Assembly (NCBI RefSeq): GCF_001886855.1
Contig: NZ_CP013197.1
Location: 620,001 to 684,000 of the forward strand
Direction: 5' to 3'
DNA length: 64,000 nt
DNA from: Spiroplasma citri
Lineage (GTDB): Bacteria; Bacillota_I; Bacilli_A; Mycoplasmatales; Mycoplasmataceae
How positions within the stretch are numbered: the first letter of the stretch is position 1; each line of letters starts with the position of its first letter. Shown in pieces: positions 1-64,000 of this stretch. The notes beneath the pieces were generated by a model that saw only the letters and a program-made list of their open reading frames with translations, searched no databases and was not told where the DNA came from. The position numbers and the translations under genes are program-made.

Positions 1-1073
1 ATAAAATTCGAAAATATTTATCAACCCAATTAGACCGTAGTAAATTTGTTAAATATTATTCTGAAGCTCTAGATGATTCACCAACTTCCAAGTTTTTACG
101 AAATGTTTATACAGCACGTTATTTTGTTTATAATGGGAATGTTGATTATGCGTCATATGTTGAAGAAGCATATGCAAATAATTTTTTAAATGGTAATGTG
201 ATGGCTGCTAGTCAATTGTTAAAAGATGGTAGTGATGCTTTATATCGTAACAAAGATTTATTAGAAAATGATGATAATATTTTAGATGATATTCGTAATT
301 GATTACAAACAAATATTGGTTCTTCACGAGTTGAATTTCGTTTTTTAATGAATGGTGCATGAACATTAACAATTAATAAGTTTTTATTAAATATGATTGA
401 CTCATTTAACGCTGAAAATGATGTGATTAAAATTATTCCAGATATTACTGTTGATGCCACAGAATATTTAACACGTCGTAAAAAAGCAGATTGAGATATG
501 CAAGCAGGAGGATGGTCCCCTGATTATGCAGACCCGTATACTTATTTACATACCTTTTCCTTAGGTGGTGATTTACAATATTATTTTGGAACTTCACGGA
601 TTTTTAGTGACTTAAAATTAACAAATAATCGTGCTCCAGATTATGCAACAATTAAGGATCAATTGAATAATCCATATTGAAATCTTTTAAAAAATACAAC
701 AGCAATTGAAGATTTTTATAATGTTTTTAAAAATTATACTAACCAAGTAGCAGCAAGTGATGAAATTACTGATCCAACTCGTTTAGCTGATCGTTATCGA
801 AGTTTTGCTGAAGTTGAATTTAATGCCATTTATACTAATTTTATGTTTATTCCAGTTTATGTTCCAAATGGTTCATATCAAATTCGAATTTCATATGTAA
901 CACCACGAACACAAGTTACAATTGGATATGGTAGTTCAAAATATAAACATTGAGGAATGGTTTTAAATCCTTATTTACTAACTACGCAAGAACGTCAAAT
1001 TATTGAAAAACGTTACCAACATCAATTAGCAATTATTCAAACTGATTATGCCGCCTTTAGGGAGGATTATTAA
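1..1073 (+). CDS. oppA: OppA-type oligopeptide-binding lipoprotein, C-terminal part
   Basis: Substrate-binding protein of an oligopeptide ABC transporter (family 5). The frame is open from the first base (codons start at base 3) to TAA at 1071, reading several TGA codons as Trp. Near residue 165 of the visible part it has GGWSPDYADP followed by a Tyr/Leu-rich stretch, the hallmark near the C-terminus of OppA proteins. The 5' end and signal peptide lie outside the window. The next lipoprotein start is one base after its stop, so the two share a transcript. The peptide-binding role is inferred from the family. Confidence 0.85.
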
Positions 1074-1074
1074 T

Positions 1075-1678
1075 ATGAAAAAGTTGTTAACATCTTTTAT
1101 GGCTTTTATGGTCGTTAGTGTTTTTGCTACTGTTGTTAGTTGTGCAAAAATTGAAACTCGTGATCGTAGTAAAATTTCGTTATCTTTATTTAAAAGTGAA
1201 TTAGCTTTAATTCCTGTTTTTGAAAAACAACAGCCAACCGCAAAAATAACTGAAACGATGTTTCAAAATGCAATTTATGATGCACTAGAAACAAACGGAA
1301 TATCGTGGTGAAATTGCAATTGAGGACTTAAAATTTATTTATTATGATAAAGATTTAATTTCAAAATATTGAACTGATTTGCTATGGCAACCACTAGCAA
1401 GTGGCGGAGTAAAGACAGCATTCTGATAAAACTAATATTATTTCGGTAACATTATATCAAACAGAACCACTTGCATTAGATACCATTACCTTTAATTATG
1501 AAAAAAAGTGTTAAAAACCTTACCAGTTTAAGATATGATGACTTACTTTGCAGTACTAAATCGAACATTTTATTTCTCAGCACGTCATTTTTTAATTAGT
1601 AAAACAACTGACCGTGTTATTATTAAGGCAGTGTCAACTTCAAACCGATATCGTGGTGAAAATATTATTAATTTTTAG
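1075..1678 (+). pseudogene. Frameshifted lipoprotein, possibly an N-terminal OppA-like relic
   Basis: Starts ATG at 1075 with RBS AGGGAGG just upstream. It encodes a signal peptide ending VVSCAK, a lipobox with Cys at residue 20. The frame breaks after NAIYDALETNG near 1297 and continues in another frame (EYRGEIAIEDLKF) to TGA-TAA at 1427. It resumes as DKTNIISVTLYQTEPL, then shifts again near 1507 to end NRYRGENIINF at 1676. At least three shifts are needed, so it cannot make a full product. Its position behind an OppA gene suggests a decayed paralogue, but the motifs are too weak to be sure. Confidence 0.6.
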
Positions 1679-1713
1679 GTTATATTACAATTTTATAAAA
1701 TTAAAATTATTTT

Positions 1714-1748
1714 GGGAAAATTCGCTTAAAAGAAATTTTCTCCTTTTT
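1714..1748 (+). terminator. Probable Rho-independent terminator
   Basis: A GGGAAAATT arm pairs imperfectly with AATTTTCTCC and is followed by a T run. It closes the OppA/lipoprotein unit before efp. Confidence 0.5.
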
Positions 1749-1782
1749 ATTAATTTTAATAACTTTCTGTTTAAAATTAAGA

Positions 1783-1788
1783 TATAAT
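1783..1788 (+). promoter_or_regulatory. -10 box for efp
   Basis: A perfect TATAAT lies 33 bases before the efp start. No good -35 box is seen at the usual spacing. Confidence 0.5.
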
Positions 1789-1820
1789 TAAACTACGATA
1801 AATAGAAAAGGAAGAAAAAG

Positions 1821-2378
1821 ATGATTAGTGTAAACGATTTCCGCCCAGGATTAACGTTTCAATATGAAGGTAATATTTACATCGTAATTGAAGCACAACA
1901 TTCAAAATCAGGTCGTGGGCAAGCGCATGTTAAAACAAAAGTTAAAAATTTGCGAAGTAATGCAACAACAAATATTACTTTCACTGGTGGTGATAAAGTT
2001 GAAAAAGCAATGATTGACAAGGCTGAAATGCAATATTTATATGATGATGGTACCAATGTCATCTTTATGGATACGCAAACTTATGAGCAATTAGAAATTC
2101 CATCAACTAATTTAGTTTGAGAAAAAAACTTTTTAAAAGAGGGAGTAATGGCTTCTGTCACAAAATATGAAGGTGAAGTATTGGAAATTATTTTACCAGA
2201 TAAGGTGGATTTAACAATAACTGAGGCAGAAGCAGCAGTAAAAGGTGATACTAGTTCTGGAGCAATGAAAAAAGCAGTGCTAGAAACTGGATTAGAATTA
2301 CAGGTTCCTTTGTTTATTAAAGAAGGGGAAGTTATTACTGTTTCAACTAGTGATGGAAAATATTCCGGGCGTGCTTAA
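1821..2378 (+). CDS. efp: Elongation factor P
   Basis: Translation factor EF-P (185 aa, usual length) that relieves ribosome stalling at polyproline stretches. It starts MISVNDFRPG, has an internal TGA read as Trp near residue 100, and ends KYSGRA. The N-terminal KOW-like domain carries the tip loop HSKSGRG (residues 27-33). Two OB-type domains follow, the last containing the family segment DTSSGAMKKA. The RBS GGAAG lies 5-9 bases before ATG. The tip residue is Arg32 rather than the Lys common in Firmicutes. The Asp23-like gene follows 31 bases downstream, so an operon is likely. Confidence 0.95.
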
Positions 2379-2409
2379 TTTTAATAATTCATAAAAGGAG
2401 AGATTGAAG

Positions 2410-2715
2410 ATGAATAATAATTTTAATGAATTAATAATTGAAAGTAACCATCGTGGAACAATTGCTGTTAGTTTATTAACAATTAAAAAAATTATTTTAT
2501 ATGCAATCCGTGATTTGACCCATCAATATTTTGTGGATAAAGTTGAATGTAGAATGATTGATAATTCATTATTGCACATTTATATTAGTGGAAAAGTAAT
2601 TGCAAAAGAAAACTTAAATGATTTAACAGCTGAAATTAATGAAGCAATTATGAAAGAATTAAGTTATTCGTTACAAATTAAACCAAAAAATATTAGTATT
2701 GCTTATCATCATTAA
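2410..2715 (+). CDS. Asp23/Gls24 family protein (YqhY-like)
   Basis: Small (101 aa) cytoplasmic protein of the alkaline-shock Asp23 family. The start at ATG 2410 is chosen because RBS AAAGGAG lies 9 bases upstream; the in-frame TTG at 2404 is too close. The protein has the characteristic alternation of hydrophobic strands (GTIAVSLLTIKKIILYAI, then HIYISGKV). It shares the efp transcript, as yqhY-type genes often do in Firmicutes. The exact role in mollicutes is unknown. Confidence 0.7.
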   Translation: MNNNFNELIIESNHRGTIAVSLLTIKKIILYAIRDLTHQYFVDKVECRMIDNSLLHIYISGKVIAKENLNDLTAEINEAIMKELSYSLQIKPKNISIAYHH

Positions 2716-2765
2716 TAATTTAAAAACCAATTAACTATAGATAGAAAAAGAAAAAAATGTTATGC

Positions 2766-2803
2766 GTTTGCTAAGAACTTTGTAAGTTCTTAGCAAACTT
2801 TTA
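2766..2803 (+). terminator. Rho-independent terminator of the efp operon
   Basis: A perfect 15-bp inverted repeat (GTTTGCTAAGAACTT, loop TGT) is followed by TTTTATTT. Confidence 0.9.
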
Positions 2804-2829
2804 TTTATGATATGTTATTTTAATTCTAC

Positions 2830-4205
2830 TGTCAATATCTAGCTAAAATTTCGTAAATTTATTTAATTGATAATTGTTTCATAGTATATCTTTCAGTTCA
2901 TGGATGATTTGATTTGGGTTTATGAGCTTTAGATTTTGGTAATGTTTTTTCTGTATTTTTAACTGTTGGAATATATTCTAATAGATTATAAATTTTGTTT
3001 TCATACTTAAGATACAATGTTTTATCAAATGCATTAATTATTGTAACATTTGTTTTTGAATTAAAAAATTTTAGTTTTTTATTATCATAAGCTAAGTACT
3101 TTTTATTTGCATAACTAATTGATGATCCATTATCTGTTCTTCTTGTTGAAGTTATTGATAAAAGTAAATTAATTTTGTCACTTTCTGGTGCATCAACGAA
3201 AGCAGAATTGTTATAATCAATGGGAAGAGCAAAGTGTTTATTGAATTTAGGCAGAAATTCTTTTAAGAACTTATTTGCTTCTTCAAGAGTAGTTACTTTT
3301 GCAAGACCTAATTTTCATTTTTTAGACGATCTTGTAAAGTGCCTCATAACCGTTCAATTCGACCTTTTGTTTGAGGAATTGAAGTAGTTATGATTTCGAC
3401 ACCTAATTTATTACAGCATCTGCTGAATTGATTAAAGGTGTTTTCTTCTTCTTTTTACTATTATTTTTTTTGATAAGTAAAAATTGTTTGCTTATCTGTA
3501 TAAAATGTCATAGTAATACCATAGTTTTTTAAAATTTGATATAAAACATTATAATAACCATTTAAGGTTTCTTGATAATCAAAATATAATCCAACAACTG
3601 TATTTGTTGCATCATCAATAGCACCATGTAAAAATATTTTAGGATGATTTATTCCTAGTCATAAATGTTCACTAGCATCAGCTTGTAATAATTCCCCAAA
3701 ATATTTGCGGCGTTCTCTTAAAGGATGTGATTTATCTTTTTTTCTTAATTTCTGTTTTCTAGGAGATTTTATTTGATTTAGAGACATTAAGTTGTACAAA
3801 ACTGAATAAGAAATTTTTATTTTTTCATTTTCAAGTAATTTTTCTTTAAAATGTATAAAATTAAAATCAATATATTTAGTTTTGTAAAGATTAAGAATAT
3901 TTTCACAAATTTCTGGTTTTGTTTTGTTATATGCTGTTCTACCACGTGAATGATGCGCAAAGGAAGTCATATTTTGTGTATCATAAATTTTCATTAATTG
4001 TTCAATTCTACGAATAGACAAATCTAAAATTTTAGCAGCACGTTTTTTTTGTTATTTCATTATTAATAACTTTTCCAATAGTTTTATATTTATGTTTTTC
4101 TGTCATTGTTAATTTTCTTTCCATAGTTATCACCAAATTAATAATATAAATAATTGTGAAATTTTTGCTAGATAACTATTACGAAATTATCACAAGATAA
4201 GGACA
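2830..4205 (-). mobile_element. Insertion sequence, ISNCY/IS1202-like, decayed
   Basis: About 1.38 kb bounded by imperfect 27-bp inverted repeats: TGTCAATATCTAG at the left and, read inward on the other strand, TGTCCTTATCTTG at the right, both leading to AATTTCGTAA. A 17-base direct repeat GTTATTTTAATTCTACT lies at 2814-2830 and 4208-4224 and looks like a long target duplication. It contains one transposase gene on the minus strand and sits between the efp operon and the permease gene. Confidence 0.75.
2859..4124 (-). pseudogene. DDE transposase (ISNCY-like), frameshifted
   Basis: Reads MERKLTMTEKHKYKTIGKV, then a helix-turn-helix region (KKRAAKILDLSIRRIEQLM), then a DDE/rve catalytic core: LLQADASEHLW, GAIDDATNTVVG, YTDKQTIF, and KGRIERLWGTLQDR with the candidate catalytic Glu. 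It ends TMKQLSIK. Frame shifts are needed in the A run near 4050, near 3440 and near 3330. The order of motifs matches ISNCY/IS1202-type transposases. It is not expressible as one protein. Confidence 0.8.
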
Positions 4206-4370
4206 AGGTTATTTTAATTCTACTTGTAATTTTTTCCTATTTGTTATAATTAGAGATAAATTATTTATAAAAAATTTAAATAATTTGAGTGTTATAATTT
4301 AATTTTTATGTGAATATATCATCAATTAAATATTAACCAAGTTTTTTAGAAGAAAGGAAAAAACTATTTT

Positions 4371-6116
4371 ATGCTTAAAAAAGAACAAAATAAGAAATTT
4401 AGTTTAGCAGATTTTGTTTGATTAGGCTTTAATTATACTGTTGTAATTGGTTTTATAGGTAATTTTGCTATTTTATCAAATATCTCACAACCTGACTCAA
4501 TTGGAATTCATGTTATTTGATTATTTGCAGTTGAAGGTTTGATCGCAGGAATATGTGCGTGAGCATTTGCTAAAATGGCTATAGTTCATCATTCTAATAA
4601 TAATGGAGCTTCATATATTTATGTTAGAACAAGTTTTGGTAAATTTTGGGGAATTTTTGTTGCTTTTATGCAATATGTTGCCTTACCATTTTTAATTACA
4701 ATTCAAGTAATGATGTTGATTCGTGGTTCATTTGGAGCAGATTGAGTTTCAAAAATAAATCCAGATAAAAGTATTACTGTCCCTTGGTATGCTGCAAACT
4801 GAGGGTCATTTGGTGACTTATGATTAGATTTTATTGGAATTGCTATTTATATGTCAGCAGCAGGAATTATTTTTTGGGGGATGAAATTATATAAAAAATT
4901 AGCGAATGGAACTGGTATTATTAAATGAGTTACAGCTGGATTTTTAATTTTAGCTGGTTTAGTATTGTCAGTTCAACATGGTGGTGAAAATTTAAGTTAT
5001 TGAGGACATCATACGAATTTCTCGTTGCCAGGATTTATTAAAACTTTTAATTCATGCTTTTTCTTCTTTGCTGGGTTTGAAGTCTTTTCAACTGCTGGGA
5101 AAAATATTAGTAATCCAGAGAAAAATATTGGCCGTGCAATTACACTAATTATGTTAATTAGTACAATTTTTTATATTGTTATTTCAATTATTTTCTTTGC
5201 TGTTTTTACTAAATTTGTTCAAAATATGCAAATGGGAACATGAAGTTTAGGTTTTAAAAATAAGATTATTTTATATGGTGGCCCAATTATTAATATGATT
5301 ATTAGTGCTTTAGCATTGAAAATAAATGTTGCAATGCAAAATGATTTATACGGGGGAACTTCATTACAACCATTATGGGCCGAAGGGTATTTACCAGATC
5401 ATTTGCGTAAGTTAAATAAAGATGGAATACCAATTCGTGCCTCAATTTTAAACTTAGTTATTACAAGTTTAATGATTTTTATTTGGTTAGCAATCCCCGA
5501 TATTATTAAAGGGTTTAGTTTAACAAAACAATTTGGTTTTATGGCAATCCCAGCAGAAACAATGACTTATCAGCAACCATTTAATGTTTCATCATTAACT
5601 GAAGCATCATCAGCTATTACAATTTTTATTTATGGTATGGTAATTGCTGTGATACTAAAATTAGCTTATCAACGTAAAATTAAGATGCGAGTATGAGAAT
5701 ATCTTGCCTTTCCAATTGTCTTTGTTATTTTAACTTTTGTTTTTGGATGACATTATTATAGTTTAATCAATAATATTGTTATTTCAGATGGAAGAAAACG
5801 AGATAGTGCAATTATTGGAGCAGCAATTGAGTTAGCATTTGTTGCCTTTTCTGTTAGTTTTGCAACAATTTGATATTTTACTTATTATCGTGCAAAATAT
5901 CTTCGCCGAATGAAAGAACAACCTGAATTGCAAGCTAAATTAGATGCTGAATTTGAAGTTAGAGATGATTGAAAATATGTTTCATTAGAAATTCGTCACG
6001 AAATTAAAAATTATTTAAAACGAAATCAAGCATTATATCAAGCAAAAACTAATATTAATTATCAAGATGCAGAACATTTGCTCACGGAACTAAATCTTAT
6101 TGTTGAAAAAAAGTAA
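4371..6116 (+). CDS. APC-superfamily amino acid permease
   Basis: Integral membrane transporter of 581 aa with about 12 hydrophobic segments. The frame is intact with many TGA-Trp codons. RBS AGAAAGGA precedes ATG 4371. Recognisable family features are the N-terminal segment VWLGFNYTVVIGFIGN, the FEVFSTAGKNISNPEKNIG stretch near residues 235-255 (APC signature with the E-x-x-x-PEKN motif) and a hydrophilic C-terminal tail of about 70 residues. The substrate is probably an amino acid but cannot be read from the sequence. It lies alone between an IS and udk. Confidence 0.85.
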
Positions 6117-6234
6117 TAGTCTTGATGAGGAAAAAGATGAACCAGCGAATGAAGAATAGTCAAACAATTTAACGAAAGTTAAGTTGTTTTGCTTTATGAT
6201 ATACTAAAATAAAAAGAATAAGAGGAGGAGTTAA

Positions 6235-6876
6235 ATGCAACCAAAACCAAAAAATAAAGTGCAATTAGCTACTATTACTGGCGGGACTGCAAGTGGCAAA
6301 ACAACAGCTGCTAATAAAATTGCTGAAATTTTGCAAGGAAAAAAGATAGTTTATTTAAAGATGGATCATTATTATAAAAAATTAGATGATTTGACATTAG
6401 CAGAACGAAAAAAATTAATTTTGATCATCCAAATGCCCTTGATTTAGAATTATTAGTTAATCATTTACAACTCTTAAAAAATCATCAGAACATTCAAATG
6501 CTAAATTATGATTTCCCAATTTCTAATTGCTCAATACAAACAACGGAAATAAAAAGCGGTGATGTGATTATCCTTGATGGTATTTTAGGTTTAGCATTAG
6601 AAGAAATTCGCAAATTATCGGATATTAAAATCTTTATTAAAACAGAAGATGATATTCGTTTTATTCGACGTTTAACGCGTGATTTATCAGAACGAGGGCG
6701 AACAGTTGAAAGTATTATTAATCAGTATTTAACAACAGTAAAACCAATGCATGAATATTTTGTTGAGCCAAGTATTAAATATAACCGATATTATTGTGCC
6801 ATATTATGAAGGAAATGAAATCGCAATTGATATGATTGCAACAAAAATTAAGGCTTTATTACTTGATAAAAAATAA
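6235..6876 (+). pseudogene. udk: Uridine kinase, two frameshifts
   Basis: Uridine/cytidine kinase of the nucleotide salvage pathway. RBS AGAGGAGG precedes ATG 6235. P-loop GGTASGKTT (residues 16-24) is followed by MDHYYKKLDDL. The frame breaks in an A run near 6412 (AERKK, then INFDHPNALDLELL) and again near 6778 (EPSIKYN, then DIIVPYYEGNEIAID). It ends LLLDKK. The middle part with DGILGLALEE and RFIRRLTRDLSERGR is typical of Udk. Both breaks are single-base, so sequencing error is an alternative to true loss. Confidence 0.85.
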
Positions 6877-6956
6877 AAAACTCCATTATTATTGTCTTTT
6901 TTAAGGTATAATAATCATTGTTGGAATTAAAAACAGAGAGGAACGGAGAGAACACC

Positions 6957-7427
6957 ATGAATGAAGAAATTTTGTTAACTAAAGAGGGAATTAAAGACTT
7001 AAAAGAAGAATTAGATAATTTAATTAATGTTATTCGTCCCGAAGTGATTGAAGAGTTAAAAGAAGCTCGTGCACAGGGAGACTTATCAGAAAATGCTGAT
7101 TATGATGCAGCACGAAACCGTCAAGCGGAAGTTGAAGGACGAATTAAAGAAATTGAATCATTATTAACAAAAGCAAAAGAAATTAAGGAAGTTAAATCAA
7201 AAACAGGAATTATTAAGTTAGGAAGTACAGTAACGTTTACTAATTTATTAATTAATAAAAAATATGAACTTAAAATTGTTGGTGCTGTTGAGGCTAATCC
7301 TTTTGAAAATACAATTTCAAATGAATCACCAATTGCAAAAGCTATTATTGGGAAAAAAGCTGGCGATTTAATTGAAATTAAGGGAATTCAAGAACCTTAT
7401 AAAGTTAAAATTTTAACTGTAGAATAA
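6957..7427 (+). CDS. greA: Transcription elongation factor GreA
   Basis: 156-aa factor that rescues backtracked RNA polymerase by stimulating transcript cleavage. The N-terminal coiled coil contains the acidic tip segment QGDLSENADYDAARNRQ (about residues 37-53), the GreA hallmark, followed by the C-terminal FKBP-like domain. ATG 6957 is chosen because GGAGAG lies 5-10 bases upstream; an upstream in-frame TTG would add a non-homologous tail. A TATAAT box is at 6907-6912. Confidence 0.95.
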   Translation: MNEEILLTKEGIKDLKEELDNLINVIRPEVIEELKEARAQGDLSENADYDAARNRQAEVEGRIKEIESLLTKAKEIKEVKSKTGIIKLGSTVTFTNLLINKKYELKIVGAVEANPFENTISNESPIAKAIIGKKAGDLIEIKGIQEPYKVKILTVE

Positions 7428-7533
7428 ATAATAAAAAAATTATTAAAAACTTAAAAACGGAAAATTATTTTCTTGGTTTTGATTATATCATAGAGTTATC
7501 TTGGTGTAATCTAAGAAAGGAAGGAGTATAAAA

Positions 7534-8659
7534 ATGAAAAAACTTTTAAGTTTATTAAGTACACTAGCAATTAGATCGACTGCTATTCCAGCAGGATATG
7601 CGATGAATCCTTACAATTTTGAAAATAATAATAAATTCTCAAGAGAATGAAGTTATGGTGAAAAATCTTTTGATTGAAAGAATAATTATTTAACTATTAA
7701 TGTTGGGTAACCAAAATTAAAAGATTTTATTCCAGTAATTTATGATACTGAAGCAAAAATTGAAAAATTAAGTTTAGAAATTAATGTTCTTTGAACAAAA
7801 ATTAGAGAGAGTGAGCAGGAAAAAACTACTTTAGAACAAAGTAAGAAAGTTCTTGAATCAGAATTACTAACGATGCAGCAAGTTAAAGAAGGATTAGACA
7901 AACAAATTCTTGATGCAACAAGTCAAAATATTAGTCTAAAAGTAGAATTAGAACTAAAAACAGCAGAAATTAGTAAGGTAACAAAAGAATCACAAGAAAA
8001 AGTTACTACATTAGAAGCAGAAGTTGCTGACTTAAAAGCTAAGTTAGTAGCTAGTGAACAAAATAAACTTTCTTTAGAACAAAAAAATGAAAGAAGTTGA
8101 AGCTAAATTAAATACAATTACTGAAGAAAAACTTGTTTTAGAAACTAATTTAAAAGATAAGTCAAAAGAAATTAATAATTTAAATTCACAGGTTGCTAAT
8201 CTGAATACTAAATTAGCAGCTAGTGAGCAAGATAAACTTTCTTTAGAAGAAGATAAGAAAGAGGTTGAAGCTAAGTTAGAAAAAGTTATTGAGGAAAAAA
8301 ATACTTTAGAAGTTGACTTAAAAACTAAATTAGATGAAATTGAAAGTTTAAAAGAAAAATTAGAAAATGGAAGTCAAAATAAAGAGTTGCAAGAAAAAGT
8401 TACTGCGTTGGAAGCAGAAGTTGCTGAGTTGAAAGCTAACTTAGAAACTAGTGAGCAAGATAAAGCAACTTTAGAAGGAAATAATAAAGAGTTACAAAGT
8501 AAAATTGATGAATTGACAAGTAATTCAGAAAATGCTAATTTAGTTAAAGAATTGCAAGATAAAATAGCTAGTCTTAAAGAAGTGAAAACTACTTTAGAAG
8601 CAAGAAATAAAGAGTTGCAAGAAAAAGTTAATGAGTTAACAGAAAAAGCGCAAGGATAA
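7534..8659 (+). pseudogene. Secreted coiled-coil protein with in-frame stop and frameshift
   Basis: Starts MKKLLSLLSTLAIRSTAIPAG (signal-peptide-like, no lipobox Cys) with RBS AAGGAGTA. The frame has TAA at 7708-7710 after ~58 residues, then continues in the same frame (PKLKDFIPVIYDTEAKIEKL) into a long Glu/Lys/Leu heptad-repeat coiled coil with repeated units of the type LEAEVADLKAKLVASEQNKLSLE. It shifts frame in the seven-A run at 8081-8087 and ends NELTEKAQG at 8659. Intact it would be about 375 aa. Function unknown; the architecture suggests a surface or cell-envelope protein. Confidence 0.7.
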
Positions 8660-8669
8660 TTAAATTAGA

Positions 8670-8697
8670 AGTTGCAACATTGTTTTGCAACTTTTTT
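8670..8697 (+). terminator. Rho-independent terminator
   Basis: AGTTGCAA pairs with TTGCAACT around a short loop, followed by TTTTTT. Confidence 0.75.
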
Positions 8698-8723
8698 ATT
8701 CAAAAATGAAAGGAAAAAAAGAA

Positions 8724-8822
8724 ATGAAAAAGGTATTATCATTATTTGCAATGTTTATCCTACAACTACTTTGTTGTAACTTTTTTCAATTTCTTGTTTT
8801 AATTTTTTTTATTTTTTGATAA
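8724..8822 (+). pseudogene. Lipoprotein start fused to a terminator
   Basis: RBS AGGAAAAAAAG and MKKVLSLFAMFI look like the start of a spiroplasma lipoprotein. After 12 codons the frame runs into a hairpin (TACAAC/GTTGTA, 8761-8778) plus T run. The body of the gene appears deleted, leaving promoter-proximal end and terminator joined. Confidence 0.45.
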
Positions 8823-9030
8823 TAATCATTAGGTTTTAAATCCTCATTTATATTTTTATATTCTATTTTTATTCCAAATTGCTTATTTGCTTCCTTTTGT
8901 TTTTCATTTGATGAAATAACCATCATATTTTTATCTTGATTTTGATGTAAAGTATTTGCAACTGGATTTGGAATACTAAATCCAATAACACTAAAAGAAG
9001 TACTATAAAAGCGCTTTTTATTATATTTAA
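8755..9030 (-). pseudogene. Relic of a secreted protein
   Basis: On the minus strand an open stretch reads KRFYSTSFSVIGFSIPNPVA (signal-like), then hydrophilic coding-like sequence including EYKNINEDLKPNDYYQKIKK, with a one-base shift needed to continue as KLKQEIEKSYNK. No start codon is evident. Likely a decayed gene that runs into the deleted lipoprotein at 8724. Confidence 0.35.
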
Positions 9031-9088
9031 TAAATAAAAAAAGGAATAATCAAGGTAAATTTGTTAAGTTATTAAAGAGGAGGTAAAA

Positions 9089-9355
9089 ATGACAGAATTA
9101 ACAATAAAACAAATGAAACAAATCAGTGGGGTCAAAATGTCTGGTGCTTTATTATCGGGGATTGCTGCAATAATTAATGCATGTAGTAACTCACTAACTA
9201 GTTTAATTACGACTGGTTTTTCAATTGCGTTTGCGACTCAGCAAAAAAATCTAACAGAAGGTAGTTATAAAGCAGGAAGTGGCCATCATTTAACATGATC
9301 AGATAAACATAATAATTTAAATAATGCTAATTATGAACAAATATTATTTGTTTAA
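9089..9355 (+). CDS. Small peptide with bacteriocin-type leader
   Basis: 88 aa, strong RBS AGAGGAGG 5 bases before ATG. The N-terminus MTELTIKQMKQISGVKMSG resembles the amphipathic leader of class II bacteriocins, though the usual Gly-Gly is Gly-Val here. A small-residue-rich hydrophobic segment follows (ALLSGIAAIINACSNSL...IAFA), then a polar tail ending NYEQILFV. The next gene has a more canonical GG leader and a similar tail ending NNEILYV, so the two look like paralogous partners. Antibacterial function is inference only; no immunity or export gene is adjacent. Confidence 0.55.
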
Positions 9356-9361
9356 TTACAA

Positions 9362-9580
9362 ATGAAATTATTATCATTAGAACAATAAAAAAATTTAATT
9401 GGTGGCGGTGCTTGAATAGTTGGATCGTTAATTTTAATTACTTTTTTTGATATTATTAAAATTAGTTTAGATAGTTATCAGATTGCTCAAGGAACAAGAG
9501 GAGAAAATAGGTTATTTCAAGAATTAAATAACAATGATGATACAGAAATAGCACACAATAATGAAATTTTATATGTATAA
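9362..9580 (+). pseudogene. Second double-glycine leader peptide, in-frame stop
   Basis: MKLLSLEQ, then TAA at 9386, then KNLIGGGAWIVGSLIL in the same frame. This is a near-perfect double-glycine leader (LSLEQ-x-KNLIGG) broken by one stop codon at residue 9. The mature part would be hydrophobic then polar, ending NNEILYV. It lies 6 bases after the previous peptide gene. One substitution would restore it. Function as in the preceding peptide is inferred. Confidence 0.5.
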
Positions 9581-9709
9581 TATTTAATCCTAATAAAAAT
9601 AATTTTTATTTTAAATTTAATTACAGAAAATAATTTTTATTTATTTTAGAAATTAAAAACAAAATAATTTTTATAATTTTAACAATTTTAAACATTTTAA
9701 TATTTGTCA

Positions 9710-9739
9710 TTGATAATTAAGGAAAAATACGATACAATA
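9710..9739 (+). promoter_or_regulatory. Promoter of fib
   Basis: TTGATA (9710-9715) and TACAAT (9734-9739) with 18-bp spacing, giving a 5' leader of about 100 bases before the fib start. Confidence 0.55.
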
Positions 9740-9842
9740 ATCATAGTTGTATTTTGCATATAATCAAATATTAATTATAGTAAGATGCACTAAAAATAAA
9801 TAATTTTTGGAAATTAAATATGAAAATAGAGGTGGAAAATAA

Positions 9843-11381
9843 ATGATCGGCGTAATTTCAACAGCATATTTTACGATGAAAGATAAGCACAGTATTAAAA
9901 CAGTAAAAAAATATTGGTGAAAGAACTGTGTAATTCAACATGTTAAATACCATGGAAAAACTTTTATTATAGCAACAGTAGGATATGGTAAAGCAAATGC
10001 TGCAATGACTATTACTTACTTATTAGAAAAATATCCTGGTTTACAAACAATTTTAAATGTAGACTTAGCATTGTCAACAAACGATAAGCATGATACAGGA
10101 GATACAACTATCTCAACAAAATTTATTTATCGTGATGCTGACTTAACAGTTTTTAAAGATATTAAATATGGACAAATTGTTAATGAACCTGAATCATTCC
10201 AATTCGATGGTGAATTCGCTAAAGTTGTTAAAGACTTTAAATTGGGGTTAACAGAAGGAGTTACTGGAACAGCAGATATGTTGATTTATAACTCAAAACA
10301 ATTTAAGGAAATGGTTGATAAATATGGGCATACTATTGATGTAATTGATACTGAAGCAGGGGCAATTGCGCAAGTTGCTAAAAAATCAAGTATTAATTAT
10401 ATTGCTTTAAAAATTATTTATAATAATGCATTATCACCATGAGATAATGATCCAATCCATAAATTTAAAATGTATGAAACAGTTAATACATTAAAATACT
10501 TATTAAGAAGATTATTTAACTTATTAAGTTCAAATTATATTATTGATTTATCACAATGTTCACAAGATGATTTAGATTCAATTAATGAATTATTTGAAAT
10601 TAAACATGACCAATGAATTAAATTATTTAAACCAAATACACATAAAGTATTATCAGGATTTGGGCCTTCATTAATGTTAGTTGATAAACAAGAAAAAACT
10701 CCTGTTGCATTAGATATTATTCAAGTAATCCGTTCAAAAACAAAAGAAGCAGAAGGACCAAGTAAAGTAATTTTAGGAGAGGATGAATGAAAAAATGCTC
10801 CTAAAAAATGATTACGTAAATTATTATTTTTAGAACAAGTTCGTGTTAATGATGATGAATTATTATGAAATAAATCAGCAAAATATGATTTAAATAATGA
10901 AAAATTATATAAAATTGAAACAGTTGCAAATGAAATTGCTGCAGCCATTGCTGAAAAATGTCAAGATAAATCATCATATACATATAATGGTGCAACAGTA
11001 CCAGAAAAATACTTATTAGTAAATTGTGATGCAAGAATTTCATTTTACATTACCCATAACCAATCACATGAATTTGTTGAAGATAAAAACTTTGGAACAC
11101 AATTAGTAAGTAATGAATTTGTTAAATATTTAAATGAAGCATTGAAAGATGTTGACTCACCATATCAACAAATTGTTATTTACATGACAATCCCAGCATT
11201 AGATTATCGAAAAATTTCAGTGTTTATTCCTTCAAACAAAGGAGCAAACAGAGGTGTTAAATTTGTGGCTTTAAATCAAAAACTACAACGAGATTATACT
11301 GTTGTTGATATTACAAGAAATGATTATGATCCAATTAAAGTTGGTTCATTCAAAGTTACAATTCGTTTAAAAAGTGAATAA
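9843..11381 (+). CDS. fib: Cytoskeletal fibril protein Fib
   Basis: 512-aa structural protein of the internal ribbon that gives spiroplasmas their helical shape and takes part in kinking motility; unique to the genus. It begins MIGVISTAYFTMKDKHSI and ends VTIRLKSE, with TGA codons read as Trp. The N-terminal ~230 residues resemble the MTA/SAH nucleosidase fold (TVGYGKANAAM, VIDTEAGAIAQVAKK), as described for this protein in the literature. The C-terminal half has no known relatives outside the genus. RBS GAGGTGG, own promoter and own terminator make it monocistronic. Recognition is confident from length and sequence. Confidence 0.97.
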
Positions 11382-11402
11382 TTAATTATTAATTAATTTA
11401 TT

Positions 11403-11432
11403 AAAAAACAACCAAAAGGTTGTTTTTTATTT
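11403..11432 (+). terminator. Terminator of fib
   Basis: AAAAAACAACC, loop AAAA, GGTTGTTTTTT; classic hairpin with flanking A/T runs. Confidence 0.85.
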
Positions 11433-11495
11433 TTTAAATGATGTTATACTTATTAATAATAATTAAGGTTAAGAAAGGGCATGGAATAACAAAAA

Positions 11496-12782
11496 ATGGT
11501 TAACGAAGAAGAAAAAGATTTAACAGCAGAAGGAGATAGTAACAACACTGGAGTTAGCCCTGATAGTATTAAAAACAAAACATTAGATTTTTATCCGAAA
11601 GAGAAAACAACGGAAAGAAAAACCCGTAGTCGTGAACGGATTTCACGAAAAGAATTTAATTTACGTTTTAAAGCTTATTTTAAATCACGTTTATTCCGTG
11701 ATTATGCTTATATTATATTTGCTGCTTTTTTAGGAATGGCTAGTTATGATTATTTTATTGCAGCAACAACAAGTAATGGGATTACTCCAAGTGGAATTGG
11801 GGGGGTTGCCCGTGGAATTGCGGTTGGAATTTGGCCAAATCAAGATCAGTTACAAATGCAAACAAGTATGTACTGAGTTTTTTATTTTGTATTTAATATA
11901 CCATTATTTATTTTTGGTGTTATTAAAATTGGGATTCGTTTTTCCTTTCGAACAATTGTTTATATTGGTTTGCAAAATGGTTTCCACTTTGCATTTGCTT
12001 ATATTCCGGTTATTAATCCACAAGAATTATTTTTTATTGTTAATTATAATAGTTTAAATATTTTTAGTAACTATGGTGGAATGTACCAAATTTGATTATT
12101 TGTTTTTGCAGCTGTAGCAGGGATTTTAAATGGCATTGCCTATGGTTTAGTTTATAAAGGTGGAGCATCAACAGCCGGAACTGATTTTGTTTTTGCTTAT
12201 TATTCAGCCAAGAAGAAAATTTCAATTGCTAATTATAATCGAATTGTTAATTATATTATTATTGTAGTAATGTTAGCAATTCATACAACATTATTAAGTC
12301 GTAGTGAATTAACAAGTATTTATTTTGGAAAATACTGAGCAGCCAATATTGAGCAAATTCAACGTCTTGGTTTTAAAATTGATGATGGCGGTTTATATGA
12401 TAGTGATTTCACTAGTCATAAAATTAAATACTTCTTTGGTCCTGCATTATTTGCTTCATATTTATTTGTTGTAGTCCAAGCAATCACAATTGATATTATC
12501 TTCCCAAAATTTAAATATCGTAGTTTAATGGTTATTACTTCAAAAGCAGATGCTGTTGTTTCAGGACTACAATATGTTCATTATCCTAATGATATTATTC
12601 GTCTGCCAGCACGTGATCATTATGAAGGCAATGATATTAATAATGAAGTGATAATTGTTTCCACCTCAGTTTTAGAATATAAAAAAATTAAAGCTGCGAT
12701 TGTTGTTTCAGATCCAGAAGCTAAAATTTTATCTCATAAACTGGATAAACTTATTGCTAATTATAAAATTGATAAGTATTAA
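11496..12782 (+). CDS. YitT family membrane protein with DUF2179 domain
   Basis: 428 aa. A basic, charged N-terminal ~70 residues precede about six membrane segments containing the YitT signature GGVARGI near residue 105 and GGASTAGTDFVF near residue 225. A soluble C-terminal DUF2179-like domain (VITSKADAVVSGL ... VIIVSTSVLEYKKIKAAIVVSDPEA) follows. RBS AAAGGGC. Its stop codon overlaps the stop of the convergent gene on the minus strand. Transport function unproven in the family. Confidence 0.85.
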
Positions 12783-13759
12783 TCTTTTTTTACAATTAAA
12801 TTGAATCAAACAAAGCCTTTTTGTAATATTTCATAGTCATGGTTTAACATTAGTAAAATATTCTTTACCATAATTTTTTTGTTTAAACTAATTTTGATAT
12901 TTAATAAACTATTATAATTATCTTTACTATTATTTATTGAACTAGTTGCTAACTGGAGTGAGCATGTTTGCTTGGTTACTTTAATATTTGGAATCATTTT
13001 TGTTGTTTTCATATTTTCTAAAATACGATTTTTAAGAGGTAATGTTAAATGCGCATTGGTTTGGTCATACCAAAAAAAGTTATCAAAAGTTAAGTTATTT
13101 TTTTGATGTTTATTTTTTCGTGTAATTTCAAAATTTCGGTCATTAAGAGAAGGAGAAGTTATTGTTAAAAATAAATAACGGTAATATTGCAGGTTATAAG
13201 GTTTTGAAATTAAATTTGGTTGGAGATTATCAACAACAGTAGTTGTTGCTTGATTAATAGAACCAAAATTAAAATTATAACCGTGATATTGGCCAATGAT
13301 AATATTATCATTTACTTTAAAATCAGATAGGTGAGGTAAATTAACTGGTTTAATTGTTCATTGAGAACTAATATCGGTAATTGTTAATGTTTTGAAAATT
13401 GTTTTAAAGATATCATTATAGGTATTAATTAATAAGGTTTTATTTAAATTAATTTTAAGTTGATTAATTAATCTTTTTTGACGTTTTCTAATAAAAATTA
13501 AGAAGATAAAATTTACTAAAGTTATTAATAAAAAAACAATACCAAGGGGTAAGAAGACAGCTTTTTGTATAGTAAAATGCAGATTATATGCTGCAACAAA
13601 ATTAAAGATTGTTAATAAAAAATTAAAAATTAAACTTAGCAAGCATAATAAATTAATTCCTTGTCAAGCCACAATTTTATCGCTTTTTTTAGTAATAATT
13701 TTTTGATAAATTTGAGTAATTGTTAACTTAATTTTTTCAATGCTTTTTTCGTTAATCAT
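12779..13759 (-). CDS. Membrane protein, DUF3137-like
   Basis: 326 aa, intact on the minus strand with TGA as Trp. After a polar N-terminus (MINEKSIEKIKLTITQIYQK) come two hydrophobic hairpin helices at about residues 35-60 and 65-90 (AVFLPLGIVFLLITLVNFIF), a basic stretch (IRKRQKRL) and a soluble domain of mixed strands. The layout matches the frameshifted gene at 56825. Assignment to the DUF3137 type is tentative; function unknown. It converges on the YitT gene with stop codons overlapping. Confidence 0.6.
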
Positions 13760-13845
13760 TTTGATCCTTTCATAAATAATAAGTTATTTTTCTTATCTTA
13801 TATATGATATTATAAAATTGATTAGAAAGAAAGGGAGACCTTAGA

Positions 13846-14772
13846 ATGAAAGATTATAATTTAATTATTGGGAGTCACGTTAGTATGAACAAGCAGCAAA
13901 ATTATTTGCTGGGTGCCTTAAATGAAAGTCTAAATAATAATGCTAATGCAATGATGATATATACAGGACCACCCCAAAATACTATTCGTGTTAGTACTGA
14001 ACAATTTTTTATTCCAGAATTTTATCAACAATTAAAAAAACATCATTTTGATATTAATAATATTATTATTCATGCTCCTTATATTATTAATTTAGCGAAC
14101 ACAACTAATCCTAGTACTTTTGAAATAGCTGTTGAGTTTTTAAAAAATGAAATTACTCGTGCTGATGAAATTGGAATTAAAACAATTGTTTTACATCCTG
14201 GAAGTGGTGTTGGCGCGCCAGAACAAGTTGGATTAGATCAAATTATTGAAGGATTAAATTTAGTTTTAACACCTAATCAAAAAGCAAAAATTGCTTTAGA
14301 AACAATGGCTGGTAAGGGGAGCGAATTAGGAACAAGTTTTGCCCAACTAAAATATATTATTGATAATGTTAAATTAAATGATAAATTAGGGGTTTGTTGA
14401 GATACTTGTCATATGCATGATGCTGGTTATCGCTTGACAGAAGCGTTAGATGATATTATTATAGAGTTTGAGCAATTAATTGGTTTAAACCGGTTATTAT
14501 GTTTACATATTAATGACAGTAAAAATCCTTTAAATGCCCATAAGGATCGCCACGAAAATATTGGCTATGGTTACTTGGGGTTTGAAACCCTTTTAAAAAT
14601 AATTTATCATCCTAAATTAGATGGGATGATTAAGATTTTAGAAACACCATATGTTGGAGAAAAGAAGCATGCGGTTGCTCCTTATAAGGATGAAATTGCA
14701 ATGATTAAGGCAAAAAATTTTACTGATCCATTTCAACAAAAGGGTAAAATAAAAATAGATTTAGGAGAATAA
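13846..14772 (+). CDS. nfo: Endonuclease IV (AP endonuclease)
   Basis: 308-aa zinc-dependent enzyme that cleaves DNA at abasic sites in base excision repair. Metal ligands are visible in order: [19 protein letters not shown], the ALETMAGKG segment (Glu), [13 protein letters not shown], and [21 protein letters not shown]. The usual length is ~280-310. RBS AAAGGGAG. The phosphatase gene starts 2 bases after its stop, so they are co-transcribed. Confidence 0.95.
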
Positions 14773-14774
14773 AA

Positions 14775-15248
14775 ATGTCCGCAAAGAAAATTATCGATAA
14801 TTTGTATCTTGGTGACCGTCATAGTGTTCCACAAGATGCTGCATTAGTAATTAGTTGTGCTGAAGAAATTTATCGTGAACAAATTCAAAAATATAATATT
14901 AAAAATGATAATCAAGAATATCTTTGAATTGATGACAAACATGTTTATTTTAATTTTAAGGATTATCCAACATTACAAGAATTAGATACTAATGTTGTGA
15001 TTCAAGCATTAAAGATTATTGATAATAATATTAAAAATAAAAAAATTTATGTCCATTGTATTTGAGGAATTAACCGCAGTGCATCAATTGTTTTTATGTA
15101 TTTAGTAGCAAAAGGGTACATTAATGATGATGACTTTGATAGTGCTTTAGAACAATTTGAACGAATTTATCCTTATATAAATCCAAATCCAGGTTGATTT
15201 GATTTTTTACTAAATGAATTTCCATATAATCAATTAATTTCAAATTAA
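14775..15248 (+). CDS. Dual-specificity protein phosphatase
   Basis: 157 aa with the Cys-dependent phosphatase loop HCIWGINRSAS (catalytic Cys95, Arg101), preceded by IDNLYLGDRHSV, which is typical of DUSP-type enzymes. The general-acid Asp probably lies in FKDYPTLQELD. It uses TGA-Trp inside the catalytic loop. RBS AGGAG overlaps the end of nfo. Likely dephosphorylates Ser/Thr/Tyr proteins or another phosphate ester; substrate unknown. Confidence 0.85.
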
Positions 15249-15251
15249 AAA

Positions 15252-15276
15252 AAATAGGTAATTACCTAGGTTTTTA
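15252..15276. terminator. Bidirectional terminator
   Basis: The palindrome TAGGTAATTACCTA is flanked by an A run on the left and GGTTTTT on the right. It serves the phosphatase gene and, on the other strand, lies at the end of ispG. Confidence 0.7.
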
Positions 15277-16557
15277 ACGTTTATTTTTACAATACTCACA
15301 TTTTTTATTAACACAATCTGTACAAGAAATACAAATTAAGCAAGAACGACAACCAACCTTTGGCTTACTACAAGTACGACATGAAAAACAATCATGGTTT
15401 TTTGCGGGACAACACATATTCATATCATTCACCTCTATTTTCTTTCCACTTTTTATTTTATCATAAAAGGTTTTATTATTGCTGAATGTTTTTTGTTGTC
15501 ATTCTTGATAATACTCATCAATTAATAGTTTTAATTCTGGAACAAGTTCTTCTTGTTTACATGATTTATAAATTTTACCTTTTTTAAAAATAATTCCACC
15601 ATTTTTACCACCAGCAATTCCTAAATCAGCTTGTTTAGCTTCTCCAGGACCATTAACAACACAACCTAAAATAGCAATTTTTAATGGAATTTTTAAAGCT
15701 TTTGTATATTCTTCTAGTTCTTTTACAACAGGGAAAAGGTCATATTCTAAACGACCACATGTTGGACAAGCAATCACATCAACAATGTTATCATAAAGCC
15801 CTAGTGAATTTAACATTCGTTTAGCAACTTCAACTTCGGCTATTGGATCAGTTGATAAACTAATCCGAATCGTATCACCAATGCCATTAAAAAGGAGCGG
15901 TGATAAACCACTACATGATTTAATTGTTCCTGTATGATGGCTGCCAGCTTCAGTAATTCCTAAATGAAGGGGATAATTTCATTCTTGGCTAGCTAAGGTA
16001 TAAGCTTCAATTGCCATTAATGGTTCAGTTGCTTTTAAAGATAAAATAATATCATAAAAACCAAGGTGCTCTAAAATTTCAATATGACGGCGAGCACTTT
16101 CAATCATTGCTTTAGGAGTTCAACCATATTTATTAACAAGATCTAATGGTAAACTACCAGAATTAACCCCAATTCGAATTGGAATCTTTTTTTCAAGACA
16201 TTTTTCAACAACTTTTTTTGTATTTTCTATACTTCCAATGTTACCTGGATTAATTCTAATTTTACTAATACCAGAATCAGCAGCGATTAAAGCAAATTCA
16301 TAATTAAAATGGATGTCCGCAACTAATGGGCAAGGAGAACGTTCAACAATTGTTTTTAAGACAGCAGCATCATCTTTTCCTAATACAGCAATTCGAATAA
16401 TTTCACAACCTTCTTGATATAGTTGATTGATTTGTGTTAAAGTAGATTCAACATCGTGTGTTTTCGTATTAGTCATTGATTGAATAACAACTTTATTTTG
16501 GCCGCCAATTTGAACATTACCAACCATTACTTTTCGAGTATTATTTCGTTTATTCAT
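15274..16557 (-). CDS. ispG: IspG with a cysteine-rich C-terminal tail
   Basis: 4-hydroxy-3-methylbut-2-enyl diphosphate synthase, a [4Fe-4S] enzyme of the MEP isoprenoid pathway. The core (residues 1-353) is complete: IQSMTNT near the start, RINPGNIG, and cluster ligands Cys264, Cys267, Cys299 and Glu306 (ACPTCG, LGCVVNGPGEA). After YYQEW the frame shows no stop. It continues through a 25-residue linker into a 49-residue segment with 12 Cys, mostly spaced CxxC (Cys382, 383, 390, 393, 396, 403, 406, 409, 412, 415, 420, 423), stop at 15274. That segment has its own ATG at 15423 with GAGGTG upstream, so it could instead, or also, be made separately. The tail could bind metal; this is inference. 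Confidence 0.9.
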
Positions 16558-16849
16558 TTTTTTGCACGTCCTTATCTTTTTAATATTTTTGTTATGTTAC
16601 AGTAAATAATGGTGGGGGAAATTCTAAACACCAGGAGGGTAGTTAAAATTTCACTATAAATAATCAATACTTTATTTATTACAAAATTGTTACATGGAGT
16701 CCTTAAAATAATTTCAAGATAATCATACGACTAAATACAAAGAAATACAAGACTAAAATTGCTTTTTCATAATTTGTATTGTTTTGTTCTAATTTCATTT
16801 CAATTTTGTTTTAAATTGTAAATTGTGTGAATATAAATCCTTAAATTAA

Positions 16850-17040
16850 TGGTTTTAGGGAATCAATCGCTTAAATAACGATTAATTTCTTCAATAGGTT
16901 TTTGCGGATGCTTACCTTTATTACAAAAATAAACCTTTAGGATCAATATATGCTTTATTTTGTTTTCATTCTAAAATTTTTTTTACCTTGCTCAGTAGTT
17001 ATTTCTTTATTATAAAGGAAATTGCAAAAAATTTGTTTAA
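16850..17040 (-). pseudogene. Short unidentified gene relic
   Basis: Minus-strand coding-like stretches in three frames, in order NKEITTEQGKK, KILEWKQNKAYIDPKGLF and FCNKGKHPQKPIEEINRYL, look like one protein broken by frameshifts. I do not recognise it. The rest of 16558-17120 has no supported gene. Confidence 0.3.
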
Positions 17041-17120
17041 CTTAATAATAATTTATCTTTTTATGCTATAACATTGTGGAATTAACTATTTACTAATAAA
17101 AAGATGAAAGGAAAAAAAGA

Positions 17121-19299
17121 ATGAGAAGAATTTTAAACTTATTAATTAGTACAACTATAATTTTTGGAACTATTCCAAATTTATTGGCAAATAGTTCTTA
17201 TAATGATGACATAAATAACAAAATAAGAAATAAAGCAAATAAACAAATATTTGAAGATAAGGCAAGAAATTTATATGAGGATGGATTAATAACATTTCAA
17301 TTAGATGGCAATCAAAAATTAGATTATACAAAACCACTTAATGAATCAATAGAACTCGGTGAAATTAAAGAAAATAAACGAGAAGCAATTTTGCAAGCAA
17401 TAAAACAAAAATATCCAAGAACAGAAATATCTGAAATGTTTCAAACAATACTTTTTGAGCACATCTTAAGGGTAAAAAAACTTCTATAGTTTATCCACAA
17501 AATTTATTAAATAAAAAAGTAATTTTTAAAATAAAAGATCATAACATTAAGAAAAGAACTGCTCCTAAGTCATTGTTAGAATTAGCATCAACAGTTAATA
17601 TTGGTAATATTGAATGTTTTGATATTGATGAAGAACATATTCGGAATCGTTTAGTGACATTAAATCACTCAATTTTTTCTCGCTCAGATTTTCTTAATGC
17701 CTTTGTTTTTTATAACATTGGTCAAACTAGTGCGCGAGGACATTTACGAGATAATATCAGAGTTGGAGAAAGGATAACCGATGTTATCCCTGATAATCTT
17801 GATTTTATAATTAATTATAATCCCGTTGTTACTTTATCTAGGGTTATTCCAAATCAAAATTTAGGAACTCTTGAAAATAATTTTTCACATACAATTTTAA
17901 GCCAATTACAAGAAGATAATCCTTTAATAAAACAATTGCAATTACATTTAAGGATATCAGATATAAATCAAATCACTGCAAGAATTTATATTGTTAATTC
18001 TACAGCCCTATATAATGGAAGGGAGTTTAATATTGACAATGCTGAATCACCCATTGAAGTAAATTTCAGGACAGATCAGATAATTTTACTTTATCTTCTT
18101 TAACAACAAATACTAATTTAGGAAAATTACCTAATAATAATGCTGAAACAATTAAACTGGCTTTTCTTCGTCATAATTTGCATATCAAAGAAAGTGATAT
18201 TAATTTTATTGACCAAATTACTGATATTAGTGCTGTTATTGTTGGAAACTTAGATAAAGTTTATCATGCTCCGACGATACATTTTTCTGATGATACATGG
18301 CTTCCGATTGCATCAGATGATGCTAGGATTTTAACTGGTGGAACTATTCTTTATAATTTATTTTCTGATAGAATTATTGTTTCTTTTACATTAAAAAAGA
18401 CATCCCTTCTTAATAAATTTAAAAAATGATTAACAAGAAACGAAAAACCAACTGCTAATGGCAAATGAACAAGTTTAATAAATAATTTACCTAACGATTA
18501 TAGTAATAATGATTTAGATAATATTTTGGGATATACTGCACTATCAAAAGAGAAAAAACAAGAAATATGAAATAAAATAAATCAACAGTTTGGTTTAACG
18601 ACAGTTCACATTGGGAATATTGAAATAAATGATAAGGAGCACATTCTTAATAGCGCATATCTTTTAAACCATTCAATTTTTTCTGATCCAAATTTTAAAC
18701 AAAATTTTATTTTTGATAAAATTACAAAAGATACTGCAACAGGTCATTTATTAAATAATATTTTTGCAAAAGAAGAATTCTTAAATGATTTTATTACTAA
18801 TAAGACTACTTTTACATTTAAATTCAATACAAATCAAAGAATAATAAATAATATAAATTTAAATTGAAAAGTAATTGGACCAATAACTGATGATACAAAA
18901 GTATAAAGAAACACAATAAATTTAATTAAATGATCAGATTATGCTAATACCTGACAGGAATTTAGAAAAAAATATAAACATATTAAAATTAATAATATTA
19001 ATTCTTCTGCAGGTGGCCAAGAAACAACAATATCTAATACTAGAACAAATATTAAATTTAATACCGAAAACATTAACCAATATTTAAATTCTGATAAAAA
19101 TAATTTATCTCTATTAGAATATTCCTATTGTATTTTTATGCCTCTTTTTTATGTAGAACAAAAAGCAATGTTATATATTAAAAATTTATGATTTGAAGGA
19201 GAATATTTAAAGATACAAATAGTATCATATACTTTTTCTTTCTTAGTTTTGTATCATGTTTGAACAAATTTGAAAATTGATAAAGTTGAAGTGTATTAA
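17121..19299 (+). pseudogene. Large secreted protein with internal repeats, decayed
   Basis: RBS AAAGGAAAAAAAG and MRRILNLLISTTIIFGTIPNLLANS give a signal peptide. The frame shifts near 17470 and 18070 and has an in-frame TAA at 18904, after which it runs open to TAA at 19297. Restored length would be about 725 aa. Two related segments are visible: TVNIGNIECFDIDEEHI...LNHSIFS near 17590 and TVHIGNIEINDKEHI...LNHSIFS near 18600, each followed by a GHL motif (ARGHLRDNI, ATGHLLNNI). I do not recognise the family. Its location ahead of a lipoprotein and its signal peptide suggest a surface protein. Confidence 0.6.
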
Positions 19300-19591
19300 A
19301 AATAGTATTTAATATGACTATTAAATGTCGCAATTAAAGTAAAGACGATAATTTAATAGTATTAATAACATTATTTTTTCATTAATTTGTTGCCCTTTAT
19401 ATTACAATTTGCAAATTTAACAAAAATTAAAAATTTATTTAAATATTATTGAATTTTTTTTTTTTGAACTATATAATAATAAATGTCTAGGCAAGTATAA
19501 GAATTGTACTTTTATTAAATTAATAATAAACAGCACAAGTTTAGCCCTATCAATATGACCATACTTTGTATTATATTATCTTATACTTCAT

Positions 19592-19634
19592 GGATACCCT
19601 AAAAAACAATCTCACCCGGGTTGTTTTTTTTTAT
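19592..19634 (+). terminator. Possible terminator
   Basis: AAAACAA ... TTGTTTTTTTTT with an interior CCCGGG. The stem is imperfect but the T run is long. It lies before the riboswitch; 19300-19590 holds nothing else I can support. Confidence 0.4.
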
Positions 19635-19691
19635 TTTAATTGCTTTTTGGTAAAAAAGAAGTTATGATATAAGTATAAAAATAAATTATAT

Positions 19692-19757
19692 ATCTGTATA
19701 TACTAGTAATATGGTCTAGTGTTTCTACGTCTTACCATTGGAAGAAGACGCTATAGG
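19692..19757 (+). promoter_or_regulatory. Purine-family riboswitch
   Basis: P2 stem ACTAG (19702-19706) pairs with CTAGT (19716-19720) around loop TAATATGGT, matching the conserved L2 AATATGG. J2/3 reads GTTTCTA, the purine-riboswitch core. P3 is CGTCTT/AAGACG and J3/1 is CTAT. It sits upstream of a nucleoside-binding lipoprotein, the expected kind of target. The J3/1 segment lacks the A usual before CTAT and the Watson-Crick specificity base appears to be C, which suggests a guanine-type ligand. P1 pairing is weak by eye. Confidence 0.75.
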
Positions 19758-19796
19758 TTAATGCTTTTGCTTTTTAAACATTAACCATTCATTTTA
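19756..19796 (+). promoter_or_regulatory. Expression-platform hairpin
   Basis: A perfect 8-bp stem GGTTAATG/CATTAACC starts at the 3' edge of the riboswitch, whose last bases it shares. A related sequence GGTTAATC follows at 19809. It could be the alternative structure controlled by the aptamer. Confidence 0.45.
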
Positions 19797-19857
19797 ATAA
19801 AAGAATCAGGTTAATCTTTTTGTTTTTACAAACATTAAGTAAAAAGGAGCAAAAAAT

Positions 19858-21258
19858 ATGAAAAGAATTTTACAAAGTTTAATGATGGTAAGTATCATTG
19901 GCACTTCAGTGAGCAGTGTTTTTGCTTGCATAAAAAAATATAATTTTGATAATAGTATTTGGGTTATTACTGACGGGGGAACTATAAATGATCTTGCTTT
20001 TAATCAAGCAGCATGAGAAGGAGCAAGTAAATATGTTTTTGCACAAAAAAAACAGACAACTCCGCCACAAGATTGAAAAAATTCAAACTGACGAGCAAGT
20101 TACTTTGAATCAGTTAGTCAAACTCCTGGTGATTATAAAAATGCTTATATTACATCTTCAATTGCCGGAGCAAAAACGTTAGTTTTGCCTGGTTTCAACC
20201 ACGGCAATACTCTTGGTTGAGCAGCGGGACTAGTTGATAATATTATTTATATTGATGGAAGTAGTCAAAATGTCCATCTTAATATGGGCCAGAAGGCACC
20301 ATTAGCAAAAAATATTATTGGAATTACTTATCAAGCTGAAGCTTCAGGTTTTTATGCGAGTTTAGCAACAAGTATTTATTTAAATGCGCACCAAAACGAA
20401 TATAATGTGCAATTAAAAGTAGGAAGTTATGGCGGGATGGATAATCCAGTTGCTGTTTCAAATTATATGTGAGGTTTTTTAGTTGGAATTGATTTGTTTA
20501 ATACCATTATTAATTCTTCAATAAATAGTAAATGAAATAATTTAAAACACAATATATTAAAACAAGTACAAAATATTAATCCAAAAATAACAACTTTGCA
20601 ATCAATTGTTAAAGTTCAAAATGTTTTAAAGCAAAATGAATCATGATTTTCCCAATCATTTCAAGCTGGAGATGGCAAAATTATTAGTGATGAATTATTA
20701 GCACGTGGGGCTCGAATTATTTTTCCAGTTGCTGGCGCACAAGTTCAAGATACAATTAATCAAATTAAAGTTAACAAAGCGAATGCTAAAATAGTCGGTG
20801 TTGATACCGAACAATCGAAAATTTATGGCGAAGATTATGTTGTAACTAGTGCTTTAAAACAAATTGCTACTTCAACTTTTGATGCGTTAAAAAATATTTA
20901 TTCATCAGAATGTGGTTATGATGCACAAAATAATATATGAGATAATACGAAACAGACAAATAATTGTTGAATTAATACTGACCAAACTTCCCTTGACCAT
21001 CCATCATGAACGGGAATTGAAACAACAAAATGAGTTACACAAGATTTAGTTGATTTTTTACATAATACGACTGATAATCATAGTAAGGATACTTTGTTTG
21101 ATAAGATGGTAAAAATATTACAGTACGCTTATAAAAGTGGAATTAATAATTATCCCCCAATTTCTGCACAAAATTTTACAAATACTTTACAAAATACATA
21201 TGAAACACAAACAAAATTAAAAGCATATTTATTAGCAGCAATTGAAAAGGTGTTATAA
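19858..21258 (+). CDS. BMP family nucleoside-binding lipoprotein
   Basis: 466-aa surface lipoprotein, substrate-binding component of a purine nucleoside ABC importer (BMP/PnrA/Med family). The signal peptide ends SSVFACIKK with lipobox Cys near residue 24. Family features: VITDGGTINDLAFNQAAWEG, LVLPGFNHG, IIGITYQAEASGFYASLA, VKVGSYGGMDNP-type segment, IIFPVAGAQVQDTI, and GVDTEQSKIYGEDYVVTSAL. RBS AAAAGGAG. The frame is intact. The upstream purine-type riboswitch supports nucleoside/base specificity. Permease and ATPase genes are not adjacent; the following region is a mobile palindrome. Confidence 0.85.
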
Positions 21259-21508
21259 TTTTCTTAAGGTTTATTTATCAACTAATAAATTATTGGTAGT
21301 ATATATTATTTTGAGGTTTTTAATAAAATTAAGTAATTAGAAACAAATTATGTCTCGCTTATGAATAAATGATAACAAAATTTATAAAAAATTCAACTTT
21401 TTTAAAAATTATATTTTTAATTAAATAAAATAATTTTATAAAATTATGAATTTTGACACACTAAAAAGTACTTTTTAAAGTTATTACCAATTTTAAAAAG
21501 TTTTTTAT

Positions 21509-22690
21509 TTATAAAGATAAAAATTGATTTTGAGATTGATTTATTTTAAAAATATTAAATTCAACTTTTTCTTTATTTTTATTAATTTTAACTTCATTAA
21601 TTCTGCTATTAAGTCTTAACATTGAAGCAATTAACATATTATTAAATGTTTCTTTACAATATATTTTTGCACCTCGCCCCTTAACAGCCTTAATATAATG
21701 TGAAACATCACCTTCAACATTACAACCAATATTATATTCTAATGCTTGATTTTCAATACCATCTTTATTATTTTTAATTAATTCAATAGTTTCTAATAAA
21801 AATTTCTTTTTGCTGTCAATAACATAGGGTAAATGACAAATTAAAAAATCTAATAATGTTTCATAATTTCCAGTAAAAAAATATATACTTGCTAATTTAT
21901 AATTTAATCTATTAATTTTGTTTCTATTTCTATATGAAAATAAGTCTTTAAATCTTTTTACTAAATGAAATTTATCCAAACTATATGATACAGTGTTATT
22001 TTTATAGTTTGTTTTTATAGCTTTGTAAATTTTTTTAATTTGTTTTTCGCCATCACTTAATACTAATATTATAGTATTTTCATTAATATCATAAGTATCC
22101 ATTAGTTTAAAAATTTTGTCAATAAAATTATTAAAACTAGATTTTTTATTTTTAGTAACATTTTTATCCATTATTTGAAAAACACCTTTTTTCTTTTTAA
22201 TTACTTTTCTTGTTTTAGTTGATTTTTCTTCATCAATACCAATATGCATAGTTGAAAAAAATATTTTCTTTTCAATTCTTTTTTATTTTCTCGCATAGGA
22301 ACAAAAGCACCATCAATTTGAAGCACCATCAATTTGAATATATAAAACATTATTGGGAATTTTAATTTTATTGTTATTTTTGTTGCTAATATAGTCAACT
22401 TTTTCTAAATCAGCTTTTTTAAAAATATTAGATATTATTTTTTCACTGATATTAGCATTTTCTGTTGTGTGCATAATATCTTTATATCGTTTTCCATCAC
22501 CCATAAAAGAAATAAATTTATCTTTTAAATTTTTTTCAATTCTTTCATATTTTTTTAATCCTAATTCTTCATCTAAAGGATAACAATTTATATATTTTTT
22601 ATTTTTTTCATTATATTTAACATATCTTCGTCTTTTTATAGGAATATTTCCATATTCTGTTTTGAATGTTTTTGGTAATTTTGATACTAC
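21509..22690 (-). pseudogene. UPF0236/ISLre2-type transposase, left copy
   Basis: C-terminal part is intact: MHIGIDEEKSTKTRK, VLSDGEKQIKK, SYSLDKFHLVKR, and NIGCNVEGDVSHYIKAVKGR, features of the UPF0236 (Mbov_0401-like, ISLre2-type) family. It ends NQSQNQFLSL. The frame is shifted near 22260 and a 13-bp tandem duplication near 22310 breaks IQIDGA. The N-terminus is cut off at 22690 by the deletion. Not functional. Confidence 0.8.
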
Positions 22691-24144
22691 CTAATACCCA
22701 CGAAGATACTACTTTTGGAGATACAATTAACGTATGTAACTACTTATATGATAAATATGGTATTGATTTAGGACCCGACAATGAAAATGGCATTGTTTGA
22801 CCTAAAAATGTTAAAGAAGGTGGAGAAATTGTTTTTCCTAGTGGTGTTCGTATTGCTTTTGCTGGTTATGCAAATGGTAATAAAATTATGGGTAAAGTTG
22901 GTAAAGGTAGTGGTATTATAACAGCGTGAACTGATGAAATGATACATGCCGAAGAAAAAGAAATCTTAACTGATAAAGAATTAGATAAAAGATATAATAA
23001 TTTAAGAGTTTCAATGTTTCGTTCTAAAAGTTTAAAAGTATTTTATGAAAAATACACCGATGAAAATAATAATGAACAATATAATTTAGACAATCCTATT
23101 CCTATAAAAGAATTATCTTGGACATTTAAAGAATGAGATAATATAACAAAACAATATACAACAATAACAACATATTTTCATAAAACATATTCTAATCAAT
23201 TTACTTTTAATCCTTTTAATAAATACCACGTATTTTATGAAAAATTTGTAACCCCATATTTACCTTTAAATGAAAGAATTAAAAATATTTTAAAAGAACA
23301 TAACCAAATATACTCAGAAAATAAACAAGCATTTAACGGTTTAGGTGTTTTTAATTTACGATTAACAATGGGGGCTGTTTGAAGTAAAATACCTAATATC
23401 ACTAAAAAACTTGTTTTAACCAACAAAGAAGAACGACCAGACTTATTTGAACTTGAATATTACGGATTTGAATATAACGACAATGACCCCAGTATTTATG
23501 TTTTACGAAATTATCGTAAATATATTAAAGAATATAATTTAAAAGATTTTTATAATTCTAATACAAAACAGTATCAATTTGATAGTTATTCAATTGGTGT
23601 TGATTATGCTAATGGAAGCGAAGACCATACCGTATTTTTATTTAGTGGATATAAAATTAATGAAAATAACGAGTATGATAAATATTTAATTGAAGAAAAT
23701 GTTATTACACCAAAAAATGCAATGAATTTAAATGAATTAGTAGAGCATTACGGACAATGAATAATTAATACATTTGATAAATTTGATGGTTTTGAATATG
23801 CCACATTTCATTATGATATTAATACCCACGACTTTATGCAAAAATTACAAGAAGATATTTACCCTTATTTAGGTTACAAAATTAAAATGTTTAAAGCCAA
23901 AAAACATCAAACATCACTTAATAAAGAAGCGGGAATAATTAATCGTGTGACATGAATACGAAAAATGTTTGTTCAAGGCAAGATATATGGCGTATTAGAT
24001 AATTTCCCATTTTTAGATAAATGTATTAGTGAATTAAGATTTAGCCATACCAAAACAAATATACCAGATAGTAAAATGTACCACGACCCATATGATGCTT
24101 TGTTTTATAGTTCTTATCCATATCGCTTTAAAATGGGATTATAG
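22691..24144 (+). pseudogene. Phage terminase large subunit, 5'-truncated copy
   Basis: Open with TGA-Trp from the deletion point to TAG at 24142. It lacks the N-terminal ATP-binding segment seen in the right copy but retains ITAWTDEMIHAEEKE (the likely Walker B/catalytic region) and the nuclease half: IGVDYANGSEDHTVFLF, ATFHYDINTHDF, and YHDPYDALFYSS. These fit terminase large subunits that cut and pump phage DNA into heads. No other packaging or head genes are near. Confidence 0.7.
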
Positions 24145-24489
24145 GTAATAGATTTTTGGCCGAGCGGTTGACTTTCTTAAATTATTGTGATAAAATGACC
24201 TACAAGTTAAAAAATTTTTGAAGTTCTTTCAAACAAATTTGGGAACCTTTATAAAATTCTTCGCTTAACGCTTAGAATTTTTCCCAAGTACTTTGAAAAG
24301 CGCGGCAAAAGTTTTTTAAACTTTAAGTTATTTTTCACAAAATTCTAGAAAGTCTCCGCGAGGCCAGATTGACCCTCTGCATATAATAAATTAAATAACT
24401 TCCTTTCAAAAAAATTAAATAACGCTTTGTATATATACAAGTATGTTAAAACAATTATATAAAAAAGTTTAACGAAAGGAATTATTATA
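24145..24489 (+). other. Noncoding segment shared by both palindrome arms
   Basis: 345 bases without an ORF, conserved in the other arm (25965-26311). It contains short inverted repeats (AAAATTCTTCGC...TTAGAATTTT, AAAAGTTTTTTAAACTTT), unusually GC-rich patches (GGCCGAGCGG, CTCCGCGAGGCC) and, before the lipoprotein, AACGAAAGGA as RBS. Conservation suggests a promoter or element-specific control region. Confidence 0.4.
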
Positions 24490-25460
24490 ATGAAAAAGAT
24501 ATTAAGTATTTTAGGAACAATGACTCTAATTGGAACAAGTGCAACAAGTTTACCTGCTTGTAATACACCACAATATAACGAAGATGAATTACAACAACTA
24601 AAACAAGAAAACCAAATAAATACTGCTAACCAAGAAATTAAAAACAATTTAGAATGAATAGCACCCCAAGAAAAACCATTTAATAAGGTTGATAATAAAT
24701 ATTATTTTGTAATATGGTATGATGATATAAATAATAGTTGAAAAATTATTAAATTTTTAAATAATAATATATATAAAAAAATATATGAAGATAATAATTT
24801 TGTAATTCGTAAATCTTCAAAAGGTGATATTGGTGCTGGTATTGTTCTTAATAAAATAAAAGGCGGGCAAGAAACAGGATATAAAATTTGACCGGATAAT
24901 GATTATTTTAAGGGAGTTTATCTTTGAAATAATGATAGTAAACCAAATACACGGTTTATATCACCTAAAACAGGACAAATTACAGATTGAAATTTAAAAC
25001 AACAAAATAATATTAAAATCATTGATAAAATTAAAGTAACTGCTAAAAACAAAGATATTTCAGAAAATAAAATTTATCAATTAGAAGCAAATTATTTTAA
25101 TTGATTATCAATAACAAACGAAATAGAAACAAACAATATTCCTTCTTTAATTCCTGCTGAAATTAAATTGTCCGATGGAGAATATGGTAAGTATTTAACT
25201 AATTTAATTGTTTCTAATAACAAAATAGAAGATTATTTAAATTATTTTTCGCAATGATATAGATTATTTTATTCTAAGGAGGTTTGAATGAGTATTGTTA
25301 AAAAATTAGTTGTAGATAAGATAATATTAAAGTAACTTTTTATAGCCATCAAAAACTATTTAATTTAAATCAAATTGAAATATCTGGTATTTGAGGATAT
25401 GGAAACTATGATATTACAATTTATACAGAAAAAGAACAAATTAATATTAATAATTTTTAA
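24490..25460 (+). pseudogene. Lipoprotein in palindrome, left copy
   Basis: Signal peptide MKKILSILGTMTLIGTSATS with lipobox Cys in LPACNT. The body WIAPQEKPFNKVDNKYYFVI is nearly identical to the right copy for about 140 residues and then unique. The first frame closes at TAA 25333 after 281 codons; a one-base shift near 25319 extends it with NIKVTFYSHQKLFNLNQIE to TAA 25458. Whether 281 aa is the true product is open. Lipoproteins of this type are common in spiroplasmas near phage genes; function unknown. Confidence 0.55.
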
Positions 25461-25964
25461 TTATTCATTAACTTTTACATTACCATCAGTATCAATAATT
25501 AAATCAGGTTCTTTTGTATCTAAATTTCAACGATAAACTGATTTAAAATAATCATTATCCGGTCAAATTTTATATCCTGTTTCTTGCCCGCCTTTTATTT
25601 TATTAAGAACAATACCAGCACCAATATCACCTTTTGAAGATTTACGAATTACAAAATTATTATCTTCATATATTTTTTTATATATATTATTATTTAAAAA
25701 TTTAATAATTTTTCAACTATTATTTATATCATCATACCATATTACAAAATAATATTTATTATCAACCTTATTAAATGGTTTTTCTTGGGGTGCTATTCAT
25801 TCTAAATTGTTTTTAATTTCTTGGTTAGCAGTATTTATTTTGTTTTCTTCTTTTATTTTTGTTAATTCTTCTTCGCTATATTGTGGTGTATTACAAGCAG
25901 CTAAACTTGTTGCACTTGTTCCAATTAGAGTCATTGTTCCTAAAATACTTAATATCTTTTTCAT
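25461..25964 (-). CDS. Lipoprotein in palindrome, right copy
   Basis: 167 aa, intact. Same signal peptide as the left copy (MKKILSILGTMTLIGTSATS, lipobox LAACNT), a charged linker EEELTKIKEENKINTANQE, the shared domain WIAPQEKPFNKVDNKYYFVI, and a short C-terminus SVYRWNLDTKEPDLIIDTDG. RBS AAAGGAA on the minus strand. It converges on the left copy with stop codons adjacent, at the centre of the palindrome. Confidence 0.7.
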
Positions 25965-26311
25965 TATAATAATTCCTTTCGTTAAACTTTTTTATATAAT
26001 TGTTTTAACATACTTGTATATATATACAAAGCGTTATTTAATTTTTTTGAAAGGAAGTTATTTAATTTATTATATGCAGAGGGTCAATCTGGCCTCGCGG
26101 AGACTTTCTAGAATTTTGTGAAAAATAACTTAAAGTTTAAAAAACTTTTGCCGCGCTTTTCAAAGTACTTGGGAAAAATTCTAAGCGTTAAGCGAAGAAT
26201 TTTATAAAGGTTCCCAAATTTGTTTGAAAGAACTTCAAAAATTTTTTAACTTGTAGGTCATTTTATCACAATAATTTAAGAAAGTCAACCGCTCGGCCAA
26301 AAATCTATTAC

Positions 26312-27988
26312 CTATAATCCCATTTTAAAGCGATATGGATAAGAACTATAAAACAAAGCATCATATGGGTCGTGGTACATTTTACTATCTGGTATATTTG
26401 TTTTGGTATGGCTAAATCTTAATTCACTAATACATTTATCTAAAAATGGGAAATTATCTAATACGCCATATATCTTGCCTTGAACAAACATTTTTCGTAT
26501 TCATGTCACACGATTAATTATTCCCGCTTCTTTATTAAGTGATGTTTGATTTTTTTTGGCTTTAAACATTTTAATTTTGTAACCTAAATAAGGGTAAATA
26601 TCTTCTTGTAATTTTTGCATAAAGTCGTGGGTATTAATATCATAATGAAATGTGGCATATTCAAAACCATCAAATTTATCAAATGTATTAATTATTCATT
26701 GTCCGTAATGCTCTACTAATTCATTTAAATTCATTGCATTTTTTGGTGTAATAACATTTTCTTCAATTAAATATTTATCATACTCGTTATTTTCATTAAT
26801 TTTATATCCACTAAATAAAAATACGGTATGGTCTTCGCTTCCATTAGCATAATCAACACCAATTGAATAACTATCAAATTGATACTGTTTTGTATTAGAA
26901 TTATAAAAATCTTTTAAATTATATTCTTTAATATATTTACGATAATTTCGTAAAACATAAATACTGGGGTCATTGTCGTTATATTCAAATCCGTAGTATT
27001 CAAGTTCAAATAAATCTGGTCGTTCTTCTTTGTTGGTTAAAACAAGTTTTTTATTAATATTAGGTATTTTATTTCAAACAGCCCCCATTGTTAATTGTAA
27101 ATTAAAAACACCTAAACCATTAAATGCTTGTTTATTTTCTGAGTATATTTGGTTATGTTATTTTAAAATAGTTTTAATTCTTTCATTTAAGGGTAAATAC
27201 GGTGTTACAAATTTTTCATAAAATACGTGGTATTTATCAAAAGGATTAAAAGTAAATTGATTAGAATATGTTTTATGAAAATATGTTGTTATTGTTGTGT
27301 ATTGTTTTGTTATACTATTTCATTCTTTAAATGCCCAAGATAATTCTTTTATAGGAATAGGATTGTCTAAATTATATTGTTCATTATTATTTTCATCGGT
27401 GTATTTTTCGTAAGACACTTTTAAACTTTTAGAACGAAACATTGAAACTCTTAAATTATTATATCTTTTATCTAATATAATGCCGCTAACTTTACCAACT
27501 TTACCCATAATTTTATTACCATTAGCATAACCAGCAAAAGCAATACGAACACCACTAGGAAAAACAATTTCTCCACCTTCTTTAACACTTTTAGGCCAAA
27601 CAATACCATTATCATTATCTGGTCCTAAATCAATGTTATATTTATCATATAAATAATTACATACGTTAATTGTATCTCCAAAAGTAGTATCTTCGTGGGT
27701 ATTAGCATATCTTCGTAAAATATTAGATGAAGCATCAGTAAAATTACAAGCATAAAATAATTTTTCTGCCATATGATTTCATGTTTTATTAGTACCACGA
27801 CCAGCAGAAACAAACTTAAAAAAACTTGGTGAAGTAAAATAACGGGCATAACTATCCCCGACAAAGTCTTTAAATACTTCTCAGTCAAAACCAAAATTAT
27901 AGTCACTAAAATTTAAGTCATATTTTTTATTTAAATGTTCATAACTAGTAATTCGTTTTTTATTATTAATTTTAGTAAAGTCTTGCAT
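26312..27988 (-). pseudogene. Phage terminase large subunit, right copy
   Basis: Starts MQDFTKINNKKRITSYEHL and has the P-loop-like segment FVSAGRGTNKTWN (about residues 61-73), which fits the terminase ATPase motif. Compared with the left copy it lacks 20 codons (TAWTDEMIHAEEKEILTDKE) including the putative Walker B, and has a TAA in place of Glu near 27162. The nuclease half is otherwise conserved to the TAG at 26312. Thus each arm has a differently broken copy and neither is complete. Confidence 0.75.
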
Positions 27989-28103
27989 TTTTTAGATATC
28001 CTCGCTTTCAAATTATGATAAAATAATAAAACTTATCAAATATCAAATTAAGTATTATTAATATCATATTAAAAATATTTTTTAAAGATAGGGAAATAAT
28101 AAG

Positions 28104-29415
28104 ATGGAGTTAAAACAAAATTTGTTAGGAAATTATAAAGAAAATAAAACAATCGAGACACAAAATGAAGTTAAAAATTTATTAATTAATAGAGATAATG
28201 AGATATTTGAATTATATCAACAAGGACAAATATTACAAGGATATAAGGTAGTATCAAAATTACCAAAAACAATTAAAACAGAATATGGAAATATTCCTAT
28301 AAAAAGACGAAGATATGTTAAATATGATGAAAAAAATAAAAAATATATAAATCGTTATCCTTTAGATGAAGAATTAGGATTAAAAAAATATGAAAGAATT
28401 GAAAAAAATTTAAAAGATAAATATATTTCTTTTATGGGTGATGGAAAGCGATATAAAGATATTATGCACACAACAGAAAATGCTAATATCAGTGAAAAAA
28501 TAATATCTAATATTTTTAAAAAAGCTGATTTAGAAAAAGTTGACTATATTAGCAACAAAAATAACAATAAAATTAAAATTCCCAATAATGTTTTATATAT
28601 TCAAATTGATGGTGCTTTTGTTCCTATGCGAGAAAATAAAAAAAGAATTGAAAAGAAAATATTTTTTTTCAACTATGCATATTGGTATTGATGGCGAAAA
28701 ATCAACTGAAACAAGAAAAGTAATTAAAAAGAAAAAAGGTGTTTTTCAAATAATGGATAAAAATACTAATAAAAATGAAAAATCTAGTTTTAATAATTTT
28801 ATTGACAAAATTTTTAAACTAATGGATACTTATGATATTAATTAAAATAGTATAATATTAGTATTAAGTGATGGCGAAAAACAAATTAAAAAAATTTACA
28901 AAGCTATAAAAACAAAATATAAAAATAATACTGTATCATATAGTTTGGATAAATTTCATTTAGTAAAAAGATTTAAAGGCTTATTTTCATATAGAAATAG
29001 AAACAAAATTCATAGATTAAAATATAAATTAGCAAAAATATATTTTTTTACTGGAAATTATGAAGCATTATTAGATTTTTTAATTTGTCATTTACCCTAT
29101 GTTATTGACAGCAAAAAGAAATTTTTATTAGAAACTATTGAATTAATTAAAAATAATAAAGATGGGATTGAAAACCAAGCATTAGAATATAATATTGGCT
29201 GTCATGTTGAAGGTGATGTATCGCATTATATTAAGGCTGTCAAGGGGCGAGGTGCAAAAATATATTGTAAAGAAACATTTAATAATATGTTAATTGCTTC
29301 AATGTTAAGACTTAATAGCAGAATTAATGAAGTTAAAATTAATAAAAATAAAGAAAAAATTGAATTTAATATTTTTAAATTAAATCAATCTCAAAAGCAA
29401 TTTTTATCTTTATAA
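28104..29415 (+). pseudogene. UPF0236/ISLre2-type transposase, right copy
   Basis: Complete in extent: MELKQNLLGNYKENKTIE, KRRRYVKYDEKNKKYINRYP, YIQIDGAFVPMRENKK, then a frameshift in the T run at ~28665 to MHIGIDGEKSTETRK, an in-frame TAA at 28843 (TYDIN-stop where the left copy has NEN), then VLSDGEKQIKK, NIGCHVEGDVSHYIKAVKGR and the end KQFLSL. RBS AGGGAA. UPF0236 proteins are transposase-like and common in mollicute elements. Inactive as written. Confidence 0.8.
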
Positions 29416-29889
29416 ATAAAAAACTTTTTAAAATTAGTAATAACTTTAAAAAGTACTTTTTAGTGTGTCAAAATTCATAATTTTATAAAATTATTTATTC
29501 AATTAAAAATATAATTTTTAAAAAAGTTGAATTTTTTATAAATTTTGTTATCATTTATTCATAAGCGAGACATAATTTGTTTCTAATTACTTAATTTTAT
29601 TAAAAACCTCAAAATAATATATACTACCTAATAATGTAATAAATGATAAACTCCGACAGTGTTTAAATTGAATAAGTTCAAAAGAAATGTTTTTGCAGAA
29701 TATATAAACAATAAATATTTAAAAATGTATATTAAATTATAAAATATGTCATTAAAATAATAAAATATGTATTTATTAATTAAAATTAATAAATTATTTT
29801 TTAGTTTGTTTAAATATTGATAAAATAATTAATTTTTTTAAATTTATGGTTGATTTTTGTAATTTTTATTATATTATTTAATTAACAAA

Positions 29890-30010
29890 GATTTGTTGCA
29901 CTTCATTTTACATAATTCATTTTTATAAAATATGTTATTATTTAATTAATAGATTTGTTGCATTTGCATTTACAATTTACAAAATAATATATTATTATTT
30001 GTAATTACAC
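29890..30010. repeat. Imperfect tandem repeat upstream of a lipoprotein
   Basis: Two ~62-base units both starting GATTTGTTGCA (29890 and 29952) and ending in AT-rich TTATTATTTAATT-like sequence. The region 29652-30051 is otherwise very AT-rich with no gene. The repeat may duplicate a promoter. Confidence 0.4.
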
Positions 30011-30051
30011 AATACCAAACGTGAAATTCTTGGTAAAGGAGATAAATAGGA

Positions 30052-31068
30052 ATGAAAAAATTGTTCAGTGTCTTTGCTGCAATTAGCATCTTAGCTGCTC
30101 CGGTAACATACATAATTGGATGTAATCCAATCCCTGATTTACCTTATATTTCAGATAATCAAATTTCAGAAAATACTAAAAAAACTATTAATAAGCTTGT
30201 TTTGGGTGAAAATAGTAAGGTTGCTACATTATTCGATTATAATCTTGATACATGAGTAAAACCAACCTTTTTTCCAAAAGAAAATATTATGAATATTAAT
30301 ATTGAGAACAAAGATATTTTAAAACAAATGCAACGAACTATGTCGCAATTACAAAAAATTCATAGCGAAGAAAATTTATCAAAAGATAGTTTAGAATATA
30401 TGAAAAAAAGTTTACTATCATCAAAAGATTTAAGAAGTCAGCCTTGACCAACCGTTGTTGAGAAATATAATTGATATTTAGATCAAAAAAGTAAAAATAA
30501 AACAGTAACGGATTTAGAAACTTTAGTATCTTATTATGATAATCCAATTTCAGAAAAATCAGATTTATATAACAAAAAACGTTGATTATATGTTGACCAA
30601 CTTCGCAGCGAAAATGTAAAAGATTGATTTAAAGATGCGCATTCATGAACCTTAAATCCTAATAGTAAGAATTATGATGAGGAGACAAAATTTGATCAAG
30701 GAATTTTTTATCATGTTTTACTTAATGCTTACTTACAAAAAGTGCAAACAAATTATGATGTTCAATTAAAAAATATTTGAAAGGAATATAGCACTGAAGA
30801 TGATAAGGAAAATATTCAAAATATTATTAGTCCTGATATTGCAGGAATTACTTTAACTTTTACGGTCTGAGATCCTGAAAAATGAACTAAACATTTTGTT
30901 GATGCACATCCTGTTGTTAATAGTAATGAGAATCTTTTTGAAAATTTACCAATTTTACCAATTGAACAAAAAATTGGAGTTAAATTAGTTGTTGCAAATA
31001 TTTATGGAACAGTTTCTAGTTATTTAATTGGAAGTTTTGTAATTTCTAATTTATTAGGAATTGAATAA
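30052..31068 (+). CDS. Lipoprotein of unknown function
   Basis: 338 aa, frame intact with TGA-Trp. RBS AAAGGAGA. Signal peptide MKKLFSVFAAISILAAPVTY and lipobox IIGCNP (Cys near residue 24). The mature part is polar and Trp-rich with no motif I recognise, ending in a hydrophobic stretch KLVVANIYGTVSSYLIGSFVISNLLG. It directly precedes the decayed miaA unit, where the duplicated segment begins one base after its stop. Confidence 0.75.
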
Positions 31069-31118
31069 ACTAGATTTGTTATTTTTGCTAAAAAGAAATA
31101 AAATGTGATAAAATGTAA

Positions 31119-31279
31119 TCGTCCGCAAGGACATTTTTCTATGTTTATTATAACGTTAAGGTGTGTTTGGGGTTATTAACCGCTATATAAATCAGTAACT
31201 CTATACCCAAGCACTTAAAGCGGTTCAGGGTTATCTTAAAAATAAATGAAAGGCTAACAGTTGAATGTTAGTTTTTTAA
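31119..31279 (+). ncRNA. Structured RNA upstream of miaA, copy 1
   Basis: Promoter-like GATAAAAT at 31107-31114, then a GNRA-capped hairpin GTCC-GCAA-GGAC (31121-31132), a hairpin around TGTTTATTATAACG, and two long helices: GTGTTTGGG (31163-31171) with CCCAAGCAC (31206-31214), and AACCGCT (31178-31184) with AGCGGTT (31219-31225). Their order is interleaved, so they form a pseudoknot or exclude each other. It ends with a terminator hairpin CTAACA/TGTTAG and six T. miaA has its own promoter-like TTGAAA...TAAAAT after the terminator. It may be a small RNA gene or an attenuated leader. I do not recognise it as tmRNA, SRP or a known riboswitch. Confidence 0.55.
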
Positions 31280-31333
31280 TTTGAAAAAAATAAATTATCC
31301 GATAAAATTTATAAAGAGATGAGTGAGGTTTTG

Positions 31334-32271
31334 ATGGTAGCGAAAAAAAGTTATTTTAATTGTTGTACCAACAGGAAGTGGTAAAACTGCTTTATCAATT
31401 AAAATCGCTCAGCGTTTTAATGGCGAATGTATTAATGCTGATGCAACCTAAATTTTTAATGGGTTAAATCTTGCAACAAATAAAGTAACACCATCTGAAC
31501 AAGCTGGAATTCCATACCATTTATTATCAACAATTGATTTAAATGATAATTATTCCATTAAGATGTACCAACAGCAGGGACGAAAAATATTAGCCCAATT
31601 ATGAAGTAAAAATAAAATTCCAATTGTTGTTGTTGGTAGTGGGTTATATATTAATGCACTATTAAAGAATTACCAATTTTCTGATCAGGGTTGTGATTTA
31701 TTAAAAACAAAGGAATATGAACATGTCTCAAATTATGCTTTATGAGAAAAATTAGCAACAAATTGATTCACAAGAGAGTACTAAAATTCATCCTAATAAC
31801 CGAAAACGAGTTTGGCGGGCATTAGAATATTATTTACAAACAGGAATATTAAAATCAAGTAATGATCATCACCGAAATGAATGATATATTGAACCATATA
31901 TTATTGGGTTATTACCAGATAAAGCAGAACTGCATCAATATTTATTTGATCGGGTGTTACGGTTAACAGAGCAAGGTTTATTTGCTGAAGTTGAAGCAGC
32001 ATATAAATATTGTAATTATGATTTAACAAAGCAAAGTATGAAAATTATTGGTTGTTCAGAAATTATTCGTTATTTAAAAGGTGAGCTTTCATATGAAGCA
32101 ACATTAGCAGCAATGGTTCAAGCTAATAAAGTTTATGCTAAAAAACAAATCACATGGTTTAAACACCAATTAACAAATGTGCATTGATATTCATTTTCCT
32201 ATTCACAGTTTGATAATCTTTGCCAGAAAATTATTGTTGAATTAAAAAATAGTAACTATTTAAAATTATAA
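31334..32271 (+). pseudogene. miaA: miaA, decayed copy
   Basis: Same gene as 42540-43475. It has an extra A in an A run at 31342-31349 (shifting the frame right after the start), TAA for CAA at 31449, and an insertion near 31757 (ACAAATTGATTC for ACAATTGATC). The C-terminal part is nearly unchanged ([20 protein letters not shown]). It cannot encode the enzyme. Confidence 0.95.
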
Positions 32272-32289
32272 TTTATTTTTAAAAACATT

Positions 32290-32329
32290 CCTTAAAAAAC
32301 AATATTAATTGTTTTTTTCTTTTTTAAGG
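32290..32329 (+). terminator. Terminator after miaA copy 1
   Basis: CCTTAAAAAA pairs with TTTTTTAAGG around AACAATATTAATTGTT sequence; same as after copy 2. Confidence 0.75.
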
Positions 32330-32487
32330 ATTAAATAACTCCTAAAATATTTAAATTTTGTTATAATGTAATGTGTCCAAATATAAAAACTATTTAAGAA
32401 TTAAAGAAAAAAATTTAAAGTAAGTTTCTTTACTTATCAAAATAAATTTATATAACTTAATTAATAAATTTTTTAAATATAAGGAGG

Positions 32488-32703
32488 ATTAGTGCAAAAA
32501 ATTATTATAAGATACTAAAAGTATCTTCTACTACTAATTTTGAAAAAATAAAAAATACAGAAACTAAATTTTATGAAATTCCATTAGCATATAACATTTT
32601 ATCAAATCCAACCAAAAGAAAAGAATATGATAAAAATAACTTTTTATCTCCTGTTGATGCTTCACCATTTACTGATTTTACAATTTTTAATAATAAGTTA
32701 TAA
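32488..32703 (+). pseudogene. J-domain protein relic
   Basis: AKNYYKILKVSSTTNFEKIK and LAYNILSNPTKRKEYDKNNF match the first and last helices of a DnaJ J-domain, but the central part with the HPD motif is missing and there is no normal start codon in this frame (an RBS-like AAGGAGG precedes it). Frame ends TAA 32701. It is a truncated DnaJ-like gene that cannot stimulate DnaK. The remaining bases up to 32918 hold only short broken coding-like pieces. Confidence 0.55.
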
Positions 32704-32918
32704 AAAATTAGAGATTATTAAGTTAAGAAACGCAAAGATAACATTTTAGGTTTAAATTATTTTGTTCAAAATGTTAATGAGTTCAGATGGTATGAAATTT
32801 CAAAAACAATTGTTCTGTTGGTTTTAACAGTGTTGAACAGGGGAGGGTGTCAAATTAATTCTTAAATAGTTTATTAAGTGCACTGAATGATGATGATACA
32901 ACGAGAAAAGGGTATATA

Positions 32919-34223
32919 ATGAAATTTATTGATGTCGCAACAATTAAATTATTTGCAGGAAAAGGCGGTGATGGTGCCGTTGCTTTTCATCGTGAGTTAT
33001 ATGTTCCAAAAGGAGGCCCTTCGGGCGGTGATGGTGGTAATGGTGGAAGCATTATTTTTGTTGGCGATGAAGGGATGAATACATTACTTGATTTAAAATA
33101 TCAAAGAGAAATTAAAGCAGTTGATGGTGAAAATGGAAGCATTAAAAATATGCATGGTAAAAATGCTGCTAATAAGTATATTAAAGTTCCGTTAGGTACT
33201 TTAATTTATAATAATAAAACAAATGAAATTATTGGCGATATTACTACTCATCAGCAAGAAATTGTCTTAGTAAAAGGTGGCCAAGGTGGTCGTGGCAACG
33301 CTCGTTTTGCTAATTCTAAAAATAAAGCGCCAACTATCTTTGAAGCTGGTGATTTAGGCGAAACATTAGAGATTCGTTGTGAATTAAAAGTTTTAGCTGA
33401 TGTTGGTTTAGTCGGTTTACCTAATGCTGGTAAATCAACTTTATTAGCAAAAATTTCAAAAGCTAAACCGCAAATAGCTGATTATCCATTTACAACATTA
33501 ACCCCGCAATTAGGAGTTGTACAAGATCAAAACCATCATAGTTTTGTTGTTGCGGATTTACCAGGATTAATTGCTGGCGCAGCAGCAGGTAAGGGGCTAG
33601 GCCATGATTTCTTACGGCATATTGAACGTTGTAAATTGATTGTTCATGTCTTAGATATGTCAGGAAATTATGGAACAGAAGATGTTTATCAAAATTATTT
33701 AAATGTTAAAACAGAATTAAAAAAATACAATTATAAATTGGAACTACGACCAGAAATTATTGTAGCAAATAAAATGGATCTTGATATTGCAGCAAAAAAT
33801 TTAATTAAATTTAAAACCCAAATTCCAACTGCCGAAATTATTGAAGTTAGTGGTTTAATGAATCAAAATTTATCATTGTTAATAAATCACATTGGAACAG
33901 TTCTGACAAAAATTAAGGATAATAAAGCATTATGGCAATTAGACGAACCAGTATCAACGGAAGAAGATTATAAAGTATATAAATATACCACGCCAATTGA
34001 AGAAGAGGTGGAAGTTGTTAATCTTGGCAATGGTGTTTGAAAAGTATCGGGAGCAGCGATTTATCAAGCTTATCATAAAACACCAATTAAAACTTATGAT
34101 AATTTATTATTATTTAATAAAAAATTACAAGATTTAAAAGTTTTTGAAAAGTTACGAGCAAAAGGAGCAAAAGCAGGAGATATTGTTCGCATTTTTGATT
34201 ACGAATTAGAATGGGATGGATAA
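32919..34223 (+). CDS. obg: GTPase Obg/CgtA
   Basis: 434-aa essential GTPase of ribosome assembly. The N-terminal glycine-rich Obg fold (FAGKGGDGAVAFHRELYVPK, GGPSGGDGGNGG) is followed by the G domain with G1 GLPNAGKST, switch TTLTPQLG, G3 DLPGLI, G4 NKMD and G5 EVSG, then a C-terminal OCT domain (DYKVYKYTTPIEEEVEVVNL). Usual length and all motifs present. nadE starts 2 bases after its stop: same operon. Confidence 0.97.
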
Positions 34224-34225
34224 TA

Positions 34226-34975
34226 ATGAAAGAATTAAACCAATATTTAAGTTATTTAGTAAAATGAATTAAATCAGAAGTGACAAAAGTCCACTGCCAA
34301 GGGGTTATTGTCGGTTTATCAGGTGGAATTGATTCGGCTGTTGTTAGTTTATTAGCAAAACAAGCTTTTCCTGAGCAACATTTAACAGTTATAATGCCTT
34401 GTCATTCTGACTATTTTGATCAAGAATGTGCACAGTTGTTAGTTAATAATCATCAATTAAAAAATAATCTTGTTGATTTAACAGGAACATATGATAATTT
34501 AATTGCAACATTAGCTTTGCCACCTCATCAATTAGCATTCGCTAATATAAAGCCACGGTTACGAATGACAACCTTATATGCTTTAGCACAAAGTCACAAT
34601 TATATGGTTTTAGGAACGGATAATGCTGATGAATGACATGTCGGATATTTTACTAAATATGGTGATGGTGCTGCTGATTTAGTCCCTATTATTCATTTAC
34701 TAAAATCGGAAGTTCAGCAAGCAGCACAATTATTAGGTGTGCCAACAGCAATTATTTCACGCCCACCAACAGCGGGATTATGAGCTAGTCAAACTGATGA
34801 AAAAGAATTAGGGTTTACTTATCAACAATTAGATTATTATTTACAAGGAAAATCAGTTCCAACAGAGATTGCACAACGAATTAAACAATTAAATCAAAGT
34901 TCTGAACATAAACGACATTTACCTAAAGCACCACCAAATATTTTTAGTTCGTTAATTTCTGTTAGTAAAGATTAA
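34226..34975 (+). CDS. nadE: NAD synthetase, ammonia-dependent
   Basis: 249-aa enzyme converting nicotinate adenine dinucleotide to NAD+ with ATP and ammonia. PP-loop VGLSGGIDSAVVS at about residues 30-42 binds ATP pyrophosphate. Further family motifs are NIKPRLRMTTLYALAQ, VLGTDNADEWHVGYFTKYGDG and LVPIIHLLKSEV, and PTAGLWASQTDEKELG. No glutaminase domain, so NH3-dependent as usual in mollicutes. Start 2 bases after obg. Confidence 0.95.
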
Positions 34976-35087
34976 AATTGTTTTGCAATTAGTTTTGTAA
35001 AACTTTTTTAACTAGCATTAATGTGTTTATATTTTTGATATGTGATAAGATCAATTATATATAAAAAAATAAAAAGGAGCAATCTAT

Positions 35088-35174
35088 ATGAAAAAATGAC
35101 TTAGCATAATAATAGTAACAATCGGATTAACCGCAACAAGCACAACAACATTAATCAGTTGTAAAAAAACTTAA
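35088..35174 (+). pseudogene. Lipoprotein truncated by viral insertion
   Basis: RBS AAAAAGGAGC and a complete lipoprotein signal peptide (MKKWLSIIIVTIGLTATSTT, lipobox LISCKK), then TAA after 28 residues. The stop falls at the point where plectrovirus DNA on the opposite strand begins, so the body was separated from its start by integration. The 3' remainder is not found within the window. Confidence 0.65.
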
Positions 35175-36195
35175 AATTAAAACTTAAATCATCATTATTA
35201 ATATTATTTAACTCTAAACTACCAGAAATAATTAAATTTGCTTCATCAACAGTTAAAATCATCCGATAAATTGCTTTTTTAATATTTTTAACATCCAATT
35301 CATCAACCATCTCAAAATCAAAAATTATCCGCTTTGCACCAACCTTATTCGGATTTTCATAATCCGCACTACCACCTTGCTGAACTCTAATATTTTCTTG
35401 CAAAACAGAATATAAAGATAAATCAATAAATTCTTTTACGCGAGTTTGTTGATAACTATTTCAGTCAGTAATTTCACCAGTGTTTTTGTCAATAGTTGGT
35501 AATTGTGGTTCACCAACGCCATCTCAACGATATAGTGAATTAATATAAACATATCAACGATTATTAATTCTATGTCCTCTATGTTCTCCAACTTTTCAAA
35601 TTAGCTCATTTGAAAAATTAAATTTTATAATAGAAAAATTATCACTTTGCATTTGTTTAGCAATTAAAATATATCATTTATTATTTTTTTCATTATTTTC
35701 TTTTACAAAATTATCTCTATCAATTAATTTTCAATTATCTACTTTTAACTTAACTCTTGGATAATGATTTTCTTTATAGCGGTCAACATTTTCCACAATT
35801 TCTTTCGATACATTAAACATCTTATATTTTACAGCAAAGGCATAAATAAAATCAGTTAAATCATCCAAAAAATCCTCCCTTTTAACATCATAAAATTTTT
35901 CAACCATATACCTATTTTTTAAACTATGTCATTGTTGATAATAACCCAAAAATACTTCATCTGGTTTATCATAAACAACTCCGGTGGAATAACTATCTTG
36001 TAAAAAATCTAAATACCATTTATCATTAAACGATAATTTTTTTGATGTTTTTAAAGTTGGATTAATAAAATAATTTGTTTCCGACCAATTTTCAAAAAAA
36101 CTACTGCGTAAAAACATAGTATTAATAAAATCAATTTCATTAATACCTTTATTATTACTATATATTCTCTTGTTTAAGCGTATAATTCTCCTCAT
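35101..36195 (-). CDS. Plectrovirus ORF1-type protein
   Basis: 365-codon frame starting MRRIIRLNKRIYSNNKGINE. The viral part ends ELNNINNDDLSFNFKFF; the last ~22 residues (NWLMLLCLLRLIRLLLLLC) are translated from the antisense of the flanking lipoprotein signal sequence, so the viral gene was cut at the junction. In SpV1-like phages the large protein in this position is a virion/adsorption-type protein; exact role not established. It heads a minus-strand cluster of small membrane genes characteristic of these filamentous phages. Confidence 0.6.
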
Positions 36196-36203
36196 TTAAG
36201 GGT

Positions 36204-36290
36204 CTAAACGCCGTTAAAGTAATAAATGGAATAACCAAACCCAAAAAAAGTTAAAATAAATATGGCAAATAAAGATAACGATTTTTTCAT
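36204..36290 (-). CDS. Tiny plectrovirus membrane peptide
   Basis: 28 aa, MKKSLSLFAIFILTFFGFGY plus SIYYFNGV; RBS AGGAGTT. A single hydrophobic segment. Found in the expected position between the ORF1-type gene and a 2-TM gene. Function unknown. Confidence 0.5.
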   Translation of the reverse strand: MKKSLSLFAIFILTFFGFGYSIYYFNGV

Positions 36291-36301
36291 AAACTCAACT
36301 C

Positions 36302-36538
36302 CTAACTATAAAATGTTTTTGAAACAATAAACCCAATAATATATAAACTTGATATTGTTAACATTAACGGATGACTAAATAAAATTGCCATTCTACCAAA
36401 TAATCAAATCAACCAATTATCAGAATTATATAAATCCATAATAATATTTTTTGCCGATGTAAATTGATTAATAATAACAGTAATAAAACCAGTTCCAAAT
36501 ATCGCAATCGCCGCCACCAATAAAACTAATTTAATCAT
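36302..36538 (-). CDS. Small plectrovirus membrane protein
   Basis: 78 aa with two hydrophobic segments ([20 protein letters not shown] and [20 protein letters not shown]). Its ATG overlaps the stop of the upstream gene by one base (TAATG), implying translational coupling. Probably a minor coat or assembly protein; inferred from context. Confidence 0.55.
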
Positions 36539-36915
36539 TACTTTTTATCTCCTTTAAATTTAGTAATTCTAATATTTTTTGTTTGATATCTAATACTTTG
36601 TCGTTTAAGTTCTTTTTTAACTTGCTGCTTATTACTATTCTGATAAACATTTTTACCAACATTAATACCTTTTCGTACAGTTGACGAATATACTTGCGAA
36701 ACACCATTATTAACTGTCGAACCTAAATTATTATATTGTATTGCTGTCCCGTGAATTGCATAAATAGATAATTTAATAACCATAAAAAAGATTAAAAAAT
36801 AAGCAATCGATGTATTTGCCATAGGTAATTTTGTATTTCAAATTACATCAAAAACAAAACTAAAAATCTTATCTCAATTACTATTATTATTTTCAACTAA
36901 TAAATTAATCATCAT
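36538..36915 (-). CDS. Plectrovirus membrane protein
   Basis: 125 aa, starting [23 protein letters not shown] at 36915 has AAAGGA 7 bases upstream. A membrane segment [20 protein letters not shown] is followed by a strongly basic tail ([23 protein letters not shown]) that could touch DNA. It overlaps the upstream ATPase gene by 11 bases. Function unknown. Confidence 0.6.
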
Positions 36916-37917
36916 TACCATTTCCTTTCTCTTTTTTAGGTTTTAAATTTTTTTTCAAAATATCAATATCAAACAATTCTAATCGTTCTTTAACACTTAA
37001 CTTTGTAATTTCTGACCAATAATATTCTTTTTTATTAACAATTTCGTCATTCTTTAAATCACGCACAAACTTTAACCATTGACTATCATACTTATTAGCG
37101 AATTCAAGGGGAATAATTATTTTAAAAAACCAAATTCCTAACCCAACATCTGACTTATGTTTTGCTCTTTTACCTTCTGCTGTTCGTTCTACTGATTTTG
37201 TTTTTCAAATTTAATAATTCGTTATATCTTGGAAAATCTCAATTCGCATAATAAAGAAACGATTAAAAAAATTAAATCCTTTTTTATCAACGGGTTTTTT
37301 CAATGAAATTGGAATAATAACCCCACTTGCTAACTGGCGAATATTATTTCAAATTATACCCTCACGCTGAGCAGTAAACAATGCACGATTACCAAAATGT
37401 CTCGCTAAAACAATTCACGGTATTTTACCACTATGAACTTTTTTCTCATCATGAGGACTAGTTCCATCAATATACAAATAACTTTCATCAAATAAAATAA
37501 CACTATCATCTGGGGGACCGGTTTTGTTCTATCGGTAAAATCTAAATTTTTAAATGTTAAAACTTTAACTTTATCATCTTCTAACGGATAATTACTATAA
37601 ATTTCATCTGTCAATAATTTCATAGTTTGCGACAAATAAGTTAAAAGTAATGTTTTACCAGTTCCTAACTTACCAATAATTACCGATAACGGATTATCTC
37701 AAACAAAATTTACTAACCGAAAAGCATTTAACTGATAAAAAATATTTTTTCACAATCATCACACAAAATATACACATTGCAAAGCAAATAATATTCAAAA
37801 TACTAAACCAACACAATGCAAAGAAATTATTCAAAGTAATAAATCAATTAAACTAAACAAAAACATTGAACCAATAATATAACAATAGTTTTTAAAGAAA
37901 AATATAAACTTTTTCAT
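36905..37917 (-). pseudogene. Zot/pI-like phage assembly ATPase, broken
   Basis: N-terminal membrane segments (MKKFIFFFKNYCYIIGSMFL and following), then P-loop IIGKLGTGKTLLLTYLSQ near residue 80 and Walker B VILFDESYLYIDG: the architecture of Zot/gpI-type ATPases that export filamentous phage. A frameshift in the C run at ~37510 and an in-frame TAA near 37216 (QDITNY-stop-IWKTKSVERT) break it. The C-terminus ends [12 protein letters not shown]. Confidence 0.75.
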
Positions 37918-38036
37918 TATTTAAAATACCCAACTATTTTAAAAACCATTCACAAGAAAAACCAAGTTAAAAACAAAATCACAATTCAAACACCAACCAT
38001 CAAAGTTAAATATTCATTTTACGTTAAATTTCACAT
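37917..38036 (-). pseudogene. Small plectrovirus membrane peptide
   Basis: MWNLT, TAA, then NEYLTLMVGVWIVILFLTWF and a hydrophobic end. One in-frame TAA after residue 5; a second ATG at 38000 could still give a 27-aa peptide. Its stop overlaps the ATPase start. Confidence 0.4.
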
Positions 38037-38045
38037 TGTAATACT

Positions 38046-38120
38046 TTAAACATTCGTTTTATCTATAAACAAAGATATATGAATAAAAAACTCTTTTAAT
38101 TTAATTCAATCATTTTGCAT
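38046..38120 (-). CDS. Very short viral ORF
   Basis: 24 aa, MQNDWIKLKEFFIHISLFID and KTNV. Supported only by position in the compact viral gene array. Confidence 0.3.
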
Positions 38121-38122
38121 TT

Positions 38123-38272
38123 TTAAAAACTCCACATTTTTTGAATAAGTTTAAAAAACATTCCAAAAAACAAAACAATAAATAACACAAAGGATATAAC
38201 ATATAAAAAATCAGGGGCATTTGAACCAATAATATAACTAACAAATTAAACTAAATAATCATATAAACTCAT
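38123..38272 (-). pseudogene. Small plectrovirus membrane protein with stop
   Basis: MSLYDYLV, TAA, FVSYIIGSNAPDFLYVISFV and a second hydrophobic part to 38123. The stop at codon 9 removes the membrane part. Its start overlaps the end of the next gene. Confidence 0.45.
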
Positions 38273-38722
38273 TTAATTTAAGTCTTTCAAATCATTAATT
38301 AATTCTTGTTCTTTTTCAGCACTTCAATTTGTTAAATTATTATTGTTATTATTTGTTTTTACTTTTTTAGTTTCACTTGAAAATAATGCTTCTTTCATTT
38401 TAGTAAAATAATTTTGTTTATATTGATTATATAAATTGATTAATTCTGTTCCAGTTAAACTCTTTCAAATATTACGCTTTAAATTTTCATCATATTTTAC
38501 AATAGGGTAAGAATTATCATAAATCAAACCGATTGCTACTTGTTCCGAATGTTTTTCACTCGGATAAATAAACTTATTACTCAATCAAAAACCAATATGA
38601 CGATTATGATTAGGTAAATTAATAAAACTTGCTTTATCTGTTGTAAAAGGGATAAATTCCTTACTAATAAAATAATTTTCTATATTCTGATTTTTCTTAA
38701 CAAAATTACTCAATTTTATCAT
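38273..38722 (-). CDS. Plectrovirus conserved soluble protein
   Basis: 149 aa, intact. Contains [20 protein letters not shown] and [20 protein letters not shown], then a low-complexity Asn run and an acidic end [10 protein letters not shown] second, diverged copy lies at 47613-48026. ATG 38722 lies inside the upstream gene in another frame, 17 bases before its stop. Soluble and conserved in these phages, so perhaps ssDNA-binding or replication-related; this is a guess. Confidence 0.6.
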
Positions 38723-39056
38723 CTACACTTCTTAGCATTTTACCTTCTCCTAATTTTCCAACTATATTTTCTAACGGTAATAATTGTTTCTTAAATACTG
38801 TAACTTTAAATTCCTTAACTTCTGATATATGCTCCATAATTACAAATGGTAAAAGTACAACAAAAAGCATTAAACAGAAAAAATACCCTAAAATACCAAT
38901 AATATCTCCTACATTTAAAGACCAAATTATAAAAACACTACAAAAACCAAAAAAAATTAATATATCAAAATAAATAGAACCAAAAACAAAGTTTGTAATA
39001 ATAAAATCTCTCTTTAATTCTTTATATTCCTTAGTTGTTTTAAATTTCATATCCAT
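38706..39056 (-). CDS. Plectrovirus membrane protein
   Basis: 116 aa with hydrophobic segments at about residues 20-45 and 55-80 ([20 protein letters not shown]) and a polar C-terminus. RBS AGGAGAC. First gene of this viral block downstream of the noncoding stretch. Confidence 0.55.
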
Positions 39057-39168
39057 AATATAGTCTCCTAACTAAATATTTGTTTAATAAACAATGTTAT
39101 AAATAATTCTAATATATTGTTTATTTAATGTTTAATAAACATTGTTAAATATAAAAATAATAAAAATT

Positions 39169-39903
39169 GGCACACTGAAAAATACTATTTAATTTTTAAC
39201 AATAGTTATTAAAATATAAAATCATAAGTTTATAATTAAGTTGATATTATTATGGTTTTCTGTCTGTATAAATTATTTTAAATAGAAAGAAGAAATAAAA
39301 TATCGAAGAAATAATAAATTCATTTTTCTATTTAATAAATTCATTTTTTACAAATGTGATACCATCTATTTTTTGATTATCATGAATGGTATCACCAATT
39401 AAAACAATTATTTCACTAATAATAATTTTAATAATTAATAATTTTAATAATAACTTTTAAATTTATTATTTGAATTTTTAATAAATTAATAAATTTATAA
39501 ATATTTTTATACAGAGAGAAAACCATAATAATACCTTAAATATAATTAAGTTGATATTTTTACACTACATACTGCCTACAAGTTTTTAAAAAATAAGTGT
39601 ATTTATAAAAAATATTTATAGAAATTTATTTCCCAAATCTATTACTAGTATGACCCTTAATAGAAATATTCTTATTTTTATTAAATCCTACTAAAAAAAT
39701 ATTTTTCATAACAGACTCAATATTATTAATAATAAACAATATAGATTTATCATTTATATGTATAATAGGGTTTTTCATCTTGTTAACATTATCAATAATA
39801 ACCAAAATAATTAAATTTATTTAAAAATAAATTTGTAGACAGTGTATAGTGCAAAAATAAACAACAAAATTATTTATTCAATTCACATAAAAACTAGTGT
39901 GCC
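39169..39903. mobile_element. 735-bp element with GGCACACT ends
   Basis: Begins GGCACACTGAAAAATAC and ends AGTGTGCC. No intact ORF. Inside is an inverted repeat of about 27 bp, GTCTGTATAAA-type at 39250-39276 and its complement at 39508-39538. An 85-bp derivative with identical ends is at 48287-48371. The ends resemble the end GACACACTAAAAAGTAC of the UPF0236-type elements at 21455 and 29469, so it may be a non-autonomous relative. The flanking 39057-39168 carries TTTAATAAACATTGTTA-type repeats and no gene. Confidence 0.55.
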
Positions 39904-40100
39904 TTAGCTAAGATATATAATCGATTATAATAAATATTTAAGAAAACCATTATCTCAGGTAAAATATTTGTTATACCTTCTTTAATTTTTCATAATGCAC
40001 TAGATAAACCAGTTCAAATACCAGTTATACCCTCAGTCATAGTTTTAGGTGTAGGTGTTGTTAAAAAATTAAACGCTGTTGTTAAATACATACATAACAT
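39894..40100 (-). pseudogene. Plectrovirus coat-type protein, 3' end replaced
   Basis: 68 aa. [20 protein letters not shown] and MTEGITGIWTGLSSALWKIK match the amphipathic start expected of the SpV1-type major coat protein. After PEIMVFL the hydrophobic membrane segment expected of a coat protein is missing, and the frame reads NIYYNRLYILAKAH into the end of the 39169-39903 element. So the gene was truncated there. Assignment as major coat rests on position and pattern. Confidence 0.5.
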
Positions 40101-40249
40101 TATTTATTACTCTCCTTTCTTTCAATTTCTTTTTTATCTTTTTTCTTTCCTCTAATTTGACGAATTTTTTGGTAAATTAATAAACCAAAATAAAGAAAAA
40201 TTGCTAATACAATAACAACACTAAATATTGTCGTTAATCAAGTTCGCAT
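40100..40249 (-). CDS. Small plectrovirus membrane protein
   Basis: 49 aa, [20 protein letters not shown] then a very basic tail ([18 protein letters not shown]). One membrane pass. Its TAA overlaps the ATG of the coat-type gene by one base. A start 13 bases further up is also possible. Confidence 0.55.
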
Positions 40250-40293
40250 ATTACATCTCATCTCTAAAAACTAAAAAATTGAAATTTGCAAAC

Positions 40294-40375
40294 TCGCTCC
40301 GCTCGTTGTCGCTCCGCTCCATTAAAAACACTATTGAATAAATTATCCGCTAATAAATTACGCGGATAATTTATT
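40294..40375. repeat. GC-rich direct repeat and perfect stem-loop in viral noncoding region
   Basis: TCGCTCCGCTC occurs twice (40294-40304, 40309-40319). Then a perfect 14-bp inverted repeat AATAAATTATCCGC / GCGGATAATTTATT (40337-40350, 40362-40375) with an 11-base loop. It could be a terminator or a replication signal of the single-stranded DNA phage. Confidence 0.6.
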
Positions 40376-40378
40376 CTT

Positions 40379-40489
40379 TTACTTTGTAATTTCAATATCT
40401 TTTGCAATCTTATTAACAGTATTAATAACAATATCTTTCCCATACTTTTTCACTAGGGACCGCAAAATAAAATATTGCTTTGTTTGCAT
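40379..40489 (-). CDS. Small soluble plectrovirus protein
   Basis: 36 aa, MQTKQYFILRSLVKKYGKDI then VINTVNKIAKDIEITK. RBS GAGGAGTT gives a convincing start. Basic, helical; possibly DNA-binding. First gene of the viral cluster. Confidence 0.55.
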   Translation of the reverse strand: MQTKQYFILRSLVKKYGKDIVINTVNKIAKDIEITK

Positions 40490-40614
40490 AATTTTAACTC
40501 CTCAATTAAAAATATTAAAAAAATTTACTTTCCAAAACTGTAAAAACCAAAAATACAAAATGTATGTGGTTTCTACATTTTTTATTTTAGCCTATCCTAA
40601 TTAAAGACCCAAAA

Positions 40615-40623
40615 TGTTATAAT
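40615..40623 (+). promoter_or_regulatory. Extended -10 promoter of transposase
   Basis: TGTTATAAT; plausible start of transcription for the frame beginning at 40667. Confidence 0.4.
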
Positions 40624-40666
40624 ATATACAAGTAAAAATTAGGGCAAGTATGAGGGGCATATAAAT

Positions 40667-42078
40667 ATGAATATTATTAATAAACTTGGTAGTATCAACC
40701 CATATCAATTTTTTTCTGACATTAATGAGCAATTAATTAAAGATGGACTTATTGAAATTAAAAATCATCTATTAAAACGTGATGAGGAAATTTTTCTTAG
40801 TGATGAAACTAGAAAATTAGGTTTTAAGCCAAAAGGTTTTAAAAAAAAGATGTTTTATTACGTTACTTGGAGATATTCAGATTAAAATTAGGCGTTATAA
40901 ATTTTGAGATGCAAATGCATATAATATAAAACAAAAAATTATGGAAAATGACGATTTAAATGTCTTTTACTAGAGGATTTAAAATTTGAAAAATATCAAA
41001 AAATTACACATGATTTAAAAGAATTAATATTAACTAATGTAGCTGATGGGAAAAGAATTAAAGATATTAATGATATGATTCCAGTTAAAAGTCTTTCATA
41101 TTCTTCAATAGCTAGATTAATTAATAAATTGAATCTTAATTTAGAAAATGCAAGTAATAATTTTAGCAATAAAACATCATCAAAATATATTTATATTGTT
41201 CTAGATGATACTTTTTTATCTTTGAAAGAAAAAAAATAAGAAGAAGAAATTTCGAATTCGAACAGCATTTTTTCATCAAGGTCATATATCAGAAGATGAA
41301 AGAGTCGGAAAATCAATTTTATTGAATAAAAAAGCTTATTGTAAATTATTAAGAACTGCTACAAATATTAATACATTAGAATATAGTGAAGAACTTTTCA
41401 AAGAAATGTCAAAATATTATAATATTACACCTGATACTCAATTTATTGTATGTGGAGATGGTGCTGATTGGATAAAAAATACTTCTCATTTTTTTAAATG
41501 CAAAATATGTTTTAAATAAGTTTCATGCAATTAGAAAAATTGGAACAGTATTTAATTTAAAAAGTAAATATGACAAATTGCAGTTTAAGATTTGTAAAGG
41601 TCTTTTTAAAAATGGAGAATATACAAAATTAGTCACTCATTTAGAATACTTTAAAAATAAGTCTAATTTAATTAATAAACAAAATAATTTATTAAATGTA
41701 ATTAAATACTTGAAAAAACGCAAAGATGGTGTCATTGCGTATAAATATGATTGATGTTTAAGTGCATGTGCGGAAGCATTAATATCGCATACAATAAAAG
41801 CACAATTAGGCCATGGGAATAAGATATATTCGTATGATTCATTTAGGAACATTTTAGCTTTACGTGTAGCAAAAATTAATGGATTAAACTTAGTTAAAGA
41901 AATGTTTAATGAAGAGCTTGAAAATAAAGATATTTCATTGAAAAATATAAAAATGGCTAAGTGAAATAATAATGCTAATAATTCATTATATGAACCTAAA
42001 AAGGGAGGGATTCCTGTAATGAATTATCGTACTACTGGTATTAGTAAAGTATTAAAAGAAATAACAGCAGTAAGATAG
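40667..42078 (+). pseudogene. UPF0236/ISLre2-type transposase, diverged, frameshifted
   Basis: Starts MNIINKLGSINPYQFFSDIN. Segments in several frames: GDIQIKIRRYKFWDANAYNI, HDLKELILTNVADGKRIKDI, YIVLDDTFLSLKEKK, FIVCGDGADWIKNTSHFF, VLNKFHAIRKIGTVFNL, and AYKYDWCLSACAEALISHTI. The order D..T, GDGA-WI, LNKFH and a late Glu fits ISLre2-type enzymes. Breaks near 40858, 40970, 41235 and 41513. A different subfamily from the 21.5/28.1-kb copies. The stretch 42079-42274 has nothing recognisable. Confidence 0.7.
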
Positions 42079-42324
42079 TAGTTAAAAAATCAGTAATTTT
42101 ATTAAAAAAAGAATATTTTTAAAATATTCTCATTTTAGTATTCCCTTTTTTAAAGAAATATGTTTTAATAAATGTGTAAATAAGATACTTTTAAATTAAG
42201 CGGTTTAATGATTAACTATTTTTAAAAATAGTCTAAAATTATTGTTGAACTGGTACCTAAAATAATATTCGAACACTAGATTTGTTATTTTTGCTAAAAA
42301 GAAATAAAATGTGATAAAATGTAA

Positions 42325-42485
42325 TTGTCCGCAAGGACAGTTTTCTACGTTTATTATAACGTTAAGGTGTGTTTGGGGTTATTAACCGCTATATAAATCA
42401 GTAACTCTACACCCAAGCACTTAAAGCGGTTCAGGGTTATCTTAAAAATAAATGAAAGGCTAACAGTTGAATGTTAGTTTTTTAA
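42325..42485 (+). ncRNA. Structured RNA upstream of miaA, copy 2
   Basis: Same architecture as copy 1: TGTCC-GCAA-GGACA hairpin, ACGTT/AACGT hairpin, GTGTTTGGG (42369-42377) with CCCAAGCAC (42412-42420), AACCGCT with AGCGGTT, then CTAACA/TGTTAG terminator. Of the few differences from copy 1, several keep or improve pairing (GTCC/GGAC untouched; copy 2 CGTT pairs fully with AACG while copy 1 has TGTT). A promoter-like GATAAAAT precedes it and TTGAAA...TAAAAT follows it for miaA. Confidence 0.55.
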
Positions 42486-42539
42486 TTTGAAAAAAATAAA
42501 TTATCCGATAAAATTTATAAAGAGATGAGTGAGGTTTTG

Positions 42540-43475
42540 ATGGTGGCGAAAAAAGTTATTTTAATTGTTGGACCAACAGGAAGTGGTAAAACTGCTTTAT
42601 CAATTAAAATCGCTCAGCGTTTTAATGGCGAATGTATTAATGCTGATGCAACCCAAATTTTTAATGGGTTAAATCTTGCAACAAATAAAGTAACACCATC
42701 TGAACAAGTTGGAATTCCACACCATTTATTATCAACAATTGATTTAAATGATAATTATTCCATTAAGATGTACCAACAGCAGGGACGAAAAATATTAGCC
42801 CAATTATGAAATAAAAATAAAATTCCAATTGTTGTTGGTGGTAGTGGGTTATATATTAATGCACTATTAAAGAATTACCAATTTTCTGATCAGGGTCGTG
42901 ATTTATTAAAAACAAAAGAATATGAACATGTTTCAAATTATGCTTTATGAGAAAAATTAGCAACAATTGATCCACAAGAGAGTACTAAAATTCATCCTAA
43001 TAACCGAAAACGAGTTTGGCGGGCATTAGAATATTATTTACAAACAGGAATATTAAAATCAAGTAATGATCATCACCGAAATGAATGATATATTGAACCA
43101 TATATTATTGGGTTATTACCAGATAAAGCAGAACTGCATCAATATTTATTTGATCGGGTGTTACGGTTAACAGAGCAAGGTTTATTTGCTGAAATTGAAG
43201 CAGCATATAAATATTGTAATTATGATTTAACAAAGCAAAGTATGAAAATTATTGGTTGTTCAGAAATTATTCGTTATTTAAAAGGTGAGCTTTCATATGA
43301 AGCAACATTAGCAGCAATGGTTCAAGCTAATAAATTTTATGCTAAAAAACAAATCACATGGTTTAAACACCAATTAACAAATGTGCATTGATATTCATTT
43401 TCCTATTCACAGTTTGATAATCTTTGCCAGAAAATTATTGTTGAATTAAAAAATAGTAACTATTTAAAATTATAA
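42540..43475 (+). CDS. miaA: tRNA dimethylallyltransferase
   Basis: 311-aa enzyme that adds a dimethylallyl group to A37 of tRNAs reading U-starting codons. P-loop [20 protein letters not shown] near residues 6-25, [12 protein letters not shown], the [16 protein letters not shown] segment and a C-terminal zone [20 protein letters not shown] 42540 is chosen for GTGAGG 5 bases upstream; ATG 42525 in frame would add MSEVL. It needs DMAPP, which the MEP pathway enzyme IspG in this window helps supply. Intact, unlike its duplicate at 31334. Confidence 0.95.
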
Positions 43476-43493
43476 TTTATTTTTAAAAACATT

Positions 43494-43533
43494 CCTTAAA
43501 AAACAATATTAATTGTTTTTTTCTTTTTTAAGG
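43494..43533 (+). terminator. Terminator of miaA
   Basis: CCTTAAAAAA / TTTTTTAAGG stem with an inner ACAATATTAATTGT, and a T run. Confidence 0.8.
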
Positions 43534-43609
43534 ATTAGATAACTCCTAAAATATTGGTATCGTACACGATGCCTTAATTTAATATTATTACTAATAAATT
43601 GCATTATTT

Positions 43610-44287
43610 TTAAAAATGATGTTTCTTTTCATATAATATTTCTAAACCATTAATATTTGGAATTTCATTATTATTTTCTTTAATTGCTTTTTTAATTGCT
43701 TCTTCATCAATAGTTTTAATAATAAATTTTTCTGGCACTTTTTCAATATCAATAATATTTATTTTTAAATCTCATCTTGTTTTTAAACCTTTAACTTTTA
43801 TGTCTTCTTTATTCAAAATTTCAGAAATTAAATTATTTTCTTTATTATTATTTAATTCTTTTAATTGATTTTCAGCCGCATTCATTCAATTAATTTGTTT
43901 AGTCAATATTTCAATTTGAATAACATCTGTTTCTAATTTTTCAAAAGATTTAATAATATATCTTCATAAACTATCAATTGTTTTAAATTCTGATCGATTA
44001 TTAACAATTGGAGTTATTATTTTTTTAATTGTAGATTTTAATAATATTTTTAATTCAGTACCATAATCTGCATCACTTTTGTTATTAACTTGAAAATTGT
44101 TAATATTTTTAATTAAATTATTCAAATTTTTTAAATCATTATCAATATTTTTTAAAAATAGTAAATTATTTGCCACACACTTTTTTAATGTTGAGATAAT
44201 AAATTCATCTTTATTTTTAAAATCATCTAAATCTTTATTTGTTTTAATAATTTGATTTATTTGATTTTCGCTTTTTATTACATCCAT
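43610..44287 (-). CDS. Phage Gp157-like protein
   Basis: 225 aa, intact. Long N-terminal helices (possible coiled coil) and a C-terminal domain with TRWDLKINIIDIEKVPEKFI, then TIDEEAIKKAIKENNNEIPN and INGLEI. The arrangement of a W-x-x-K-I strand, a VPE-F segment, then D-x-x-IKKAIK followed by I-x-G-x-x-I is typical of siphovirus Gp157 proteins, which sit in recombination/early modules. Start overlaps the stop of the upstream fragment (TAATGG). Indicates a tailed-phage early region. Confidence 0.6.
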
Positions 44288-44469
44288 TATTTTTCCTCCT
44301 TACTAGGTAATTTGTCATATTTTGAATTATCTTTTAAAACATATCTTAAAGGTCTTGGAAAACACCCAATTGGAACTGGATCAATAAATCTTTTTTCAAA
44401 ATCTCCTTTAAACAATTGTGATTGTTGTACTTCTAGAGAATTAAGACAAAATTTTAAAGCTAAATTGCA
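44287..44469 (-). pseudogene. Truncated phage early gene
   Basis: Open stretch without start codon reading LALKFCLNSLEVQQSQLFKG, FEKRFIDPVPIGCFPRPLRY and VLKDNSKYDKLPSKEEK. It is cut at about 44445 where the strand of the coding sequence switches. Unrecognised, but the C-terminus and coupling to the Gp157-like gene show it is a real operon member. Confidence 0.45.
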
Positions 44470-44521
44470 TTATGTATGTGCTAATTGCCTTATTTCATAT
44501 TGCTAGTGAGGAGGAAAAATA

Positions 44522-44825
44522 ATGAATATAACAGAATAAATTAAAGTTTAACAAACTACAAGAAGAAAATGAAAAACTTAAAAAAGAACTTGCTGAAAAA
44601 GATAAAGAAATTAATAAAATATTAATGATTTGTAATAACTATGGTGAAGAATTTGAGCCAAAATGTGAAAATATCGATGAAATTATTAAAAGTCACATTG
44701 AGAACTTAGAAGAAATAATTGATTGTCTAAATAACATTATTAATAAAAAAAATAACCAATTACATTCGCTAACAATAAAATTAATTTCTTTTTGTGTATA
44801 TCTTTCATCTGAAAAAGACCAATAA
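44522..44825 (+). pseudogene. Coiled-coil phage gene in inverted segment
   Basis: GAGGAGG RBS and ATG 44522 (MNITE), then a shift to KFNKLQEENEKLKKELAEKD and INKILMICNNYGEEFEPKCE. It lies on the plus strand among minus-strand genes and is probably cut near 44750, where the minus-strand gene resumes. So roughly 44445-44750 looks inverted. Confidence 0.4.
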
Positions 44826-44890
44826 TAACCATCATAAGGAATATTTAATCCGTCTTCTTGACAATCTTTACAATACTTTCTTTTTCCCAT
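44693..44890 (-). pseudogene. Truncated small phage protein
   Basis: MGKRKYCKDCQEDGLNIPYD and GYYWSFSDERYTQKEINFIV, with a CxxC motif near the N-terminus. Sequence past about residue 47 comes from the inverted segment. It starts just before the stop of the pentapeptide gene (TAATGGG). Confidence 0.45.
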
Positions 44891-45123
44891 TATTTATCCT
44901 CCCCAATAACAGTTAATTGGTCTAATTGTTGTCGTGTTATTTTAATATTTTTTAAACCAGCATAACGTAAATCAACATCTTGTAATTTAGAATAACATAA
45001 ATCAGCACAACCTAAATTAACACATCGTAAATCTAATTTTTCACTTTCTAAATATTTACTGATTTTATTTTGTTCAACATCAATTCCTGTTAAATCTTTA
45101 AACATATCTTGTAATGTTTTCAT
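44890..45123 (-). CDS. Short pentapeptide-repeat protein
   Basis: 77 aa. After MKTLQDMFKDLTGIDVEQNK comes LDLRCVNLGCADLCYSKLQD then VDLRYAGLKNIKI, a run of about six A(D/N)LxX pentapeptide repeats. Short for the family. RBS AGGAGGAA is in the overlapping end of the upstream gene. Confidence 0.6.
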   Translation of the reverse strand: MKTLQDMFKDLTGIDVEQNKISKYLESEKLDLRCVNLGCADLCYSKLQDVDLRYAGLKNIKITRQQLDQLTVIGEDK

Positions 45124-45298
45124 TTTCTAATTCCTCCTTATTTTTAATATTTTTAATTCCTTGATAACTATTAAAGTAATATTTATGATTTCTAATTTTA
45201 AATTTATTAATTGTTTCTAATGGTTTATTTTTGATATCATAATCTGAGAAATCAAAATAACCAGCACAATAATTACAATGTGAAATAAACTTACTCAT
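45098..45298 (-). CDS. Small phage protein with CxxC
   Basis: 66 aa, MSKFISHCNYCAGYFDFSDY start, with His-Cys-x-x-Cys suggesting metal binding. Overlaps the next gene by 26 bases; RBS GGAGGAAA. Function unknown. Confidence 0.5.
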   Translation of the reverse strand: MSKFISHCNYCAGYFDFSDYDIKNKPLETINKFKIRNHKYYFNSYQGIKNIKNKEELENENITRYV

Positions 45299-45300
45299 TA

Positions 45301-45438
45301 TTAAATTTCCTCCAAATTCTTTTCTGCAATTAAAGTATCAATATAGTCGTAAGCACTTTCTTCTGAATGACATTCTTCTAATGCTTCATTTAATAAATAT
45401 TCTTCTGTGTAAACTTTGCCATCTTCATCTTTTCACAT
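45301..45438 (-). CDS. Small acidic phage protein
   Basis: 45 aa, MWKDEDGKVYTEEYLLNEAL then EECHSEESAYDYIDTLIAEK; RBS AAAGGAGA. Acidic, fits a phage early operon. Function unknown. Confidence 0.5.
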
Positions 45439-45439
45439 A

Positions 45440-45649
45440 TTATTTATTCTCCTTTATTTGTAATTCTTTGTATATTTCGCATTTTAAAAAACTTTCTTTA
45501 TTAATTTGATTAAAAATTTTTTCTAATTCAGCATAAATCATTTGCTTCATAGTATTTTGCCCATATCCATCAAATTCACCATCATTTATTGAAATTAATA
45601 ATTTAGCAATGTTTCTTTTTATTTTTTCTATATTATTTACCTTTTTCAT
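45440..45649 (-). CDS. Small phage protein
   Basis: 69 aa, MKKVNNIEKIKRNIAKLLIS start, charged helical. Its ATG lies within the end of the upstream gene. Unrecognised. Confidence 0.45.
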   Translation of the reverse strand: MKKVNNIEKIKRNIAKLLISINDGEFDGYGQNTMKQMIYAELEKIFNQINKESFLKCEIYKELQIKENK

Positions 45650-45795
45650 TCAATATCTTTTAAATCAATAATTGCCGTTGATAAGCCATAATTATTATTT
45701 TCAATTTTTTCTCGTACTTTTGCTTCTTCTAATGTATAAAACGCATGTGTAGTATAATATTCATTTTTAATAATTAATAAGTATTTTTTAGTCAT
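45637..45795 (-). CDS. Small phage protein
   Basis: 52 aa, MTKKYLLIIKNEYYTTHAFY then TLEEAKVREKIENNN; RBS TAGGAGGA 7 bases upstream. Alpha/beta-looking. Function unknown. Confidence 0.5.
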
Positions 45796-45808
45796 AATTT
45801 AATTCCTC

Positions 45809-45925
45809 CTAATTTTGTTTACCTAATGCTCAATGTTCATCAATAATTTCATCTTGTGAAACCGGATAACTTCTAAGCATTAATTCATTTATTTTGTTGA
45901 TAATTTTTTTATTTAACTTTTTCAT
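45809..45925 (-). CDS. Very small phage protein
   Basis: 38 aa, MKKLNKKIINKINELMLRSY then PVSQDEIIDEHWALGKQN; RBS AAGGAGGT. Unrecognised. Confidence 0.45.
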
Positions 45926-45935
45926 CTTTACCTCC

Positions 45936-46157
45936 TTAAAAATTTCCTTGGTTAATTTTTTTTATTATTTTGATACTTAATAAATAAAAAGTTGGTAAGC
46001 ATATTGTGTTTACAATTAAAACTCCGATTATTATTTGTTCTATATTTAAAATTCCAAGATTTAATCAAAAAAGTATAAAATCAATTGGAAAATAAATTAT
46101 TAAATTTATTAATAATTTATTAATAATAGTAGGATAATTTTTCAGAAATTATGACAT
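45936..46157 (-). pseudogene. Small membrane protein with early stop
   Basis: ATG-TCA-TAA, then open: FLKNYPTIINKLLINLIIYF and a second membrane segment (IIIGVLIVNTICLPTFYLLS), ending KKINQGNF. Two membrane helices. The stop at codon 3 may be real or the start may be non-ATG. Confidence 0.4.
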
Positions 46158-46438
46158 TTTATTAAATAAATAATCCTTAATAAAATTGCTAATAAACCAG
46201 TTCCTAAATTTCAACATAATGATCCTAGCGTAAAACCCCATAATGATAAATCAACTAATAAATGACCAACAAAACCAATAAATAAACATCAATATCAATT
46301 TAAAATAAAAGTACTAATAAAAACTGGAATTAAAAATAATGGAATTGATAATCAATTAAAATAATTTGTATTCTCATTACTTGGGATAATACAACCATCA
46401 TCGCAATTAAAACTGCTATATAATTTATGTTTTTAATT
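46109..46438 (-). pseudogene. Membrane protein, frameshifted
   Basis: First segment KNINYIAVLIAMMVVLSQV in one frame, then NYFNWLSIPLFLIPVFISTF and LFIGFVGHLLVDLSLWGFTL in another, ending YLIKCHNF and on. About three membrane helices. Perhaps a holin-like or other phage membrane protein; not recognised. Confidence 0.4.
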
Positions 46439-46450
46439 AATAAAAAATAA

Positions 46451-46684
46451 TTATTGTTTTTTCATTTTTTTATATTTAGCATAACTAAGTCCTATTTTTT
46501 TAGCTTGCCGTTTATCTTTTTGTTTTTGTTTATATTCTTCATCAATTAAATTAATGTTGTTTAATAATTCTGTTTTTTGTAAGTCAGACAAACCACAATT
46601 AGATAATGCAATTAAATAAAATTTTTGTTTTTCTTGTTCTAATTCTATTTTTTCTAACTTAGCCAAAATTGAAGCAATATTCAT
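46451..46684 (-). CDS. Small charged phage protein
   Basis: 77 aa, MNIASILAKLEKIELEQEKQ; helical throughout with a basic C-terminus (RQAKKIGLSYAKYKKMKKQ). RBS AGAAAGGAAAG. Function unknown. Confidence 0.5.
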   Translation of the reverse strand: MNIASILAKLEKIELEQEKQKFYLIALSNCGLSDLQKTELLNNINLIDEEYKQKQKDKRQAKKIGLSYAKYKKMKKQ

Positions 46685-46713
46685 TTTTTCTTTCCTTTCT
46701 CTTAAAATTCAAA

Positions 46714-47433
46714 TTTAAACTGAATATCTTTTAATCTTTTTTTAATTATTTTGTAATATTCATTATTTATTTCAGAACCCAATCACTTTCGTTTTAATTG
46801 TTCACAAGCATAGGCGGTTGTACCACTTCCCATAAAACAATCTAAAATTAAATCATTTTCTTTACTATATTTACTAATTAATCGATTAAATATATATAAT
46901 GGTTTTTCTGTTGGGTGTCCCGTTATTTTTTTCCGATTGAATAATTAAAAATTGTTTTTTTTACTTTCATAATCATTTTTATAATTCGGAATTCGATGTT
47001 TTTTAGAATAAATTATCATACAATATTCTTTATCTTGATAAATATGATTATTAGTTGGCATTGGATTTGTTTTGTTTCAAAGGATAAAATCATAAAGCAT
47101 ATCTTTTTTACGAACTCAATCTAAATAATCTATAATAATTTGTTGTCTATTCATTCAAATTAACATAAATTTAGTTTTTGAAATTCGATAAAACTCATCT
47201 AAATAAGTATTTATATAAAATGAATTATGCAAATTATTATCATAAAGAGCATTAATATACTTATTTATACTTTTTGATATTCTATTTTCATTTATTTGTT
47301 CGTTTTCTCTTTTTGATAAATTATATAAATAGGGCGGATCAGTTAATATTAAATCAACGCTATCGTTTTCTAATGTCTTTATAAATTCCAAAGCATCTCC
47401 ATTTATTAATTTTCCTAAATTTGTTTTAAACAT
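46714..47433 (-). pseudogene. DNA methyltransferase (N6/N4 type), in-frame stop
   Basis: 239-codon frame. Catalytic motif DLILTDPPYLY (motif IV, DPPY) near residue 32, and after it motif I in DCFMGSGTTAYACEQL near residue 205: the order of beta-class methyltransferases. HPTEKP (motif X) is present. One TAA at codon 163 (KKNNF-stop-LFNRKK) lies in the same frame throughout. Phage-borne methylases of this kind modify adenine or cytosine-N4 to evade restriction; the target site cannot be read. Region 47434-47612 upstream has no gene. Confidence 0.8.
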
Positions 47434-47612
47434 TTTTTCACCCTTTTCTCTTTCGCTTCACTTTAAGAGTGATCGCAGGCACTATACTATTGTGTTTTAA
47501 AATATACAGTGAGCTTTATATGTTATGTCTATTTAATATATAATCTTAAAACTTTGTATATTATTTAAAACTTTTTTGGGAATATTTTAATTTAAACTTT
47601 TTAAGTCTTTAA

Positions 47613-48026
47613 TTAATTGTTCTTTTTTTCAACACTTAAATTTGTGAAATTATTTTTATTTGTTTTTACTTTTTTAGGTTCACTTGAAAATAATGCTTTT
47701 TTCATATTAGTAGAGTAATTTTGTTTATATTGATTATATAAATTAATTAATTCCGTTCCAGTTAAACTCTTTCAAATATTACGCTTTAAATTTTCATCAT
47801 ATTTTACAATAGAATAATAATTATCATAAATCAAACCGATTGCTACTTGATTACAATTTTTTTCACTCGGATAAATAAACTTATTACTCAATCAAAAACC
47901 AATATGACGATTATGATTAGGTAAATTTATAAATGAAGCTTTATCTGTTCTAAAAACTATAAATTCTCTTCGAATAAAGTGATTTTCTACGTTAATATTC
48001 TTCTTATAACTTGGTTTCTGATACAT
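47613..48026 (-). pseudogene. Second copy of plectrovirus soluble protein
   Basis: 137 aa. [17 protein letters not shown] then [20 protein letters not shown], closely matching 38273-38722 apart from the first ~15 residues. An extra A in GAAAAAAAGAAC ends it early (KKNN) where the other copy continues to LINDLKDLN. Marks a second plectrovirus fragment. Confidence 0.65.
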
Positions 48027-48168
48027 TACTCAAATCAACTCGCTTTCGGTTGCACTGCATTGAACAAACATTTAACTTAAAATACAAACTACCAACAATT
48101 TTTTTATTCAAAATAGAATGACAAATTTGACATTTACGTTTAATAAAAAATATTCAAATTCCTAACAT
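48004..48168 (-). CDS. Small plectrovirus protein with Cys pairs
   Basis: 54 aa, [20 protein letters not shown] with CxxC at residues 13-16, then CSMQC near 35-39, a possible zinc site. It overlaps the next gene by 23 bases. Upstream 48190-48286 repeats the TTTAATAAACATTGTTA units seen at 39076-39140. Confidence 0.5.
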
Positions 48169-48286
48169 AATTAATCACACTCCTTTTTTTAATAAACATT
48201 GTTATATTTAATGTTTATATATTGTTTATTTAATGTTTAATAAACATTGTTATTAACATTATTAAAAATATAAAATAGTAAAAATT

Positions 48287-48371
48287 GGCACACTGAAAAA
48301 TACTATTAACAAGTTTAATAAAAGAAATATAAAATTAAAATTAATAAATTAAATAACATAACTAGTGTGCC
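48287..48371. mobile_element. 85-bp element with GGCACACT ends
   Basis: Starts GGCACACTGAAAAATAC and ends AGTGTGCC, as in 39169-39903, with only about 70 bases left inside. The left flank is also similar (TAAAAATT), so it occupies the equivalent place in the second viral fragment. Confidence 0.55.
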
Positions 48372-48403
48372 ATAGATGATTTATTCATCTTGTTATATTA
48401 GAA

Positions 48404-48784
48404 TTATTTAATTTTACTAAAAAAGATTTTTAAATACCCAGTTTTTCAATCAGCATCTATCCTTGAATTTCCCAAATTATTATAAAGTCAAATTTTTTCT
48501 TTGTTTATATACTTAATTTGATTTAATAAAACTTTGTGATTTTCACAAGTTCATAAAATTTTATTTGTTTCAAATTCTTCGGTGATAAATGATGATAATT
48601 TATAACAATTAATAACATCACATATTTTTTGTTGTTTAATAATTTTCATTTTTATAAATCAAATTTAATATTGACTATAATAAATATCTTCAAATCATTC
48701 TGTTTTTCCGCGATGTTTAACTTTATGAACTCGCTTTGGCATTCCGCATTTACTGCATTTAATCATAATATTGATTTTTTCCAT
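48404..48784 (-). pseudogene. Zinc-finger-like phage protein with stop
   Basis: MEKINIMIKCSKCGMPKRVH with CxxC at 10-13, then TAA at codon 40 (YYSQY-stop-IWFIKMK), then an open frame with CDVINCYKLSSF to ...KIFFSKIK (127 codons in all). Possibly a transcriptional or DNA-binding early protein. Not recognised. Confidence 0.45.
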
Positions 48785-48827
48785 TTTTAATTTCTCCAAT
48801 CTAATATTTAACGATTGATTTATTAAT

Positions 48828-48996
48828 ATAACTAAGTGAAACAAAACAAGGACAACACCTTTACTAAGTTAGTATATGAATTATTTATTAATTTCTTAAT
48901 TTAATATTGTTTTTTTCAGAAAGGAAACAACTTTTTATTATTTTAAAAATTATAAATATATAAAGATGCTGTCCTTGTTTTGAATCAATTAGTTAT
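48828..48996. mobile_element. 169-bp miniature inverted-repeat element
   Basis: Terminal repeats of 36 bases: ATAACTAA, six mostly unmatched bases, then CAAAACAAGGACA and CTTTA (48828-48863), matched in reverse at 48961-48996 with few mismatches. No ORF inside. Typical of a MITE-like element or a large RNA hairpin. Confidence 0.6.
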
Positions 48997-49017
48997 TTTA
49001 GGTTTTTTCAAATAAAA

Positions 49018-49039
49018 AAACCATTTTAGTAAATGGTTT
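49018..49039. terminator. Hairpin terminator
   Basis: AAACCATTT-TAGT-AAATGGTTT, perfect 9-bp stem with flanking A run on one side and T-rich sequence on the other. Confidence 0.65.
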
Positions 49040-49084
49040 AATTATTCTTATTTAATTTCTTTATATTTTTATACCCTACTTTTT

Positions 49085-49760
49085 TTATGCAGTCATTCTG
49101 AGCGAATAAAATTTTAATTGCATATAAAAATAATGATTTTGATGAATTATTATTAAAATCAACGTTACCACATAATATTAATTATCAATACAGTAATCAT
49201 ATTTGCAAAAATATTTGTGATTTATATTTTGAATATTGTAATAAGTGTGCTGGTGGTGTTTTATCTTTGTTTTATAATTTAAAAAAAGGAATTCATGGAG
49301 AAGAATTAAAAAATAAAGCACCAAAAAATTTAAAAACATTTTTTCGTTGACTTAAAAAAGATGAAAGATGATTAAAAATAAAAAATAAAATTAAAGAAAT
49401 TAAAAAACAACATCTAAGATATGAAGTTAAAGAAATAGGTTTATTACAGATGGGCGCTAAATATTTTGTACCAAGTAAATTTCCAGTTGATAAAAAGTAT
49501 TATGTTTATGATTTTATTGATGAAAAAACAAGATTAGCATTAGGATATGTTTATGATAAATTAAGTATTGATAATGCTATTGCTGCTGTTAAAAAAAGCA
49601 ATTAGTGATTTTAAAAATATATTTGGTGTTAAAATAACACGAATTAGAACTGATAACGGTTCTGAATTTATTAATAATTATCGGAATAATTAATTATCGG
49701 AATAATCAAAAAAATACTGTTAAAGAAACTAATTTTACTCAATTTTTAACAGATAAAAAT
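49085..49760 (+). pseudogene. rve-type DDE transposase, 5'-truncated
   Basis: No start codon. Open pieces: KILIAYKNNDFDELLLKSTL, KNLKTFFRWLKKDERWLKIK, YVYDFIDEKTRLALGYVYDK (first catalytic Asp), then a shift near 49600 to ISDFKNIFGVKITRIRTDNG (second Asp, TDNGSEF). A 16-base tandem duplication (TTATCGGAATAATTAA) breaks the end. It is joined directly to a different transposase remnant. Confidence 0.6.
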
Positions 49761-50028
49761 ATATAACGAGGATGGCATTAAAAATCAAACATTATGAAAT
49801 AATATTGGTTGTCATATGGAGGGCGATGTTTCCCGTTATGGTAAGGGGATATTTTCTAAAAAAGGAATTTATAGCGAAAAAACTGTTAAAAATAAATTGA
49901 ATACTAGTATGCTAAAATTAAGAAATAATATTAAGGATTTTAAACAATCAGAAAAACCACCAGAAAATAATAGTATTTTATATAATAATTTTAATAAAAC
50001 TAAACAACAAAACTTACATCTTTATTAA
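49755..50028 (+). pseudogene. UPF0236/ISLre2-type transposase, C-terminal remnant
   Basis: EDGIKNQTLWNNIGCHMEGD then VSRYGKGIFSKKGIYSEK and an end TKQQNLHLY, the family's conserved C-terminal NIGCHxEGDVS region. The rest of the gene is absent. The sequence on to about 50213 recurs inverted at 51960-52395. Confidence 0.65.
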
Positions 50029-50236
50029 TTTTATTTTTAAGTTAAATAATTTTAATAAAAATGCATTTTTTGTTGTGATTAAATTTAAAAAATATAAAAA
50101 TTTGTTGACAATAAAATTAAACATGGTATATTTGAGTTAAGTATGTAGATTATTTATTCCATAATTTCTTAAAATATAGTAAATACCCCAAAATAATTTA
50201 TACAGACAAAAATGTTATGGTTAAGGAGGTAAAACA

Positions 50237-50677
50237 ATGGCAAAAATGAAATATGCAACAATTAAAATTACTGTGACATTCCAAAAAGTAATGATTTGAA
50301 TTTCTGGGTTATGATTATTTATCTTAGCAATCTTAAATTCTTTTCCAAGCGTTAATGTTAACATAAAACTTTTTGTTCACAATAATAATGGTGATAATGG
50401 TGCAATTATTTTGATTACCGCTTTCTTATTTATTTGTGTTGCAACCTTTATTCGTCATAAAATTGCTAAATTAGTTGCCGGAATTATTTTTATTACTATT
50501 GCAATTATTGGAATGATTGGCGCAATTATTACTTCAGCAAAAGAAGTTTCAACATGAGTAATTGTTGTTGGTGAATTAATTGCTCTAATTGGTGCGTTAA
50601 TATGATTATTAGAAGGAATTAGAGCAATTCGTGTTAATAAAGCAAACGCAGTAAGTACAACAATTAGCAACAAGTAA
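50237..50677 (+). CDS. Four-helix membrane protein
   Basis: 146 aa, RBS AAGGAGG. Four hydrophobic segments (WISGLWLFILAILNS, GAIILITAFLFICVATF, LVAGIIFITIAIIGMIGAII, WVIVVGELIALIGALIWLLE) and short polar ends. Intact, TGA read as Trp. I do not recognise a family. It shares a bidirectional terminator with hpf. Confidence 0.7.
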
Positions 50678-50691
50678 TCATTATAAAAATA

Positions 50692-50729
50692 AAAAATGTT
50701 TAACCAAATTTAGTTAAACATTTTTTATT
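50692..50729. terminator. Bidirectional terminator
   Basis: AAAAAATGTTTAAC, short loop, GTTAAACATTTTTT; serves the membrane protein gene and hpf. Confidence 0.85.
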
Positions 50730-50737
50730 TATAAGCA

Positions 50738-51115
50738 TTATTCAAGATCAAGGTTTTCCTCTTCTGCATCATTCACTTCACTATAAAATTTCCCTAATGA
50801 CTGATTTTTATTATGACGGTCTTCTTGTTTTCCTTTAATTTTTCGTAATTGTTCTTCAACTTTATATAAACTTTGATCAACTGCCTTATAAAAATCACTA
50901 TTGCGAACTTCTGCTTTTAAAAAATTATTTCGCCCTCTAATATCAATTGCAGTATGAATTACAATATTATTTTCTTTCGTAAATTCAATATCAACATGAA
51001 CAAGGTCATTTTCATTAACTTGTTTATATTTTAATAATTTATTAAAAGTATCAACTAAATGTTGATCCATTGCATCAGTAATAATAATATTTTTACTACG
51101 AATTTTGTATTCCAT
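50738..51115 (-). CDS. hpf: Ribosome hibernation-promoting factor
   Basis: 125 aa. MEYKIRSKNIIITDAMDQHL and IDIRGRNNFLKAEVRNSDFY (residues 59-78), then KAVDQSLYKVEEQLRKIKGK match the RaiA/HPF beta-alpha fold that binds the 30S subunit at stationary phase. Shorter than the long HPF of most Firmicutes: no dimerisation domain is visible, only an acidic tail (AEEENLDLE). ATG 51115 is chosen for GAGGCG 7 bases upstream. Confidence 0.9.
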   Translation of the reverse strand: MEYKIRSKNIIITDAMDQHLVDTFNKLLKYKQVNENDLVHVDIEFTKENNIVIHTAIDIRGRNNFLKAEVRNSDFYKAVDQSLYKVEEQLRKIKGKQEDRHNKNQSLGKFYSEVNDAEEENLDLE

Positions 51116-51212
51116 AAATATTCGCCTCATTTCTATATCATTATTATAACAAAACAAAAGATAATTCTATATTTAAACAAAAAAAGAAAAAAAGGTAAAA
51201 TTAATAAAATTT

Positions 51213-51791
51213 TTAACCTTTATCATCCAATAAGAAAAAATCAATATACTCATTTGTTACTTCTTCTAATGTTATTTTTTCAATTAAAACTTTGCTAGCA
51301 TTAATTTGACTAATTTTTTCATTATATTGTTTAACTAGTTCAACTAATGGCGCATTAACTTCTTTTAGTAATTCTTGTAATTCTAACATTTCTTTAGTTG
51401 AATAATTTTTTTGTTCTTTAATTGTTAAATATACACTTCGTGCATTTATTTCAACTGGATTAATAATCTTACTATATTTTTCTGATAAATTATATTGTAA
51501 AATCATTGTATCAATTCGAAACATAAATCGATTTAAAATTTCATCAATATATTTTTCCAATAAAGCATGTTGAATTAAATTTTTAAAATCATTCCTATTT
51601 TTAATTTTACTATAATTATGTTTTGACTTTTCTTGTAAATGCTGTATTGACTGCTTTTTTTGTTTTGCTAATTCATATAAATGACTAATTTCTTGATCAA
51701 GCTGAATTTTTAATTTTTTTAAAAGTTCTAAGTTTTCAAGGGTGAACTTTATTAGAAAATCAGTATTATCTTCAATCAGTTTATCATCCAT
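51213..51791 (-). CDS. Coiled-coil protein of unknown function
   Basis: 192 aa, almost wholly helical with heptad patterns (LENLELLKKLKIQLDQEISH; ELAKQKKQSIQHLQEKSKHN). RBS AAGGAGCAAG. It lies upstream of hpf on the same strand and may be co-transcribed. Not recognised. Confidence 0.65.
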   Translation of the reverse strand: MDDKLIEDNTDFLIKFTLENLELLKKLKIQLDQEISHLYELAKQKKQSIQHLQEKSKHNYSKIKNRNDFKNLIQHALLEKYIDEILNRFMFRIDTMILQYNLSEKYSKIINPVEINARSVYLTIKEQKNYSTKEMLELQELLKEVNAPLVELVKQYNEKISQINASKVLIEKITLEEVTNEYIDFFLLDDKG

Positions 51792-51959
51792 GTTACTTGC
51801 TCCTTAAATTATTATTACTATTTCCACTAACTATGATTATACTTTAAAATGCCTTATAAAACAAGTATTACTAAGCTTCACAAAATTAAAAAGATTTAAA
51901 GGTGATATTTTAAAATACGACTTTAAATCTTTCCTATAACATTAATAATTAACCTTATA

Positions 51960-52395
51960 ATTGGCTGTATAAATTATTTAAGAGTATTTAATATATTTTA
52001 AGAAATTATGGAATAAATAATCCACATACTTAACTTAAATATACCATGTTTAATTTTATTGTCAACAAATTTTTATATTTTTTAAATTTAATCACAACAA
52101 AAAATGCATTTTTATTAAAATTATTTAACTTAAAAATAAAATTAATAAAGATGTAAATTTTGTTGTTTAGTTTTATTAAAATTATTATATAAAATACTAT
52201 TATTTTCTGGTGGTTTTTCTGATTGTTTAAAATCCTTAATATTATTTCTTAGCATAATGGGAAACATCACCCTCCATATGACAACCAATATTGTTTCATA
52301 ATGTTGTATTTTTAATGCCATCCTCGTTATTTTTAATTAAATTAATTGTTTCTCTTAAAAACTTTTTAGAACTAGGAATAAATAACTTACTTTCT
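51960..52395 (-). pseudogene. UPF0236/ISLre2-type transposase remnant, inverted partner
   Basis: KLFIPSSKKFLRETINLIKN, NNIGCHMEGDVSHYAKK, then a deletion to KDFKQSEKPPENNSILYNNF and the end TKQQNLHLY (stop at 52142). Sequence continues to 51960 as the reverse complement of 50030-50213. It pairs with 49755-50213 in opposite orientation, bracketing three chromosomal genes. Confidence 0.65.
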
Positions 52396-52451
52396 TTTAA
52401 ACATTGACATTTTTTATATTATAACTTAGTTTTAAAAATATTAATGATAAA

Positions 52452-52871
52452 TTAAATAATTCGTAAAATATCGTTTGGTTTAATATTTAAAAAATTAATC
52501 ATCCCAGGAGCAAGACAATAGACAAAATAACATTGTGGAAAATAATGACTCATTTTTTGTGGCCCAAAATTTTGAATTGTGTGAATAACTTCAAAGTTTT
52601 TATTACAAAAAATGACATCAAGTTGATAAAAAATTCCAAAACTATTAAAACCACGTACTTTACGTAATAAATATCCATTTTTCATTGTAATATCATTTGG
52701 TTGAATTAAACTTGTGAATTTTTCCCGAAAAGTTTTAATTACATGAATATTAATGTCTTGTGGAATACTATTAACAATTAATGATTTACGATTTTTTAAC
52801 AAATAATATTTTTTATTTCGTTTATGTTTTGTTCGATGAAATTTATAAATTACTTTTGAGAAAAATCCCAT
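52452..52871 (-). CDS. DUF192-like protein
   Basis: 139 aa. Basic N-terminus (MGFFSKVIYKFHRTKHKRNK), then MKNGYLLRKVRGFNSFGIFY, LDVIFCNKNFEVIHTI and VYCLAPGMINFLNIKPNDIL, which fits the DUF192 beta-barrel (L-x-D-V-x-F, then E-x-x-P/APG-x-x-x-x-x-x-I-x-x-GD-like end). ATG 52871 follows AAAGGTG; an in-frame GTG at 52880 is also possible. Function unknown. Confidence 0.6.
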   Translation of the reverse strand: MGFFSKVIYKFHRTKHKRNKKYYLLKNRKSLIVNSIPQDINIHVIKTFREKFTSLIQPNDITMKNGYLLRKVRGFNSFGIFYQLDVIFCNKNFEVIHTIQNFGPQKMSHYFPQCYFVYCLAPGMINFLNIKPNDILRII

Positions 52872-52951
52872 GCATAACACCTTTTCCTTTTTTTTCTTAA
52901 CAATTATATAAAATTATATTATAATTACCAAGAGAAAAAGAGGTGTTATTT

Positions 52952-53503
52952 ATGAAATTTGCATTGTTTTTAGCAACAGGCTTTGAAGAAGGTGAAGCAA
53001 TTATTACAACCGGTGTGTTACGACGAGGAGGCATTAAGTTAGAATTAATTAGTATTACCAAAGCATTAGAAGTTGTCTCATCGCATGATGTTACGATTAA
53101 AGCTGATAAATTAATTGAAGATGTTAAATATGAAGATTATGATGGTTTTATTTTACCAGGTGGTCGAATTGGTGTTGATAATCTTGCAAAAAATGAGATG
53201 TTAAAAGATTGATTATTAAAAGCTAATAATGCTCAGAAAACAATTGCTGCAGTTTGTGCAGCGCCCCAAATTTTAGGGCATTTAGGAATTTTAGACAATA
53301 AAGAAGCAACAAGTTATCCTGGATGTACAGAAGGAATGGACAAGGCAATTTATAATAATGAAATTGCTGCTATTACTGATGGTCATATTATTACTGGTGC
53401 TTCAGTTGGTTCAACAATGAATTTTGCTTTAGCAATTGCTGATCGAGTTTTGGGAGCAGAAAAAGTAATGAAGCTTCAAAATGAATTAGTAATTCGTGAT
53501 TAA
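52952..53503 (+). CDS. DJ-1/PfpI family protein
   Basis: 183 aa. ALFLATGFEEGEAIITTGVL near the start with the conserved Glu (residue 14-18 region), GFILPGGRIGVDNLA, and the nucleophile elbow AAVCAAPQILGHL with Cys at about 105, plus SYPGCTEGM and DGHIITGASVGS: all DJ-1/ThiJ features. Members act as glyoxalases/deglycases or redox chaperones; which applies is unknown. RBS GAGGTG. Region 53504-53790 downstream has no gene I can support. Confidence 0.9.
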
Positions 53504-53790
53504 TTTAGTTCTATTAAACGTTTTCATAATAAATTGTAAAAGAGTAAAATTAATATACCTCAAATGAGCACATTAATTTTGTATAAATTATTTAGCAACT
53601 CTTAAAAGTAATTCTGATAAATTTTCTTAATCCTTTGTTCAGATAAAAAAGAGTTTAAAATTTTAGTTGAGGTAGATATGTTCGTTTGTTATATTTAAAT
53701 AACAATACGGTTTTTTAACTATAATTTAAATGAATATTAAATTTATATTTTATTTTACTCAAAACTGAACTACAATAAGGAGGAAAGAAA

Positions 53791-55383
53791 ATGAAAAAGT
53801 TACTAGCCTTTTTAGGAGCTATTTCATTAGTTGGATCAAATGCTGCTTTGATTACAGCATGTACTACTAAAAAAAGAAGATGCAAATCTTGAAAATATTA
53901 AGCGAGAGTTGTCACAATATGTTGAAACACCATTTTTTGCTTCATCATCAAATGTAACAAGCGAACAGTTAACAGCAGAGTTAAGTAGTCCTGTTACTTT
54001 AGGAAGTTATAAATTAACCGTTACAAATGATACAACATTTGTGCAACCAAAAATTATTGATAATAATCATTCAGATGAAAAAATAGCACAAGTTAATACT
54101 TTAAATATTTTACAAGAGCAAGATACTAAAAAAGGTTTAGATGTTGTTAATGGAACTGCTAGTGTTAGTATTTTCAAAAAAAGACAAAGAACAATTCAAT
54201 GTTAAAATTCAATGAGTTACAAATGAGTTAATTCTTTTAAAAAATACTGTCAATAAAATTGACAATACAAGTGGGAAATTACAAAATATTAATTTACCAT
54301 TACCACCATTAATACAAGGGGTAAATATAACTTTTGCTGATTTATATACTTTTATTAGTTTGTTACCTTTACCAGAGCATGAAATTATGGACATTGATTT
54401 ACCTAAAATTAATGAACCAGATTTTCTTAAAAAATTTGATACAGTATTAAATCGTATTGTTGAGAATGTTAAGAATACTCTAAAATTTGATATTAGTGGT
54501 TATCTTAATAAAGATATTTCTTTTGACCAAACACTTGTTGGAAAAGGAACAGTTAAAGACCTTTTACATAATATGGCTCCTGATTTAATTGCTTTATTGC
54601 AATGATTTATTAGAGAAGGAAAAGAAAAAATTGAATCAACGCATAATACAGTCTTACCATTAATACAATATTTATTCTCACCAGTTAATGAACAATTATA
54701 AAGAAAATATTAAAGGTACTTTTGGTGAAACAGAATATTTTTATCAAAATACTAATACAAATTTAGATAGTTTAGCATTTCATGCTTTAACTGGTTATCG
54801 AAATCATTACAAAAAAACGGATAGTAAATATCGATTCTCATTAGATGTTCCTTTGTTTGGCGGTGAAATTAACCAAAGCAAAATTAAAACTTTACTTAAG
54901 CTAAAACCAACGTTATTAATTGGGAGCATCTTAGATATTTTTGCTTCAAAAGGTGACGAAGGAATTGATGCTGTTAACACAAATCTTGTTCAACCAAGTA
55001 CATGAGAAAGAATTAATAGTTTACTTGCTGGTTTTCTTCCTAAAATTAATTTTTTCTTAGGTCCACAATTGATGATTTATGCTGGTTCTAATACTTTACG
55101 TGATTTTGGAGTAAGTAATACGGAATTAAGAAGTAATGATGTTACAATGAGCGCTGGAATGGTTAAATTACAATTTAAAAAAGATGGTAAGTGAGAAAAT
55201 TTCAGAGCAATTATTGGGAAAGATAAGACTCCTAACTTAACCCAAATTTTAACTGCTGTAGACTTTAAATTGAGTTTTACTAATGTTAAGTTTAAAGTTA
55301 CAGCAAAAACTAATGCCAAAATTGTTTATGAAACGAATGGTCAATCTCATTTTGACTTGTGATTCTCAGATGAGCATGAGTAA
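53791..55383 (+). pseudogene. Large lipoprotein, three frameshifts
   Basis: RBS AAGGAGGAAAG. Signal peptide MKKLLAFLGAISLVGSNAAL with lipobox ITACTT. Single-base shifts in A runs near 53875 and 54185 and near 54692. Between and after them the frame is well preserved (SQYVETPFFASSSNVTSEQL; LPLPEHEIMDIDLPKINEPD; GAE-like end HFDLWFSDEHE). Restored length about 530 aa. Function unknown; probable surface lipoprotein. Confidence 0.7.
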
Positions 55384-55401
55384 TAATTTGAAAATCTTAT
55401 A

Positions 55402-55440
55402 ATGAAAAAGTTTTCAATTAAAAATTGAAAACTTTTTTAA
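55402..55440 (+). terminator. Rho-independent terminator
   Basis: AAAAGTTTTCAATT, loop AAA, AATTGAAAACTTTTTT. Confidence 0.85.
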
Positions 55441-55505
55441 TTCTTTTTTTTTGTTTATAATTAACTTAGAATAATGTGTAAAAAACAAAAGGAGTTAGAT
55501 TATTA

Positions 55506-56795
55506 ATGAAAAAAATATTATTAATGTTAACTAGTTTGGGAATTATAATGCCACCTAGTTTTAATTTAATTGCTTGTAATCCGCCACAACAATATGAAAA
55601 AAATATTTTACAAACATTTCAAATTAATACTAATCAGACAGGACCTGAAATTCTTAATAATCTTCATACTTTTATGCAAATTCGATATAATCTAAAACAA
55701 GATCCAAGCGCAGTTAAAATTGCTAAATATGAAATTTGATATAATAATAAAAATATTAATAATGACAAGACAACAACTGTTACTCGTGATAAAATTATTA
55801 ATATTATTATTAAATTAGCGCTCCCTGATAAAACAATTCAATTTGATCAACAAAATTTAGTACAAGAAAGTTTTATTTTAGGTGGTACTTACAAAGTTAA
55901 TATTAAAGTAACCGATGTTAATAAACAGGATATTAAAACAGTAGTTGTTAATGATTTAAAATTAGCAGCACATGAAGAAAAAACATATGCCGCTTTAAAC
56001 AATGAGGTGGAAATTGTAGAAGCAGTTCGGAATGCTATTAATCAGCGCTTGTCAATTACTGCTTCGAATAATGACTTTATTTTAACAAATGACCAAGTTC
56101 CTCAAGATAAACAAGTTCCTAATATGGTTGTTACTTTTACCGTCACTGCTACAGCAAGTAGTAGTTTAATTCAAGGCTCATTTACTTTTAGTAATACTTT
56201 ATTAGCACGCGAAGATATTTCTAGTGTGGAAATTAACAAAATGTTAATTATTCCAAATCCAAGATTAACATATCAAGCGTTAAACCAAAATCCAGAAATA
56301 TTAGATGCTATTATTGGCACAATTAATAATAAATTACAAATTACAATTACAACAAACGATTTTGTTGTTACAAATGATCAAGAAGTTGAGAAAAAACAGG
56401 CGCCAAGTCAAAAAGTACATTTTACAGTTAAAGCAACAGAAAGTAGTAATTTAATTAAAGGAAGTTCTAATTTTATTGTTGATTTACAAAAATTAGATAT
56501 AAGTTTAGTTACGATAACAAAAATTGGTTTGATTGCAAATCCGGATGCTAATTATCAAGAATTAAACAAAAATGCTAATTTAATAAGCGAAGTAATAAAA
56601 ACAATTCAAACAATATTTTCAATTATTGTGAAAAATGATGATTTTAAAATTACTAATAATCATGACAAAAGTACTGATAAACAAAAACCGGGAGAAATTG
56701 TTGAATTTACGGTGCTGGCTAATGAAAATAGTCAATTAATTACTAGCAAGTTTACTTTTAAAATAACTTTACTATCAAAAGAAATTTCATATTAA
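55506..56795 (+). CDS. Lipoprotein with spiralin-like repeats
   Basis: 429 aa, intact. Signal peptide MKKILLMLTSLGIIMPPSFN, lipobox LIACNP. From about residue 160 three repeats of ~90 residues occur, each with a helix, then NNDFILTND / TNDFVVTND / NDDFKITNN, then VTFTVTATASSSLIQGSF-like strand and a hydrophobic end followed by DISxVxI. This unit (DF-x-ITN ... V-x-V-x-A-x-x-x-S-x-L-I-x-G-x-F) resembles the domain in spiralin, the major spiroplasma surface lipoprotein. Role inferred as surface exposed; spiralins bind insect glycoproteins. Confidence 0.75.
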
Positions 56796-56824
56796 AAATT
56801 ATTGCAATAGAAGAGGAAACTAAA

Positions 56825-57846
56825 ATGATTGAAAAGTTAAGAAATAATGATTGAAAAATAGTAAGTCGAAAAATTATTAATGATCAATTGCAAGAATATT
56901 ACCATAATAATATTTCCTTTCAACCTCCAAGGAAACGGTTACAATTAATTATTCGTTGAATGATGTTTTTAGGACCCTTTTTAGTATTATGGGAATTTTT
57001 ATTGTGATTTTATTTGTAGTAAAAAATATTAAAATAACTTTAATATGAATTCCTATTTTAATGTTCTTAATTGGAATTGTGCTAATTATCATAGTTTGTT
57101 ATTATATTGTTAAATGAACATGATTATTAAAATTATCCGATAAAATTATGGATAAAATTGATTTAGTAACAATTTATAATTTAGCATTAGGCGAATATTT
57201 TACTTCTGAATTAACATTATTAGGGATTACTAAAATATTTAAACCATTACCAACAGACTTAATTAATTTTAATAATAACACTAAAATTGTTTTTTTTAAT
57301 TTAACTTATTCTAGTGGCAATATTTCTTTTGAAACAATTACTCATAAGGTTCCAACTAAAATTAACAATAAGATTGATAAGGAAGAATTTTATCGTATTC
57401 CAATTTTGACAGTCCAGCCACATAACAAATTAACAGCGCAATTTACAATCCAACCGCGAGGGGTAACAACCAAGTTTTTTAATCCATTAAATTATATTAA
57501 TTTACAAGATAATTTATTTGAAGAAAAATTTTTAGTTGGTGGTACATCTGAACGGGCAATTAAAGCAATTTTAACGCCACAAGTTCGAAAAAATTTATTT
57601 ATTTTAGCACGAAAAGCACCAACCATTCCAGCAATTGATGCTGATGAAGGGGTTTTAACATTATTATTTCAATCTTATTTAGTTAAAAGTTGAAATGATA
57701 AAACAATGGCCTTAACAACAGTAGAATTTTCCGGAAAGTTTGATAATATTATTCAAGATATTCTTTCAAAAATTGAAACTGATATTATTTGATTAAAAGA
57801 ATGTTTTACATGATTAAATCAATTTGACATTATAACTATTCAGTAA
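56825..57846 (+). pseudogene. DUF3137-like membrane protein, frameshifted
   Basis: MIEKLRNNDWKIVSRKIIND then two membrane helices; the frame breaks near 56988 (LGPFLV, then GIFIVILFVV) and runs open to TAA 57844. The soluble part has FKPLPTDLINFNNNTKIVFF and TERAIKAILTPQVRKNLFIL, the latter typical of DUF3137 proteins. Same overall plan as 12779-13759. One base repair would restore about 340 aa. Confidence 0.6.
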
Positions 57847-57901
57847 ATAATTTTATAATTACTTATTTTGTTAATAATTACCAGAAGAGAGATGAAAATA
57901 A

Positions 57902-60637
57902 ATGGGAGAAAAGTTTTTTACAAATCAAAATCAGCAAAAATTATTAGTTGAATTAAATAATGAAATGTGTACTGCTGATGAAGTGTGCTTTGTCTTTCCT
58001 TTTATTTCAAAGGCAATCATTAATAAAATTGAAACATCAATTAATCATTGTTGAATGCAAAAAATTCCAATTCGAATTATTACGACAACTTTTGATGATT
58101 TAGCAGAATACAATAATTTATTAGAATTGACCCGGTTAGTGACAACTTATGATAATATCCAAATCAAAGTTGAAGATAATCTAGAAAAACGAAGTGAACG
58201 AATTCATATTAAAGCTTCGCTTTTTAAGCGATTCCATGGTATTTCAACTGTCATTCTTGGTTCTTCAAATTTAACTTATAAAGGAATGGTTACTGGGCGA
58301 GAATGAAACATTAAATTAACAGCAAAAAATAATCCTAATTTAGTTACGGAAATAATTGCTGAATTTGAACATTTATGAAATGAAGTTTTAGTTGATTTTA
58401 ATGATGAAATAGCACGTAATTATTTATTAGAACGAATTAGTCAAAATCAATCACTGCGAATTACAACAATGTTTAATCATACTGCAAATGAAATTTTAAC
58501 CATTCGGAAATATTTATATGATTTTCAAAAAGTAATTGTGGCAAAATTACAATATCGTCGGCGCTGTGGCAAGAAAGCACATTTAGTAATTATGGCAACG
58601 GGAACTGGAAAAACTGTTGTTGCTGCGTTTGATTATTTACACCAATTACAAGAAAATAATCATCAAACTTTGAAGTTGTTATTTTTGGCTCATCAAAAAG
58701 AAATTTTAGACCAAGCATTGCAAACTTTTCGTAATGTCCTAATGGATCAAACTTTTGGGGAAGTAATGTATGAGGGCAAAGTAACACAGAATCAAACGCA
58801 TGTCTTTGCAACAATTCAAACTATGGCAACTCGCTTGCCACAGTTTGCTGCAGATCATTTTGATGTGGTCATTTTTGATGAAGCACATCATATTGCTGCT
58901 GCTACCTTTGACCAAGTTTTTAATTATTTTCAACCACAACAAATACTTGGATTAACAGCAACACCAGAACGAGAAGATGGTAAGTCAATCAAAAAATATT
59001 TTCTTGATGAATATGCGGAAGAATTACGACTATGAGATGCAGTTAATCAACGTTTATTATGCCCATTTGATTATTATTGTATTGATGACAATACTGTTGA
59101 TTTAACTGGGGTTGATTTAAACGCTGATAATGAACTTTTTAAAAAGTTAAATACTAAGGCTCGAAATGAATTATTATTAAAAATGATTGATAAGTATATT
59201 GGTTTATATGCAAAACCAGTCGCATTAATTTTTTGTGTTACGACTGAACATGCTAAATTAGTAGCAACATTTTTACGAACAAAACATTTACGTGCAGATT
59301 ACTTAACTTCTGAAAATCGTGATCACCGAACACGGATTTTACATGAATTTAAAACAGGACGAATTAATTATTTATGTATTGTTAATATGTTTAATGAAGG
59401 AATTGATGTTCCTGAAATTAATACTATTATTTTATTACGACCAACAAATTCAAAGACAGTTTATTTACAACAACTTGGGCGAGGTCTTCGTAAAACAGAA
59501 TTAAAAAGTCGATTAGAAGTTTATGATTTAATTAGTAATATTGATAGTAAATATGATATTACTGTTGGTATTAAAAACTTATATGATCCAAAATTAACGT
59601 CAATAAAGGGATTATTAGCTAATGAAGGTTTGCCCTATAATTGTACAATTACTTTAGAACAACGTTCACAAAAAATTATTTTAAATAACTTACGAAAATG
59701 ATATGATAATCGGGCTCGAATTAAAACCCATATTCGTGAATATTATCAAAAATATCATGAAGCAGGATTAAAACATTTACTATATGATTATGATTTATCC
59801 TTATATCAATTTTATAATTATGTTAATGATTTTTATGTTAAAATTGGCCGAAATATCACGCATTATCGTCAAAATGAAAATAATACTAATCGAAATAAAA
59901 ATATTTTAAAACAATTTTTATTTTTAGATAGTTATCCAATTATTAATTATTTTATTTTACGTTTAAGTCAAACGCTTGCTGCTGATGCTATTAACCTTGA
60001 ATACGATAATTTATTAATAACATCATTATTATATGAAGTAACAAGTATGAATGTTTTTACGCAATTATTTCCAAATTATTTAACCATTCCTGATTTAGTA
60101 ACTTATTTTATTGAACAACATCAAGTTATTGTGGCTGAATTATTGTTGCTTTTACAATATAAATTAGAACATGAAACATTAAAAATGTATTCTGCTACCA
60201 CAACACCATTGTTACAAGGGTCTACTTATACTGTAAAACAAGTCTTATCAGTTATTGGCCGAACTAATTTTTTATTATCACGAGGTGAGTTACGAATTAT
60301 TGCTTTTCAGGCCGGATATTTAACATTTGATCAAACAAAACAAGTTATTTTAGCGGATGAGGATGGGACTCGTTATGGGAAATTAACAAAATATTTACCT
60401 GATCAAGAGATATTTTATTGGTCAATTCCAGGAGTAATGACAATAGCTAGTAAATTAGTGCGAGATCTGCAAAATAGTACAATTACAAAATACTTGTTTT
60501 TACAAAATAAAATTAATTTAAAATGACCAAATTTAGGATTAAAATTATATTCCTTTGTTGGTTTTGGGCAGTATAACACAATGCTAACAGACAAATATCT
60601 TACTGCAAAATTTTTTGTTCAAGATGAACAAGAATAG
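57902..60637 (+). CDS. PLD-DEAD/DEAH helicase with DUF3427-like C-terminus
   Basis: 911-aa intact protein. N-terminal phospholipase-D-type domain: RIHIKASLF (His102, Lys104) and ILGSSNLTYKGM. Helicase superfamily 2: Walker A IMATGTGKTV (Lys237), motif II VVIFDEAHHI (Asp326-His329), motif III LGLTATPERED, and the second RecA domain with VTTEHAKLVATFL, VNMFNEGIDVPEI and QQLGRGLRK. The remaining ~300 residues resemble DUF3427-type extensions. One HKD motif implies dimerisation for nuclease activity. RBS AGAGAG. Probably DNA repair or defence; no partner genes known to me apart from the SNF2 helicase next door. Confidence 0.85.
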
Positions 60638-60763
60638 GTCTTCATTGAACCCTATTATTATTTATAATTTAATGCTAAAAAATATTAATCCATCTTACTA
60701 GTTAGGTAAAAATGTATTATAATTAAAGAATAATATTATTTTTATTAAAGGAGCCTATATAAA

Positions 60764-63700
60764 ATGAAAAGTTTTAGTCTTGAATACATTCGGAGTTTAA
60801 CGAGGTTAGCAACATTTAATAATGCGGAACAGTTATATCAAACGAAAAAAATAACGTTATTAAAAATTGATGAACAGCAAACTTCCGATGATGAAAAAGA
60901 ATTAATGATTTATTGTCAAGTAGCAACAAAACATAGTGGGGATTATTATGATGTTAATGTTGTTTTTGCTTTAAGTAATAATTTAACTTTTTTAACACGG
61001 CAAAATTGTAGTTGTATTGACTATAATTTTCAACATCAAATTTGTCAGCATATTATTGCTGTTTTGCTTTTTGCTTTTTATGAATCAAACAATAATTTAC
61101 TTACATGACGATTATTTTTTACAGCAACTGATCAACTATTAACAACATTTATTAATAAAAATAAACAAACCTATGCCTTAAAAGAACGAATTATTACTTG
61201 TGAATGTAATTTAATTATTGATTCTACTTTGCAACAACCACCAGCCGTACAACTAAAGTTAGGATATGAAGGTGAGCAATTATTTGTTATTAAAAATATT
61301 TATCATTTTTTGATTTTTTTAACAAAACATGCCCTTGACTCAGATTATATAAAAGGTTACAAAATTTCACAAAAATTTATTTTTTATCCCAATAAAAGTA
61401 CGCTTTCACCATTTGCTGAAAAAGTAATTAAGTTTTTGCAACAAGAGTTTATTAATGTTAGTAGTTTTTTACAAACACAGAAAATGGATTTTTATGGGGT
61501 ATCAATTACAAAAAGTTTTGGGTTTTCATCATCACAAACTGATCAATTTTTAAGTCACATTAAAGGTGAAACAATTAAGCTAATAATTGATGGTGAAGAA
61601 TATTCTGATGTTAAAATTAGTGTTGAGCAATATCAACCATCTTTATCTATTCAACAAAAAGATAATATTATTCAAATTATTAATAAAAAAGAAAATCCAA
61701 TTATTTTAACATCATCTCAACAAAGTCTATTTGATGCTAAGCAAATTTTTTTATTAAATCATAAAGATACTTTTTTATTAGGTCCAATTTATCAAACAAT
61801 GGTACTAACAAAACACAATAAAATTATATTTACTCCCCAACAAACTAATGATGTTATTAAAGAAATTGTTGCATTATTAGATTATCCAGATAATACGATT
61901 CAAATTGACCCTATAATTTTAAACTCATTAGAAAAAACACCATTAGTTATTGAAAGCTATTTTGATTTTAAAAACAAAGAAATTATGTTACGCCCTCTTT
62001 TTCGCTATGGAGCAATAACATTTGATTTACTAAATAAATCAAATAATGACAATAAAATTGTTTTACGAAATGTTTATCATGAGCAAGAATATTTAACATT
62101 TTGTAAGCAACTTGGTTTTGTTCAAAAAGGGCATTATTTTATACTAAATGAATTAGAACATGTTTTAAAATTATTATCAAAAGATATTTTAACATTAGAA
62201 AAACTTTCACAAATTTTTTATACTGATAATTTTAAAAATGTTCGTTTAATTGATTTTAAAGTAACAAGTAGTACAATTAATGTTAATCAAAATAACGACT
62301 GGTTAGAATTTGATTTTAAACTTTCAAAACTTGATTATTCGGATTTAGGTGAAATTTTAAATGCGATTAATCATAATCAAAAATATTATCAGTTAACAAA
62401 TGGTAGCATTATTGATTTGCAAGAACAAACATTGCAAAAATTTGCAACCTTAATTAATCAGTTTAATTTTAAGCAAGAACAATTTGCACAAGGAAAATTG
62501 CAAGTTTCAAAATATCATGCATTAACAGTTTACAATAACTTAGATTTATGAGCTGAGTTCAATTGTCATTTTAACCTTGATTTTGATCATTTAATTACAA
62601 AAATTAAACATTTAGAACAAAATGAATTTAGTGTTCCAACACCTTTAACATCAATGATGTTCGATTTTCAAAAAAAAGGTTATTTTTGATTAAAAACTTT
62701 AGCTTCGTTAGGCTTTGGTGGTATTTTAGCAGATGAAATGGGATTAGGAAAAACATTACAAACAATTAGTTTTATCTTAAAAGAATATGAATTAAATCAG
62801 CAAATGGCACCAGTTTTAATTATTGTTCCAGCAGCATTAATTTATAATTGAAAAACGGAAATTGACCGGTTTGCACCTATGTTACAAACACTAGTTATTG
62901 CTGGTGAACGAAAAACGCGTGAAATGTTATTTACCAAAATTACGCAAGGGCAAGTGGTGATTACCTCTTATCCATTATTACGACGTGATATTCATTATTA
63001 TCAACAAATTTTCTTTCAATATTGTTTTTTAGATGAAGCACAACATATTAAAAACCCACATTCAATTAATGCAAAACTAGTTAATACTTTAAAAACAGGA
63101 ATTCGGTTTGCTTTGACAGGTACACCAATTGAAAATAATCTAACTGAATTATGATCAATTTTTAATTTTATTTTACCTGGTTTTTTATTACAACATCAAC
63201 AATTCCAAAAGCGATATGAAATTCCAATTATTCGTGAACAAAATGAAGCAGTTAAAAAAGAATTATTACAAAAAATTGCACCGTTTATTTTGCGTCGTTT
63301 AAAACAAGGGGTAATGAGTGAATTACCACCAAAGATTGAAAATAAAATTTTAGTGGAAATGACAGTACGGCAAAAGAAAATTTATGCTGCATATGCTAAT
63401 GCTGCGCGAGAAGAAATTAATAAAATTTTAACGGCAGGGCAATACCAACAAAATCGTTTAAAAATTTTTGCTACCTTAACTAAATTACGTCAAATTTGTT
63501 GTGACCCGAGTATTTTAGATAAAAAATATCAAAATGAAAGTGCTAAATTAGATGCATTACGAGATATTTTTGATGATCTTGCTGGTAGTGGTCATAAAAT
63601 ATTAATTTTTTCACAATTTACTACTGTTTTAAAACGAATTAAAGCAATTGTGGAAGAAATAGGTTTACAATACTTTTATTTAGACGGAAAAACTCGCTCG

Positions 63701-64000
63701 GAAAGTCGAGTGCTAATGACAGAAAAGTTTAATGAAGATAAAATAATTAATGTTTTTTTAATTTCATTAAAAGCTGGTGGAGTTGGTTTAAATTTAACAG
63801 CAGCAGATGTTGTTATTCATTTTGATCCATGATGAAATCCTTCGGTAGAGAATCAAGCAACAGACCGTGCTCATCGTTTTGGACAACAAAATACTGTTCA
63901 GGTAATAAAGTTGATTGCAAAAGGGACCATTGAAGAAAAAATTTTAACAATTCAAAATAATAAGCAAGAGGTAATCAATGCCGTTTTAAATAATAATTCG
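60764..64000 (+). CDS. SNF2-family helicase with SWIM zinc finger, 3' end outside window
   Basis: At least 1079 aa, open to the window end. N-terminal SWIM finger with CxC at 82/84 and CxH at 94/96 (NCSCIDYNF, ICQHII). A long middle region precedes the SNF2 ATPase: ILADEMGLGKTLQT (Walker A near residue 660), IVPAALIYNWKTEI, FLDEAQHIKN, LTGTPIENNLTELW, then second RecA domain with ILIFSQFTTVLKRI, LKAGGVGLNLTAADVV and DRAHRFGQQNTVQV. Typical bacterial SWIM-SNF2 translocase. RBS AAAGGAG. 60638-60763 is an AT-rich spacer. It is likely a DNA translocase involved in repair, transcription or defence. Confidence 0.92.

What the first reader, a model, noticed from the sequence alone, without database searches (positions are those of the whole stretch)
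31119..31279. Uncharacterised structured RNA ahead of miaA, present twice
A promoter-like box, two small hairpins, two interleaved perfect helices (9 bp and 7 bp) and a terminator form a compact ~160-nt RNA before each miaA copy (also 42325-42485). Loop 3 is only 4 nt, so the helices either form a tight pseudoknot or are mutually exclusive, as in a switch. Substitutions between the copies tend to respect pairing. It does not match SRP, tmRNA, RNase P or riboswitches I can recall.
Basis: partly seen in the sequence, partly recalled or inferred. Interest (0 to 1): 0.72.

Follow-up and report, generated by a model that had tools for sequence, protein, structure and literature searches.

The report
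Knotted control RNA before miaA
In front of the gene for a tRNA-modifying enzyme (miaA), Spiroplasma bacteria carry an undescribed, strongly conserved, knotted RNA; outside the window's own genus it ends in a transcription stop signal right at the gene, so it probably switches the gene on or off, although what it senses is unknown.

Summary
At 31118-31237 (copy 42324-42443) there is a compact RNA: a -10 box, two hairpins, then three interleaved helices A (9 bp), B (7 bp) and C (9 bp) in the order A B C A' B' C'. The element is present in 40 of 60 Spiroplasma-family genomes: all 39 that have miaA, plus one that has lost it. It lies directly before miaA in all but two of these. It was not found elsewhere in the class.

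Across genera A, C and both hairpins covary strongly; B is nearly invariant. Outside the window's genus helix C is followed by a U-tract, 22 to about 100 nt before the miaA start, too close in the short cases for another promoter. I read it as an attenuator or orphan-riboswitch leader in which pseudoknot A+B competes with terminator C (about 0.55).

In the window's genus C has lost its U-tract; a separate terminator and a promoter-like site precede miaA, so there it may be a free RNA. The two copies come from a recent 1.28-kb duplication. Copy 1 is decaying beside a broken miaA, and its changes do not respect pairing. The effector and the switching are untested.

The parts
31069..32350 (+). 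repeat unit copy 1: promoter, RNA, terminator, miaA pseudogene; begins directly after the stop codon of an upstream lipoprotein-like ORF
   Evidence: 98-99% identical to 42275-43555, spacing about 11.2 kb
31109..31114 (+). -10 box TAAAAT of the RNA's own promoter (copy 1)
   Evidence: TATAAT-like box just upstream of hairpin 1 across the distinct sequences
31118..31237 (+). RNA core, copy 1 (decaying copy, 4 derived substitutions)
   Evidence: CM hit 145.6 bits; polarised substitutions
31119..31134 (+). hairpin 1 (outer two pairs broken in copy 1)
   Evidence: stem GUCC/GGAC becomes GUGC/GCAC or GCC/GGC in other genera; helix-level p=0.0015
31141..31156 (+). hairpin 2
   Evidence: stem fully re-coded in other genera yet 100% paired
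31163..31171 (+). helix A, 5' strand (pairs with 31206-31214)
   Evidence: 5 pairs with double changes in the structure-blind alignment
31178..31184 (+). helix B, 5' strand (pairs with 31219-31225)
   Evidence: CCGCU/AGCGG nearly invariant; compensatory C-G to U-A in G019 and A-U to C-G in G018
31185..31193 (+). conserved joining loop J2 (WAUAAAU core) between B and C
   Evidence: best-conserved unpaired segment across genera
   Evidence: 5 pairs with double changes, 99.3% paired
31206..31214 (+). helix A, 3' strand
31219..31225 (+). helix B, 3' strand
31227..31235 (+). helix C, 3' strand; followed by a U-tract (terminator) in all distinct sequences from other genera but not in this genus
31249..31277 (+). 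separate intrinsic terminator T2 of this genus
   Evidence: hairpin plus T-run present, with different stem sequences, in the genus
31281..31308 (+). promoter-like site TTGAAA-16-TAAAAT between T2 and miaA
   Evidence: sequence; kept as TTGCAA/TAAAAT ahead of G007 miaA after it was separated from the RNA
31334..32271 (+). miaA copy 1, pseudogene (2 single-base insertions and an in-frame stop)
42324..42443 (+). RNA core, copy 2 (intact; identical to the orthologue in the nearest genome G012)
   Evidence: CM hit 156.7 bits; no derived substitutions
42455..42483 (+). terminator T2, copy 2
   Evidence: same sequence as copy 1
42525..43475 (+). miaA copy 2, intact (start 42525 or 42540)
   Evidence: PF01715 hit 7e-65 in this genome; ORF

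Best explanation
It is the 5' leader RNA of miaA, a cis-acting transcription attenuator built like a riboswitch. Shown by sequence: (1) the RNA has its own -10 box and starts at hairpin 1. (2) Helices A and B form an H-type pseudoknot arrangement. (3) A third helix C crosses both, and outside the window's genus it is an intrinsic terminator stem with a U-tract. (4) In those genera the terminator stem ends 22 to about 100 nt before the miaA start codon, and in the short cases no further promoter fits, so miaA must be reached by readthrough. Inferred: as polymerase passes, A pairs first and acts as a scaffold, then B forms and completes the pseudoknot. B' abuts C' with 0-1 nt between them, so B and C compete. 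If B with its conserved J2 loop is held by an effector, C cannot zip and miaA is transcribed; otherwise C forms and transcription stops. The effector is unknown. The single copy per genome, always tied to miaA, points to MiaA itself or its substrates (DMAPP, unmodified tRNA) rather than a general metabolite. In the window's genus C has lost its U-tract. A separate terminator and a likely miaA promoter follow, so there the RNA is probably released as a discrete RNA of about 160 nt, and its effect on miaA, if any, is uncertain.
For: Conservation and linkage: found in all 14 genomes of the genus and in 5 further genera. 39 of 39 family genomes with miaA have the element, against 1 of 21 without; by coordinates it lies next to miaA in 38 of the 39, all but the rearranged G007. 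Structure: the structure-blind alignment is 97.1% paired for A, C and hairpin 1, with 11 pairs double-changed, 0 of 500 shuffles as high, and only at slide 0. Tree-based null: A, C and hairpin 2 p=0.0005, hairpin 1 p=0.0015. Expression platform: a U-tract follows C in all distinct sequences of other genera and in none of the 12 of this genus. The distance from C' to the miaA start is as short as 22 nt. Energetics: where C is the terminator, C is usually more stable than B (about -5 to -11 against -2 to -3 kcal/mol; exceptions L053, L055, L090); in this genus B is more stable (-7.0 against about -5). Natural experiments: the copy beside the miaA pseudogene decays while the other does not. G007's element, split from miaA, has 6 private changes against 0 in G011 at equal miaA divergence. 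miaA and element were lost together on two branches of an RpoB tree.
Against: No RNA, ligand or termination data exist. In the window's genus C is kept although it is no longer a terminator, and a separate terminator plus a promoter-like site precede miaA, which suits a free RNA better. G019 keeps an intact element, with a compensatory change in B, although miaA is gone; if the loss is not recent this argues for an independent role. Joint loss of adjacent sequences is weak evidence of function. G007 evolves faster in RpoB as well (0.024 against 0.010), which weakens its relative-rate result. A and C could coexist as a classical pseudoknot, so mutual exclusion is strictly argued only for B against C.
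Confidence: 0.55

Rival explanations
1. A discrete, trans-acting or scaffold non-coding RNA gene that happens to sit upstream of miaA. All three helices form together as an ABCABC pseudotrefoil that serves protein or RNA binding, and miaA is expressed by leaky readthrough or its own promoter.
For: Own promoter and own terminator everywhere. In the window's genus C is retained without its U-tract, T2 is maintained with different stem sequences and miaA has a promoter-like site. Core divergence of 4 of about 113 positions between G000 and G006, against 24% at miaA codon positions 1+2, is unusually low for a mere attenuator. The element is intact in G019 without miaA.
Against: Strict linkage to miaA across genera despite different upstream genes. 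Terminators only 22-40 nt before the miaA start leave no room for a promoter. Decay or acceleration appears when miaA is broken or moved, though this is weak.
Confidence: 0.27
2. Autogenous control: MiaA protein, when not occupied with tRNA, binds the leader (B helix with the conserved AUAAAU loop, which offers an A-A-A run like its anticodon-loop target) and shifts the B/C balance. This is a special case of the best explanation with the effector named.
For: The element is single-copy and only with miaA, which is unusual for a metabolite sensor. The J2 core W-AUAAAU is the best-conserved loop. MiaA recognises A36-A37-A38 loops (established knowledge).
Against: By eye J2 is not closed by a stem to form a seven-base anticodon-like hairpin. 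AAG replaces AAA in G067 and G019. No binding data.
Confidence: 0.15
3. Ordinary constitutive leader or terminator region: structure present but no regulation; conservation reflects promoter and terminator needs only.
For: Attenuator-like leaders can be leaky and unregulated; no ligand known.
Against: Conserved loops, the invariant B helix and the covarying A helix are not needed for termination.
Confidence: 0.03

Closest known systems
Fluoride (crcB) riboswitch, PMC11077080
   Same: Small pseudoknotted domain right before an intrinsic terminator; pseudoknot and terminator compete during transcription; sits in the leader of the controlled gene.
   Different: There the pseudoknot and the terminator share a strand. 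Here all three helices use separate strands and the terminator loop holds the 3' strands of the pseudoknot. No sequence or Rfam match; ligand unknown.
ZTP (pfl) riboswitch, PMC7337938
   Same: Pseudoknot aptamer with transcriptional read-out, described as an ON switch.
   Different: No Rfam hit at gathering score; different sequence and arrangement of helices.
ABCABC 'pseudotrefoil' pseudoknots (subclass 1C), PMC3390330
   Same: Helix order A B C A' B' C'.
   Different: That survey lists 51 sequences with this pattern; here the three helices may be alternatives rather than one fold, and one of them is a terminator.
E. coli miaA mRNA control by CsrA/CsrB, PMC12249760
   Same: Post-transcriptional control of miaA through its 5' UTR.
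   Different: Protein/sRNA control in a multi-promoter operon; no pseudoknot or terminator leader is described in the passages read.

Membership tests
Riboswitch (general class) | conserved structured domain in the leader of a metabolic or modification gene | tested here: met
   by coordinates next to miaA in 38 of the 39 family genomes that have miaA, all but the rearranged G007 (read directly)
Riboswitch (general class) | expression platform overlapping or competing with the aptamer | tested here: inconclusive
   helix C with U-tract crosses A and B in the distinct sequences of other genera, but the U-tract is absent in the window's genus; competition itself not measured
Riboswitch (general class) | direct binding of a small-molecule ligand that changes expression | not testable with these tools
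   needs in-line probing or transcription assays
T-box leader | matches the T-box family model (specifier loop and T-box bulge) | tested here: not met
   no Rfam T-box hit in window or relatives; GGGUGG-like letters in some genera are absent in the window's genus
tmRNA | matches the tmRNA model | tested here: not met
   this genome's tmRNA is elsewhere, C1:1526251-1526674
RNase P RNA (type B) | matches the RNase P model | tested here: not met
   it is elsewhere, C1:1225476-1225843
SRP RNA and all other Rfam 15 families | score above gathering threshold | tested here: not met
   only a purine riboswitch far away at 19674; best sub-threshold hits 12-16 bits, chance level
Leader-peptide attenuator | conserved short ORF in the leader | tested here: inconclusive
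   by eye only: no ATG at a shared place in the aligned sequences; alternative starts not analysed
ABCABC pseudotrefoil fold | three mutually crossing helices formed at the same time | tested here: inconclusive
   all three helices are conserved by covariation or near-invariance; simultaneity not testable by sequence

The most novel reading that the evidence does not exclude
A new class of regulatory RNA that senses isoprenoid supply (DMAPP/IPP), a prenylated nucleoside or the i6A37 status of tRNA, through an interlocked A/B/C fold in which the terminator loop carries the pseudoknot strands, and that in the S. citri/poulsonii lineage has turned from a leader into a free RNA.
Probability: 0.2. 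Interest if true: 0.85.

Novelty: new variant of a known kind. Interest (0 to 1): 0.62.

Why it matters
No Rfam family matches this RNA and I found no description of it in the open papers searched. If it controls miaA, a tRNA hypermodification gene would be under RNA-based attenuation in bacteria with very reduced genomes and few regulators. The lineage set (intact leader, leader with lost miaA, split leader, duplicated leader beside a pseudogene, leader without its U-tract) is a natural series for asking how a leader RNA becomes a free RNA. The competing-helix prediction is directly testable in vitro.

Tried and rejected
Known RNA families: none; tmRNA and RNase P are elsewhere in the genome.

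Covariation inside the genus alone: no double compensatory change, only one-sided pair-keeping ones and one A.A in G007, so the genus by itself cannot prove the fold; distant genera were needed.

Per-pair R-scape-like test: few pairs reach E<0.05 (three in hairpin 2) because substitutions are few; helix-level tests were used instead. My structural alignment chose helix positions partly by pairing, so on a MAFFT-only alignment is the unbiased check. MAFFT misplaces B' by one base between genera, so B could not be tested there.

T-box idea from GGGUGG in some genera: rejected. Anticodon-mimic idea for J2: no closing stem seen by eye.

Homologues outside the family: miaA genes of other families in the order (15 leaders from families f3, f8 and f10) show no element; 395 genomes of the class gave hits only in the family. 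The hit in MAG G224 lies on a small Spiroplasma-like contig with no miaA, while that MAG has its own miaA elsewhere: probably contamination, not counted.

A genome contigs pattern scan returned only two named records.

Full report
WHAT IS THERE. The window holds two copies of a compact element, 31118-31237 and 42324-42443. From 5' to 3' each has a -10 box (TAAAAT), hairpin 1 (GUCC-GCAA-GGAC), hairpin 2, helix A (GUGUUUGGG/CCCAAGCAC), helix B (AACCGCU/AGCGGUU) and a terminator. The strands run A B C A' B' C', so each helix crosses the other two. None of 3000 dinucleotide shuffles of the 73-nt core contained even the A-B pseudoknot.

THE TWO COPIES. They are the ends of a 1.28-kb direct repeat, about 11.2 kb apart, that carries promoter, RNA, terminator and miaA. 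With the nearest genome, G012, as outgroup, copy 1 carries about 14 private changes inside the repeat. These include two single-base insertions in miaA and four substitutions in the RNA. Copy 2 carries about six substitutions in miaA and its flank and none in the RNA. Two of the four RNA changes break hairpin-1 pairs and one hits a loop base that is invariant elsewhere in the genus. Copy 1 is therefore decaying along with its miaA pseudogene, and the copies give no support for pairing.

HOW OLD AND HOW WIDE. A BLAST of the element hits all 14 genomes of the window's genus. Contig lengths identify two of them as Spiroplasma poulsonii MSRO (G002) and a MAG of S. phoeniceum (G013). A covariance model from these found distant homologues in other genera, and a second model extended this. 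In a sample of 298 genomes of the order, 40 of the 60 family genomes have one element, the window's genome having the duplicate. A Pfam search for miaA on the same sample gives 39 of 39 family genomes with miaA having the element, against 1 of 21 without. The element was not found in 395 genomes of the class outside the family, nor in 15 miaA leaders of three other families of the order. On an RpoB tree the simplest history is presence in the family ancestor and two joint losses with miaA (g10; and the g2-g3-g4-g5-g9 clade). Support on that tree is uneven.

STRUCTURE. Inside the genus the RNA is nearly invariant. Between G000 and G006, 4 of about 113 positions differ, while miaA differs at 24% of first and second codon positions and 41% of third positions. 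Within-genus variation therefore shows no compensatory change. Across genera it does. On a MAFFT alignment made without structure, hairpin 1, A and C are 97.1% paired. Eleven pairs have changes on both sides, no shuffle of 500 reaches this, and the signal vanishes when partners are slid by one base. On a hand-segmented alignment of 34 distinct sequences, a null that replaces each column's substitutions at random along the tree gives p=0.0005 for A, C and hairpin 2, 0.0015 for hairpin 1 and 0.075 for B. B is almost invariant. It still shows a C-G to U-A compensation in G019 and an A-U to C-G change in G018, against one A.A mismatch in G007. The best-conserved loop is J2 between B and C, core WAUAAAU.

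THE READ-OUT. In the distinct sequences from the other genera, helix C is followed at once by a U-tract (6-8 of 8 bases); in the 12 distinct sequences of the window's genus it is not. Outside the genus the RNA thus ends in an intrinsic terminator whose stem is C and whose loop carries A' and B'. The miaA start lies 22 to about 100 nt after C'. In the short cases the U-tract nearly touches the ribosome-binding site, so a separate miaA promoter has no room and miaA must be read through the terminator. This is sequence plus inference; no transcript has been mapped here. In the window's genus, T2 (31249-31277) follows C by about 13 nt (further in G003 and G009). T2 is kept with different stem sequences in other species of the genus. 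Then comes TTGAAA-16-TAAAAT, which survives ahead of miaA in G007 after a rearrangement separated miaA from the RNA.

MECHANISM. I propose that A is a scaffold and that B and C are alternatives. B' and C' abut with 0-1 nt between them, while the nine-base J2 would have to span both helices if B and C stacked; this is a geometric argument from knowledge, not modelled. A and C, by contrast, could coexist as an ordinary H-type pseudoknot. Isolated-helix energies fit default termination outside the genus: C is about -5 to -11 kcal/mol against -2 to -3 for B in most species, with exceptions L053, L055 and L090. They fit default B in the window's genus (-7.0 against about -5). An effector that holds B and J2 would then allow transcription of miaA. 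The effector cannot be deduced. The single copy and exclusive linkage argue for MiaA or its substrates over a general metabolite.

UNCOUPLED CASES. In G019 miaA has been deleted, leaving what looks like its ribosome-binding site and ATG before a tRNA gene; in G024 (L052) a tRNA also lies downstream of miaA. The G019 element is intact, so either the loss is recent or the RNA does more. In G007 the RNA and its terminator sit before other genes and have six private changes against none in G011 with G002 as outgroup, but G007 is also faster in RpoB. These cases pull in different directions and keep the free-RNA rival at about 0.27.

COMPARISON. It works most like the fluoride and ZTP riboswitches, a pseudoknot competing with a terminator (PMC11077080; PMC7337938, abstract), but no ligand test exists and no Rfam model matches, so I do not file it as a riboswitch. 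The ABCABC order is a recognised but uncommon pattern (51 sequences in the survey PMC3390330). E. coli controls miaA post-transcriptionally by other means (PMC12249760). Literature searches returned no description of this RNA, within open-licence papers only.

ORGANISM. From memory the window's chromosome length resembles S. citri R8-A2; this was not tested.

Noticed in passing
window 19674-19773 (+): A purine riboswitch aptamer (RF00167, 49.5 bits), the only Rfam gathering-level hit in the window.
   Followed up: no
window 31069-32350 and 42275-43555: A 1.28-kb direct repeat carrying RNA plus miaA, about 11.2 kb apart. Copy 1 begins exactly after the stop codon of a lipoprotein-like ORF (30052-31068) and matches the position seen in G012, so copy 2 appears to be the moved one, yet it is the intact copy.
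   Followed up: partly
window 35101-40600 (-): A run of minus-strand ORFs between the two repeats, one with a P-loop (GKLGTGKT, 37405-37917), looking from memory like plectrovirus genes; broken transposase-like ORFs lie at 28104-29415 and 40667-42078.
   Followed up: no
L056, L057, L060, L068 and others, just 3' of helix C: In some relatives the terminator U-tract can pair with an A-rich tract just before the miaA ribosome-binding site, up to 18 bp (e.g. TTTTATTTTATTTTTTAA/TTAAAAAATAAAATAAAA; G-C variant in L060). Possible second regulatory hairpin D.
   Followed up: no
L090 (G019 contig C29, minus strand): Clean deletion of miaA that leaves the element, a ribosome-binding site and an ATG next to a tRNA gene.
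   Followed up: partly
L096 and L097 (G007): Rearrangement with a breakpoint inside the terminator T2 (about 19-bp overlap at both ends), transposase-like ORFs nearby; RNA now before a thymidylate-synthase-like gene, miaA elsewhere.
   Followed up: partly
L091 (G224 contig C22): A MAG assigned to another family holds a small Spiroplasma-like contig with a slightly decayed element and no miaA; probably contamination.
   Followed up: partly
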